This document shows positions 1 through 64,000 of a stretch of 64,000 bases of DNA, one piece after another. Positions within the stretch are counted from its first letter, which is position 1; each line of letters opens with the position of its first letter. Source of the stretch: Pseudomonadota bacterium (GTDB lineage: Bacteria > Pseudomonadota > Gammaproteobacteria > Xanthomonadales > Xanthomonadaceae); NCBI GenBank assembly GCA_963205495.1, contig CAUJIN010000003.1, forward strand, positions 1 to 64,000, read 5' to 3'. Position numbers and translations under genes: made by a program. The notes below the pieces were generated by a model. It did no database searches and was not told the DNA's origin. It was given only the letters and a program-made list of their open reading frames with translations.

Positions 1-231
1 GCCTACCACCTGGACGACATGGGCTGCACGGTGCGCGAGATCGAGATTCGCGGCCGCAGGCCGCTGGTGCGCATCGACCCGCCGCCGGCCAGTTGCTGGC
101 TGCGCGGCTCCATGCGCCGGCGCATCACCCAGCACGGGGTGACGCGCACGGTGATGGTGACGGTGTGCCACGGCGCGCAGGTGGAGTGGGAAACCATCGC
201 GCTGCGCGATCCGCAGGAGGCGCGGGCATGA
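1..231 (+). CDS. Mu-like phage early-region protein, 5'-partial (hypothetical)
   Basis: Open frame from window start (AYHLDDMGCTVREIEIRG...EARA*), overlapping the next phage ORF (ATGA). Confidence 0.5.
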   Translation, partial: AYHLDDMGCTVREIEIRGRRPLVRIDPPPASCWLRGSMRRRITQHGVTRTVMVTVCHGAQVEWETIALRDPQEARA

Positions 232-566
232 GCATGATCGGATTCCGGATCGAAGGCGCGACGCCGGATCGCGCCGAGTCGCTGGCCCCGGCCGCCCCGA
301 TGCGCCGGTGCGCCGCGCGTCCGTCGCGCCGCGTCTATTTCCATTTCGCCACCTGGGTGGCGCGCATGGGCCGCATGCCGGAGGTGGAGGCGGTGGCGCA
401 GCACTGGACGCGCGGCAACGCCCGATTGGCGCAGGAGTGGATCGACGACCTCTACCGCGCGCGGGCCGCGCGCGACCCCGACGACGACCTCCCGCCCTGC
501 GTGGTCGGGAAGTGCGGCGACATCGCACATGACATTCACCGTTCCGCACTGGAGATCGACCAATGA
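228..566 (+). CDS. hypothetical phage early protein
   Basis: ORF with ATGA-type overlaps to both neighbours. Confidence 0.5.
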   Translation: MSMIGFRIEGATPDRAESLAPAAPMRRCAARPSRRVYFHFATWVARMGRMPEVEAVAQHWTRGNARLAQEWIDDLYRARAARDPDDDLPPCVVGKCGDIAHDIHRSALEIDQ

Positions 567-1087
567 GCACCATCGACGAGATCGAAATCAAGGCCAAGGC
601 CCTGGCCGCCGCCCGCGCGGAGCTGGCCGAGCGCGTGGGCCGCATCCGCGACGAGCAGGACGCGATCAAGCGTCGCCTGCTGACCGGCGTGCGCAACGCG
701 CTGGCGCGCGCGCGCGATGCCTATGACGAACTCCACGCCCTGGTGGAAAGCGCGCCCGAGCTGTTCGAGAAGCCCAGGACCCGCACCTTGCACGGCGTGC
801 GCCTTGGCTTCATGAAGCAGCGCGGCAAGCTGGAGTGGGACGACGACCGCGCCCTGATCGACGCGCTGCGCAAGCTCCTGGGCGACGAGGCCGAGGGCTA
901 TATCCGCACCACGGAAAAGCCCCTGGCCGCGCGCCTGCAGGACCTTCCCGCGCGCGACCTGCGGCGGGTCGGCATCACCGTTACCGATGACACGGACATC
1001 GTGGTCATCAAGACCGCCGACGACGCCCTGGACAAGTTCATCGACGCCTTGATCGGAGACGACCGGATCGAGGAGGTGGTGTCGTGA
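563..1087 (+). CDS. DUF3164-like protein of transposable phage early region
   Basis: MSTIDEIEIKAKALAAARAELAERVGRI...GVRLGFMKQRGKLEWDD...; typical of Mu-like early operons. Confidence 0.8.
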   Translation: MSTIDEIEIKAKALAAARAELAERVGRIRDEQDAIKRRLLTGVRNALARARDAYDELHALVESAPELFEKPRTRTLHGVRLGFMKQRGKLEWDDDRALIDALRKLLGDEAEGYIRTTEKPLAARLQDLPARDLRRVGITVTDDTDIVVIKTADDALDKFIDALIGDDRIEEVVS

Positions 1088-1287
1088 GTGGGCGGGTGAA
1101 GTTGCAGGTGAACGAGCTGGGCAGCTGGCGCAACGTGTGCGCGCTCGATGCCACGGCGGAATCCGAGCGGGCGGCCATCGCTGCGGCGCAGTGGCTGCTC
1201 GCCGTGCTGCCGGAGCACGTGGCGTTCCGGCTGCTGTACGCGGACGGGTACCACGAGCGCATCGAGCGCGCGGCGGAGGTGGCCTGA
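1084..1287 (+). CDS. hypothetical small phage protein
   Basis: Tightly packed ORF between DUF3164 and gp16-like genes. Confidence 0.5.
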   Translation: MSGRVKLQVNELGSWRNVCALDATAESERAAIAAAQWLLAVLPEHVAFRLLYADGYHERIERAAEVA

Positions 1288-1288
1288 C

Positions 1289-1735
1289 ATGGCGCGCCAT
1301 CAGGTCATCCTCCCCGGCGACAAGCGCAAGCGCGACCTCGCCGCGATCCACGCCGGAGCCAAGCAGCTCAACCTCGACGAGGACACGCGCCGCGATCTGA
1401 TCGAGCGGATTACCGGGCAGCGCAGCGCGGGCGATCTGGACGACGCGGGGCGCGCGGCGGTGCTGAAGGAAATGCGCCGCCTGGGCGCGGGCGGTGCGTC
1501 GCACCGCTCGCGCGGCAAACCACGCAACCTGGACGTGCGGCCGATGCTCAAGCGCGTCGAGCAGTTGTTGACGGCCATGCAGCTGCCCTGGTCGTACGCC
1601 GATGCCATCGCCCAGCGGTTCTACAAGATCGAGCGCTGCGCCTGGCTCAAGACGCACCAGCAACTCGCCGGCGTGATCGCCGCGCTGGACGCCGAATACA
1701 AGCGCCGCGTGCAGCGTGGCACCGAGGGCGCGTGA
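1289..1735 (+). CDS. Mu gp16-like regulatory protein (DUF1018 family)
   Basis: MARHQVILPGDKRKRDLAAIHAGAKQLNLDEDTRRDLIERITGQRSAGDLDDAGRAAVLKEMRRLG. Confidence 0.8.
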   Translation: MARHQVILPGDKRKRDLAAIHAGAKQLNLDEDTRRDLIERITGQRSAGDLDDAGRAAVLKEMRRLGAGGASHRSRGKPRNLDVRPMLKRVEQLLTAMQLPWSYADAIAQRFYKIERCAWLKTHQQLAGVIAALDAEYKRRVQRGTEGA

Positions 1736-1884
1736 TGGATCGGCCCGTGACGCTGCGCCAGTTTCTCGTCTTCACCTCCCTGACCTGGGCGCAGCACGCG
1801 CACAGCCTCGGCCTCGTGCTCTGGCTCTTCGCCTGCGCCGCGCTGTTGGCGCTGCCTTTGCTGGTGCCGCGAGGAGATCGCTGA
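1735..1884 (+). CDS. small predicted membrane protein of the phage
   Basis: MDRPVTLRQFLVFTSLTWAQHAHSLGLVLWLFACAALLALPLLVPRGDR*; starts at the overlap with the gp16-like stop. Confidence 0.4.
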   Translation: MDRPVTLRQFLVFTSLTWAQHAHSLGLVLWLFACAALLALPLLVPRGDR

Positions 1885-1886
1885 CG

Positions 1887-2465
1887 ATGCTTCCCGGCTG
1901 CTGCCCCAGCTGCGGATTTTCCGGCGAGATCGAGGCCTTCCTCGTGGACCCGGAAGCCAGGCGCGCCATCGCGCGCGTGGCGGCGCTGGAGCCGGCCATC
2001 GGCAAGCTGGTCGGCCCGTATCTGCGGCTGTTCGCCAACGGCAAGCGCGGGGTGCAGCTGCGCCGCGCGGTGGCGCTGATCGACGAGCTGACGGCGCTGG
2101 TGGACGCCGGCGAGGTGTGCCGGGATGAGCGCGTGGGCGTGCGCCGGCCGGCCTCGCCGGCGATGTGGGCGGCCGGGATGGAACAGATGATCGGCCAGCC
2201 GCCGAGCGGACCGCTGAAGAATCACCACTACCTGCGCGCCATCGTCTTCGGCTTGGCCGACCAGGCCGATGCCCAGGCTGAGCGCGCGCGCGAGGAACAG
2301 GCGCGGCAAGGTCGGCGCAGCGCGGGCGGCGCGGTGCGCGTCGCAGACGATCCGGTGACGACGGCGATCACCTGGACGCGCCAGCAGATCGAGTATGGGC
2401 GCATGACACAGGTCGAGGCCGATGCGTATGTTGATAGAATCCGCTCCAAGTCCACTCCTGGCTGA
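1887..2465 (+). CDS. hypothetical phage protein
   Basis: MLPGCCPSCGFSGEIEAFLVDPEARRAIARV..., within the phage operon. Confidence 0.5.
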   Translation: MLPGCCPSCGFSGEIEAFLVDPEARRAIARVAALEPAIGKLVGPYLRLFANGKRGVQLRRAVALIDELTALVDAGEVCRDERVGVRRPASPAMWAAGMEQMIGQPPSGPLKNHHYLRAIVFGLADQADAQAERAREEQARQGRRSAGGAVRVADDPVTTAITWTRQQIEYGRMTQVEADAYVDRIRSKSTPG

Positions 2466-2473
2466 GTTTGCCC

Positions 2474-2878
2474 ATGACCAGCGCGGCCTTGGTACTCACT
2501 TCGGACGATGACGATCGCGGCCATGCCCCGCCGGATGGCGTGGAGTGGCCGCGCACGCTGGCGCTGTACGTGGACACCATCGCAGCCACGCTGCGGCGGG
2601 AGCGAATCCCGTCCGAGCGGGCCAGTCATCTGGCCGAGTGCAGTACGCTGGAGCTTGCGCGGGTGCAGGGCGGGCGCAGCAGCTACCTGCCGACCGGCGA
2701 GCGCCTGCGGGTGGCGGCGCGCAACCGGCGCATCTATCTGGAATGGCGCGGCAACAACTACGCCGAGCTGATGGCCAAGTACCGCATCGGCACCGAACGG
2801 CGCCTGCAGCAGATCATCGCCGAGCAATCGGCGATCCAGCTTCGGCTGATCCAGCCGAGCCTGTTCGACTCGCCGTAG
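2474..2878 (+). CDS. mor: Mor-like middle transcription activator
   Basis: ...RNRRIYLEWRGNNYAELMAKYRIGTERRLQQIIAEQ..., C-terminal HTH typical of Mor/C family; position matches Mu. Confidence 0.75.
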   Translation: MTSAALVLTSDDDDRGHAPPDGVEWPRTLALYVDTIAATLRRERIPSERASHLAECSTLELARVQGGRSSYLPTGERLRVAARNRRIYLEWRGNNYAELMAKYRIGTERRLQQIIAEQSAIQLRLIQPSLFDSP

Positions 2879-2965
2879 CCGCGAAACCTTTCGCCCCACC
2901 CTGATCCCGCGCACGCGTAGGCTGACCCTGCGTGCGGCTCCCCTTCCTCTTCTGACGCACGCACG

Positions 2966-2995
2966 CCCGGCGGCGACGTCCCTGACGCCGCCGGG
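2966..2995 (+). terminator. 10-bp GC hairpin after mor (terminator/attenuator-like, no U-tract)
   Basis: CCCGGCGGCG acgtccctga CGCCGCCGGG. Confidence 0.4.
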
Positions 2996-3016
2996 CCTCT
3001 ATTCCTGGAGCGTGCG

Positions 3017-3322
3017 ATGGATCTTGGTGATCGAATCCGACTGTTCTTCGTGTGGGTCATGTCGCGCCGCGAGCGCATCGGCTGGGTGCTGCTGGCGTGC
3101 GTGCTGACGGGCGCGGTGGCGCTGGTGAATCCGGCCAAGCTGCTGGTGGGAACGTGGCTGGGGGCGAAGATCATCGCTTCGGCACTGATCGGCGTGGCGC
3201 TCTTCCGCACCTGGGACGACCCGCGGGTGGAGGAGCTGGAAGGCATCGAGCGCGCGATGGCCTACACGAGGCGCGTGACGCTGATGGCTGCGGCCATCGT
3301 GGCGGCGGCGTTCGCTCCATGA
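3017..3322 (+). CDS. putative phage holin (small membrane protein)
   Basis: Hydrophobic segments, immediately upstream of the endolysin. Confidence 0.55.
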   Translation: MDLGDRIRLFFVWVMSRRERIGWVLLACVLTGAVALVNPAKLLVGTWLGAKIIASALIGVALFRTWDDPRVEELEGIERAMAYTRRVTLMAAAIVAAAFAP

Positions 3323-3999
3323 GCGGGCGTGAGGCGGGCTGCTACTGGTGCCGGCCGCTGATGGCGGCGCTGGCGCTGGTGTTGTTTCTCCTGGCGCTGA
3401 GCTGGAGCGCCCGCTCGGGCGCGGCCGAGTCTGCCGCGGTCCGCATTCCGGATGTGCCGCCGCTGTACCGGCTGATGGTGGAGCGCGAGGCGGCGGACGT
3501 GTGGGGCATCCAGGCACCGGCGGCGCGCATCGCCGCGCAGATCCACGCCGAGTCGCTGTGGAACCCGAAGGCCGCCAGCAAGTATGCGCACGGCATAGCG
3601 CAGTTCACCCCGCCCACGGCGGAATGGATCGCAAGGAAGTTTCCGGAAAAGCTGGCGGGCTTTGACCCGTGGGACCCGGCACAGGCGGTGCGCGCGATGG
3701 TGGTCTACGACCACTGGCTGACGCGGCGCAACCCCGGCGCGACGGAGTGTGACACCTGGGCGTTCGGGCTGTCGGCCTACAACGGCGGCGAAGGCTGGCT
3801 GCGGCGCGATCAGCGCCGCGCGCAGGCGACGGGCGCAGATGCGGCCACATGGTTCGGCCAAGTGGCCGAGCACAGCGGCCGGGCCGGCTGGGCGATGCGC
3901 GAAAACCGCGGCTACGTGAGCCGCATCCTGCTGCAGCTGGAGCCGGCTTATGCGGCAGCGGGGTGGTCGGGCGTGCCTGTGTGCGAGGCGACGCCATGA
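3319..3999 (+). CDS. phage lytic transglycosylase (endolysin)
   Basis: IHAESLWNPKAASKYAHGIAQFTPPTAEWIA...AYNGGEGWLRR: SLT motifs, N-terminal hydrophobic segment. Confidence 0.85.
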   Translation: MSGREAGCYWCRPLMAALALVLFLLALSWSARSGAAESAAVRIPDVPPLYRLMVEREAADVWGIQAPAARIAAQIHAESLWNPKAASKYAHGIAQFTPPTAEWIARKFPEKLAGFDPWDPAQAVRAMVVYDHWLTRRNPGATECDTWAFGLSAYNGGEGWLRRDQRRAQATGADAATWFGQVAEHSGRAGWAMRENRGYVSRILLQLEPAYAAAGWSGVPVCEATP

Positions 4000-4193
4000 G
4001 TGCGATCGACAAGGCGCGCGCGGCGGTGGCGGCCATGTCGCGCGCCGCAGACCTCATCCGGCAGGCCGCCGAAGAGGCCGGCGAGGCTGGCGCGACCGAA
4101 TTGGAGTTCGACCTGGATGCGCTTGCGTGGGATGCGCATGAGGCACTGGTGGCCTTCGCGTGCGCGGCACGTTGGCCGGAGGCGGCGCCATGA
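3996..4193 (+). CDS. hypothetical small phage protein
   Basis: ORF between endolysin and spanin with ATGA overlaps. Confidence 0.45.
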   Translation: MSAIDKARAAVAAMSRAADLIRQAAEEAGEAGATELEFDLDALAWDAHEALVAFACAARWPEAAP

Positions 4194-4780
4194 CCCTGCT
4201 CCGCGCACCGTGGTCCCTGAGCGGAACGCTGGCGATTGCGCTGATTGTTGGCGCGCTGTCGCTCGCAGGCGGCGCGTGGCTCGGCGCGGCGATTCAGGCG
4301 GGCCGAGACGCCCTCGCGCGCGAGCAGCTCCTGCACAGCAGGATCGCGCAGGTGGAGGTCGCGGCGGAAACACTGCGCCAGCGCACCCTGCGCGCAACGC
4401 AAGATTTCCGCGCGGCAAACGCACAACTGGCCGACACGGCCCAAGGACTGACGCGTGATCTTGCAAGCATCCAGGCCACGACGGCGGCGCAGCGGCGGGA
4501 GGTTTCCCGCCTGCTGGCTGCGCATCCTGAGTGGAGTGATTGTCGCATCGGCACTGACGGCGTGTACGCATGGAACGCGGCCGCCGCCGGTGCCAACCCT
4601 GCCGCCACTCCCTCCGCCGCCGATGCCGGCACAGCTGCGCGAGCCGTGTCCGGCAACGCTGCCGGCGCTGGCGGACGACGACCTGCCGGCGCTGTTGAGC
4701 AACTACCTGGCAGCGGCGCAGCAGTACCACCGCTGCCGCTGCAGGATGGCGCGCCTGATCCAGGCGCAGGTGATCCATGA
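4190..4780 (+). CDS. Rz-like inner-membrane spanin
   Basis: N-terminal TM then alpha-helical region, downstream of endolysin; contains nested Rz1-like ORF. Confidence 0.6.
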   Translation: MTLLRAPWSLSGTLAIALIVGALSLAGGAWLGAAIQAGRDALAREQLLHSRIAQVEVAAETLRQRTLRATQDFRAANAQLADTAQGLTRDLASIQATTAAQRREVSRLLAAHPEWSDCRIGTDGVYAWNAAAAGANPAATPSAADAGTAARAVSGNAAGAGGRRPAGAVEQLPGSGAAVPPLPLQDGAPDPGAGDP

Positions 4781-4895
4781 GCGGGCGGCGTGGAAAGCCT
4801 GGTGCGATGCATTGGCCGCCGAGGGGCTGCGCGATGCGGGCTGCGCCTTGCCGGCCCCACCGGTCGACGAGGACTGCATGAATGGCGCTGACTGA
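4455..4895 (+). CDS. Rz1-like outer-membrane spanin lipoprotein, mostly nested out of frame in Rz
   Basis: Lipobox-like ...SALTAC followed by Pro-rich THGTRPPPVPTLPPLPPPPMPAQLREPCP. Confidence 0.6.
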   Translation: MILQASRPRRRRSGGRFPACWLRILSGVIVASALTACTHGTRPPPVPTLPPLPPPPMPAQLREPCPATLPALADDDLPALLSNYLAAAQQYHRCRCRMARLIQAQVIHERAAWKAWCDALAAEGLRDAGCALPAPPVDEDCMNGAD

Positions 4896-5172
4896 CTGGA
4901 TGACGGCGGTGGCGGCGCTGGCGGCGATCGGAGTTCTGATGAACACGGGCCTGATCCTGCGGGTGATGTGGCACCACGACACGCGCCACACGCGCATCGA
5001 ATCCATCGACCGGCGGGTGGCGGTGCTGGAGGAGCGCCTGGGCGATGTGCAGCAGATCAAAGCCCAGCTCACCGAACAGGGCCGACAACTGTCCGGCGTG
5101 GCGGAAAACCAGCGCCTGGCGCAGGGCAGCCTGCGCACGATCCAGAACTTCTTGATGGAGCGAAAATCATGA
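4882..5172 (+). CDS. DUF2730-like phage protein
   Basis: MALTDWMTAVAALAAIGVLMNTGLIL...RRVAVLEERLGDVQQIKAQL; position as in Mu. Confidence 0.6.
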   Translation: MALTDWMTAVAALAAIGVLMNTGLILRVMWHHDTRHTRIESIDRRVAVLEERLGDVQQIKAQLTEQGRQLSGVAENQRLAQGSLRTIQNFLMERKS

Positions 5173-5474
5173 GCGCGAGTTTCAATGAGCGCCTGGCCGC
5201 CGATCGGCGGCTGTTCCTTTTGCAGCGGCTGTTCGATGCACGCTCGCGCAGCATGAGCAGCCTCACGCTGATGATGTGGCTGCGCCAGGTGGGGCCGTGC
5301 GATCACACCGAGGTGACCACGCAGCTGCACTGGCTGGCCGACCGCAATCTGGTGCGGCTGGAGCCGGTGATGACGCCGGGCACCGAGCAATACATCGCCA
5401 CGCTGACCCCGCACGGCGCGGATGCGGTGGAAGGTCACGTGCGCGTGGATGGCGTGACCGCGGTGGAGCGCTGA
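5169..5474 (+). CDS. Mu gp26-like small winged-helix-like protein
   Basis: RSMSSLTLMMWLRQVGPCDHTEVTTQLHWLADRNLVRLE; position as in Mu. Confidence 0.55.
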   Translation: MSASFNERLAADRRLFLLQRLFDARSRSMSSLTLMMWLRQVGPCDHTEVTTQLHWLADRNLVRLEPVMTPGTEQYIATLTPHGADAVEGHVRVDGVTAVER

Positions 5475-5475
5475 G

Positions 5476-6027
5476 ATGAGCGCCCGGGCCGGCCGAACCA
5501 AGGTGCACCGCCTGCCGCGCGAGCAGCGCGAGTTCGTCAACGCGATGATCCGGGAGGGTTCGCACACGCTGCGCGAGATGGTGGAGCGCATCGCCGAGCG
5601 CTTTCCGGAGGCGGACATCCGCCTGGGATCGCTGCACAACTACGTGCGCGGCGAGCGCGAGCTGGCCGAGCGGATGCAGCGCATCAATGCCGTGTCCGAC
5701 CGACTGGTCGGCGGCCTGGGCGAGGGCGTGGGCGAAAAGGCCGGTGCGCTGATGGCGCACGCCGTCACCGCGGCGGTCACCTTCGCGGCGCTGGAAGAGC
5801 AGGACGCCACTGAGGTGGACCTGAGCCGTATCGGCGCGTTGGCGCTGGCGGCCAGCCGGGCGGCCAAGACCAGCCGGCTGACCACGGACGAGCGGCGCAT
5901 CGTGGCGCAGGAGGCGCGCGAGCAGGCGCTGCGCGAGCAGCGCGAGAAGCTGGAAGCGCTGGGGCGCAGCGGGGCGATTGATCCGGCGGCGCTGGCGATC
6001 GTCATCAAGGCGGCATACGACCTGTGA
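5476..6027 (+). CDS. DUF3486 family protein (Mu gp27-like, putative terminase small subunit)
   Basis: GRTKVHRLPREQREFVNAMIREGSHTLREMVERI. Confidence 0.8.
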   Translation: MSARAGRTKVHRLPREQREFVNAMIREGSHTLREMVERIAERFPEADIRLGSLHNYVRGERELAERMQRINAVSDRLVGGLGEGVGEKAGALMAHAVTAAVTFAALEEQDATEVDLSRIGALALAASRAAKTSRLTTDERRIVAQEAREQALREQREKLEALGRSGAIDPAALAIVIKAAYDL

Positions 6028-7361
6028 GCGGCCCCGCGCTGACGCTGTTTCCCTACCAGAAGCGATGGATCGAGGACGACTCGCGCTTCAAGATCGGAAT
6101 GATGGCGCGCCAGTGCGGCAAGACCTTCACCAGCACGCTGGAGCTGGTGCTCGATTGCATCCGCGCCGAGGCGGCCGGGCAGCGGCGGCGCTGGGTGATC
6201 CTCTCGCGCGGCGAGCGCCAGGCGCGCGAGGCGATGAACGAGGGCGTGAAGCTGCACCTGCGCGCGCTGCAGGCGGGCTTCAAGGAGCTGGAGTACGACT
6301 TCGACGCCACCACCCGCGCGCTGGAGGTGGAGCTGCCGGGCGGCTCGCGCATCACCGCGCTACCGGCCAACCCGGACACCGCGCGCGGCTTCTCGGCCAG
6401 CGTGCTGCTGGACGAGTTCGCCTTCCACCAGGACAGTCGCGCCATCTGGAAGGCGCTGTTCCCGGTGATTTCCAAGCCGGGCCTCAAGCTTCGCGTGATC
6501 AGCACGCCCAACGGCAAGGGCAACAAGTTCTACGAGCTGATGACCGGCCAGGACGATGGCTGGAGCCGGCACGCGACGACGATTCACCAGGCGGTGGCCG
6601 ACGGGCTGCCGCGCGATATCGACGAGCTGCGCCGGGGCGCGGGCGACGAGGATCTGTGGCGGCAGGAGTTCGAGCTGGAGTGGCTCGACGAGGCCAGCGC
6701 GTGGCTGGACTACGGGCTGATCGACGGCTGCGAGGACGATCTGGCCGGGCGGCCCGAGCTGTACGCGGGCGGGCCGTGCTTTGTGGGCGTGGACATCGCG
6801 GCGCGGCGCGACCTGTTCGTGATCTGGGTGGTGGAGCAGGTGGGCGACGTGCGCTGGACGCGCGAGGTGATCGCGCGGCGGCGCATCACCTTCGCCGAGC
6901 AGGATGCGCTGCTCGATGACGTGTTTTCGCGCTATCCGGTGCTGCGCGCCTGCATGGACCAGACCGGCATGGGCGAAAAGCCCGTCGAGGACGCGCAGCG
7001 CCGGCACGGCAGCAGTCGGGTGGAGGGCGTGCTGTTCACCGGCCCCAACAAGCTGAGGCTGGCGACGCTGGGCAAGGAGGCGTTCGAGGATCGGCGCATC
7101 CGCATTCCTGCTTCGCCCGAGGTGCGCGCGGATCTGCACAAGCTCAAGAAGACCACCGGGCCGACCGGCACGCCGCGCTTTGTGGCCGAGAGCGACAGCG
7201 CGGGCCACGCGGACCGGGCCTGGGCGTGCTTTCTGGCGCTGTCCGCCGCCGATGGTGGCGATGGGCGCATCGATTATCACCGCGTGCAGTCCACGGGCAA
7301 CGAACTGCCGCGCGCCATCGTGCGCGGTGCGGGCTGGCGCAACAGCAAGGGAATCTGGTGA
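6024..7361 (+). CDS. phage terminase large subunit (Mu gp28-like)
   Basis: LFPYQKRWIEDDSRFKIGMMARQCGKTFTSTLE...LLDEFAF; Walker-type motifs. Confidence 0.9.
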   Translation: MSGPALTLFPYQKRWIEDDSRFKIGMMARQCGKTFTSTLELVLDCIRAEAAGQRRRWVILSRGERQAREAMNEGVKLHLRALQAGFKELEYDFDATTRALEVELPGGSRITALPANPDTARGFSASVLLDEFAFHQDSRAIWKALFPVISKPGLKLRVISTPNGKGNKFYELMTGQDDGWSRHATTIHQAVADGLPRDIDELRRGAGDEDLWRQEFELEWLDEASAWLDYGLIDGCEDDLAGRPELYAGGPCFVGVDIAARRDLFVIWVVEQVGDVRWTREVIARRRITFAEQDALLDDVFSRYPVLRACMDQTGMGEKPVEDAQRRHGSSRVEGVLFTGPNKLRLATLGKEAFEDRRIRIPASPEVRADLHKLKKTTGPTGTPRFVAESDSAGHADRAWACFLALSAADGGDGRIDYHRVQSTGNELPRAIVRGAGWRNSKGIW

Positions 7362-8914
7362 TGGCCATTTCACGCATTCTCGGCCCCGACGGCCGACCCA
7401 TCGAGCTGGACGTGCTGGGCGAGGAAATCTCCGCGCCTTCGCTCACCGGCATTCGCCAGGTGTGGCACGGCACGGTGGCGAGCAATCTGACCCCGCAGCG
7501 GCTGGCCAACATTCTGGAGAACGCCGCCCAAGGCGACGCGCACGACTACCTGACCCTGGCCGAGGAGATGGAAGAGCGCGACATGCACTACGCCAGCGTG
7601 CTGGGCACGCGCAAGCTGTCGCTGGTGGGGCTGGATATTCGGGTGGAGGCGGCTACGGATTCGGCCGAGGATGTGCGTCGTGCGGACGCGGTGCGCGATC
7701 TGGCGGGATCGGCCGAGTTCGGCGAGATGGTGGCGCACCTGGTGGATGCCCTGGGCAAGGGCTATGCCGTCTCGGAGATCGTCTGGGACCGTTCGGGCCG
7801 CGAGTGGCGACCCGGCTTCGAGGAGCGCGACCCGCGATTCTTCCGATTCGACCAGGACACCGGGCGCGAGCTGCGCCTGCTGGATGCCGCAGACCCGGCG
7901 AACGGGCTTGTGCTGCCGGCTTTCAAGTTCGTGGTGCACCGTCCACGCATCCGCTCGGGCCTGCCGATCCGTGGCGGGCTGGCGCGCCTGGCGGCACCGG
8001 CCTACATGTGCAAGGCGTGGACGTGGCGCGACTGGATGGCGTTCGCCGACATCTACGGCCTGCCGATGCGCGTGGGCCAGTACGGCCCCAACGCCACCAA
8101 GGACGACATCGGCAAGCTGATGGCGGCGGTGGCCAACCTGGGCAGCGATGCGGCCGCGGTGATGCCCGAGAGCGTGCGCATCCAGTTCGAGCAGGCGGCC
8201 AGCGTGGCCGGCGCGGGCGAGTTCTTCGACAAGCTGGCAGCGTTCTGGGACAAGCAGATTTCCAAGGGCGTGCTGGGCCAGACCATGACCGCCGACGACG
8301 GCGCGTCGCTGAGCCAGGCGCAGGTGCACCAGACCGTGCGCCTGGACATCATGACCGCCGATGCGCGGGCGCTGTCCAACACCCTGCAGCGCCAGCTGGT
8401 GGAGCCCTTCTGCGCACTCAACTTCGGCCCCGGCGACGCCCCGAGACTCACCGTGGTGGTGCCCAAGCCCGACAACACCTCGGCCCTGGTGGATGCCCTG
8501 CAAAAGCTGGTGCCGTTCGGGCTTTCAGTAGAGCAATCGGTGATCCGCGATCGCCTGGGTCTACCGGACCCGGACGCAGATTCGGACGTGCTCAGGCCGC
8601 CGACCGCCGCCCCGTTGCCGGCGTTGAATCGGGCATTGAATGTGGAGGCAGCGCCAGCTCCGAACAGCGCACCCAACTACCTCGATGCTCTGGCCGAAAC
8701 GATGGCCGAGCGCGCTGGTGGTGCGGTGGACGACTGGGCTGAACGCATTCTCGCTGAATCTGCACAGGCGGTCGGCTATGACGATCTTCTGGGCCGCCTT
8801 TCGATGCTGCTGACCGAGCTGCCGCTGGACGAGCTTGGCCAGGCGTTGGCGGACGGTTTCAGCGCGGCCGACCTGGCGGGTCAGTCGGATATGCAGGACG
8901 AAGGCCGTGCCTGA
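7361..8914 (+). CDS. DUF935 family phage portal protein (Mu gp29-like)
   Basis: MAISRILGPDGRPIELDVLGEEISAPSLTGIRQVWHGTVASNLTPQRLANIL. Confidence 0.9.
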   Translation: MAISRILGPDGRPIELDVLGEEISAPSLTGIRQVWHGTVASNLTPQRLANILENAAQGDAHDYLTLAEEMEERDMHYASVLGTRKLSLVGLDIRVEAATDSAEDVRRADAVRDLAGSAEFGEMVAHLVDALGKGYAVSEIVWDRSGREWRPGFEERDPRFFRFDQDTGRELRLLDAADPANGLVLPAFKFVVHRPRIRSGLPIRGGLARLAAPAYMCKAWTWRDWMAFADIYGLPMRVGQYGPNATKDDIGKLMAAVANLGSDAAAVMPESVRIQFEQAASVAGAGEFFDKLAAFWDKQISKGVLGQTMTADDGASLSQAQVHQTVRLDIMTADARALSNTLQRQLVEPFCALNFGPGDAPRLTVVVPKPDNTSALVDALQKLVPFGLSVEQSVIRDRLGLPDPDADSDVLRPPTAAPLPALNRALNVEAAPAPNSAPNYLDALAETMAERAGGAVDDWAERILAESAQAVGYDDLLGRLSMLLTELPLDELGQALADGFSAADLAGQSDMQDEGRA

Positions 8915-10151
8915 TTTCCGCATCGCCTATCGCCCGTTCCCGCAGCAGCAGGCGTATTTCCGCCGCAAGGTGAACATGCCCAGCGCGCGCTGGGACGACC
9001 TCATGCACGGCGAACACGCCCACGGCTTCATGGCGGCGGGCGTGGCGCGCATGGATGTACTCGAAGACATCCGCCAAGCGGTGCAGGACGCCATCGATCG
9101 GGGCGAAGGCTTCCCCGCGTTCCAGGCGCGGATGCGGAACATCATTGCGGACAAGGGATGGATCGGTGGCGCGGGAGACGAGTCCGAGGCCCGTCGCGCC
9201 TGGCGCATGCGCATGATCTACCAGACCAACCTGCGCACCAGCTACATGGCCGGCCGCTGGGAGGATCTGCAGAAGTTCCCCTATCTGCGCTACCAGCACA
9301 ACACCATCAACAACCCGCGCCACGAACATCAGGCATGGGATGGCCTGGTGCTGGCCAGCGACGACCTCTGGTGGGACACGCACTATCCACCCAACGGCTG
9401 GGGCTGCCGCTGCACCGTGACTGGCGTCGGCAAGGGCCGCATGCGCATGCTGGGCAAGGATGGCCCCGATCCCGTGCCCGATCCGAGCGATGGCGACCCG
9501 CCACCGGAGTGGGCGTATCACCCGGGCAAGGCGGCGCGATCGCTGCCGGCCGCCGAATCGTTCGGCCGCAAGGTGATGGCGCTGCCGCCGGAGTGGCGCA
9601 AGGCGGCATTGGATGATGCGCAGAACAGGCGCGTGGAGTGGTTTGGCGACTGGCCGGCCTTCGTGGATACGGTTCGCTCCGAGATTGCCGCCGGCGCAGC
9701 TCGCCCACAGGGTGCGGCTACGCCGCTGGGCTTCATCCCCTCGGGCGCGGTGGGCGTTCTGGCTACGGGGCGAGCCTTGAACGGGCGCACCTTCGCGCCG
9801 GTACTGCCGCAGACTGCGTTGATCGCCACCACCGACCGCGCCGTCTATCACGCTCTGCGCGATGCCAAGTTCGATGACCGGCCGCAGCTGCGCGAGCTGT
9901 TCGCCGAGGCCATGCGGACCGCGCCGGAATGGGTGGCGAGGGCGGATGCGGTGCTGTGGGATCCCGAACTGTCTGCGCTGCTCTTCGCGCGCAAGGCGGC
10001 CGACGGGCGCTATCTGACGCTTGTTGCCCGGGTCGACATGCTGGAGCAGCGTTCGAAGCAGCCGATTACTGCGGCGTGGGTGCGAACCCTGGAGATCTAT
10101 GGGTCGCAAGCCTTGGCGCGGTTTTCACTTGTCAGTGGCGCGTTGGAGTAG
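8907..10151 (+). CDS. phage head morphogenesis protein, Mu gpF-like (GTG start)
   Basis: YRPFPQQQAYFRRKV...TNLRTSYMAGRWEDLQKFPYLRYQHNTINNPRHEHQAWDGL...PPNGWGCRC. Confidence 0.9.
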   Translation: MPDFRIAYRPFPQQQAYFRRKVNMPSARWDDLMHGEHAHGFMAAGVARMDVLEDIRQAVQDAIDRGEGFPAFQARMRNIIADKGWIGGAGDESEARRAWRMRMIYQTNLRTSYMAGRWEDLQKFPYLRYQHNTINNPRHEHQAWDGLVLASDDLWWDTHYPPNGWGCRCTVTGVGKGRMRMLGKDGPDPVPDPSDGDPPPEWAYHPGKAARSLPAAESFGRKVMALPPEWRKAALDDAQNRRVEWFGDWPAFVDTVRSEIAAGAARPQGAATPLGFIPSGAVGVLATGRALNGRTFAPVLPQTALIATTDRAVYHALRDAKFDDRPQLRELFAEAMRTAPEWVARADAVLWDPELSALLFARKAADGRYLTLVARVDMLEQRSKQPITAAWVRTLEIYGSQALARFSLVSGALE

Positions 10152-10152
10152 T

Positions 10153-10233
10153 CGGGCTGGGGTGGGATTCGAACCCACGATACGCAGCGCCTGCTGGCGC
10201 CTCACCTCTACCTGATCGGCGTCCTACCAGCCC
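10153..10233 (-). other. tRNA-like element (7-bp acceptor stem plus canonical T-arm, non-canonical D/anticodon region)
   Basis: Minus strand: GGGCTGG-TA-...-GTGGG TTCGAAT CCCAC-C-CCAGCCC-G; central GCGCC AGCA GGCGC hairpin. Confidence 0.5.
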
Positions 10234-10249
10234 GTGAGGAAATCCTACC

Positions 10250-10756
10250 ATGACCGACACCGTCACCATCACGCTGGACGATGCCGCCGTACAAGCGGCA
10301 TTCGACCGCCTCACCCGGCTCGGGCGCGATACCAGCCCGATGATGGCCGAGATCGCCGAGCACTTGCTGGAGAGCACGCAGCGCCGCTTCGATTCCGGCA
10401 CCGGCCCGGATGGCGTGCCCTGGGTTCCGCTGGAGGATGGCAGCGGCCGCACGCCGCTGCGGGTCAGCGGCACACTGCGCGATCAGATTTTTCCGAGCCA
10501 CGGATCAGACTTCGCCCAGATCGCGGCTACGACAAAGTACGCGCGCGCGCACCAGGAGGGCACGCCGCCCTATGTCATCCTTCCGGTCAAGGGGAAGGCG
10601 CTGTCTTTCCTCGGGCCGGGTGGCGACAGGATTGCCCGGCGCAAGGTCAACCACCCGGGCCTGCCGCCGCGCCCTTTCCTCGGCCTGTCCGACCAAGACC
10701 GCGCAGACATCGAGCAGATCGCCGGCGCATACTTGGAAGAGGCCGCAGGCGGATGA
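10250..10756 (+). CDS. phage virion morphogenesis protein, Mu gpG-like
   Basis: DRLTRLGRDTSPMMAEIAEHLLESTQRRFDSGTGPDGVPWVPLEDGSGRTPLRVSGTLRDQI. Confidence 0.85.
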   Translation: MTDTVTITLDDAAVQAAFDRLTRLGRDTSPMMAEIAEHLLESTQRRFDSGTGPDGVPWVPLEDGSGRTPLRVSGTLRDQIFPSHGSDFAQIAATTKYARAHQEGTPPYVILPVKGKALSFLGPGGDRIARRKVNHPGLPPRPFLGLSDQDRADIEQIAGAYLEEAAGG

Positions 10757-10814
10757 CGTAGGCCACCGACCCCGCCTGCGTCGTTGTTGCGCCTCCCGCA
10801 ATAAAGTTGCAGTT

Positions 10815-10853
10815 TTTGTTCGTCGTTGTTCGCCTGTGTTCGGCTTTGTTCCC
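10815..10853. repeat. Four TTGTTC/GTGTTC repeats phased at 10 bp; candidate Mu-like prophage right-end transposase sites
   Basis: TTGTTC at 10816 and 10826, GTGTTC at 10836, TTGTTC at 10846; related GTCGTTGTTGCGCC at 10779. Confidence 0.45.
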
Positions 10854-11004
10854 CATTTATCGCGCTCACAGCCCTTCATTTATAAAGCTCGGGGACACGC
10901 AGCGCATCCGGGCCGCGAGGCGCGCACCCCTGACCATCGGCCCATTCCCGCCGGCAGGACGGCGCTTACACTCCGAGGCCCGTTTTATCCTCCAGGCAAT
11001 CCCG

Positions 11005-13176
11005 ATGCGCCTTTCGCTCCTTTGTGCCGGCCTCCTGGCCGCGACGCCCGCCCTCGCCGTGGAGGGCATGTGGACGCCCGAGCAGCTTCCGGAAATATCC
11101 GCGGCGCTGACCCGCACCGGCCTGAAGCTCGATCCGGCGGCGCTGTCCGACCTCACCGGCCAGCCGATGGGTGCGGTGGTGTCCCTGGGCGGCTGCACCG
11201 CCTCGTTCGTCTCGCCCAACGGCCTGGTGGTCACCAACCACCACTGCGCCTACGGTTCGCTGCAGCTCAACTCCACGCCGGAAAACCACCTGCTGCGCGA
11301 CGGCTTCGTCGCCGCTTCGCTCGCCGACGAACCTTCCGCAGGACCTGCGGCGCGCATCTGGGTGACCGAGGACATCCGCGACGTGACCGACCGGGTGCTC
11401 GGAGGCATAGGGAAGAAGGCCACCGACCGCCAGCGCAACGACGCCATCGAGGCCGCGCAGAAGAAGCTCGTGGCCGAATGCGAGGCCGACGGCCAATACC
11501 GCTGCCGGGTGTTCTCGCACTTCGGCGGCGTGCAGTACCGCCTGTTCCGGCAGATGGAAATCCGCGACGTGCGCATCGCCTACGCCCCGCCCGAGGCCAT
11601 CGGCAAGTTCGGCGGCGACACCGACAACTGGCAGTGGCCGCGTCACACCGGCGACTTCACCTTCTACCGCGCCTACGTCGGCCCGGACGGCAAGCCTGCG
11701 GCCTACTCGAAGGACAACGTGCCCTACCGGCCCAGGCGTTTCCTTCCGCTGGCGAAGGAAGGCGTTTCCGAGGGCGACTTCGTGATGGTGGCCGGCTACC
11801 CGGGCCGCACCCAGCGATACCAGCTCGCCGACCAGATCGACGATGCGATCGACTGGAGCTATCCCACCCAGATCGCGATCTTCGACGACCAGATGGGGAT
11901 CCTCGCCGACGCAGGCAAGAACGATCCGGACGTGGCGATCAAGTACGCCGCGACGCTGGCCTGGATGAACAACGGCCGCAAGAACATGGCGGGGATGCTG
12001 GAAGGTTTCCATCGCGCGGATGCCGCGGGCACCAAACGGCGCGAGGAAAACGCGCTGGTGGCCTGGCTAAAGGGACAGGGCGGCAAGGGCGAGGCCGCGC
12101 TAGCCAACTACCGCGACTATGTGAAGGTGATCGACTCCCAGCGCGCCACCCGCGAGCGCGACCGCATCTTCGCGGCGCTCGGCGTCAGCGGCCTGATCGG
12201 CTCGGCCAACACGCTCTACCGCCTCGCGCACGAGCGCACCCGCCCCGACGCCGAGCGCGAGATGGGCTTCCAGGAGCGCGACTGGCCGGTGCTTGAAGCC
12301 AGCCAGCGCCAGCTCGATCGCCGCATGGACCCGGACGTGGACCGCAAGATCCTCGAATACTGGATGACGAAGTACGCCGCGCTGCCGTCCGCGCAGCGCC
12401 TGCCCGAGTTGGACGCCTGGGCCGGACTGTCGGGGGATGCTCCTTCCACCGAACGCATGAAGGCGCAGATCGACGCGCTTTACGCCAGTACCCGGCTGGC
12501 TTCACTGGACGCGCGCATGGCCGCGTTCCAGGCCACCCCGGCCGAGCTGGATGCCAGCGAGGACGGATTCATCCGCCTCGCCGCCGCGCTGTATCCGGCG
12601 ATGCGGCGCATGGAAGCCGAGCGCAAGGCGTTCAACGGCGCGCTTGCGCGCCTGCAGCCGGGCTACATGCAGGCGCTGATCGACTTTCGCGCCAGCCAGG
12701 GCCGGGCCACCTATCCGGACGCCAATTCCAGCCTGCGCATCACCTTCGGCAACGTGATGGGCGTGTCACCGCGCGATGGTCTCTACTACCAGCCCTTCAC
12801 CACCACGCGCGGGCTGGTGGAAAAACACACCGGCGAGGGCGAGTTCGACGCCACCGCCGCCCAGCTCGAAGCCATCGCCGCGCGCCGCTTCGGGCGGTGG
12901 GAAGTTCCGGCGCTCAAGGACGTGCCGGTGAACTACCTGGCCGATCTGGACGTGACCGGCGGCAACTCCGGTTCCCCCACGCTCAACGCCAAGGGCGAGC
13001 TGGTGGGCCTGATCTTCGACGGCATCTGGGAGTCGGTGGCCTCCAACTGGGTGTTCGACCCGGCGCTCACCCGCACCATCCACGTAGATTCGCGCTACAT
13101 GCTCTGGGTGATGGACGAGGTGTACCCCGCCCCGGCAATCCTCGAAGAGCTGGGCGTGACACCACATCGCCGGTAG
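11005..13176 (+). CDS. S46 family peptidase (dipeptidyl-peptidase 7/11-like), secreted
   Basis: Signal peptide MRLSLLCAGLLAATPALA; VTNHHCAYGS and TGGNSGSPTLN catalytic motifs. Confidence 0.92.
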   Translation: MRLSLLCAGLLAATPALAVEGMWTPEQLPEISAALTRTGLKLDPAALSDLTGQPMGAVVSLGGCTASFVSPNGLVVTNHHCAYGSLQLNSTPENHLLRDGFVAASLADEPSAGPAARIWVTEDIRDVTDRVLGGIGKKATDRQRNDAIEAAQKKLVAECEADGQYRCRVFSHFGGVQYRLFRQMEIRDVRIAYAPPEAIGKFGGDTDNWQWPRHTGDFTFYRAYVGPDGKPAAYSKDNVPYRPRRFLPLAKEGVSEGDFVMVAGYPGRTQRYQLADQIDDAIDWSYPTQIAIFDDQMGILADAGKNDPDVAIKYAATLAWMNNGRKNMAGMLEGFHRADAAGTKRREENALVAWLKGQGGKGEAALANYRDYVKVIDSQRATRERDRIFAALGVSGLIGSANTLYRLAHERTRPDAEREMGFQERDWPVLEASQRQLDRRMDPDVDRKILEYWMTKYAALPSAQRLPELDAWAGLSGDAPSTERMKAQIDALYASTRLASLDARMAAFQATPAELDASEDGFIRLAAALYPAMRRMEAERKAFNGALARLQPGYMQALIDFRASQGRATYPDANSSLRITFGNVMGVSPRDGLYYQPFTTTRGLVEKHTGEGEFDATAAQLEAIAARRFGRWEVPALKDVPVNYLADLDVTGGNSGSPTLNAKGELVGLIFDGIWESVASNWVFDPALTRTIHVDSRYMLWVMDEVYPAPAILEELGVTPHRR

Positions 13177-13177
13177 G

Positions 13178-13226
13178 TCGGGGCTGCGCCCCCGACGCCG
13201 TGCAGGGGCTACGTCCCCGACGGCGG
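13178..13226. repeat. REP-like intergenic palindrome (GTCGGGG...CCCCGAC family)
   Basis: GTCGGGGctgcgCCCCCGAC...GGGGctacGTCCCCGAC between convergent genes; related copy at 31381. Confidence 0.5.
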
Positions 13227-13231
13227 GCGCA

Positions 13232-14911
13232 TCACCGCCCGCCGCGCAGGATGGAGACCAGCACCCAGACGCCTCCCAGCGCGGCGCCGATGAAGCCGAG
13301 CACGCCGAATCCGGAGATGCTCGACAGCGCAATCGGCCCCTTGATGTTCATCACGATGGCCGAGCCGATGATCAGCGCCGAGGTGACCAGGCCGATCGTG
13401 AGCCGGCTGACGGCGCGGTCGAGCTGGTCGCCGAAGGGCTTGAGCGAGGTCACTTCCACCTCGACGTGAAGCTTGCCGCGCCGCGCCAGACGCAGGATGT
13501 GGCGCAGGTCGCGCGGCAGGCTGGAGACCAGCCCCATCGCGCTGGAAAAGAGGTGCAGCCCGCGCTGCGCCAGCGCCCCGGGCGAATACTGCTCGGACAG
13601 CGCGCGGCGCAGGTAGGGCGCGGCCACGGCGGCCATGTCGAAATCCGGGTCCAGCTCGCGCCCCATGCCTTCCAGCGTGACGAAGGCCTTGAGCATCAGG
13701 GCCAGGTCCGGCGGCAGGGTCAGTCCGTTGTTGCGCAGCACCGCGATCATGTCGGCAAGCATCCGGCCAAAGCCCAGGTGCTTGAGCGGCACGCCGCGGT
13801 AGGTGTCCACGAAGGCGTCGATTTCGGTGATGAGCTGCGCCTCGTCGATGTCGAACCCGCCGCTCCAGTCCAGCAGCACCTCCGACACCAGCTCCACCTG
13901 CCGGCTCGCCAGACCGTGAAGGAGGCGGGCGATCTGCCGGCGGCGCTCGGCGCTGAGCCGCCCGACCATGCCGAAATCGATCAGGGCGATGCGGTTGTCC
14001 GACAGGAAGAACACGTTGCCGGGATGCGGGTCGGCGTGGAAGAAGCCGTCTTCCAGCACCATCTTGAGGATGACCGACGCGCCCTGCCGCGCCAGTTGCG
14101 AGCGGTCCAGCCGCGCCGCATCGATCTGATCCGGCGCGCCGGCGGGAATGCCGACCACGAAATCCTGCACGTTGAGCCGCTCGCGGACGTATTGCCAGTG
14201 CACGCGCGGCACGACGAGCTGCGGAAGGTCCGCGAAGTTGCGCGCGATGCGTTCGGCGCTGCGGCACTCGGCGGCGAAATCCAGCTCGCGCCGCAGCGAG
14301 AGCGCGAACTGGCGAACCACGTCGCGCGGGCGGTAGCGGCGCCAGTCGGGCATTTCGCTCTCGACGACCTCGGCCAGTCGCCCCAGCAGCCGCAGGTCCG
14401 CCTCGATGGTCGGCGCGATGTCGGGCCGGCGCACCTTCAGCACCACGCGCGTGCCGTCCTCCAGTTCGGCCAGATAGGCCTGCCCGAGCGAGGCGGCGGC
14501 GAGCGGGGTTTCGCGCAGATTGCGGAAGACCTCGTGCGGCGGGCGCCCCAGATCTTCCTCGAGCTGGGCGGCGATGCGCTCGAAGGGCGCCGCCGGCACC
14601 GCGTTCTGCAGGCGGCTCAGTTCGGCGATCCACTCCGGCCCGAACAGGTCCACGCGGGTGGCGAGGATCTGCCCGAGCTTGACGAAGGTCGGACCGAGGT
14701 CCTCCAGCGCACGGCGCACGCGCTGCGGCGGGGAGAGCTTCAGCATGTCCTCCCGCACCGCCTGCCAGTGCAGCATCCGCCCGGCTCGTTCCAGCACGCC
14801 GGCCAGGCCAACGCGCTGCACCACGTCGCCGAAACCGTAGCGGATCAGCACCGCCGCGATTTCCTGCACCCGGCCCATGTCCCGCACCGCGCCCAGCGCT
14901 TCCAGCAGCAT
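13232..14911 (-). CDS. ubiB: ABC1/AarF/UbiB family kinase-like protein
   Basis: LGPTFVKLGQILATRVDLFGPEW...; DGFFHADPHPGNVFFL; C-terminal TM helices. Confidence 0.88.
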   Translation of the reverse strand: MLLEALGAVRDMGRVQEIAAVLIRYGFGDVVQRVGLAGVLERAGRMLHWQAVREDMLKLSPPQRVRRALEDLGPTFVKLGQILATRVDLFGPEWIAELSRLQNAVPAAPFERIAAQLEEDLGRPPHEVFRNLRETPLAAASLGQAYLAELEDGTRVVLKVRRPDIAPTIEADLRLLGRLAEVVESEMPDWRRYRPRDVVRQFALSLRRELDFAAECRSAERIARNFADLPQLVVPRVHWQYVRERLNVQDFVVGIPAGAPDQIDAARLDRSQLARQGASVILKMVLEDGFFHADPHPGNVFFLSDNRIALIDFGMVGRLSAERRRQIARLLHGLASRQVELVSEVLLDWSGGFDIDEAQLITEIDAFVDTYRGVPLKHLGFGRMLADMIAVLRNNGLTLPPDLALMLKAFVTLEGMGRELDPDFDMAAVAAPYLRRALSEQYSPGALAQRGLHLFSSAMGLVSSLPRDLRHILRLARRGKLHVEVEVTSLKPFGDQLDRAVSRLTIGLVTSALIIGSAIVMNIKGPIALSSISGFGVLGFIGAALGGVWVLVSILRGGR

Positions 14912-14996
14912 CGCTCGTCCTCCGCCTTCCGGCCCTCGCGTGCGAGCTTACCCGCACCGGGCGGCGGCGGGTCGGCGAGGGCCAGCGGTTCCTGCC

Positions 14997-16394
<1,398 letters not shown>

Positions 16395-16673
16395 CTACCC
16401 GCTGCGCGCACTTCGGCCTGCGTTGGCGCCACTGGCGGGGCTGCGGGTAACGGGGACGCGGCGGTCGTCCGGCGCACGCCCCGGGCCGAGGGTGTGAACC
16501 AAGCGCCCGGCTCCGTGGCCGGATTCCCTGCCGTCGTCAGCCAAAATGCGAGGCAAAACCATCGAATGCGCGGCGCAAGCCCGTACCCACCACCGGCTCG
16601 GTTTCCAGCAGCGCACGGTGTTTCGCCATGCCCTGTTCGGCTACCTCCAGCAGAGCCTCGATGCGGCGCTCAG

Positions 16674-16812
16674 GTAGGTCGGAACCCGCGCAGCGGATTT
16701 CGCCGTGGCGGTGTCGCGCGGGCACGGTGTCGCGATGCATCCGCGAGACCGAGAGGGAGGTGCGCCGAGGGACCGGGCGACGGCGGAATCGCCTTCGGCG
16801 GTTCCGCCCTGC
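16674..16812. repeat. ~135-bp intergenic repeat, copy A (MITE/BIME-like, inverted GGCGGAACC/GGTTCCGCC termini)
   Basis: Near-identical to 16983-17116 over >120 bp; ends GGCGGAATCGCCTTCGGCGGTTCCGCCCT. Confidence 0.75.
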
Positions 16813-16982
16813 CTGCTGGAAGATCGGGTGCGGCTCGCGGCTGGCGTACTCTTCCAGCCGGTACGGCATCCGCAGGCGGATGGATTCTGAAGAGCTTCAG
16901 CGCAGCAAGCTGCGCTCTACGGCGATGCTCCGGCCCGGGAACGCGTATCCCGCTTACTGCGCACCCGTTCTGGTACACACGA

Positions 16983-17116
16983 GTAGGGCGGAACCCGCGC
17001 AGCGGATTCCGCCGTGGCGGTGTCGCGCGGGCACGGTGTCGCGATGCATCCGCGAGACCGAGAGGGAGGTGCGCCGAGGGACCGGGCGACGGCGGAATCG
17101 CCTCCGGCGCCCTACC
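16983..17116. repeat. ~135-bp intergenic repeat, copy B
   Basis: TAGGGCGGAACCCGCGCAGCGGATTCCGCCGTGGCGGTGTCGCGCGGGCACGGTGTCGCGATGCATCCGCGAGACCGAGAGGGAGG..., few mismatches to copy A. Confidence 0.75.
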
Positions 17117-17143
17117 GGCAGCTCGGGCGCTTTCGGAGCGCTG

Positions 17144-18448
17144 TCATTCCTCGACGTGCGGCAGTACCGAGATGGCGGTGGCGCGCGGGCCTTCGACTTT
17201 GCGCACGATCAGGGTGAATCCTTCCGGGAAGCGCAGGGTGTCGCCTTCCACGGGCAGGCGCTCCAGGCGCGAGGTGATGAGGCCGCCGACCGAGTTGATG
17301 TCGTCGGGCGCGGCGATTTCTCGGTCGAGCAGGCGTTCCAGGCGGTAGATCGGGATGCCGCCATGGATGGTGAAGCTGCCGTCTGCAGCGCGCTGGATGC
17401 CGTCGCCGGCGTGGCGGCGCATCTCGTCGCGCACATCGCCGATGATCACCTGCACGATGTCGCTCAGGGTCAGGAAGCCGGCGATGCGGCCGGAGTCCTC
17501 GCGCCCCAGCGCGATCGAGGACTGGCCGCCCTTGAACTGGCGCAGCACCTCGAAGATCGGCGTGTCGAGCGCGGTGACGATGGCCGGGCGCAGCAGCGGG
17601 CGCACATCCCCGATGCGCTTGCCGCCGGCGATGGCTTGCAACAGGTCCTTGGCGTGCAGCACGCCGAGCGCGTGCTCGTCGTCGGCATCGAACCACGGAT
17701 AGCGGCTGAACTGGGATCGCTGGAATTCGGCGAGGATTTCCTCCTGCGTCATGCCCTCGTGCAGGCTGGCGAGCTGCTCGCGGGTGCGCAGTAGGTCGCC
17801 GACCACCAGCTCGGGCAGCTCCAGCGCGTGGCTCATCATGGTGATTTCCTCGCCGCCGTCGCGGATGCCGCGGTGGCCGTGCAGGATCAGCTTGAGCTCG
17901 TCGCGCGAGAACGACTGCGCGTGCTCGTCGGCGTGTTCCAGCCCGAACCAGCGCAGGATCAGGAAGGCGCTGGCGTTGAGCACCCAGATGGCCGGATACA
18001 TGAGCCAGTAGAAGGCGAAAAGCGGTGCCGCCGTCCACAGCGAAACCCCGCTCGGTCGACGCAGCGCGAGCGACTTGGGGGCCAGCTCGCCCAGCACGAT
18101 GTGCAGGAAGGAGATGATCGTGAAGGCGACGATGAAGGCCACCAGATGCGCGGTTTCCGGCGGCAGCGAGAACATCGCGAACAGCGGGTCGAGCAGGGCC
18201 GCGAACGCCGGCTCGCCAATCCAGCCCAGGCCCAGCGAGGCCAGGGTGATGCCGAGCTGGCAGGCCGAGAGATAGGCGTCCAGATGGCTGTGGACGTTCA
18301 GCAGAACGCGGCCGCGCCAGCCGTGGATTTCGGCCATCGCCGTGGCCTGGGTGTGGCGCAGCTTGACCAGCGAGAATTCGGCGGCGACGAAGAAGCCGTT
18401 GAGTGCCACCAGGAACAGCGCGGCGAGGAGGTAAAGCAGGTTTTGCAA
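17144..18448 (-). CDS. CNNM/CBS-domain transporter-like protein (CorC/HlyC hemolysin family)
   Basis: MQNLLYLLAALFLVALNGFFVAAEFSLVKLRHTQ...; CBS pair; C-terminal ...INSVGGLITSRLERLPVEGD. Confidence 0.9.
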   Translation of the reverse strand: MQNLLYLLAALFLVALNGFFVAAEFSLVKLRHTQATAMAEIHGWRGRVLLNVHSHLDAYLSACQLGITLASLGLGWIGEPAFAALLDPLFAMFSLPPETAHLVAFIVAFTIISFLHIVLGELAPKSLALRRPSGVSLWTAAPLFAFYWLMYPAIWVLNASAFLILRWFGLEHADEHAQSFSRDELKLILHGHRGIRDGGEEITMMSHALELPELVVGDLLRTREQLASLHEGMTQEEILAEFQRSQFSRYPWFDADDEHALGVLHAKDLLQAIAGGKRIGDVRPLLRPAIVTALDTPIFEVLRQFKGGQSSIALGREDSGRIAGFLTLSDIVQVIIGDVRDEMRRHAGDGIQRAADGSFTIHGGIPIYRLERLLDREIAAPDDINSVGGLITSRLERLPVEGDTLRFPEGFTLIVRKVEGPRATAISVLPHVEE

Positions 18449-18535
18449 GCGTGGCTCGCGATGACCGCAGGGATCGGAAGTCTAGCAGCAGGATTCCGGC
18501 TGCCGCGCGCGGCGCTAGAATGGCGGATACTCAAA

Positions 18536-18550
18536 GAATGAGAATCATTC
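18536..18550 (+). promoter_or_regulatory. Fur-box-like palindrome at fumC start
   Basis: GAATGA-GAA-TCATTC, perfect 6-bp arms; core AATGAGAATCATT vs Fur core AATGATAATCATT. Confidence 0.6.
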
Positions 18551-18552
18551 CC

Positions 18553-19944
<1,392 letters not shown>

Positions 19945-19976
19945 GGCGATTGGATCGCGTTTTGTCGGGGGCATAG

Positions 19977-20009
19977 CCCCGCCCTGCGGCGCTCCGCCGC
20001 AGGGCGGGG
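19977..20009. terminator. 15-bp perfect-stem hairpin between convergent fumC and ABC permease genes
   Basis: CCCCGCCCTGCGGCG ctc CGCCGCAGGGCGGGG. Confidence 0.55.
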
Positions 20010-20013
20010 TGAG

Positions 20014-30045: not shown

Positions 30046-31371
30046 ATGCGCTATCGTTGCGCCTTGTTTTTTCCGGGGATTCCCGTGGTCAAGTCGCTGG
30101 CGTGGTGGTTCCGCATTCCGTTCTGGCAGCGGGTGATGGGGGCGTTCGTGCTGGGGGCGCTGGTGGGCTGGGGCGTGGGAGCGCCGGCGGAACGCTGGTT
30201 CCAGCCGCTGGGCGATCTCTACATCACCCTGATCCGCATGATCGCGGTGCCGCTGGTGTTCTTCGCGGTGATCGACGCGGTGGGTCGCCTGCACGGGCAG
30301 AAGAGCATCGCGACGCTGGGCGGCAAGACCTTCCTGTGGTTCGCGCTGACGGCGATGTGCGCGGTCGGCATCGGTCTGGGCGTGGCCTGGCTGATGGACC
30401 CGGGCAAGGGCGTCACCGGGCTGACGGTGCCGGCCGACTATGTGCCCAAGCAGGTGCCCGGGCCGGTGCAGGTGCTGCTCGGCGTGGTGCCGTCCAATCC
30501 GTTCGCGGCGCTGGCGCAGGGCAACATCCTGCAGGTGCTGTTCTTTGCCGCGCTGTGCGGCGCGGCGCTGGTGAAGCTGGGCGACCGCGTTCCGAAGCTG
30601 CGCGAGCTTTCCGCTGAAACCAGCGCGCTGATGATGCAGCTCACCCGCTGGGTGCTGGAAATGACCCCGCTGGGCACCTTCGGCCTGATCGCCGCGCTCG
30701 TGGGCGCCTACGGATTCGAGAAGCTGCTGCCGCTGGGCAGCTTCGTGATCGCGCTCTATGTGGCCTGCGCGCTGCACATCGTCCTCACCTACGGCGGCCT
30801 GCTGGCGCTGCACGGGCTCAATCCGCTGCGCTTCTTCCGCGGGGCAGCGGCCGGCATGCAGGTGGCCTTCGTGAGCTCGTCGAGTTTCGCCTCGATGCCG
30901 GTGGCGCTGCGCTGCGTCACCGCAAATCTGGGTGTGGACAAGGACTACGCCGCCTTCGCGGTGCCGCTCGGGGCCACGGTGAAGATGGACGGCTGCGGGG
31001 CGATCTATCCGGCCATCGCCTCGGTGTTCGTGGCGCAGTATTTCGGCATCGAGCTGTCCGGTGCGCAGTATTTCGTGATCCTGCTGGCCTCGGTGCTGGG
31101 CAGCTTCGGCACCGCCGGAGTGCCGGGCACGGCGATCGTCATGGCGACCGTGGTGCTGGGTGCGGCGGGCCTGCCGCTGGAAGGGCTGGGCTACCTGGTC
31201 GCCATCGACCGCATCCTCGACATGATGCGCACCATGACCAACGTCACCGGCCAGATGCTGGTTCCGGTGCTGGTGGCGCGTGGGGAAGGGCTGCTGGACC
31301 GCGCCGTGTACGAGGCGCCGCCGCGCGGCGTGGGCGTGGCGCCGGGAGACGATTCCGGCGCGCAGGCCTGA
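30046..31371 (+). CDS. dicarboxylate/cation symporter (DctA/GltP family)
   Basis: GDLYITLIRMIAVPLVFFAVIDAV...; VPLGATVKMDGCGAIYPAIASVFVAQYFGIELS. Confidence 0.92.
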   Translation: MRYRCALFFPGIPVVKSLAWWFRIPFWQRVMGAFVLGALVGWGVGAPAERWFQPLGDLYITLIRMIAVPLVFFAVIDAVGRLHGQKSIATLGGKTFLWFALTAMCAVGIGLGVAWLMDPGKGVTGLTVPADYVPKQVPGPVQVLLGVVPSNPFAALAQGNILQVLFFAALCGAALVKLGDRVPKLRELSAETSALMMQLTRWVLEMTPLGTFGLIAALVGAYGFEKLLPLGSFVIALYVACALHIVLTYGGLLALHGLNPLRFFRGAAAGMQVAFVSSSSFASMPVALRCVTANLGVDKDYAAFAVPLGATVKMDGCGAIYPAIASVFVAQYFGIELSGAQYFVILLASVLGSFGTAGVPGTAIVMATVVLGAAGLPLEGLGYLVAIDRILDMMRTMTNVTGQMLVPVLVARGEGLLDRAVYEAPPRGVGVAPGDDSGAQA

Positions 31372-31380
31372 GGCATAAGC

Positions 31381-31420
31381 GTCGGGGACGTAGCCCGACC
31401 TGCGCGACCGACGCCGCGGG
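31381..31420. repeat. REP-like motif GTCGGGGACGTAGCCC
   Basis: Matches the reverse complement of the 13178-13226 element over 16 bp. Confidence 0.45.
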
Positions 31421-31605
31421 GATGCGCAGATTAGCGCCGCCTGGCAAAACCCTCCGATTTCTGCTGCCCTGCAATAGTTTTTGCACGGAACGCGCAGAAG
31501 AGCGCATTCCTGCTCTTGATGCACCGCGGCAAATGTGTGATAAGGACCGGGCGCCTGACCGGACATCGGCAGGCCCACCCTTCCGCCATTGCAGGTGATC
31601 GAGCC

Positions 31606-33363
31606 ATGCCAGACCCGCAACACACCGGTGCAGAAATCGTCGTCCGCGCGCTCCGGGAGCAGGGCGTTGAGCACATTTTCGGCTATCCGGGCGGTGCGGT
31701 CCTTCCGATTTACGACGTGCTTTTCCAGCAGGATGCAATCGAACACATTCTGGTGCGTCACGAGCAGGGCGCGGCGCACGCGGCCGAAGGCTATGCGCGT
31801 TCGACCGGCAAGCCGGGCGTGGTGCTGGTCACTTCCGGTCCCGGTGCGACCAACGCGGTCACCGGCCTGGCCGATGCGATGCTCGATTCGATTCCGCTGG
31901 TGTGCATCACCGGGCAGGTGCCCACCCACCTGATCGGCACCGATGCCTTCCAGGAGTGCGACACCCTCGGCATCACCCGCGCCTGCACCAAGCACAATTT
32001 TCTGGTGAAGGACGTGAACGACCTGGCGCGCATCCTGCACGATGCTTTCCACATCGCCACCAGCGGCCGCCCCGGTCCGGTGGTGGTGGACATTCCCAAG
32101 GACGTGCAGTTCAAGCGCGGTACCTACACCGGTCCGCGCGAGGGGCTGCTGCATCCGACCTACCAGCCGCAGACGCAGGGCGAGCCGGCGCGCATCGCGC
32201 AGGCCGTGGAACTGATCCTGTCGGCCAAGCGGCCGGTGTTCTACGTCGGCGGCGGGGTGATCAATTCCGGACCGCGCGCCTCCGAGCTGCTGCGCAAGCT
32301 GGCAAAGCTCACCGGCTTCCCGGTGACCTCCACCCTGATGGGGCTCGGCGCGTTCCCCGCCAGCGATCCGCAGTGGCTGGGCATGCTCGGCATGCACGGC
32401 ACCTACGAAGCCAACCTCGCCATGCACGAGTGCGACGTGATGGTGGCCCTGGGTGCGCGCTTCGACGACCGCTGCACCGGGCGGCTCGACGCCTTCTCGC
32501 CGCGTTCGCGCAAGATCCACGTGGACATCGATCCTTCCTCGATCAACAAGATCGTCCGGGTGGAAGTGCCGATCGTGGGCGATTGCGCGAGCGTGCTCGA
32601 GGCGCTGGTGGCTGGCGTTGCGCCGCGCGTGTCGGAAATCGACGCCGCCGCGCGCGAGGCGTGGTGGGAGCGGATCCAGGGCTGGCGCGCGCGCCGCTCG
32701 CTGGCCTATCTCAAGTCGGACACGACGATCAAGCCGCAGTACGCCATCGAGCGCCTCCACGCGCTCACCCGAGGGCGCGAAACCTTCATCACCACCGAGG
32801 TCGGTCAGCACCAGATGTGGGCGGCCCAGCATTTCCACTTCGACCAGCCCAACCGCTGGATGACCTCGGGTGGCCTGGGCACCATGGGCTACGGCATCCC
32901 GGCGGCGGTCGGCGTGCAGGTGGCGCACCCCGAGGCGCTGGTGATCGACATCGCCGGCGAGGCCAGCGTGCTCATGACGATGCAGGAGCTCTCGACCGCG
33001 GTTCAGTACCGCCTGCCGATCAAGATCTTCATCCTCAACAACGAGTACATGGGCATGGTGCGCCAGTGGCAGCAGCTGCTGCACGGCGGGCGCTATTCGC
33101 AGTCCTACTCGGCGGCGCTGCCGGACTTCGTCAAGCTGGCCGAGGCCTACGGCGGCAAGGGCATCCGGGTGAGCGATCCGGCGGCGCTGGATGATGCCAT
33201 CCGCGAGATGCTCGATTATCCCGGCCCGGTGATCTTCGACTGCGTGGTGGACAAGGCCGAAAACTGCCTGCCGATGATTCCCTCGGGTGCCGCGCACTAC
33301 GAGATGATCCTGCCCGACACCGCCGAGGCCGAGGTGACCGAAGCCGGTCGCATGATGGTCTGA
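31606..33363 (+). CDS. ilvB: acetolactate synthase large subunit
   Basis: GAEIVVRALREQGVEHIFGYPGGAVLPIYDVL; GFPVTSTLMGLGAFP; TPP-binding GGLGTMGYGIPAAVG. Confidence 0.96.
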   Translation: MPDPQHTGAEIVVRALREQGVEHIFGYPGGAVLPIYDVLFQQDAIEHILVRHEQGAAHAAEGYARSTGKPGVVLVTSGPGATNAVTGLADAMLDSIPLVCITGQVPTHLIGTDAFQECDTLGITRACTKHNFLVKDVNDLARILHDAFHIATSGRPGPVVVDIPKDVQFKRGTYTGPREGLLHPTYQPQTQGEPARIAQAVELILSAKRPVFYVGGGVINSGPRASELLRKLAKLTGFPVTSTLMGLGAFPASDPQWLGMLGMHGTYEANLAMHECDVMVALGARFDDRCTGRLDAFSPRSRKIHVDIDPSSINKIVRVEVPIVGDCASVLEALVAGVAPRVSEIDAAAREAWWERIQGWRARRSLAYLKSDTTIKPQYAIERLHALTRGRETFITTEVGQHQMWAAQHFHFDQPNRWMTSGGLGTMGYGIPAAVGVQVAHPEALVIDIAGEASVLMTMQELSTAVQYRLPIKIFILNNEYMGMVRQWQQLLHGGRYSQSYSAALPDFVKLAEAYGGKGIRVSDPAALDDAIREMLDYPGPVIFDCVVDKAENCLPMIPSGAAHYEMILPDTAEAEVTEAGRMMV

Positions 33364-33378
33364 GGAGCACTACCCGCC

Positions 33379-33966
33379 ATGTCCTGCCAAAACGAAAAGC
33401 ACTGCACCGACAGCAAGCCGACACCGGCGCAGCCCGCCTCCGCCTATTTCATCGCCGACGACGTCGCGCGCCCGGTGCGCGCCACCCTTTCCGTGGTGGT
33501 GGACAACGAGGTCGGCGCGCTGGCGCGCGTGGTCGGTCTGTTTTCCGGGCGTGGCTACAACATCGAATCGCTCACCGTGGGCGAAACCGACCACCAGAAG
33601 CGCACCTCGCGCATCACCGTGGTCACCACCGGCACGCCGCACATCATCGAACAGATCAAGGCCCAGCTCGGGCGCCTGGTGCCGGTGCACCGGGTGGTCG
33701 ATCTGGCCGTGGACAAGCCCGGCGTGGAGCGCGAGATGGCGCTGGTGAAGGTCGCGGGGACGGGCGAGCAGCGCGCCGAGATGCTGCGGCTTTCCAACGT
33801 GTTTCGCGCCCATGTGGTCGACATCACCCACACCAGCTTCACCTTCGAGCTGACCGGCTCGCCCACCAAGATCGACGCCTTCGTGGACCTGATGATTCCG
33901 CTCGGGCTGGTGGAAATGAGCCGCACCGGCGTGGTGGCCATCGGGCGCGGCGGCGAGGCGACCTGA
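33379..33966 (+). CDS. ilvN: acetolactate synthase small subunit (ACT domain)
   Basis: LSVVVDNEVGALARVVGLFSGRGYNIESLTVGETDHQKRTSRITVVT. Confidence 0.95.
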   Translation: MSCQNEKHCTDSKPTPAQPASAYFIADDVARPVRATLSVVVDNEVGALARVVGLFSGRGYNIESLTVGETDHQKRTSRITVVTTGTPHIIEQIKAQLGRLVPVHRVVDLAVDKPGVEREMALVKVAGTGEQRAEMLRLSNVFRAHVVDITHTSFTFELTGSPTKIDAFVDLMIPLGLVEMSRTGVVAIGRGGEAT

Positions 33967-34011
33967 CCGGCCCCGGTTCCCGCATGCGGTAACCGGGACT
34001 TCCGGACGGCA

Positions 34012-36156
34012 TCAACCCGCGCCGAATTCCAGCGCCGACAGCGCCGCTTCCTGTTCGTCCGACAGTGCGGCTCCGACGCCTTCACCCACCAGATCGAGCA
34101 GCAGGCGCGCGGCGTCCGCGGCCTCGTGCAGCTCGATGTCTGCCAGTTCCAGCCAGGCCTCGGCGTCCTCGCGCAGCGATGGATCGATCGCGGCCAGCAG
34201 GCGTTCGAGGGTGAAGGCCGCCGGCGGTGCGAGCAGCAGGAGCGCTTCCAGCACGCGGCGCAGCTCGGCGCGGATCGCCTCGATGCGATCGGGGGGGAGC
34301 TCGCGCGGCGGGTTCATGCTTTCCTCGACGAGATAGCCCAACTTGCTGTAGAGCACCTCGTCATCGACGCCGGATTTGCGCAGGTGGGTCGGGAGGTCCA
34401 TCTCGAACAAAACCCCGGGCGCGGGCGGCGGGTACGACGTGGGCGCGATCTTTCGGAGGAATCGCGGCATGCTCAGGGAGTAGTCCAGCATGCCGTGCGG
34501 CAGCATGTGCGCGACCGGCACGATTTCCGGCAAATCCTCGGTCCGCTCGCCGGCCTCGCGCACCCGCACCAGCACCGCCGAGGTTTCCTCGGCGATCAGG
34601 CCGTAGCGCAGCGCGATTGCCTCGCGCTCGGCCGCGCCGGCATGGGCGTAGGCCTGCTGGCCGGCCCAGGCGCGGCGCGATGGGTCCGGAACGGGGCCTT
34701 CCCCGAAAAGGTTCGCAGCCTCCGTCTTGCCGATCCAGAGGCTCACGCGCCGCGGTGCGGCATCGGGCAGGAAGGCCACGAACGTGGCGGCATCGCCCGG
34801 GTACAGGCGCGGCGGAGGAAGCGGGCGCGCGTTCCGGCCCCATTCGACCCAGAGTTCCATGGGTTCACCAAAGCGCGCGCGACGCAGCTGGCGCAACACG
34901 GCGGCGTCGATCGGTTCGGCCGGCACGGCGCGCTCCAGCGTCGCGCCGGTGGCTTCGGCCAGCGGCGCCAGCACGTCGGTGCCTGCGCTCGAACCCACCG
35001 CAACCACGAAGATGCGCACGCCGGCCCCGGCGGCGCGGGCGCGCGCCGCGTCCAGCGCGTGCGGATGCACGGCGCCATCGGTGACCAGGATGATGGCGGG
35101 GGCGCGTTTCCTGTCTCCTCCTTTCAGGCCATCGAGCGCGGTTTCCAGCGCGAGCTCGATTTCGGTCCCGCCCAGATCGGAGTCGATCGTTTTTTCCAGC
35201 GCATGCATGGCCTCGCGCACCCGCGCGGTGGCGCGCAGCGGGCGGCGGAACAGCGGCACCACGGAGCTGCCGAAGCGCAGCACCTGCACCCGGTCGTCTT
35301 CGTGCAGGGCCTCCGCCACGGCGGCGAGCGCGGCGCGCGACTGGGCGATGGCGTCGCCCGACATCGATCCGGACCCATCCAGCACCAGGCACAGATCCAT
35401 CGGATCCTGCGCGGTGCCCTGTGCCGGCGCGATCACCTCGAGCAGGCCGATGGCGCCGCCCTCGTCCTCGACCAGGCGCAACGCGGCGGGCGCGTCCTTC
35501 GGCAGATCGAAGTTCAGCACCAGATCGCGGTCAAGCGCGGCGTGGCCCAGGGTCAGGCGCAGCGCGTCGCCGTCGCGCTCGAAGCGCACCGCGTGCGAGG
35601 CGCACTGCACCGGCGCTGCGGCAAGGAGGCCGGCAACCCGGATCGTGGCGTCGAGCGGGTGTTCCACGGCGAAATCGTGCGCGGGCGTGGCCAGTTCGTC
35701 GAGACGGCTGCGGCCGTAGCGCGGGCGGTGCACGAGCGGAAGGCTGAAGCGCGACACGCCGCCGGCCGCCGCGAGCGACGCGGCGAAGCGCAGCACGATC
35801 TCACCGTCCTCGCCGGGCTTGAGGTTGCCGAGGTCCACGCACAGTAGGCCCGGCTCCAGGCGCTCCAGCAGCACCGCGCTGTCGCCCTCGGCGATGGCGT
35901 CGTCGAAGGCCTCGCGTGCACTGCGGCGCGGCTGGACTCGGGCGACGCGGGTTTCCCCGGCGATCGTGGCTTCCATGCCGAGGAAGGCGGCGTCCAGCGG
36001 CACGGGGAAGGTGTAGACGATTTCGACCGGGCCGGTTCCCTCGTTGCGGAATCGGTGGCGCAGCTCGTGGCTCGCCATCAGGTCGTCGATCGTCACTTCC
36101 AGGCGACTGTGGGCCAGCAGGGAGCGGGAATGGCTGGAAGGATGGCGGCGGGTCAT
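34012..36156 (-). CDS. VIT domain and VWA domain-containing protein
   Basis: HRFRNEGTGPVEIVYTFPVPLDAAFLGMEATI; MIDAS-like DLCLVLDGSGSMSGDAI. Confidence 0.88.
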   Translation of the reverse strand: MTRRHPSSHSRSLLAHSRLEVTIDDLMASHELRHRFRNEGTGPVEIVYTFPVPLDAAFLGMEATIAGETRVARVQPRRSAREAFDDAIAEGDSAVLLERLEPGLLCVDLGNLKPGEDGEIVLRFAASLAAAGGVSRFSLPLVHRPRYGRSRLDELATPAHDFAVEHPLDATIRVAGLLAAAPVQCASHAVRFERDGDALRLTLGHAALDRDLVLNFDLPKDAPAALRLVEDEGGAIGLLEVIAPAQGTAQDPMDLCLVLDGSGSMSGDAIAQSRAALAAVAEALHEDDRVQVLRFGSSVVPLFRRPLRATARVREAMHALEKTIDSDLGGTEIELALETALDGLKGGDRKRAPAIILVTDGAVHPHALDAARARAAGAGVRIFVVAVGSSAGTDVLAPLAEATGATLERAVPAEPIDAAVLRQLRRARFGEPMELWVEWGRNARPLPPPRLYPGDAATFVAFLPDAAPRRVSLWIGKTEAANLFGEGPVPDPSRRAWAGQQAYAHAGAAEREAIALRYGLIAEETSAVLVRVREAGERTEDLPEIVPVAHMLPHGMLDYSLSMPRFLRKIAPTSYPPPAPGVLFEMDLPTHLRKSGVDDEVLYSKLGYLVEESMNPPRELPPDRIEAIRAELRRVLEALLLLAPPAAFTLERLLAAIDPSLREDAEAWLELADIELHEAADAARLLLDLVGEGVGAALSDEQEAALSALEFGAG

Positions 36157-36569
36157 GGCGAATCTTCCTCCGGGAAGGATGGGGCGTGGGAGAGTTCGAA
36201 CAGCGCGTCCTGCACGGCGCGGAACAGCTGGCGGATCTGCTCCTGCGTGAGTCGGGCGCGGTCGGGGGATACCACCAGTTCGACGCCTTCGGACACGACC
36301 AGATGCGAGCGCACCTCGACCGCGCCGGGGCGCAGCGGCGCGATCGGAGGCTCGCTCTTTGCGGTCAGCAGCGTTGCGATGGCGTCGAGCGACAGGCCGG
36401 TTTCCTGCCAGTGGCGGATGCGCAGCAGGTCGGCGAGGTGGCGCTCCCCGTACCAGGCGCCGCGCTTCTCGCCTTCCGGCGGGGGCAGCAGGCCCTTCTG
36501 GATGTAGTAGCGAACGGTGCGGCCGGGGACTTCGGCGCGCTCGCAGAGCTGCTGGAGGCTGAGCTTCAT
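36153..36569 (-). CDS. MerR family transcriptional regulator
   Basis: MKLSLQQLCERAEVPGRTVRYYIQKGLLPPPEGEKRGAWYGERHLADLLRI. Confidence 0.9.
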   Translation of the reverse strand: MKLSLQQLCERAEVPGRTVRYYIQKGLLPPPEGEKRGAWYGERHLADLLRIRHWQETGLSLDAIATLLTAKSEPPIAPLRPGAVEVRSHLVVSEGVELVVSPDRARLTQEQIRQLFRAVQDALFELSHAPSFPEEDSP

Positions 36570-36582
36570 ATGGAACACCATG

Positions 36583-36597
36583 ACTGTCGCAAACAGT
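36583..36597 (-). promoter_or_regulatory. Dyad upstream of merR-like gene, candidate operator
   Basis: ACTGT cgcaa ACAGT, directly upstream of the MerR start. Confidence 0.45.
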
Positions 36598-36634
36598 GTC
36601 GAATAATGCCGAGGAGCTGTCAAGCCCCGAAAAC

Positions 36635-36665
36635 GAAAAACCCCCGCCGAGGCGGGGGTTTTCGT
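36635..36665. terminator. Rho-independent terminator
   Basis: GAAAAACCCCCGCCgaGGCGGGGGTTTTCG. Confidence 0.8.
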
Positions 36666-36684
36666 GGGTCTGTGCGGGACGAAA

Positions 36685-39600
36685 TCAGTCCTCGAAGCCG
36701 TCGGCGAAAATTTCCGGTGATCCCGCGGCCACCTGGGTCATGAAGTCGTGGCCATTGTTGCCGGGCTGCGGATCGGTGCTGGCGGTGCTTGCAGCGAGCG
36801 TGGCCGTCAGGGTCTGGCCGGCGGCCGCCGGAAGGACGCCGGCGGTAACGCTGAAGGAGGCGCTGGCGCCGGCGGCGAGCGATGCCGTGCCGCACTGGAT
36901 CGCGCCGCTGGCGCCTGCAGCGGGCTGCGAGCAGACCCATCCTGCGGGCGCGGTGAGGGCGGTGAAACCCAGACCAGCGGGCAGGGTCAGGATCACTTGC
37001 GAACCTACGGCCGCGTCCGCGCCGGTGTTCGCAAGGGTGAACGCGTAGGTCAGCGTGTCGCCCACGTTGGCGCTGGCGGCGACCGAAGTCCCGGAAACCG
37101 AAACGTCGGCGGTGCGGAAGGCGGCGATGTCGAGGAAGGCCAGCGCCGGATCGTGGTCGGAATTGCCGAAGGCGTTGCCGGTATCGTTGCGGTCGGCCTG
37201 ATGGAAGTCGGCATTGACGCGCGCGAATTCCATGCGTGGCTCGCCCGCGGTGCGCGACAGCGCGGCTTCGTTGACGAGGATCTGGTCGATGGTCTGGGCG
37301 TTGCCGGCGAAGGTGTAGCTGTAACGGAAATCGCGTGGCACCAGCTCGGTCAGCAGGATCAGGTCGGGGGCGACGAGGTCGACCCCATCGTCTGGAACCA
37401 CGGTCTGATCGTTGGCGCTGGGCTCGCCCTTGATCGTGCCCATCAGGTCGGCGTAGCCGTCGTTGAATTCGTAGGCGTTGAAGTCACCCACCAGCACGAT
37501 GGCGCGGCCTGGATCGGCGTTCTGGAACTGCTGCACCAGTTCGGCCAGGAACTCGGCGTTCTGCTGGCGCTTGGCGCGGTTGCGCCGGCCCTCGCCGCCG
37601 CCCGGGTTGAGCGGATCGTTGAAGCAGGCGTAGTTGGCATCCGCGTCGGCGGCGCTGTCCACGTCGATCATGGACTTGAGGTGGTTGTTGATCACGGTGA
37701 TCGGCACGCTGGCACCGTTGGGACCGCGGATCAGAAGGTCCACCACCAGCGGCGGGCGGTCGTTGAGCAGGCCCGCGGTGTAGCTCACCCCGTCCGGGCA
37801 CAGCACGTGCAGTCCTGCGCCGTACTCGGTCGGTGTGCCGACCACGGTGACGCGCGGCTGGCCGCCGATCAGCGCCTTCTTCAGCAGGAGGCCCAGGCGT
37901 TGGGTGCCGGCGACGGCGACCATCACGCTTCCGTATTCGGGATCATTGGCGGCAATGGTGCCAACGCGCGCGGCGATATCGTCCAGGGTTTCCGGGTTGG
38001 CGACCTCGATCAGGCCGAGCACGTCCGGCGTGCCGAGGTAGTTCACGATGGTCTGGGCGATCTTGTCGGCCTTGCGGGTATAGGTGACGCCGCCGGCCTG
38101 CGCGAGGTTCTCGACGTTGTAGCCGCCCACGGTGATTTCCGTGGGGCTGGCGGCCGAGACCGCGGTTCCGGACGCGGCGGCGCTGGTGTCGGGCACGGGG
38201 AAGTCGCTGTCGCGGGTCAGGATCGTGTAGCGCGCCGAGGCGTAATCGAGCACGCCGACGAGGTTTTCCAGCAGCGTGCCGCTGCGCAGGGTCTTGGCCG
38301 AGCCGCCGGCGAGCAGGTTGGTCTTCACCCGCAGCAGCTCGGGATTGTTGTCCCAGCACGGCACGTTGGCGGGCGCCTCGGCGGGCAGGGGCATGCTGCC
38401 GGGGAGGGCGGGATCGACGCCGCAGCGGAAGCGGTCGACGCCGGCCTCGCGCATCGGGCGTTGGGTGCCTTCCGTCACGCCGAAAAATTCGTCGTTGGCC
38501 CCCGCGCCGGTGGGAGAAACGGTGATGAAGCGCGGCACGCTCACCCGCATGAACTCGTAGCGTTCCAGCGCGTCGAGCGGGCCGGCGGGGTCAAGGTCCG
38601 TGCCATCGAGTACGGCCGGGACGGGCAGGGCGTTGCCGGAGGAAATCACCGTCGTGGTGACGAAGGTCAGCTCGGTGATCGGCAGGCTGCCGGCCGCGCC
38701 GTACTCGGAAACCGTGCCGGTGACCTGGACCCGATCGCCCTCCGCAAGCCCGGTCGCGGCGGGGTTGCTGGCGGGGCCGAACACCAGGAGGCCTTCGGAG
38801 GTGGCCGGATTGGCATCTTCATCGCCAGCCAGCGACTGCAGGTAGTAGCGCTGGCTGTTGGAGGTGATCGCGGTGACGATGCCGCGCGTGGTCACCACCT
38901 GCCCGTCGAGCGGGGAAACCTGTCCTGCGCCCTGGATCTGGCTGATCGGGGTGAAGCTGATGTCGTCGTCGATGATGGTGCCCGATTTGCTGATCGGATC
39001 GGCCTGGCTGAGATCGGCACCGCTGAAGTTGGACAGGGTGATGGTGATCGTGGCGTTGCCGTCGGTGACGGTGTTGGGGACGGTCTCGACCGTGATCAGA
39101 TACGGCGTGGCGGCGCTGTTGTCGAGCGTGACGCTGGCCGGGCCGGTGTAGGCGTAGCGCCCGGCGGGGCCGCTGACGGCGATGTCGAAGGACACCGTGT
39201 CGCCGCTGCCGATGGCCGGGGCGAAGTTGGCCACGAAGGTGAGCATGGCCGCAGCGCTGTCGCCTTCCAGCACCGACACGGTCGCGCCATCGAAAACAAA
39301 CACGGGGGCCGTCGGTGCGCCGCCGCAGGCGTGGAACAGATTGGAGGAATTGCGCGGGGTGGGCGCGGCGGTGCTGAAGTCGGCAGCGTTGTCGTTGCTG
39401 TCGGTGCAGCCGGCGTCGTCGCGCATTGCCGCGGTCGCGTTGGCGATTCCCGGAGCCGGGCCGCTGCCCTCGAAGCAGTTGGCGGAGCCGCCGATGCCGA
39501 GGAAATCCTGGATCGCGGCCCCCGTGGGGCAGGCACCGGAAAGCGCGGAGGTGCTGTTGACCAGGGCGACCTTGCCGCTGGTGCCGCCCATCGCCGTGCC

Positions 39601-39948
39601 GCCGATCACGTCCGGAGTCGGCAGTGGCGTCGTGCCGCCGCCTCCTGCCGCCTGCTGGATCAGGTAGTACTGCCCGGGTTGCAGGACGTGGCTGCCGAGC
39701 GGCGTCACCTGCCAGGAGGTGCCCGCGGCGGAGGCGTACTGCACCGACCAGCCGGCGAGGCTCACCGGCGTCGAACCGCGGTTGAACAGTTCGATGAAGT
39801 CGTGGGTGTAGGTGGCGCCGCTGTTGCCGCCGCCGCCGTAGGACTGGCTGATGACCACTTGCGCGGAAGCGCCGCCCGCCGCCAGCAGGGCGCAGGCCAG
39901 AAGGCCGATCAGCGCGGCGCGCGGCCGCGAACGTGTCGTCATTTGCAT
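36685..39948 (-). CDS. ExeM/NucH-like extracellular endonuclease (lamin-tail domain, OB-like, EEP nuclease, DUF11-like domain)
   Basis: Signal peptide; VVISQSYGGGGNSGATYTHDFIELFNRGSTPVSLAGWSVQY; FNAYEFNDGYADLMGT; NSDHDPAL; C-term EIFADGFED*. Confidence 0.9.
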   Translation of the reverse strand: MQMTTRSRPRAALIGLLACALLAAGGASAQVVISQSYGGGGNSGATYTHDFIELFNRGSTPVSLAGWSVQYASAAGTSWQVTPLGSHVLQPGQYYLIQQAAGGGGTTPLPTPDVIGGTAMGGTSGKVALVNSTSALSGACPTGAAIQDFLGIGGSANCFEGSGPAPGIANATAAMRDDAGCTDSNDNAADFSTAAPTPRNSSNLFHACGGAPTAPVFVFDGATVSVLEGDSAAAMLTFVANFAPAIGSGDTVSFDIAVSGPAGRYAYTGPASVTLDNSAATPYLITVETVPNTVTDGNATITITLSNFSGADLSQADPISKSGTIIDDDISFTPISQIQGAGQVSPLDGQVVTTRGIVTAITSNSQRYYLQSLAGDEDANPATSEGLLVFGPASNPAATGLAEGDRVQVTGTVSEYGAAGSLPITELTFVTTTVISSGNALPVPAVLDGTDLDPAGPLDALERYEFMRVSVPRFITVSPTGAGANDEFFGVTEGTQRPMREAGVDRFRCGVDPALPGSMPLPAEAPANVPCWDNNPELLRVKTNLLAGGSAKTLRSGTLLENLVGVLDYASARYTILTRDSDFPVPDTSAAASGTAVSAASPTEITVGGYNVENLAQAGGVTYTRKADKIAQTIVNYLGTPDVLGLIEVANPETLDDIAARVGTIAANDPEYGSVMVAVAGTQRLGLLLKKALIGGQPRVTVVGTPTEYGAGLHVLCPDGVSYTAGLLNDRPPLVVDLLIRGPNGASVPITVINNHLKSMIDVDSAADADANYACFNDPLNPGGGEGRRNRAKRQQNAEFLAELVQQFQNADPGRAIVLVGDFNAYEFNDGYADLMGTIKGEPSANDQTVVPDDGVDLVAPDLILLTELVPRDFRYSYTFAGNAQTIDQILVNEAALSRTAGEPRMEFARVNADFHQADRNDTGNAFGNSDHDPALAFLDIAAFRTADVSVSGTSVAASANVGDTLTYAFTLANTGADAAVGSQVILTLPAGLGFTALTAPAGWVCSQPAAGASGAIQCGTASLAAGASASFSVTAGVLPAAAGQTLTATLAASTASTDPQPGNNGHDFMTQVAAGSPEIFADGFED

Positions 39949-40164
39949 GGAAAGAATCCCGACAGGAAGTGCAGTGCCCGAGCGGGCGGTGCCCGAGCGG
40001 GATGGAAGCCGCGAGCCTAGCAGTGTCGCGTGACGCCAAGGTGTCGCTGGTTGGCACTCTCGCACAGGCGCAATCCACGCAGGGCTTGCCCCGGAGGCCC
40101 GCTTGCAGTCGAATGCGGAACTTCGCGCCGCGCACCGCGGCTCGTTTCCGAGGGGAAGTATCGA

Positions 40165-42117
40165 ATGAACCAGACCGTTTCTCCGCCGCAGCTCACCGTG
40201 CGCGCGGTGCTGCTGTCCATCGTGCTTGCGGTGATCCTGGCCGCGGCCAACACCTATCTGGGCCTGTTCGCCGGCCTCACCATCGCCTCGGCGATTCCCG
40301 CCGCGGTGGTGTCGATGGGCGTGCTGCGCGCGCTGGGGGGCGGCACGATCCTGGAAAACAACATCGTCCAGACCGGCGCCTCGGCCGGTTCCTCCATCGC
40401 CTCGGGCGTGATCTTCACCATCCCCGCGCTGGTGATCCTGGGCTACTGGGACGACTTCAAGTATTCGTGGGTGCTGGCGATCGCGGGCCTGGGCGGCCTC
40501 CTGGGCGTGCTGTTCTCGGTGCCGCTGCGCCGCTCGCTGATCGTCGATCAGGGGTTGGCGTTTCCCGAAGGCAAGGCCGCGGCGGAAGTGCTCAAGACCG
40601 GCGAGAACCCGGGGCAGGGCCTCAAGCTGCTGGCCGGCTCGGCGGTCCTGGGAGGGCTGATCAAGCTCGCCGCCGGCAGCGGCCTGCGCCTCATCCCGGA
40701 TACCGCGCAGATCGCCACCTGGTTCAACAAGACCATCGGCTATGCCGGCACCAATCTCTCCCCCGCGCTGTTCGGGGTGGGCTACATCGTCGGCCTCAAC
40801 ATCGGCATCGTGGTGTTCGCCGGCGGCTTCATCGGCTGGAACATCGCGATCCCGCTCTACAGCAACTTCTTCCTCGAAGGAAATCCCGAGCTGATGCAGG
40901 CGATCGTCGCCAGCTGCGGCGGCATCGGCGGGAATGCCGAATGCGCGGCGGGCGCGATCTGGTCGGCTCAGATCCGCTACCTCGGCGTGGGTGCGATGCT
41001 GATCGGCGGCGTCTGGACCCTGATTTCGCTGCGCAAATCGCTGTTTTCCGGCGTCAAGAGCGGCATGGCCGTGGCCAAGTCCGGCGCCGGCGCAAACCTG
41101 GCGCACACCGAGCGCGACATTCCGATGAAGTACATCGGTATTGGCCTCATTCTCTTCACCCTGCCGCTGCTGGCGCTCTATCAGGCCATCGTCGGGCAGT
41201 GGACGGTGAGCGTGCCGATGACGGTGATCATGGTGGTGGCGGGCTTCCTGTTCGTCTCGGTGTCGGCCTACATGGCGGGCCTGGTGGGTTCCTCGAACAA
41301 TCCCGTGTCGGGCATCACCATCGCCACCATCCTGTTCGCGGCGCTGGTGCTGGTGGTGCTGCTGGGGCGCGATTCGAGCATCGGTGCGGTGGCGGCGATC
41401 ATGATCGGCGCGGTGGTGTGCTGCGCGGCCTGCATCGGCGGCGACAACCTGCAGGATCTCAAGGCCGGCTACATCGTCGGGGCCACGCCCTGGAAGCAGC
41501 AGGTGATGCTGGCCATCGGCGCGGTGTCCTCGGCCCTGGTGATGGCGCCGGTGCTCAACATCCTCGCCAAGGCTTACGGCATCGGCGTGGTGAGCGAGGC
41601 CCATCCCAATCCGCTGCTGGCGCCGCAGGCCACCCTCATGGCCTCGGTGGCCAAGGGCATCTTCGGCGGCGAGCTGCCGTGGACGACCATCGGCATCGGT
41701 GCCGGGATCGGCGCGGCCATCATCGCCTTTGACGCCTGGCTCAAGGCACGCAAGTCGCACTTCCGCGTGCCGGTGCTGGCCTGCGCGGTGGGCATCTATC
41801 TTCCGATCGAGCTGTCGGTGCCGATCCTCGCCGGCGGCCTCGTGGCCTGGCTGGTGGAGCGTCGCTTCGGCATCCGCGCCGACGATCCCGAGCGCGAGAA
41901 GGTGCACCAGCGCGGCATGCTGTTTGCCGCCGGCCTCATCACCGGCGAGGCGCTGATGGGCATCGGCATCGCGGTACCGATCGTCATCACCGAACGCGAC
42001 GACGTGCTGATGCTGCCTCAGGCGTTGCAGCTGGGTGCGCAGGGCGCGCAGTGGCTGGGACTGGCGCTGTTGGCGGCTACCGCCGTGCTGCTCTATCGCA
42101 CCGCCGTCAAGCGTTGA
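40165..42117 (+). CDS. OPT family oligopeptide transporter
   Basis: QLTVRAVLLSIVLAVILAAANTYLGLFAGLTIASAIPAAVVSMGVLRALGGGTILENNIVQTGASAGSS. Confidence 0.93.
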   Translation: MNQTVSPPQLTVRAVLLSIVLAVILAAANTYLGLFAGLTIASAIPAAVVSMGVLRALGGGTILENNIVQTGASAGSSIASGVIFTIPALVILGYWDDFKYSWVLAIAGLGGLLGVLFSVPLRRSLIVDQGLAFPEGKAAAEVLKTGENPGQGLKLLAGSAVLGGLIKLAAGSGLRLIPDTAQIATWFNKTIGYAGTNLSPALFGVGYIVGLNIGIVVFAGGFIGWNIAIPLYSNFFLEGNPELMQAIVASCGGIGGNAECAAGAIWSAQIRYLGVGAMLIGGVWTLISLRKSLFSGVKSGMAVAKSGAGANLAHTERDIPMKYIGIGLILFTLPLLALYQAIVGQWTVSVPMTVIMVVAGFLFVSVSAYMAGLVGSSNNPVSGITIATILFAALVLVVLLGRDSSIGAVAAIMIGAVVCCAACIGGDNLQDLKAGYIVGATPWKQQVMLAIGAVSSALVMAPVLNILAKAYGIGVVSEAHPNPLLAPQATLMASVAKGIFGGELPWTTIGIGAGIGAAIIAFDAWLKARKSHFRVPVLACAVGIYLPIELSVPILAGGLVAWLVERRFGIRADDPEREKVHQRGMLFAAGLITGEALMGIGIAVPIVITERDDVLMLPQALQLGAQGAQWLGLALLAATAVLLYRTAVKR

Positions 42118-42121
42118 CCGT

Positions 42122-42245
42122 CGGCCGGCAGGGCGGAACCGCCGCAGGCGATTCCGCCGCGGCGTGATGCCGCGGCTATCGCGTGAGCTTGCGGCTTGGG
42201 TGCAATGCCGGCGGAAACCGCTGCGCGGGTTCCGCCCTGCGCGGT
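42122..42245. repeat. Diverged copy of the GGCGGAACC...GGTTCCGCC intergenic repeat
   Basis: GGGCGGAACCGCCGCAGGCGATTCCGCCGCGGCGTG ... GGCGGAAACCGCTGCGCGGGTTCCGCCCT. Confidence 0.5.
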
Positions 42246-42262
42246 TTGATCCGTGCGGTGGA

Positions 42263-43609
42263 TCAACCGGCCAGCAGGCAGCGCAGTGTCCTGGCGTAGC
42301 GTCGCGCGATGGTTTCGCGCTCGCGGTGACGGCCTTCGGCCACCACGCGCTGGCCGCCGATCCAGGTTTCGGCGACCAGCGGCCGGTTGCCGGCAAACAC
42401 GAAACGCTCCAGAACGTCGCCGTCGCGCGCGCCGGCCAGCGCCGGGGCGTCCGGATCGAGCACGATCAGGTCGGCGAACGCGCCTTCCTGCAAGCATCCC
42501 AGCGGCAGGCCCGCGCCCTGCGCGCCGCCTGTCCAGGCGTGGCGCAGCAGCGCCTCGCCCGTGCCCGGCGTGCCGGGTTCGCTGGCGAGGTTGCGCCGGT
42601 GCGAGATCAGCCGCTGTCCGTATTCGAGCCAGCGCAGTTCTTCCACTGGCGATACCGAAACATGCGAGTCGCTGCCGATGGAAAAGCGCCCGCCGGCGTC
42701 GAGGAAGGCGCGCAGCGGGAACAGCCCGTCGCCGAGGTTGCCCTCGGTGGTGGGGCAGATCGAGACGCAGGCACCGCTGGCGGCGATCCCGGAGATTTCT
42801 CCCGCATCCAGGTGCGTGGCGTGCACCAGGGTCCAGCGCGCGTCCACCGGCGCGTGGTCGAGCAGCCAGCGCACCGGGCGCGCGCCGCGTGTGGCCAGGC
42901 ACTGTTCGACCTCGGCCAGCTGTTCGGCGATGTGGATGTGGATCGGGAAGTCGTGTCCGGCGAGTGCTTCCAGCAGCGCCGGCATCGCGCCTGCGGGCAC
43001 CGCGCGCAGGCTGTGCAGCGCCACGCCCACGCGCAGGCGGTCGTTTTCCATGCGGCGAAGCTGCGCCAGCAGGGTGAGGTAGTCATCCAGCGCGTGGCCG
43101 AAGCGGCGCTGGCGCGGCTCCAGCGGGCGTTCGTCGAAGCCGCCGGTCATGTAGAGCACGGGCAGCAGGGTCATGCGGATGCCGGCGTGCGCCGCGGCTT
43201 CGATCAGGGCGCGCGACATCGCGGCCCGGTCGGCGTAGGGCGCGCCGTCGGGCGCGTGGTGCAGGTAGTGGAACTCGCAGACGTGGGTGTAGCCGGCTTC
43301 CAGCATCTCGGCGTAGAGCTGGGTGGCGACGTCGCGCAGGGAGTCGGGATCGAGCCGGCCGGCGAAACGGTACATCAGCTCGCGCCAGGTCCAGAAGCTG
43401 TCCTCCGGGTTTTCCTGGCGCTCGGCCAGCCCGGCCATGGCGCGCTGAAAAGCGTGGGAGTGGGTGTTGGGGATGCCCGGCAGGGCGAATCGCGCCGTTT
43501 CCGCGCGCGCTGGGTCGATGCGCTGGATGCGGCCGTCGGTGCCGACGCGAAGCTGCGTCGGGGTCCAGCCGGAAGGGGTCAGGCAGCGCAGCGGCGCGGA
43601 GTCGATCAT
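42263..43609 (-). CDS. hutF: formimidoylglutamate deiminase
   Basis: LPGIPNTHSHAFQRAMAGLAE; FHYLHHAPDGAPYADRAAM; HIHIAEQLAEVEQC. Confidence 0.9.
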   Translation of the reverse strand: MIDSAPLRCLTPSGWTPTQLRVGTDGRIQRIDPARAETARFALPGIPNTHSHAFQRAMAGLAERQENPEDSFWTWRELMYRFAGRLDPDSLRDVATQLYAEMLEAGYTHVCEFHYLHHAPDGAPYADRAAMSRALIEAAAHAGIRMTLLPVLYMTGGFDERPLEPRQRRFGHALDDYLTLLAQLRRMENDRLRVGVALHSLRAVPAGAMPALLEALAGHDFPIHIHIAEQLAEVEQCLATRGARPVRWLLDHAPVDARWTLVHATHLDAGEISGIAASGACVSICPTTEGNLGDGLFPLRAFLDAGGRFSIGSDSHVSVSPVEELRWLEYGQRLISHRRNLASEPGTPGTGEALLRHAWTGGAQGAGLPLGCLQEGAFADLIVLDPDAPALAGARDGDVLERFVFAGNRPLVAETWIGGQRVVAEGRHRERETIARRYARTLRCLLAG

Positions 43610-43629
43610 CGCGTTGTCCCTCGCAACGG

Positions 43630-43658
43630 AAAAAGGCCGGCATCGCTGCCGGCCTTTC
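43630..43658 (-). terminator. Terminator hairpin between tRNA-Asn and hutF
   Basis: AAAAAGGCCGGCAtcgcTGCCGGCCTTT. Confidence 0.6.
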
Positions 43659-43665
43659 CTGAAGA

Positions 43666-43742
43666 TGGCGCCCGAAGTTGGACTCGAACCAACGACCCCC
43701 TGATTAACAGTCAAGTGCTCTAACCGGCTGAGCTATTCGGGC
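43666..43742 (-). tRNA. tRNA-Asn (anticodon GTT), CCA encoded
   Basis: Minus strand GCCCGAATAGCTCAGCCGGTTAGAGCACTTGACTGTTAATCAGGGGGTCGTTGGTTCGAGTCCAACTTCGGGCGCCA. Confidence 0.97.
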
Positions 43743-43948
43743 GGGCCGCCCATTATATTCCGCTGTGCTTCGGGGTCAAGACGACGAGGAAAGATTCGTT
43801 CGCGCGTGCGGACGGTGGCAAGGCTGGCGGCAGCGGCGGTTCCGAAGCGCGAGCCGGGTCGCGTTTTGTGCGCTGCGCGTTGTTTCCGATGTGTTCAGCT
43901 GTCAGTCTGCGCGACTTCGCACGCCCCTGATCCAGAGGAATCCCCCGC

Positions 43949-46900
43949 ATGTCTCCGATGCTTCGTCGTTCCGCTCTTGCGTCCGCGCTGGTGCTTGCTC
44001 TTTCCGCTGTCGCTCCCGTTCATGCCGCAGTCCAGCTCCTTGTCGCGGCCGAGCCCGCGCCCGAGGTTCTGGAGGCTGCGCGAACCCGTCCTGATCTCCT
44101 GCTGCTCGGCGCGGGGGTGTTGGATCCGGCGACGCAGGCGGTGCGGGCCGATACCGTGGGTGCGGCGCAGGACGTGGCGGTTTCTTCCTATGCGATCGTG
44201 CAGTTCGCCGAAGGCGTCGATCTGCGCAAGGCGCGGCAGGCGCTGGCGGCGCAGGGCGTGGAGTTCCTCGCCCATGTGCCCAATACCGCCTACCAGGTTC
44301 GGCTCGGAACGACCGGGTTGAAGGCTCTGCGCGCGCATCCTTCGGTACGCTGGGCCGGGTTGTGGCAGCCGGCGCTCAAGCTTTCTCCGACGCTCTGGCC
44401 GGCGCAGCGGCGCGACTCCGGCGCACGTCAGGACGACGGCAGCTATGAGCTTGAAATCCGCGCCTTCAGCGGGGTTTCGTCCGCCGCCGTGGCTGCCGAG
44501 CTGGAAAAGAAGGTGCCGAGCGTGCGCATCACCCTGCGCAGCCAGCGCGCCGAGGCGTTGCCCTACGTGCGCGCGGCGGTGGCACCGGAGGGGCTGGATG
44601 CGCTGATCCTTGCGGCCAGCGCCATCGAAGGGGTTTCCCATGTGGCTCCGTGGTTGCCGACCACGACGATGAACTCGGCCAGTGCGGGCGCGATCCAGGG
44701 CAACAACACCGGAAATTGCTCCGGCTCCGGCACGGTGTGCGGCGTCACGCCGCTGTGGGATCACGGCATCACCGGCACCGGCCAGATTGCGGCGGTGGCC
44801 GACAGCGGCACCTCCCCGAACGCGGCCTGGTTCACCCAGCTCGACAAGGGTCTGGGCGCGGTGACGGCGATCACGTCTTCGGACAATCCGCCGCCGGTGC
44901 TGCCCAACATCGGCACGCTCTACCCGAACAACAAGATCATCGGCTACTGGCTGCAGCCCAACGGCCCGGTGGCCTACGATTTCGTCTCGGGTCACGGCAC
45001 CCACGTCACCGGCACCGTGCTCGGCGATGCGGCCGGCACCTTCGGCAGCAGCAGCTATCTTGCCGCCACGCCGCTGCAGCCCAACCACGATCTGGCCGAC
45101 GGCATGGCGCCGGGTGCGCAGCTGCTGTTCCAGGACGCCGGCGGCACCGCGGCCACTTCGATCTACATCAGCGACTTCGCCGGCACCCTGGAGCAGGCCT
45201 ATCGCGGCGGCGCGCGGGTGCACAACAACAGCTGGGGATCCAAGACCGGCGGACGCTACGAAGGCAATGACTCCGAGCTGGATCGCACCGTGCGCCGCAA
45301 CGAGGACCTGCTGGTCGTGGTTTCGGCCGGCAACGACGTCGCCGGCGCGATGGCCACCGGCTCTCCCTCCAACGCCAAGAACAACCTTGCCGTGGCGGCG
45401 CTGGGCCACGGCGGCAACCTGGTCAAGGCGAGCTATTCCAACCGCGGACCGGCGCGCGACGGCCGCACGAAGCCGGATATCGCCGCGCCCGGCACCAGCA
45501 TCGTCTCGGCAAAGAATCTCGGAAGCTTCAATCAGACGCCGCAGGCACCGACCACGGCGTCCATGTCCGGCACCTCGATGTCCGCGCCCACGCTCACCGG
45601 CAACGCGGTGCTGATGCGGCAGTTCTTCGCCGACGGCTTCTACCCGCGTGGCGAGCGCACGGCCGATGACGCCTATGACCCGAGCGGCATGGCGATGAAG
45701 GCGGTGCTGCTCAACGGCACCAACACCAGCGCCAGCGGCGGCACGGGATTCACCGGCTGGCCGAATCCGGGCACCGGCTGGGGCCGCGCCTGGCTCGATG
45801 GCAACCTCTGGTTCAAGACCACGCTGGCGGGAGGTGACGACAGCCGCCGGCTGCGCCTGTTCGAGCGCACCAACGCGGCGGGCCTGGTCACCGGCGAACT
45901 GCACGAATACGCGATTGCCAACGTCGCGGCCGGCAGCGAGCTGCGCGCCACGCTGACCTGGTTCGATGCCGAGGCCGCGCCTGGCGCGGCGGTGGCGCTG
46001 GTGAACAATCTCGATCTGGAGATCGTGGCGCCGGGCGGTGCGCTGTACCTTGGCAACGTCATTTCCAGCGACGTGTCCCAGACCGGCGGCATCCCCGACA
46101 CGCTGAACACCGTGGAGCAGGTGCGCCTGGCCGCGCCGGTTGCCGGTTCCTACACCTTCCGCATCAAGGCCACGAACGTGCCGGGGAACGGGGCGGAAGG
46201 TTCGGACCGGCAGGGCTATGCGCTGGCGGTTTCGGGTGCGTTCGCCCTGCCTGATCCTGTGCCCCATGCGGCACCGACCGCGCTTGCGGTGGCAGGCAAC
46301 GGCACCAGCGGCATCGAGATCGGTTTTTCCGGCGCAGCGGGCGCGCAGGGCTATCAGCTCTATCGCGCGCCGGGTTCCTGCGCCACGGCGTCGGCGGGTT
46401 CCTTCCGCATGGTGGCGCACGGTGCCGCGGCTCCGCTGCTGGACGACACCAGCATCGGCGGCTACGGCTATGCCTACGCCGTGCGCGGCGTGCAGAACGA
46501 CGTCGAAGGTCTGCGTTCGGACTGCGTGGATGCGGTGTCGAACGACACCTGCGCGCTGATTCCGTCGATGGATGCGCAGTCGCTGGTCGGTGACGGCGCG
46601 GCCAACAGTTGCAGCGTGGCGCTGGGCTGGGATGCCGCGAGCGCCAATTGCCCGGCCTCGAGCGGAATCACCTACACGGTGGAGCGCGATACCGATCCAT
46701 ATTTCGGCGCGCCGCAGGCCGTGGCCACGGGATTGGCCTCGACCTCGTTCACCGATGCCGGCGTCGCCAACGGAGTGCCGTACTACTACCGCGTGTCGGC
46801 GCAGGACAGTTTCGGCAACGCCTCGCAGCTGTCGCGCGCGATCAACATCACGCCCAGCGGCTCGGACGGCCCCGATCCTGGCGATTTCCTCGATGACGTG

Positions 46901-47503
46901 GACACCCACAGCTACATGGCTCTGCAGGCGCCCTGGCAGGTTACCGGTTCCGCCGCCGGAAGCGGCAGCTTCAGCTATCGGGGCGCCCCCGATGGCCAGC
47001 CCTATCCCGACATGACCTGCGCCAGCATCACCACGCCGACCCTGACGCTGGTTCCCGGGTCCAGGCTCAGCTTCAAGGCGCAGTACAACCTGGAGTACCA
47101 GTGGGACGGCGTGGTGATGGAGATCTCCACCGATGGCGGTGCGAGCTGGCAGGATCTTCCGCCCGCTGGCGGCTATCCCAACAGCTTCGCCCAGACCCAG
47201 AACCCGCCGGTCAACTCCTGCGGTTTCGCGGCTTCGCACGGCGCCTTCACCGGCGTGAGCACGGCGGCGAGCAATGCCGATCCGAACAACGACACCGCGA
47301 CGGCCGTGTTCAAGCCCTTCTCGGTGGACCTGTCCGCCTATGCCGGACAGAGCGTGCAGCTTCGCTGGCGCATGTCGACCGATCCGGCCAGCGGTTACGC
47401 AGGCTTCCTGCTGGACGAAGTGAGAATCGGCGGTGCGGCGATCTTTGCCAGCGGTTTCGAGGACGGCGAGGGCGGCACGGCTGGCAGCCACGTCTGCCAG
47501 TAA
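43949..47503 (+). CDS. S8 (subtilisin-like) serine peptidase with C-terminal accessory domains
   Basis: Catalytic DSGTSP, GHGTHVTGTVLG, GTSMSAPTLTGNAVLM; C-term IFASGFEDGEGG. Confidence 0.92.
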   Translation: MSPMLRRSALASALVLALSAVAPVHAAVQLLVAAEPAPEVLEAARTRPDLLLLGAGVLDPATQAVRADTVGAAQDVAVSSYAIVQFAEGVDLRKARQALAAQGVEFLAHVPNTAYQVRLGTTGLKALRAHPSVRWAGLWQPALKLSPTLWPAQRRDSGARQDDGSYELEIRAFSGVSSAAVAAELEKKVPSVRITLRSQRAEALPYVRAAVAPEGLDALILAASAIEGVSHVAPWLPTTTMNSASAGAIQGNNTGNCSGSGTVCGVTPLWDHGITGTGQIAAVADSGTSPNAAWFTQLDKGLGAVTAITSSDNPPPVLPNIGTLYPNNKIIGYWLQPNGPVAYDFVSGHGTHVTGTVLGDAAGTFGSSSYLAATPLQPNHDLADGMAPGAQLLFQDAGGTAATSIYISDFAGTLEQAYRGGARVHNNSWGSKTGGRYEGNDSELDRTVRRNEDLLVVVSAGNDVAGAMATGSPSNAKNNLAVAALGHGGNLVKASYSNRGPARDGRTKPDIAAPGTSIVSAKNLGSFNQTPQAPTTASMSGTSMSAPTLTGNAVLMRQFFADGFYPRGERTADDAYDPSGMAMKAVLLNGTNTSASGGTGFTGWPNPGTGWGRAWLDGNLWFKTTLAGGDDSRRLRLFERTNAAGLVTGELHEYAIANVAAGSELRATLTWFDAEAAPGAAVALVNNLDLEIVAPGGALYLGNVISSDVSQTGGIPDTLNTVEQVRLAAPVAGSYTFRIKATNVPGNGAEGSDRQGYALAVSGAFALPDPVPHAAPTALAVAGNGTSGIEIGFSGAAGAQGYQLYRAPGSCATASAGSFRMVAHGAAAPLLDDTSIGGYGYAYAVRGVQNDVEGLRSDCVDAVSNDTCALIPSMDAQSLVGDGAANSCSVALGWDAASANCPASSGITYTVERDTDPYFGAPQAVATGLASTSFTDAGVANGVPYYYRVSAQDSFGNASQLSRAINITPSGSDGPDPGDFLDDVDTHSYMALQAPWQVTGSAAGSGSFSYRGAPDGQPYPDMTCASITTPTLTLVPGSRLSFKAQYNLEYQWDGVVMEISTDGGASWQDLPPAGGYPNSFAQTQNPPVNSCGFAASHGAFTGVSTAASNADPNNDTATAVFKPFSVDLSAYAGQSVQLRWRMSTDPASGYAGFLLDEVRIGGAAIFASGFEDGEGGTAGSHVCQ

Positions 47504-47557
47504 GGCGTGAACTGCATCGGCCCGCCGCACGGGCGGGCCGATGCGAAGGAATGCACG

Positions 47558-48088
47558 TCAGCCACAGGCGCCCATCGCAGCCAGTTCCGAGGAAGTGGCG
47601 GCGCGCGCGCGGCCGCTGTTGGCCAGGATCACCGCCGATCGCACCGCGCCGTCGGCGCAGATGCGCAGGGTGAGGTTGGCGCCACCGGACATGCCGTTGG
47701 GGCGGAACACCGCGCGCGCCCGGCTCGCGCTGCTGCGGATCGAAAGGCGCGGTGAAACCGCGTCTTCGGTGCGCAGCAGGGTGTCGTTCGCGTCGAAGGC
47801 ATCATCGTCGTTGCGATCGACGAACAGCAGCCAGCCGCCTTCCCAGCGTCCACCGGCAAGGCAGCCGCGCTGCGGATCGCCGGGGCAGACGGTGACGGCG
47901 TGGCCATGCGAAACCGCGTGCAATCGCGCCGTGGCGAATCCGGCCATCACCAGATTGTGCGCCGAGGAGACGCTGGTGTGCGTCAGCAGGCGGCCCATCG
48001 CGGGCGCGGCGAGGCCGGCGAGCAGGGTCAGGATGGCCAGCGACATCAGCAGTTCGATCAGGGTGAAGCCGGCGCGGGTGCGGATCAT
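47558..48088 (-). CDS. GspH/FimT family type IV pilin-like protein
   Basis: MIRTRAGFTLIELLMSLAILTLLAGLAAPAMGRLL prepilin motif; GspH-like C-terminal half. Confidence 0.9.
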   Translation of the reverse strand: MIRTRAGFTLIELLMSLAILTLLAGLAAPAMGRLLTHTSVSSAHNLVMAGFATARLHAVSHGHAVTVCPGDPQRGCLAGGRWEGGWLLFVDRNDDDAFDANDTLLRTEDAVSPRLSIRSSASRARAVFRPNGMSGGANLTLRICADGAVRSAVILANSGRARAATSSELAAMGACG

Positions 48089-48264
48089 GGCGTGTCTCCG
48101 TGGAAGTGTGTTGCCAGTCTCGCTTTTGCCGTGCATCCACCCCATCGGGCGCCGCCACGCGCCGGCGTAGGAGTTTTTCCCGATCGCCCATCCGCATTGC
48201 GCGGCGGCTTCGGGCTACAGTGGCACTGCCGCGCTGTCCCTGATCCGCATCGACGGAGTCCGCC

Positions 48265-49923
48265 ATGCCGCTTGCCGAACGCTTCCTCACCCACCGCGTC
48301 GAAAACCAGGTGGCTGCGCTGTGCGACTACGACGCGTTCGCGACCGACGCGGCCCTGCAGGAGTCCGTGCGGCGCGAGGGCGGCGGCTGGGCCGAGCCGA
48401 TGCTGGCGGATTTCGGGCCGGTAGCCGGCGGGGAACTGATGCGGCTGGGCTTTCTTGCCAACGAGAACCTTCCGAAGCTGCGTGCCTTCGATGCGATCGG
48501 CCAGCGCATCGACGAAGTGGAGTTCCATCCGGCCTATCACCGCCTGATGCAGCTGGGAGTCGAGCACGGCGTGCCGAATTTTTCCTGGCGCAACGAGCAG
48601 ACCCCCGGCGCGCACGTGGCACGCGCGGCGCTGGCCTATCTGCACATGCAGCCGGAGCAGGGCCACAACTGCCCGCTGACCATGACCCACGCCTGCGTGC
48701 CGGCGCTGCGCCAGCAGCCCGCGCTGGCGCGCGAGTGGCTGCCGCGCGTGCTGACGCCGCACTACGACGGCCGCTGCCTTCCCGCACATGAAAAGCCCGG
48801 CAACACCATCGGCATGGGCATGACCGAAAAGCAAGGCGGTTCGGACGTGCGCAGCAATGCCACCCGCGCCACGCCCGCCGGTTCCCCGGGGCCGGGCGAG
48901 GCCTACGAGCTGGTCGGACACAAGTTCTTCTTTTCCGCGCCGATGAGCGATGCCTTCCTGGTGCTGGCGCAGGCGGCGGGCGGGATCTCGTGCTTCCTGC
49001 TGCCGCGCTTCCTGCCGGACGGCACGCGCAACGCGATCCGGCTGCAGCGCCTCAAGGACAAGCTCGGCGACCGCTCCAACGCCAGCGCCGAGGTCGAGTT
49101 CGCCGGCGCCGTCGCCTGGCTCATCGGCGAGGAAGGGCGCGGCGTGGCCACCATCCTGGAAATGGTGGCGCAGACCCGGCAGGACTGCCTGATCGGTTCG
49201 GCCGGGATCATGCGCCAGGCGCTGGTGCAGGCCATCCACTACTCGCGCGGACGGCGCGCCTTCGGCAAGCGACTGGTCGACCAGCCGCTCATGATGAACG
49301 TGCTGGCGGATCTGGCCATCGAATCGGAAGCGGCGCTGTCGCTGGCGATGCGCGTGGCGCGCGCAATCGACGCCGCGCCGCGCGATCCGCAGGAAGCCGC
49401 GTTCGCGCGCGTGGCCACCGCGATCGGCAAGTACCACGTCTGCAAGCGCTGCCCGCCGGTGGTCAACGAGGCGCAGGAGTGTCTGGGCGGCAGCGGCTAC
49501 ATCGAGGATTCGATCCTGCCGCGCCTGTATCGCCAGGCACCGGTGAACTCGATCTGGGAAGGCAGCGGCAACATCCAGTGTCTCGACCTGCTGCGCGCCC
49601 TGCGCCGCGATCCGGCCACGCGCGAGGCGCTCGTGGCCGAGCTGCGCGTCGTGGCTGGCGAGAACCGCTGGCTCGACGCCGAGGTTGGCTGGATCGAGCG
49701 CAGTCTGGGCGATGGCAGCGTCCCGGAGGCGCACGCACGGCTCCTGACCGAGCGCATCGCGCTGGCGCTCGAAGCGGTGCAGCTGCTCCGCGCGGGCCAG
49801 GGGCGGACCGCGGAACTGTTCATCGCCACCCGGCTGGATGGCCAGCACGGCCAGTGCCTCGGCACCCTGCCGACCGATGCGCCCTTCGATGCCTTGATCG
49901 ATCGCGCCTTTCCGGAGCCGTAG
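48265..49923 (+). CDS. acyl-CoA dehydrogenase family protein (AidB-like)
   Basis: [14 protein letters not shown]...[56 protein letters not shown]. Confidence 0.93.
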
Positions 49924-49970
49924 GTCCGCGTGCGGGTACAATGACCGGCTCGATTCCATCGGCCATCGCC

Positions 49971-51383
49971 ATGACCTGCCGCACCCGCTTTGCTCCAAGC
50001 CCCACCGGATTCCTGCACATCGGCGGGGCGCGCACCGCGCTCTACTGCTGGCTCGAAGCACGTCGCCGCGGTGGCCGGTTCATCCTGCGCATAGAGGATA
50101 CCGACCGCGAGCGCTCCACACAGGAAGCCGTGGACGCGATCCTGCAGGGGATGCAGTGGCTCGGCCTCGAGCACGACGAAGGCCCGTTTTATCAAACCCT
50201 GCGCATCGACCGTTACCGCCAGGTGGCCGAAGACCTGGTGAAGGCCGGCAAGGCCTACTACGCCTACGAGTCGCGCGAGGAGATCGAAGCCATGCGCGAG
50301 CAGGCCATGGCCGAGGGCCGCAAGCCGCGCTACAACGGCCACTATCGCGATCTGGACGAACCGCGCCGCGACGATCCCAACCGCGTCATCCGCTTCAGGA
50401 ACCCGCTGGACGGCAGCGTGGTGTTCGACGACCGGGTGCGCGGACGCATCGAGATCGGCAACGAGGAGTTGGACGACCTCATCATCTGGCGTTCCGACGA
50501 CCACCCCACCTACAACTTCGCGGTGGTGGTGGACGACATCGACATGGGCATCACCGAGGTGATCCGCGGCGAGGATCACATCAACAACACCCCGCGCCAG
50601 ATCAACATCTACCGCGCCTTGGGCGTCACCCCGCCCAGCTTCGCGCACCTGCCGATGATCCACGGGCCGGACGGCGCCAAGCTGTCCAAGCGCCACGGCG
50701 CGGTGAGCGTGATGCAGTACCGCGACGACGGCTATCTGCCGCACGCGCTGCTCAACTACATCGCGCGCCTGGGCTGGTCGCACGGCGACCAGGAGATATT
50801 CTCGGAGGCGCAGATGATCGAGCTGTTCCGGCTGGAGGACGTCAACAAGGCGCCCTCGCGCTTCGACTTCGACAAGCTGGCCTGGCTCAACCAGCACTAC
50901 CTCAAGAGCGATGATCCGCTGGAGATCGTGCCGCACCTGATGTGGCATCTGCGGCAGGAAGGGCTGGAAGTGGAACGCGGTCCCGACCCGACGGATGTGG
51001 TGGTGGCGCTGCGCGAGCGCGTCAAGACGCTCAAGGAAATGGCCGAGCGCGCGCGGGTCTGGTACGTGGGCATCGAGCAGTGGGACCAGACCGCGGCGAG
51101 CAAGCACCTGCTGCCTGCGGGAAACGTGCTGCGCGAGGCGCGCGCGCGCCTGGCGGGGCTGGCCGAGTGGTCGCCGGCGGCGATCGATGCGGCCCTGCGC
51201 GAAGTGGCCGAAGCGCAGGGCCTGGGGCTGGGCAAGGTGGCGCAGCCGCTGCGCGTGGCGGTGACCGGCTCGCAGGTGTCGCCTTCGATCGACTGGACGA
51301 TCTACCTGTGCGGCCGCGAAGGCGCGCTGGCGCGGCTGGATCGCGCGCTGGAGATCGTGGAAAGCGGAATGCTTCCGGGTTGA
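49971..51383 (+). CDS. gltX: glutamyl-tRNA synthetase
   Basis: [40 protein letters not shown]. Confidence 0.97.
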
Positions 51384-51419
51384 TCCGGCTCCCGGATGCG
51401 CCGTGCCGTCGGTGCGCCC

Positions 51420-51932
51420 TCAGCCCGGCTGGTAGAGCGGATAGAGGCTGGTTTCCTCGCTGTTGAGTCGCTGTTCCAGACGCTTGCCCACGGCGGCGTG
51501 CTCGGCGAGGAATCGCTCGCGCAGTTCCGGAATGCCGAGGTCCGCGTTCGACCAGGAGTTGGTGAAATCCACCACCTGGCGCGCGATCCCGTTCATTTCC
51601 CTGCGGAACTCGTGCATCGTGGCAGCATTGTCGGAGTCGCTGGACAGGGCCTTTTCCAGATAGGTGTAGAAGCGCACGTTCTCGGTCAACACATGGCTTT
51701 GCAGCGAGGTCTTGAAACTGGTCAGCAGCCTGTGGACTTCCGCGCTGTTGCCGGTGCGCGCTTCATCGGCCATCTGCTGGTACAACGCGCCGAGCTGGGC
51801 GTGATGGTTCAGCAGGGTGTCGAGCAGTCTGGCGTCGTAGCCGACGCCGCCGGGCGCGGGGGGTGCCGATGGTGTCGCGATCTGCGCAACCTTGCGGCTG
51901 CCTTTTCCGAACAGGGAACTGAAAAAACCCAT
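51420..51932 (-). CDS. hemerythrin-like domain protein
   Basis: Spaced His/Glu pattern LLNHHAQLGALYQ...LQSHVLTENVRFYTYLEKAL...FLAEHAAVGKRL. Confidence 0.6.
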   Translation of the reverse strand: MGFFSSLFGKGSRKVAQIATPSAPPAPGGVGYDARLLDTLLNHHAQLGALYQQMADEARTGNSAEVHRLLTSFKTSLQSHVLTENVRFYTYLEKALSSDSDNAATMHEFRREMNGIARQVVDFTNSWSNADLGIPELRERFLAEHAAVGKRLEQRLNSEETSLYPLYQPG

Positions 51933-52265
51933 GGGCGAATCTCCTGCGGGGGTTGGCGGGCGGAGCGTACGTCTCCATCGGGTTCTGCGAATCCCGGCGA
52001 ACGTGGTGCAGGGCAGGATCGTGGTGACGCCGCGGGTGGTCCGCGGTGAACCCATGCGCCCGCACAAGGTGCGGTCTGATGACGCTCGCACGGGCGAACG
52101 GATCGCACGATAGCAAATAATCCTGCCTCTGATGCCGTGTTCGGCATGTCCTCCTCGGAGGAGGTGTGATGTCGCTCCCGGTGCCAGCGCAGCCGATCGA
52201 AGTCACGCATCGAATGGCCACCGCAGCCTCGGGGCAGGATGAGGGGAATGGTATGATCCGGAGCC

Positions 52266-52754
52266 ATGCCTTCCTTTCCGCGCCAGCGCTGCAACCACCC
52301 CGACGACCACGTGCACGATCGCGAAGCGTTCGTGCGCGAGGTGACGGAAGTGTGCGCGGAGCGCGGCCTGCGCCTGACGCCGCTGCGCGAGCGGGTGCTG
52401 CGCCTGGTGGCAAAGGCGACGCTGCCGGTCAAGGCGTACGATCTCATGGATCTCCTGCGCGACGGGAAAGGCCCTGCGGCACCGCCCACGGTATATCGCG
52501 CGCTGGATTTCCTGCTGGAAAACGGCTTCATCCACAAGCTGGAATCGATCAACGCCTACGTCGGCTGTCACCAGCCGCGTCTGCCGCACTCGGTTCCCTT
52601 CCTGATCTGCGGAGAATGCGGTCAGGCGGTGGAAATGGAGGATGAGCGCGCCACGCGCCTGCTCACCGAACAGGCGCAGGCGCTCGGCTTCCGGCCGCTG
52701 GCGCAGACGCTGGAAGTGCACGGGCGCTGCGCGCGCTGCGCGGAACCGGAGTGA
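52266..52754 (+). CDS. zur: Fur family regulator, Zur-like
   Basis: CAERGLRLTPLRERVLRLVAKATLPVKAYDLMDLL...APPTVYRALDFLLENGFIHKLESINAYVGC; CGEC and CARC motifs. Confidence 0.85.
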   Translation: MPSFPRQRCNHPDDHVHDREAFVREVTEVCAERGLRLTPLRERVLRLVAKATLPVKAYDLMDLLRDGKGPAAPPTVYRALDFLLENGFIHKLESINAYVGCHQPRLPHSVPFLICGECGQAVEMEDERATRLLTEQAQALGFRPLAQTLEVHGRCARCAEPE

Positions 52755-52756
52755 GC

Positions 52757-54001
52757 ATGGCGCGAGTCGTTGGAAGCCCGCTGCGCGGGCGGTGTTGCAC
52801 GGTCCTGTGCCTGCTTCTGTCGGTCTGCATCCCGGTGGTATGTGCACAGGTGCCTGCGTCGCAGGATGCCCCTTTCGTGGGACCACCGACGCTGATTCCT
52901 GCCGGCGATCCGTCCTCTTCGGAGTTCGTCGGCCCGGTGCTGGTGGGTCCGTTCGAGATTCTCGGCACCCAGGTGCTTCCGGGCAAGCGCGCGCGCCTGG
53001 AGTGGAATGCCGGCATGAGCTTCTCGGGCAGCGAAGTGCTCAGCCCTGTGGTGGTGGTCCACGGCGTGCGTCCAGGGCCGGTGCTGTGCCTGACCGCCGG
53101 CACCCATGGCGACGAACTCAACAGTGTCGAAATCGTGCGCCGCATCGCCCATCGGCTGGAACCGGCGGACCTGGGCGGCACCCTGATCGCGGTGCCGGTG
53201 GTCAACCTGTTCGGTTTCTCGCGCAACTCGCGCTACCTGCCGGATCGGCGCGATCTCAACCGCTACTTCCCCGGGACCCGCCACGGCAGCATCGCCTCGC
53301 GCATCGCCTACAGTTTCTTCAGCGAAGTGGTGCAGCGCTGCGACGCGGTGGTGGACCTGCACACCGGCTCCTTCGACCGGCGCAACCTGCCGCAGGTGCG
53401 CGCCGACCTGAGTCGGCCCGAGGTGCGCGAGTTCACCCGCGGTTTCGGCGCAACCACGGTGCTGCACAGCACCGGCTCGCGCGGCATGTTGCGCAACGCC
53501 GCGATCCAGGCGGGCATTCCGGCGGTCACCTTCGAAGTCGGCGGCCCGGCCGAGCTGGAGCCTGAGGAAATCGCGCACGGCGAGCAGGCTATCGACACCC
53601 TGCTGCACAAGCTCGGCATGACGCGCATCCTGCCGACCTGGGACGAACCGCAGCCGATCTTCTACGAATCGTCCTGGGTGCGGTCGGAGGCCGGCGGGCT
53701 GCTGCTCGGGCAAGTTGCGCTCGGCGACCGGGTCGAGGCGGGGCAGGTGCTGGGCGTGGTGATCGACCCGATCCACGACATCGTGCGGGAACTGGTTTCC
53801 CCGGTGCGCGGCCGGGTGCTCGGCATGGCACGCAACCGCGTGGTGCTGCCCGGTTTTGCCGCCTTCCACCTGGGCGAAGAGGCCAGTGAGCAGGAAGTGG
53901 TGAACAGTGCGCAGCGCGGCAGCCCCGGCGTCAACGATGAAGACGGGGCGCGCGAGCCGTCGGATCCCGACGCGCTGCCGCTCGACGACGAGCAGGATTG
54001 A
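52757..54001 (+). CDS. succinylglutamate desuccinylase/aspartoacylase family protein with signal-like N-terminus
   Basis: LCLTAGTHGDELNSVEIVRRIA; DRRDLNRYFPG; VVDLHTGSFDRRNLPQVRADL. Confidence 0.88.
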   Translation: MARVVGSPLRGRCCTVLCLLLSVCIPVVCAQVPASQDAPFVGPPTLIPAGDPSSSEFVGPVLVGPFEILGTQVLPGKRARLEWNAGMSFSGSEVLSPVVVVHGVRPGPVLCLTAGTHGDELNSVEIVRRIAHRLEPADLGGTLIAVPVVNLFGFSRNSRYLPDRRDLNRYFPGTRHGSIASRIAYSFFSEVVQRCDAVVDLHTGSFDRRNLPQVRADLSRPEVREFTRGFGATTVLHSTGSRGMLRNAAIQAGIPAVTFEVGGPAELEPEEIAHGEQAIDTLLHKLGMTRILPTWDEPQPIFYESSWVRSEAGGLLLGQVALGDRVEAGQVLGVVIDPIHDIVRELVSPVRGRVLGMARNRVVLPGFAAFHLGEEASEQEVVNSAQRGSPGVNDEDGAREPSDPDALPLDDEQD

Positions 54002-54077
54002 CGGCTGGCGGCTGAAGCATCGGCATCGGCTTGCAGGATCGGGCGAGGCGCTGGGTGCCGGAGCGCGCAGATCGGAA

Positions 54078-56294
<2,217 letters not shown>

Positions 56295-56320
56295 GGGAGC
56301 TCCAAGCGGGGTGGCGGAAC

Positions 56321-56343
56321 GAAATGTTATCAAGTAACAATTT
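56321..56343. promoter_or_regulatory. Zur-box-like dyad between divergent TonB receptor and MerC-like genes
   Basis: GAAATGTTAT-caa-GTAACAATTT; left arm equals the gammaproteobacterial Zur half-site GAAATGTTAT. Confidence 0.6.
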
Positions 56344-56392
56344 GGAAGTCATGTTATAGTATTTCGCAACGCCGACATGTGTTCCGGAAGTC

Positions 56393-56815
56393 ATGGAAGT
56401 TTCCCGCTCCAGCGATCAGATCGATCAGTTCCAGCGCACCGGCGATCGCGTCGGCATGTGGGCATCGTTTTTATGTGCGGTGCACTGCGCGCTGCTGCCG
56501 CTGGCGATGGCGGTGCTGCCCACGCTCGGGCTGAGCGTGGTGGGGCGAGTGGACATCGACCAGGCGTTCGTGGTGTTCGCCACAGTGCTGGCCATCGCCT
56601 CGCTCGCCGTGGGCTACCGCCGCCATCGTGCCTTCCTTGCGTGGCTGCTGCTGGCACCGGGCTTGGTGCTGGTCTGGGCCAACGCCTTTTCCCCGCTGCA
56701 CGACCATTCGCTCTGGCACGCGGTGATGATGGCGGCCGGAGGGCTGCTGATCGCGGTCGCGCACCTGGTCAATTACCGCCTGTCCCACCTTACCGCGCCT
56801 GACCGGAAGGCGTGA
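56393..56815 (+). CDS. MerC-like domain membrane protein
   Basis: GMWASFLCAVHCALLPLAMAVLPTLGLS...; multiple TM helices and CxxHC motif. Confidence 0.78.
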   Translation: MEVSRSSDQIDQFQRTGDRVGMWASFLCAVHCALLPLAMAVLPTLGLSVVGRVDIDQAFVVFATVLAIASLAVGYRRHRAFLAWLLLAPGLVLVWANAFSPLHDHSLWHAVMMAAGGLLIAVAHLVNYRLSHLTAPDRKA

Positions 56816-56934
56816 GTTTCGCGCGCCGGTGATTCCGTTTGCGGGGCGAGCTTGCGCAGTGGCGAAGCGATGGTAGGCTAACCGGCCGCGCGCGAAGCGC
56901 GAACCGTTCATTCTTCGAGAAAGGAGCAATACCG

Positions 56935-57093
56935 ATGGGCAAGGGCGATCGCAAGACCACCAAGGGCAAGCGTTATTCCTGCAGCTACGGAAATACGCGT
57001 CCGCACCGCGCGGGCAGCGCCGTGGCAGCACCGGTTGCCGTGGCGACCAAGGCGCCGGCGGCACGCAAGACGGCGGCAAAGAAGAAAGCCTGA
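56935..57093 (+). CDS. 30S ribosomal protein bTHX with Ala/Lys-rich C-terminal extension
   Basis: MGKGDRKTTKGKRYSCSYGNTRPHRAG...: bTHX-like core. Confidence 0.8.
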   Translation: MGKGDRKTTKGKRYSCSYGNTRPHRAGSAVAAPVAVATKAPAARKTAAKKKA

Positions 57094-57112
57094 GTCCTGC
57101 CGGGCGGAAACG

Positions 57113-57150
57113 AAAAAAGGGGAGCGGCAGGCCGCTCCCCTTTTTCTTTT
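57113..57150. terminator. Bidirectional Rho-independent terminator between bTHX and metK
   Basis: AAAAAAGGGGAGCGGCaggCCGCTCCCCTTTTTCTTTT. Confidence 0.85.
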
Positions 57151-57173
57151 CCGGTCGCCATGCGGGCGATGGC

Positions 57174-58409
57174 TTATTTCTTGAGGCCCGCCGCTTCGCG
57201 CAGGGCCTGGGCGCGGTCGGTGCGCTCCCACGAGAAGGCGGTCGCCGTCTTCGCCTTGCCTTCGGCAACGGCGTAGGAAACTTCCTTCGGCTTGCGGCCG
57301 AAGTGGCCGTAGGCGGCGGTGGCCTGATAGATCGGATGGATCAGGTCCAGCATCTGGATGATGCCCCACGGGCGCAGGTCGAAGTGGGCGCGGATCAGTT
57401 TCTCGATCTTGGCGTCCTCGATCTTTCCGGTGCCGAAGGTGGTGACGGAGATCGAGGTCGGTTCGGCCACGCCGATGGCGTAGCTGACCTGGATTTCGCA
57501 ACGATCGGCCAGGCCGGCGGCCACGATGTTCTTGGCGACGTAGCGCGCGGCATAGGCGGCCGAACGGTCCACCTTCGACGGATCCTTGCCGGAAAACGCG
57601 CCGCCGCCGTGGCGCGCCATGCCGCCGTAGGTGTCGACGATGATCTTGCGCCCGGTCAGGCCGCAGTCGCCCATCGGCCCGCCGATGGCGAAGATGCCGG
57701 TCGGGTTGATGTGGACCTTGCTCTTGGGCAGCTTTTCCAGCCATTCCTTGGGCAGCACGGGCTTGAGGATGTGCTCGTACACGCCCTCGACGATTTCCTT
57801 GTGCTTGACCGACGGGTCGTGCTGGGTGGACAGCACCACCGCGTCCAGGCCGACGATGCGGTCGCCTTCATAGCGCAGCGTGACCTGACTCTTGGCGTCC
57901 GGGCGCAGCCAGGGCAGGGGCGAGTTCTTCTTCTTGCGCACCTTGGCCTGCTGCTCCACCAGCCGGTGGCTGTAGTAGATCGGTGCGGGCATGAACTCGG
58001 GCGCCTCGCTGCAGGCATATCCGAACATCAGGCCCTGATCGCCCGCACCCTGCTCTTCGGGCTTCTTCTTGCTCTTGCCTGCGCCATCCACGCCGGCGGC
58101 GATGTGGGTGGACTGCTTGCCGATCAGGTTCATCACCGCGCAGGTGTGACCGTCGAAGCCGACGTCCGAACTGGTGTAGCCGATGTCGGAAATCACCTTG
58201 CGGGCGATCTCTTCGATGTCGACCCAGGCCGAGGTGGTGATTTCGCCGGCGACGATGGCCACGCCGGTCTTCACCAGCGTCTCGCAGGCCACGCGCGCTG
58301 CCGGGTCCTGGGCGAGGATGGCGTCGAGCACGGCATCGGAGATCTGGTCGGCGATCTTGTCCGGATGACCTTCGGAGACCGATTCGGAGGTGAAGAGGTG
58401 GCTGCTCAT
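57174..58409 (-). CDS. metK: S-adenosylmethionine synthetase
   Basis: [50 protein letters not shown]. Confidence 0.98.
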
Positions 58410-58486
58410 CTGGTTGTCTATCCCTTGATTCGGATGAAAGGATCAAAAGTGGGCGCGAATGATACCCCCTCGCTCCCCCGGCTGCA

Positions 58487-59158
58487 TCAACGCCCGTTGA
58501 ATGCCTGCGCCCGGCGTGCGGGGCTGCGCCCGGCCATCGCGGCGTAGCGCGCGTGGAGGCGCGCGACCGCGGCGTCGAGGTTCTCGATGGGCCCGTCGTT
58601 GGTGATCACGTCGTCGGCCACGGAAAGGCGCGCGAATCGGTCGGCCTGCGCCGCCAGCACGCGCTCGGCGGCAGCGCGGTCCATGCGGTCGCGCTGCATC
58701 GCCCGCGCGATCTGGATTTCGCGCGGCACGTCGATGACCAGGATGCGGTCGAGCCAGCGGTAGCGTTCGATGGATTCGGCCAGAAGCGGCACGGCCACCA
58801 GGCAGCAGGCCGGGCCGGGTGCCCGCGCCAGCGACCGGAGGCGCGCATGAACGCGCGGGTGCAGGATCGAGTTCAATCGATCGCGCGCCGCCGGGTCGGC
58901 GAAGACGGCGGCGCGCAGCGCGGCGCGATCGAGACGACCGTCGGCGGCGAGCAGGTGCGCGCCGAAGGCGGCAGCGATTTCCTCCAGTGCAGGCTGGCCC
59001 GGCTCGACCAGCTCGCGGGCGACGAGATCGGCATCGAACACCGGCATGCCGCGCGCGGCAAAGCGCGCCGTGACCGCGGATTTGCCCGAGCCGATGCCGC
59101 CGGTGACGCCGATTGCGAACGGTGGATGCACGCGAATTCCTCGAAAGGTGCAGGCCAC
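58487..59158 (-). CDS. coaE: dephospho-CoA kinase
   Basis: FAIGVTGGIGSGKSAVTARFAARGMPVFDADLVARELV (start codon uncertain; GTG at ~59131 possible). Confidence 0.93.
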   Translation of the reverse strand: MACTFRGIRVHPPFAIGVTGGIGSGKSAVTARFAARGMPVFDADLVARELVEPGQPALEEIAAAFGAHLLAADGRLDRAALRAAVFADPAARDRLNSILHPRVHARLRSLARAPGPACCLVAVPLLAESIERYRWLDRILVIDVPREIQIARAMQRDRMDRAAAERVLAAQADRFARLSVADDVITNDGPIENLDAAVARLHARYAAMAGRSPARRAQAFNGR

Positions 59159-59319
59159 AGCGTACCCGCTGCGGCGCGTCGGCGGGCGATGTTTCCGGGT
59201 CTTGCAGCGGCCTGCTCAACCGGCCGATCCGCGGGCCGCACCGCGCTGCGGACTTCATCGCGAGCCGGTAAGATTGCGGATTGACTTCACCCTTCAATAA
59301 CCGACAGGAGACAGGGATC

Positions 59320-60213
59320 GTGGCCATCCACCCGCAGCAGCGTGACAAGATCGCATCCGGCCAGGGCTTCATCGCCGCGCTCGACCAGAGCGGTGGCAGC
59401 ACGCCCAAGGCCCTTCGGCTCTACGGCATCGAGGAGTCGGCTTACTCCGGCGAGGCGGAAATGTTCGCCAAGGTGCACCAGATGCGCGAGCGCATCGTCA
59501 CCAGCCCGGCCTTCAGCGGCGACCGCATCCTCGGCGCGATCCTGTTCGAGCGCACCATGGACGACGATTTCGCCGGCAAGGGCGCGGTGCAGTTCCTGTG
59601 GGAAGACAAGGGCGTGGTGCCCTTCCTCAAGATCGACAAGGGTCTGATGGACGAGGCCGACGGCGTGCAGCTGATGAAGCCCAACCCCGGCCTCGACGCC
59701 CTCCTGGCGCGCGCCAAGGCCAAGGGCGTGTTCGGCACCAAGGAGCGCTCGGTCATCAAGGCCAACAACCCTGCCGGCATCGCCGCCGTGCTCGACCAGC
59801 AGTTCGAAGTGGCGCGCCAGGTGCTGGCGGCGGGGATGGTGCCCATCATCGAGCCGGAAGTGGACATCAAGGCGGCCGACAAGGCCGCGATCGAGGTCGA
59901 GCTGAAGAAGGGTCTGCTGGCGCGGCTGGACACCCTCGACCCGGCGACGCCGGTGATGCTCAAGCTGACCCTGCCCAGCGTCGACGGTTTCTTCTCGGAA
60001 CTGGTGGCACACCCCGGCGTGCTCAAGGTGGTGGCGCTTTCCGGCGGCTATTCGCGCGAGAAGTCGAACGAGCTGCTGGCGAAGAATCCGGGCGTCATCG
60101 CCAGTTTCAGCCGCGCCCTGACCGAGGGGCTGAGCGCGCAGCAGAGCGATGCCGAGTTCGACCGGACGCTGGATGCCTCGATCGAGTCGATCTACCGCGC
60201 CTCGATTTCCTGA
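59320..60213 (+). CDS. class I fructose-bisphosphate aldolase (GTG start)
   Basis: GQGFIAALDQSGGSTPKALRLYGI; FLKIDKGL; VVALSGGYSREKSNELL. Confidence 0.92.
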   Translation: MAIHPQQRDKIASGQGFIAALDQSGGSTPKALRLYGIEESAYSGEAEMFAKVHQMRERIVTSPAFSGDRILGAILFERTMDDDFAGKGAVQFLWEDKGVVPFLKIDKGLMDEADGVQLMKPNPGLDALLARAKAKGVFGTKERSVIKANNPAGIAAVLDQQFEVARQVLAAGMVPIIEPEVDIKAADKAAIEVELKKGLLARLDTLDPATPVMLKLTLPSVDGFFSELVAHPGVLKVVALSGGYSREKSNELLAKNPGVIASFSRALTEGLSAQQSDAEFDRTLDASIESIYRASIS

Positions 60214-60268
60214 CCCCTGGACATCCACCGGCGTCCGCCGCCTGGAGCGGCGGACGCACGAGTCTTGC

Positions 60269-61309
60269 ATGCGTATTGTCCACCTCATCCTCACGCGCCG
60301 CTTCGCCGGCAGCGAACGCTATGCCGTGGAACTGGCCAACGCCCAAGCGCAGGCCGGCCACGAGGTCGCGATGGTGCTGCGCCGGGTGGCGACCGAAGAC
60401 CGCCCGGATGCCATCGCCCATCGTCTGGATCCGGCGGTGCGCGTGGAGTCGGTCGGGCTGCTTTCCCCGATCTGGCAGGCGCGCCGCATCGTGCGGCGCC
60501 TGCATCCCGACGTGGCCCATGCGCATCTAGGGGATGCCTGCCTTGTGCTGCATGGCCTGTCGGGTGAATGTCTGCGCGTGGCCAGCCTGCATGTGGCTTA
60601 CAAGGCGCGCCAGCACGCCGGACTGGACGCACTGATCGCGATTGCGCCCTGGCAGCTTCCGGCAATTCCCGAGGCCATGCGTGCGCACAGCGTGCAGATC
60701 GACAACTGGACCTGCGTCGTGCCGGAGTCGCCCGATGCACGTGAGCGGATCCGTGCCGAGGCGCGCATTGCGCCCGACGCCTTCGTGTTCGGCACGCTCG
60801 GCCGGGTCGAACACAGCAAGGGGCTGGACCTGCTGATCGAAGCCTGGAAGCGCGCCGCGCTGCCGGCGGATGCGCGGCTGGTGATCGTGGGGCAGGGAGA
60901 AGCATCCGAGGCTCTGCGCAAGGCGGCACCGCGCGAGGTGGTGATGCCCGGCTTCGTCAGTGCGCCGCAAGACTGGCTGGCCGCGTTCGACGTGTTCATC
61001 AGCGCGGCGCGGCGCGAGCCTTTCGGGCTGGTGCTGCTGGAGGCCATGAACGCGCGCCTGCCTATCCTGTCCACGGCCAGCGAGGGTGCGCGACACCTGT
61101 CCGAGGTGATCGGTGCGCCGCTGCTGGCTCTTGAGGATCCCGATGCGCTGGCCTGTGCCCTGCGCGAGGCTCATGCCCTGCGCCCGGCGCGGCGCAGCTA
61201 TCCGATGGAGCGTTTTTCCATCGATGCGCGCGTGGCCGAAATCGAGCGTTTCTATCTCCGCGAGCTGGCGACGCCAGGCAAGAGTTTCGCTCGCGCGGAG
61301 GCGTCGTGA
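60269..61309 (+). CDS. glycosyltransferase family 4-type protein
   Basis: MRIVHLILTRRFAGSERYAVELANAQAQAGHEV; FGTLGRVEHSKGLDLLIEAW; EPFGLVLLEAMNARLPILST. Confidence 0.9.
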   Translation: MRIVHLILTRRFAGSERYAVELANAQAQAGHEVAMVLRRVATEDRPDAIAHRLDPAVRVESVGLLSPIWQARRIVRRLHPDVAHAHLGDACLVLHGLSGECLRVASLHVAYKARQHAGLDALIAIAPWQLPAIPEAMRAHSVQIDNWTCVVPESPDARERIRAEARIAPDAFVFGTLGRVEHSKGLDLLIEAWKRAALPADARLVIVGQGEASEALRKAAPREVVMPGFVSAPQDWLAAFDVFISAARREPFGLVLLEAMNARLPILSTASEGARHLSEVIGAPLLALEDPDALACALREAHALRPARRSYPMERFSIDARVAEIERFYLRELATPGKSFARAEAS

Positions 61310-62028
61310 GCGCGCCGGCCGGCTCTGCTGCGCGCGGTGCTTCGGACGCCTGTTTCGGTCCCGAGAGCCTGCGCTTCCTGCGCGAGCTGGCCGCCAACAA
61401 CCGCAAGGACTGGTTCCAGGCCCACCGCGCCGAGTATGAAACCCGTGTGCGCGAACCGTTCCTGGCGCTGATCGGCGAGCTGCAGCCGGTGCTGGCGAAG
61501 ATCAGCCCGCACTACCGCGCCGATCCGCGCAGGCAGGGTGGTTCGCTGTTCCGCATCCACCGCGATGCGCGCTACAGCCGCGACAAGTCGCCCTACAAGG
61601 TCTGGCAGGGCGCGCGCTTTTTCCACGCGCGCAGGCGCGAAGTTCCTTCACCTTCGTTCTACGTCCAGCTCCAGCCCGGCGCGAGCTTCGTCGGGGCCGG
61701 CCTCTGGCAGCCCGAGCCTGCGGTGCAGCGGCGCATCCGCCAGTTCCTCTTCGACAATCCGGCGAGCTGGCAGGCGGCGGTGCGCCGGCCGTGCGCGGGC
61801 GGCGGCTTCGTGCTGGAACGGGAGGGTTCGCTGCGGCGCGGTCCGCAGGGCTATCCGGCGGATTTTTCCTGCATCGAGGATCTGCGGCTGCGCAGCTGGA
61901 CGCTGTGGCGTCCGATCGAGGACGCGGCCATGACCGGCCCTGGCCTGCGCGAACAGCTGGAGGCGGACTTCATCACGCTCGCGCCCCTGGTCGATTATCT
62001 CTGCGCGGCGCTCGACCTGGAGTTCTGA
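61306..62028 (+). CDS. DUF2461 family protein
   Basis: FGPESLRFLRELAANNRKDWFQAHRAEYETRVREPFLALI; SLFRIHRDARYSRDKSPYK. Confidence 0.9.
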   Translation: MSAPAGSAARGASDACFGPESLRFLRELAANNRKDWFQAHRAEYETRVREPFLALIGELQPVLAKISPHYRADPRRQGGSLFRIHRDARYSRDKSPYKVWQGARFFHARRREVPSPSFYVQLQPGASFVGAGLWQPEPAVQRRIRQFLFDNPASWQAAVRRPCAGGGFVLEREGSLRRGPQGYPADFSCIEDLRLRSWTLWRPIEDAAMTGPGLREQLEADFITLAPLVDYLCAALDLEF

Positions 62029-62083
62029 GGCGGGAAACGGATCCGCGCGGCGTGGGCCGCGCGGATCCGGAATTCACCCAGAA

Positions 62084-64000: not shown

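Follow-up and report, generated by a model that had tools for sequence, protein, structure and literature searches.

The window, as we call the whole 64,000-nt stretch of DNA that was analyzed, begins with the left part of a Mu-like prophage (1-10.9 kb), which encodes a Gam-like protein (563-1087), a late transcription activator (2468-2878), an endolysin (3052-3999), the small and large terminase subunits, and Portal_Mu. On the plus strand, a gene for a Mu F-like minor head protein (8835-10151; PF04233, E = 7.8e-17) lies upstream of a gene for a Mu G-like virion morphogenesis protein (10250-10756; PF05069, E = 1.3e-24; phrog_26), and our analysis confirmed the gpF stop at 10151, the gpG start at 10250, and the 98-nt gap between them. 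Because similarity to phage relatives stops near 10,897 and the next reading frame encodes a peptidase S46, the prophage looks truncated to the right of G; no Mu I or T gene was seen past G (10757-10897 and beyond). Several TTGTTCG-like direct repeats are found downstream of G, at about 10810-10865, within a stretch common to the related loci L154 and L155.

The F-G gap contains, on the minus strand, an 82-nt tRNA-like element (10153-10234, with its 5' end at 10234) that reads CGGGCTGG-TAGGA-CGCC-GATCAGGTAGA-GGTG-AG-GCGCC-AGCA-GGCGC-TGCGTATC-GTGGG-TTCGAAT-CCCAC-C-CCAGCCCG and whose structure was checked letter by letter. The acceptor-like helix is formed by a 5' strand, CGGGCTGG (10227-10234), and a 3' strand, CCAGCCCG (10153-10160). 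As the original prediction held, this stem is perfectly paired and the antisense element nearly fills the gap, but the helix has 8 bp rather than 7, with C10234 also pairing with G10153, and the element extends one nucleotide beyond the proposed boundary at 10233. The textbook T-arm, GTGGG-TTCGAAT-CCCAC (10162-10178), was found as described, and the extra nucleotide noted after the T-stem is an unpaired C at 10161, the junction with the acceptor helix. In the middle region, the GCGCC-AGCA-GGCGC hairpin (10187-10200), with its tetraloop, is also present and takes the place of an anticodon arm, but a 4-bp D-like arm had been overlooked (10203-10221; CGCC and GGTG around the loop GATCAGGTAGA, which holds a conserved GG). 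No anticodon-type arm, sought as a 7-nt loop with U33 on a 5-bp stem, is possible in the window element, and no CCA end is encoded in it.

Loci that were retrieved from collections of viruses, metagenomes, and genomes through their similarity in gpG hold about 20 divergent relatives at the same site, the Mu-like F/G junction, and always antisense to F and G; the opposite orientation is kept even in L049, where F and G are on the minus strand and the element is on the plus strand. Closer elements of the same plan lie directly before G in L154-L158, and much more distant ones were found in L005, L007, L014, L019, L024, L049/L058, L064, L084, L110, L112, L160, L166, and L399. The least certain member is L399, in which the acceptor and T-arm are clear and the middle is unclear, and the element of L016 (433-516) sits between two successive F-like genes, not between F and G. 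When both strands of 1.2 Mb of related loci were scanned for the stems and T-loop with G-U pairs allowed, 15 rows were returned: 14 copies antisense at F/G-type junctions, representing 13 distinct elements because L049 and L058 are one element fetched in two loci, and 1 unrelated match. The window element scores 105 bits in cmsearch by construction, being part of the model, and a 5-element model recovered 10 further elements (E < 0.02), each of which lies antisense at such a junction and outscores the window's genuine tRNA-Asn (20.4 bits) on that model. Real tRNAs of other genomes reach 36-42 bits with the 5-sequence model, and weaker members were therefore recognized by place and anatomy rather than by score. 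In 351 genomes of the order, the window-type model found, besides the window, only matches of 42 bits or less, mostly tRNA-sized, among which weak members are not separable from tRNAs; the window's subtype of the element is thus rare. A D-loop/T-loop DNA pattern applied to viral contigs yielded no further recognizable F-G element, the listed matches being ordinary phage tRNAs or unrelated. Several named phages in which F and G overlap or abut as annotated do not have the element (Mu, BcepMu, JBD5, JBD25, PM105, Thiobacimonas phage P1, Chromohalobacter phage YPCBV-1, and Komp_PAO1_1), nor do Klebsiella ST405-OXA48phi1.1 and an E. coli Mu-like prophage, in which these genes likewise overlap or abut. 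The distribution is sparse and gives no clue to a host factor. We found no description of such an element in the open-licence full-text literature.

Comparison of these relatives strongly supports both the predicted fold and the conserved site of the element. First, among 15 aligned elements, compensatory (double) changes were found at 16 of 20 pairs and 96.6% of pair cells formed standard pairs, in an alignment that was fitted to the model's structure and leans towards it. By helix, covariation was seen at 7 of 8 acceptor pairs, 3 of 4 D-stem pairs, all 3 modelled pairs of the third arm, and 3 of 5 T-stem pairs, the other 2 being invariant. The value corresponding to 16 double changes was 9.9 in shuffles and 3-6 in slid alignments, and nothing in 500 shuffles or in the slid controls came close to the observed covariation. 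The original prediction that a structured, tRNA-like RNA lies antisense at the F-G junction, which looked to covariation for its test, is thus borne out by stems that are kept in the F-G gaps of relatives through compensating changes. Second, RNAalifold recovered the same helices from the 15-element alignment, with compensatory changes at 17 of 21 pairs, and a hand alignment of 19 elements, verified against the loci, agrees with the model-based fold. Third, the T-loop and D-loop motifs are constant while the stems vary: the T-loop fits TTCRANY in 18 of 20 elements (L005 and L084 deviate, with ATCGAAG), and GG is present in the D-like loop of all hand-aligned elements. Finally, in nearly all relatives the third arm ends in a short loop, of the UUCG, UCCG, GCAA, or CCAA type, and not in an anticodon loop; a single marginal alternative, in L129, was the only U33 anticodon-type arm among 19 elements. 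Nearly all relatives also have 1-2 unpaired nucleotides between the T-stem and acceptor, although a gap-free reading of this junction is possible as well in L019 and L399. Folding energy alone is modest for the window element (z = -2.4), though in our judgment the comparative evidence excludes a chance origin of the fold.

The pattern of non-Watson-Crick pairs strongly suggests that the minus strand is the functional RNA. In this orientation, the 19 hand-aligned elements contain 14 G-U cells and 1 A-C cell, a count drawn from stems that were partly chosen with G-U pairs allowed, and a mirror search was run as a control. Allowing G-U pairs in this search added nine rows and approximately tripled the antisense junction elements, whereas allowing A-C pairs added none there. 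Since the stems accept G-U pairs but not A-C mismatches, the RNA that folds would be the one antisense to F and G.

Promoter-like signals lie where such an RNA would begin. In the window, a -10-like hexamer, TAGGAT (10247-10242, minus strand), with an extended -10 TGn element (together 10242-10250), overlaps the G start and places the predicted transcription start at about 10234-10235. Of 20 elements, 19 have a -10-like hexamer that precedes the acceptor by 5-11 nt, including TATAAT in L014 and L024 and TATACT in L160 and L399; the exception, L016, has TACTAT further upstream. The combined p for this box against upstream windows of the same loci is about 1e-21, a value that treats loci as independent and is optimistic, as close relatives share ancestry. 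Given this spacing, the transcription start is expected close to the first base of the acceptor, and from the -10 box we infer that the element is transcribed. A strict promoter scan of the window found no paired -35/-10, which would make the promoter there an extended -10 one. No intrinsic terminator was found in the window; L019 and L155 have one downstream of the element, and the L155 terminator for the antisense RNA is embedded, on the minus strand, in the last F codons. Across 95 junctions, a -10 box occurs at the G start in 45 of 59 gapped and 2 of 36 abutting cases, which are not independent because most come from one gpG lineage that holds both states. A crude test of this association with one vote per single-linkage cluster was not significant (p = 0.09), a weakening that arises from the clustering, which puts most of the gapped and abutting loci belonging to one lineage into a single cluster.

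The element has the elbow features of a decoding tRNA, a TTCRANY T-loop and a D-loop GG, and is not a decoding tRNA. ARAGORN made no call at the F-G gap, its sole match in the window being a tRNA-Asn elsewhere, and among the relatives it called three (L014, L024, and L049/L058), with anticodon assignments that differ among them. No Rfam family matched the element at the gathering threshold, and the Rfam tRNA model gave no match there up to E = 10. The only match of the tmRNA model (RF00023) to the window element is an 18-nt T-arm fragment, with no tag reading frame, and the tRNA-Sec model (RF01852) does not match it; the best relative with the latter, L019, scores 27.6 bits (below the gathering score of 47), and no other relative matches. 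The host tRNA-Ser(UGA) is 93% identical to the element over 28 nt, a similarity confined to the T-arm and 3' acceptor, and we do not accept descent from this tRNA.

L154 and L155 are about 90% identical to the window in DNA across G and the promoter region and strongly divergent in the element and the 3' end of F. A mosaic breakpoint relative to these loci lies at the border of element and promoter (10233-10239 in the window). Because L154 and L155 share G and the promoter but not the element, element cassettes have probably been exchanged at the F-G junction with the plan kept.

The same junction has other occupants. A second antisense structured RNA, which is not tRNA-like, is seen on the minus strand of the F-G gap in L017, L020, L055, L079-L082, and L167; the L017/L079 type has a gap of about 141 nt with a conserved CACGGGCC and hairpins, in which 14 of 34 pairs covary. 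In L028, L030, L138, L177, and L178, putative small-RNA genes that have a TATACT or TATAAT box lie antisense just upstream of G, and most of them carry a canonical intrinsic terminator on the antisense strand; in L028, L030, L138, and L178 the box and the strong antisense terminator outline a small RNA of about 80-100 nt. The minus strand of the F-G region in L058, L060, L061, and L062 shares a motif, CGTCC-GG-CTCATAC-CC-..-GGACG, whose 7-nt loop (CTCATAC or CTCAAAC) resembles an anticodon loop. Rfam gave no match for those other-occupant loci that were tested. Where F and G abut, the slot is absent. Read most simply, the junction between F and G serves some of the Mu-like phages as a slot into which antisense RNA genes insert.

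We conclude that the element is probably a real RNA that has so far not been described. The account we prefer, at a probability of about 0.6, is that the phage carries here an independently promoted gene for a small RNA, which is probably active in the prophage and whose product mimics a tRNA without its anticodon and binds a host protein that handles tRNA. This separate gene in the F-G gap, on the strand opposite the head operon, would be transcribed from a sigma-70-type -10 element that lies over the gpG start and fires antisense. The transcript would start with the first base of the acceptor or one adjacent to it, and the RNA would therefore need little or no 5' processing. It would adopt an L-like tRNA shape, with the acceptor and T-stem stacked and an elbow formed by the D-loop and T-loop; because a stable short-loop hairpin replaces the anticodon arm, it could not decode. 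The RNA would act in trans, engaging a host protein that recognizes the tRNA elbow and acceptor. We infer expression in lysogeny, with the RNA made from the prophage as for other phage morons, and the protein target of the mimic is conjecture. A trans-acting mimic is the explanation that most economically accounts for an elbow of T-loop and D-loop being kept where there is no anticodon, and among the alternatives originally put forward the tRNA-mimic option is favored.

Cis tuning of gpF and gpG, another of those alternatives, stands as a rival, which we regard as unlikely but deserving of weight. Here, the minus-strand RNA or its mere transcription would lower the output of F or G, either through base pairing with the mRNA between these genes or through transcriptional interference, and the tRNA-like fold would serve mainly for stability. 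The promoter does overlap the G start, and the presence of unrelated antisense structured RNAs in the same slot could mean that the place is kept rather than the identity of the RNA. However, the strand evidence and dedicated promoter indicate an RNA product, many Mu-like phages have abutting F and G genes and manage without the element, and conservation of the tRNA motifs in the T-loop and D-loop would be unexplained. We consider it quite improbable that the fold is mainly a processing or 3'-end module that stops or trims an antisense transcript without a target: some relatives (L154, L024, L005) do have a U-rich stretch after the acceptor, but most members lack this tract, and neither a D-arm nor a precise elbow would be needed for such a role. 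Slightly poorer still are the prospects of a degenerate tRNA cargo, in which a host or phage tRNA was captured in the gap and is decaying. The acceptor, T-arm, and D-loop are tRNA-like, and the 28-nt match to host tRNA-Ser(UGA) fits such an origin, but covariation of the acceptor, D, third-arm, and T helices, including an arm not found in tRNA, largely refutes it; moreover, a short-loop hairpin consistently stands where the anticodon arm would be, this plan and the extra junction base recur in divergent phages, and the Rfam tRNA model has no match. Least probable of all is a sense-strand F-G mRNA structure for processing or translation control seen in mirror image: the operon mRNA necessarily holds the complement and can fold it, but the G-U/A-C asymmetry, the T-loop consensus, and a promoter-like box facing the element on the minus strand indicate the other strand.

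A broader proposal, which we offer tentatively and consider possible at rather long odds, is that Mu-like phages generally use the F-G junction as a slot for independently promoted antisense structured RNAs. One type of cassette would be a dedicated tRNA mimic, lacking an anticodon, that sequesters or inhibits a host factor acting on tRNA, such as an enzyme of tRNA processing or a defence or toxin that targets tRNA. If the tRNA-mimic account is true, then a non-decoding, stand-alone, tRNA-shaped RNA is kept by selection at one site in diverse Mu-like phages, which would give phage biology a further RNA family and a direct handle on what phages gain from imitating tRNA. Antisense RNA genes overlooked by annotation pipelines may have a hot spot in a seemingly silent gap of a well-studied phage operon.

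The element resembles several known systems and is distinct from each. Like canonical tRNA (RF00005), it has an acceptor/T-stem stack, a TTCRANY T-loop, and a D-loop GG, but it lacks an anticodon arm, has a 5-nt link before the D-arm and 1-2 unpaired nucleotides after the T-stem, and in the window encodes no CCA. It shares an 8-bp acceptor and 5-bp T-stem with tRNA-Sec (RF01852), again without the anticodon arm. The tRNA-like domain of tmRNA (RF00023) is also anticodon-less and has a T-arm, whereas the element is free-standing at about 80 nt, with its own D-stem and no tag reading frame. The RNAs mascRNA and menRNA and the tRNA-like structures of plant viruses are, like the element, tRNA-shaped and non-decoding; unlike them, the element is phage-encoded, has its own predicted promoter, lies antisense inside a head operon, and does not form the 3' end of a longer RNA. 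Phage morons (PMC4378225) are extra genes that have been inserted among conserved phage genes and that bring a promoter of their own and, in some cases, a terminator. The element is moron-like in its promoter-like box, recognized from sequence, and in its insertion between genes that abut in other Mu-like phages, but differs from morons in that it encodes an RNA rather than a protein.
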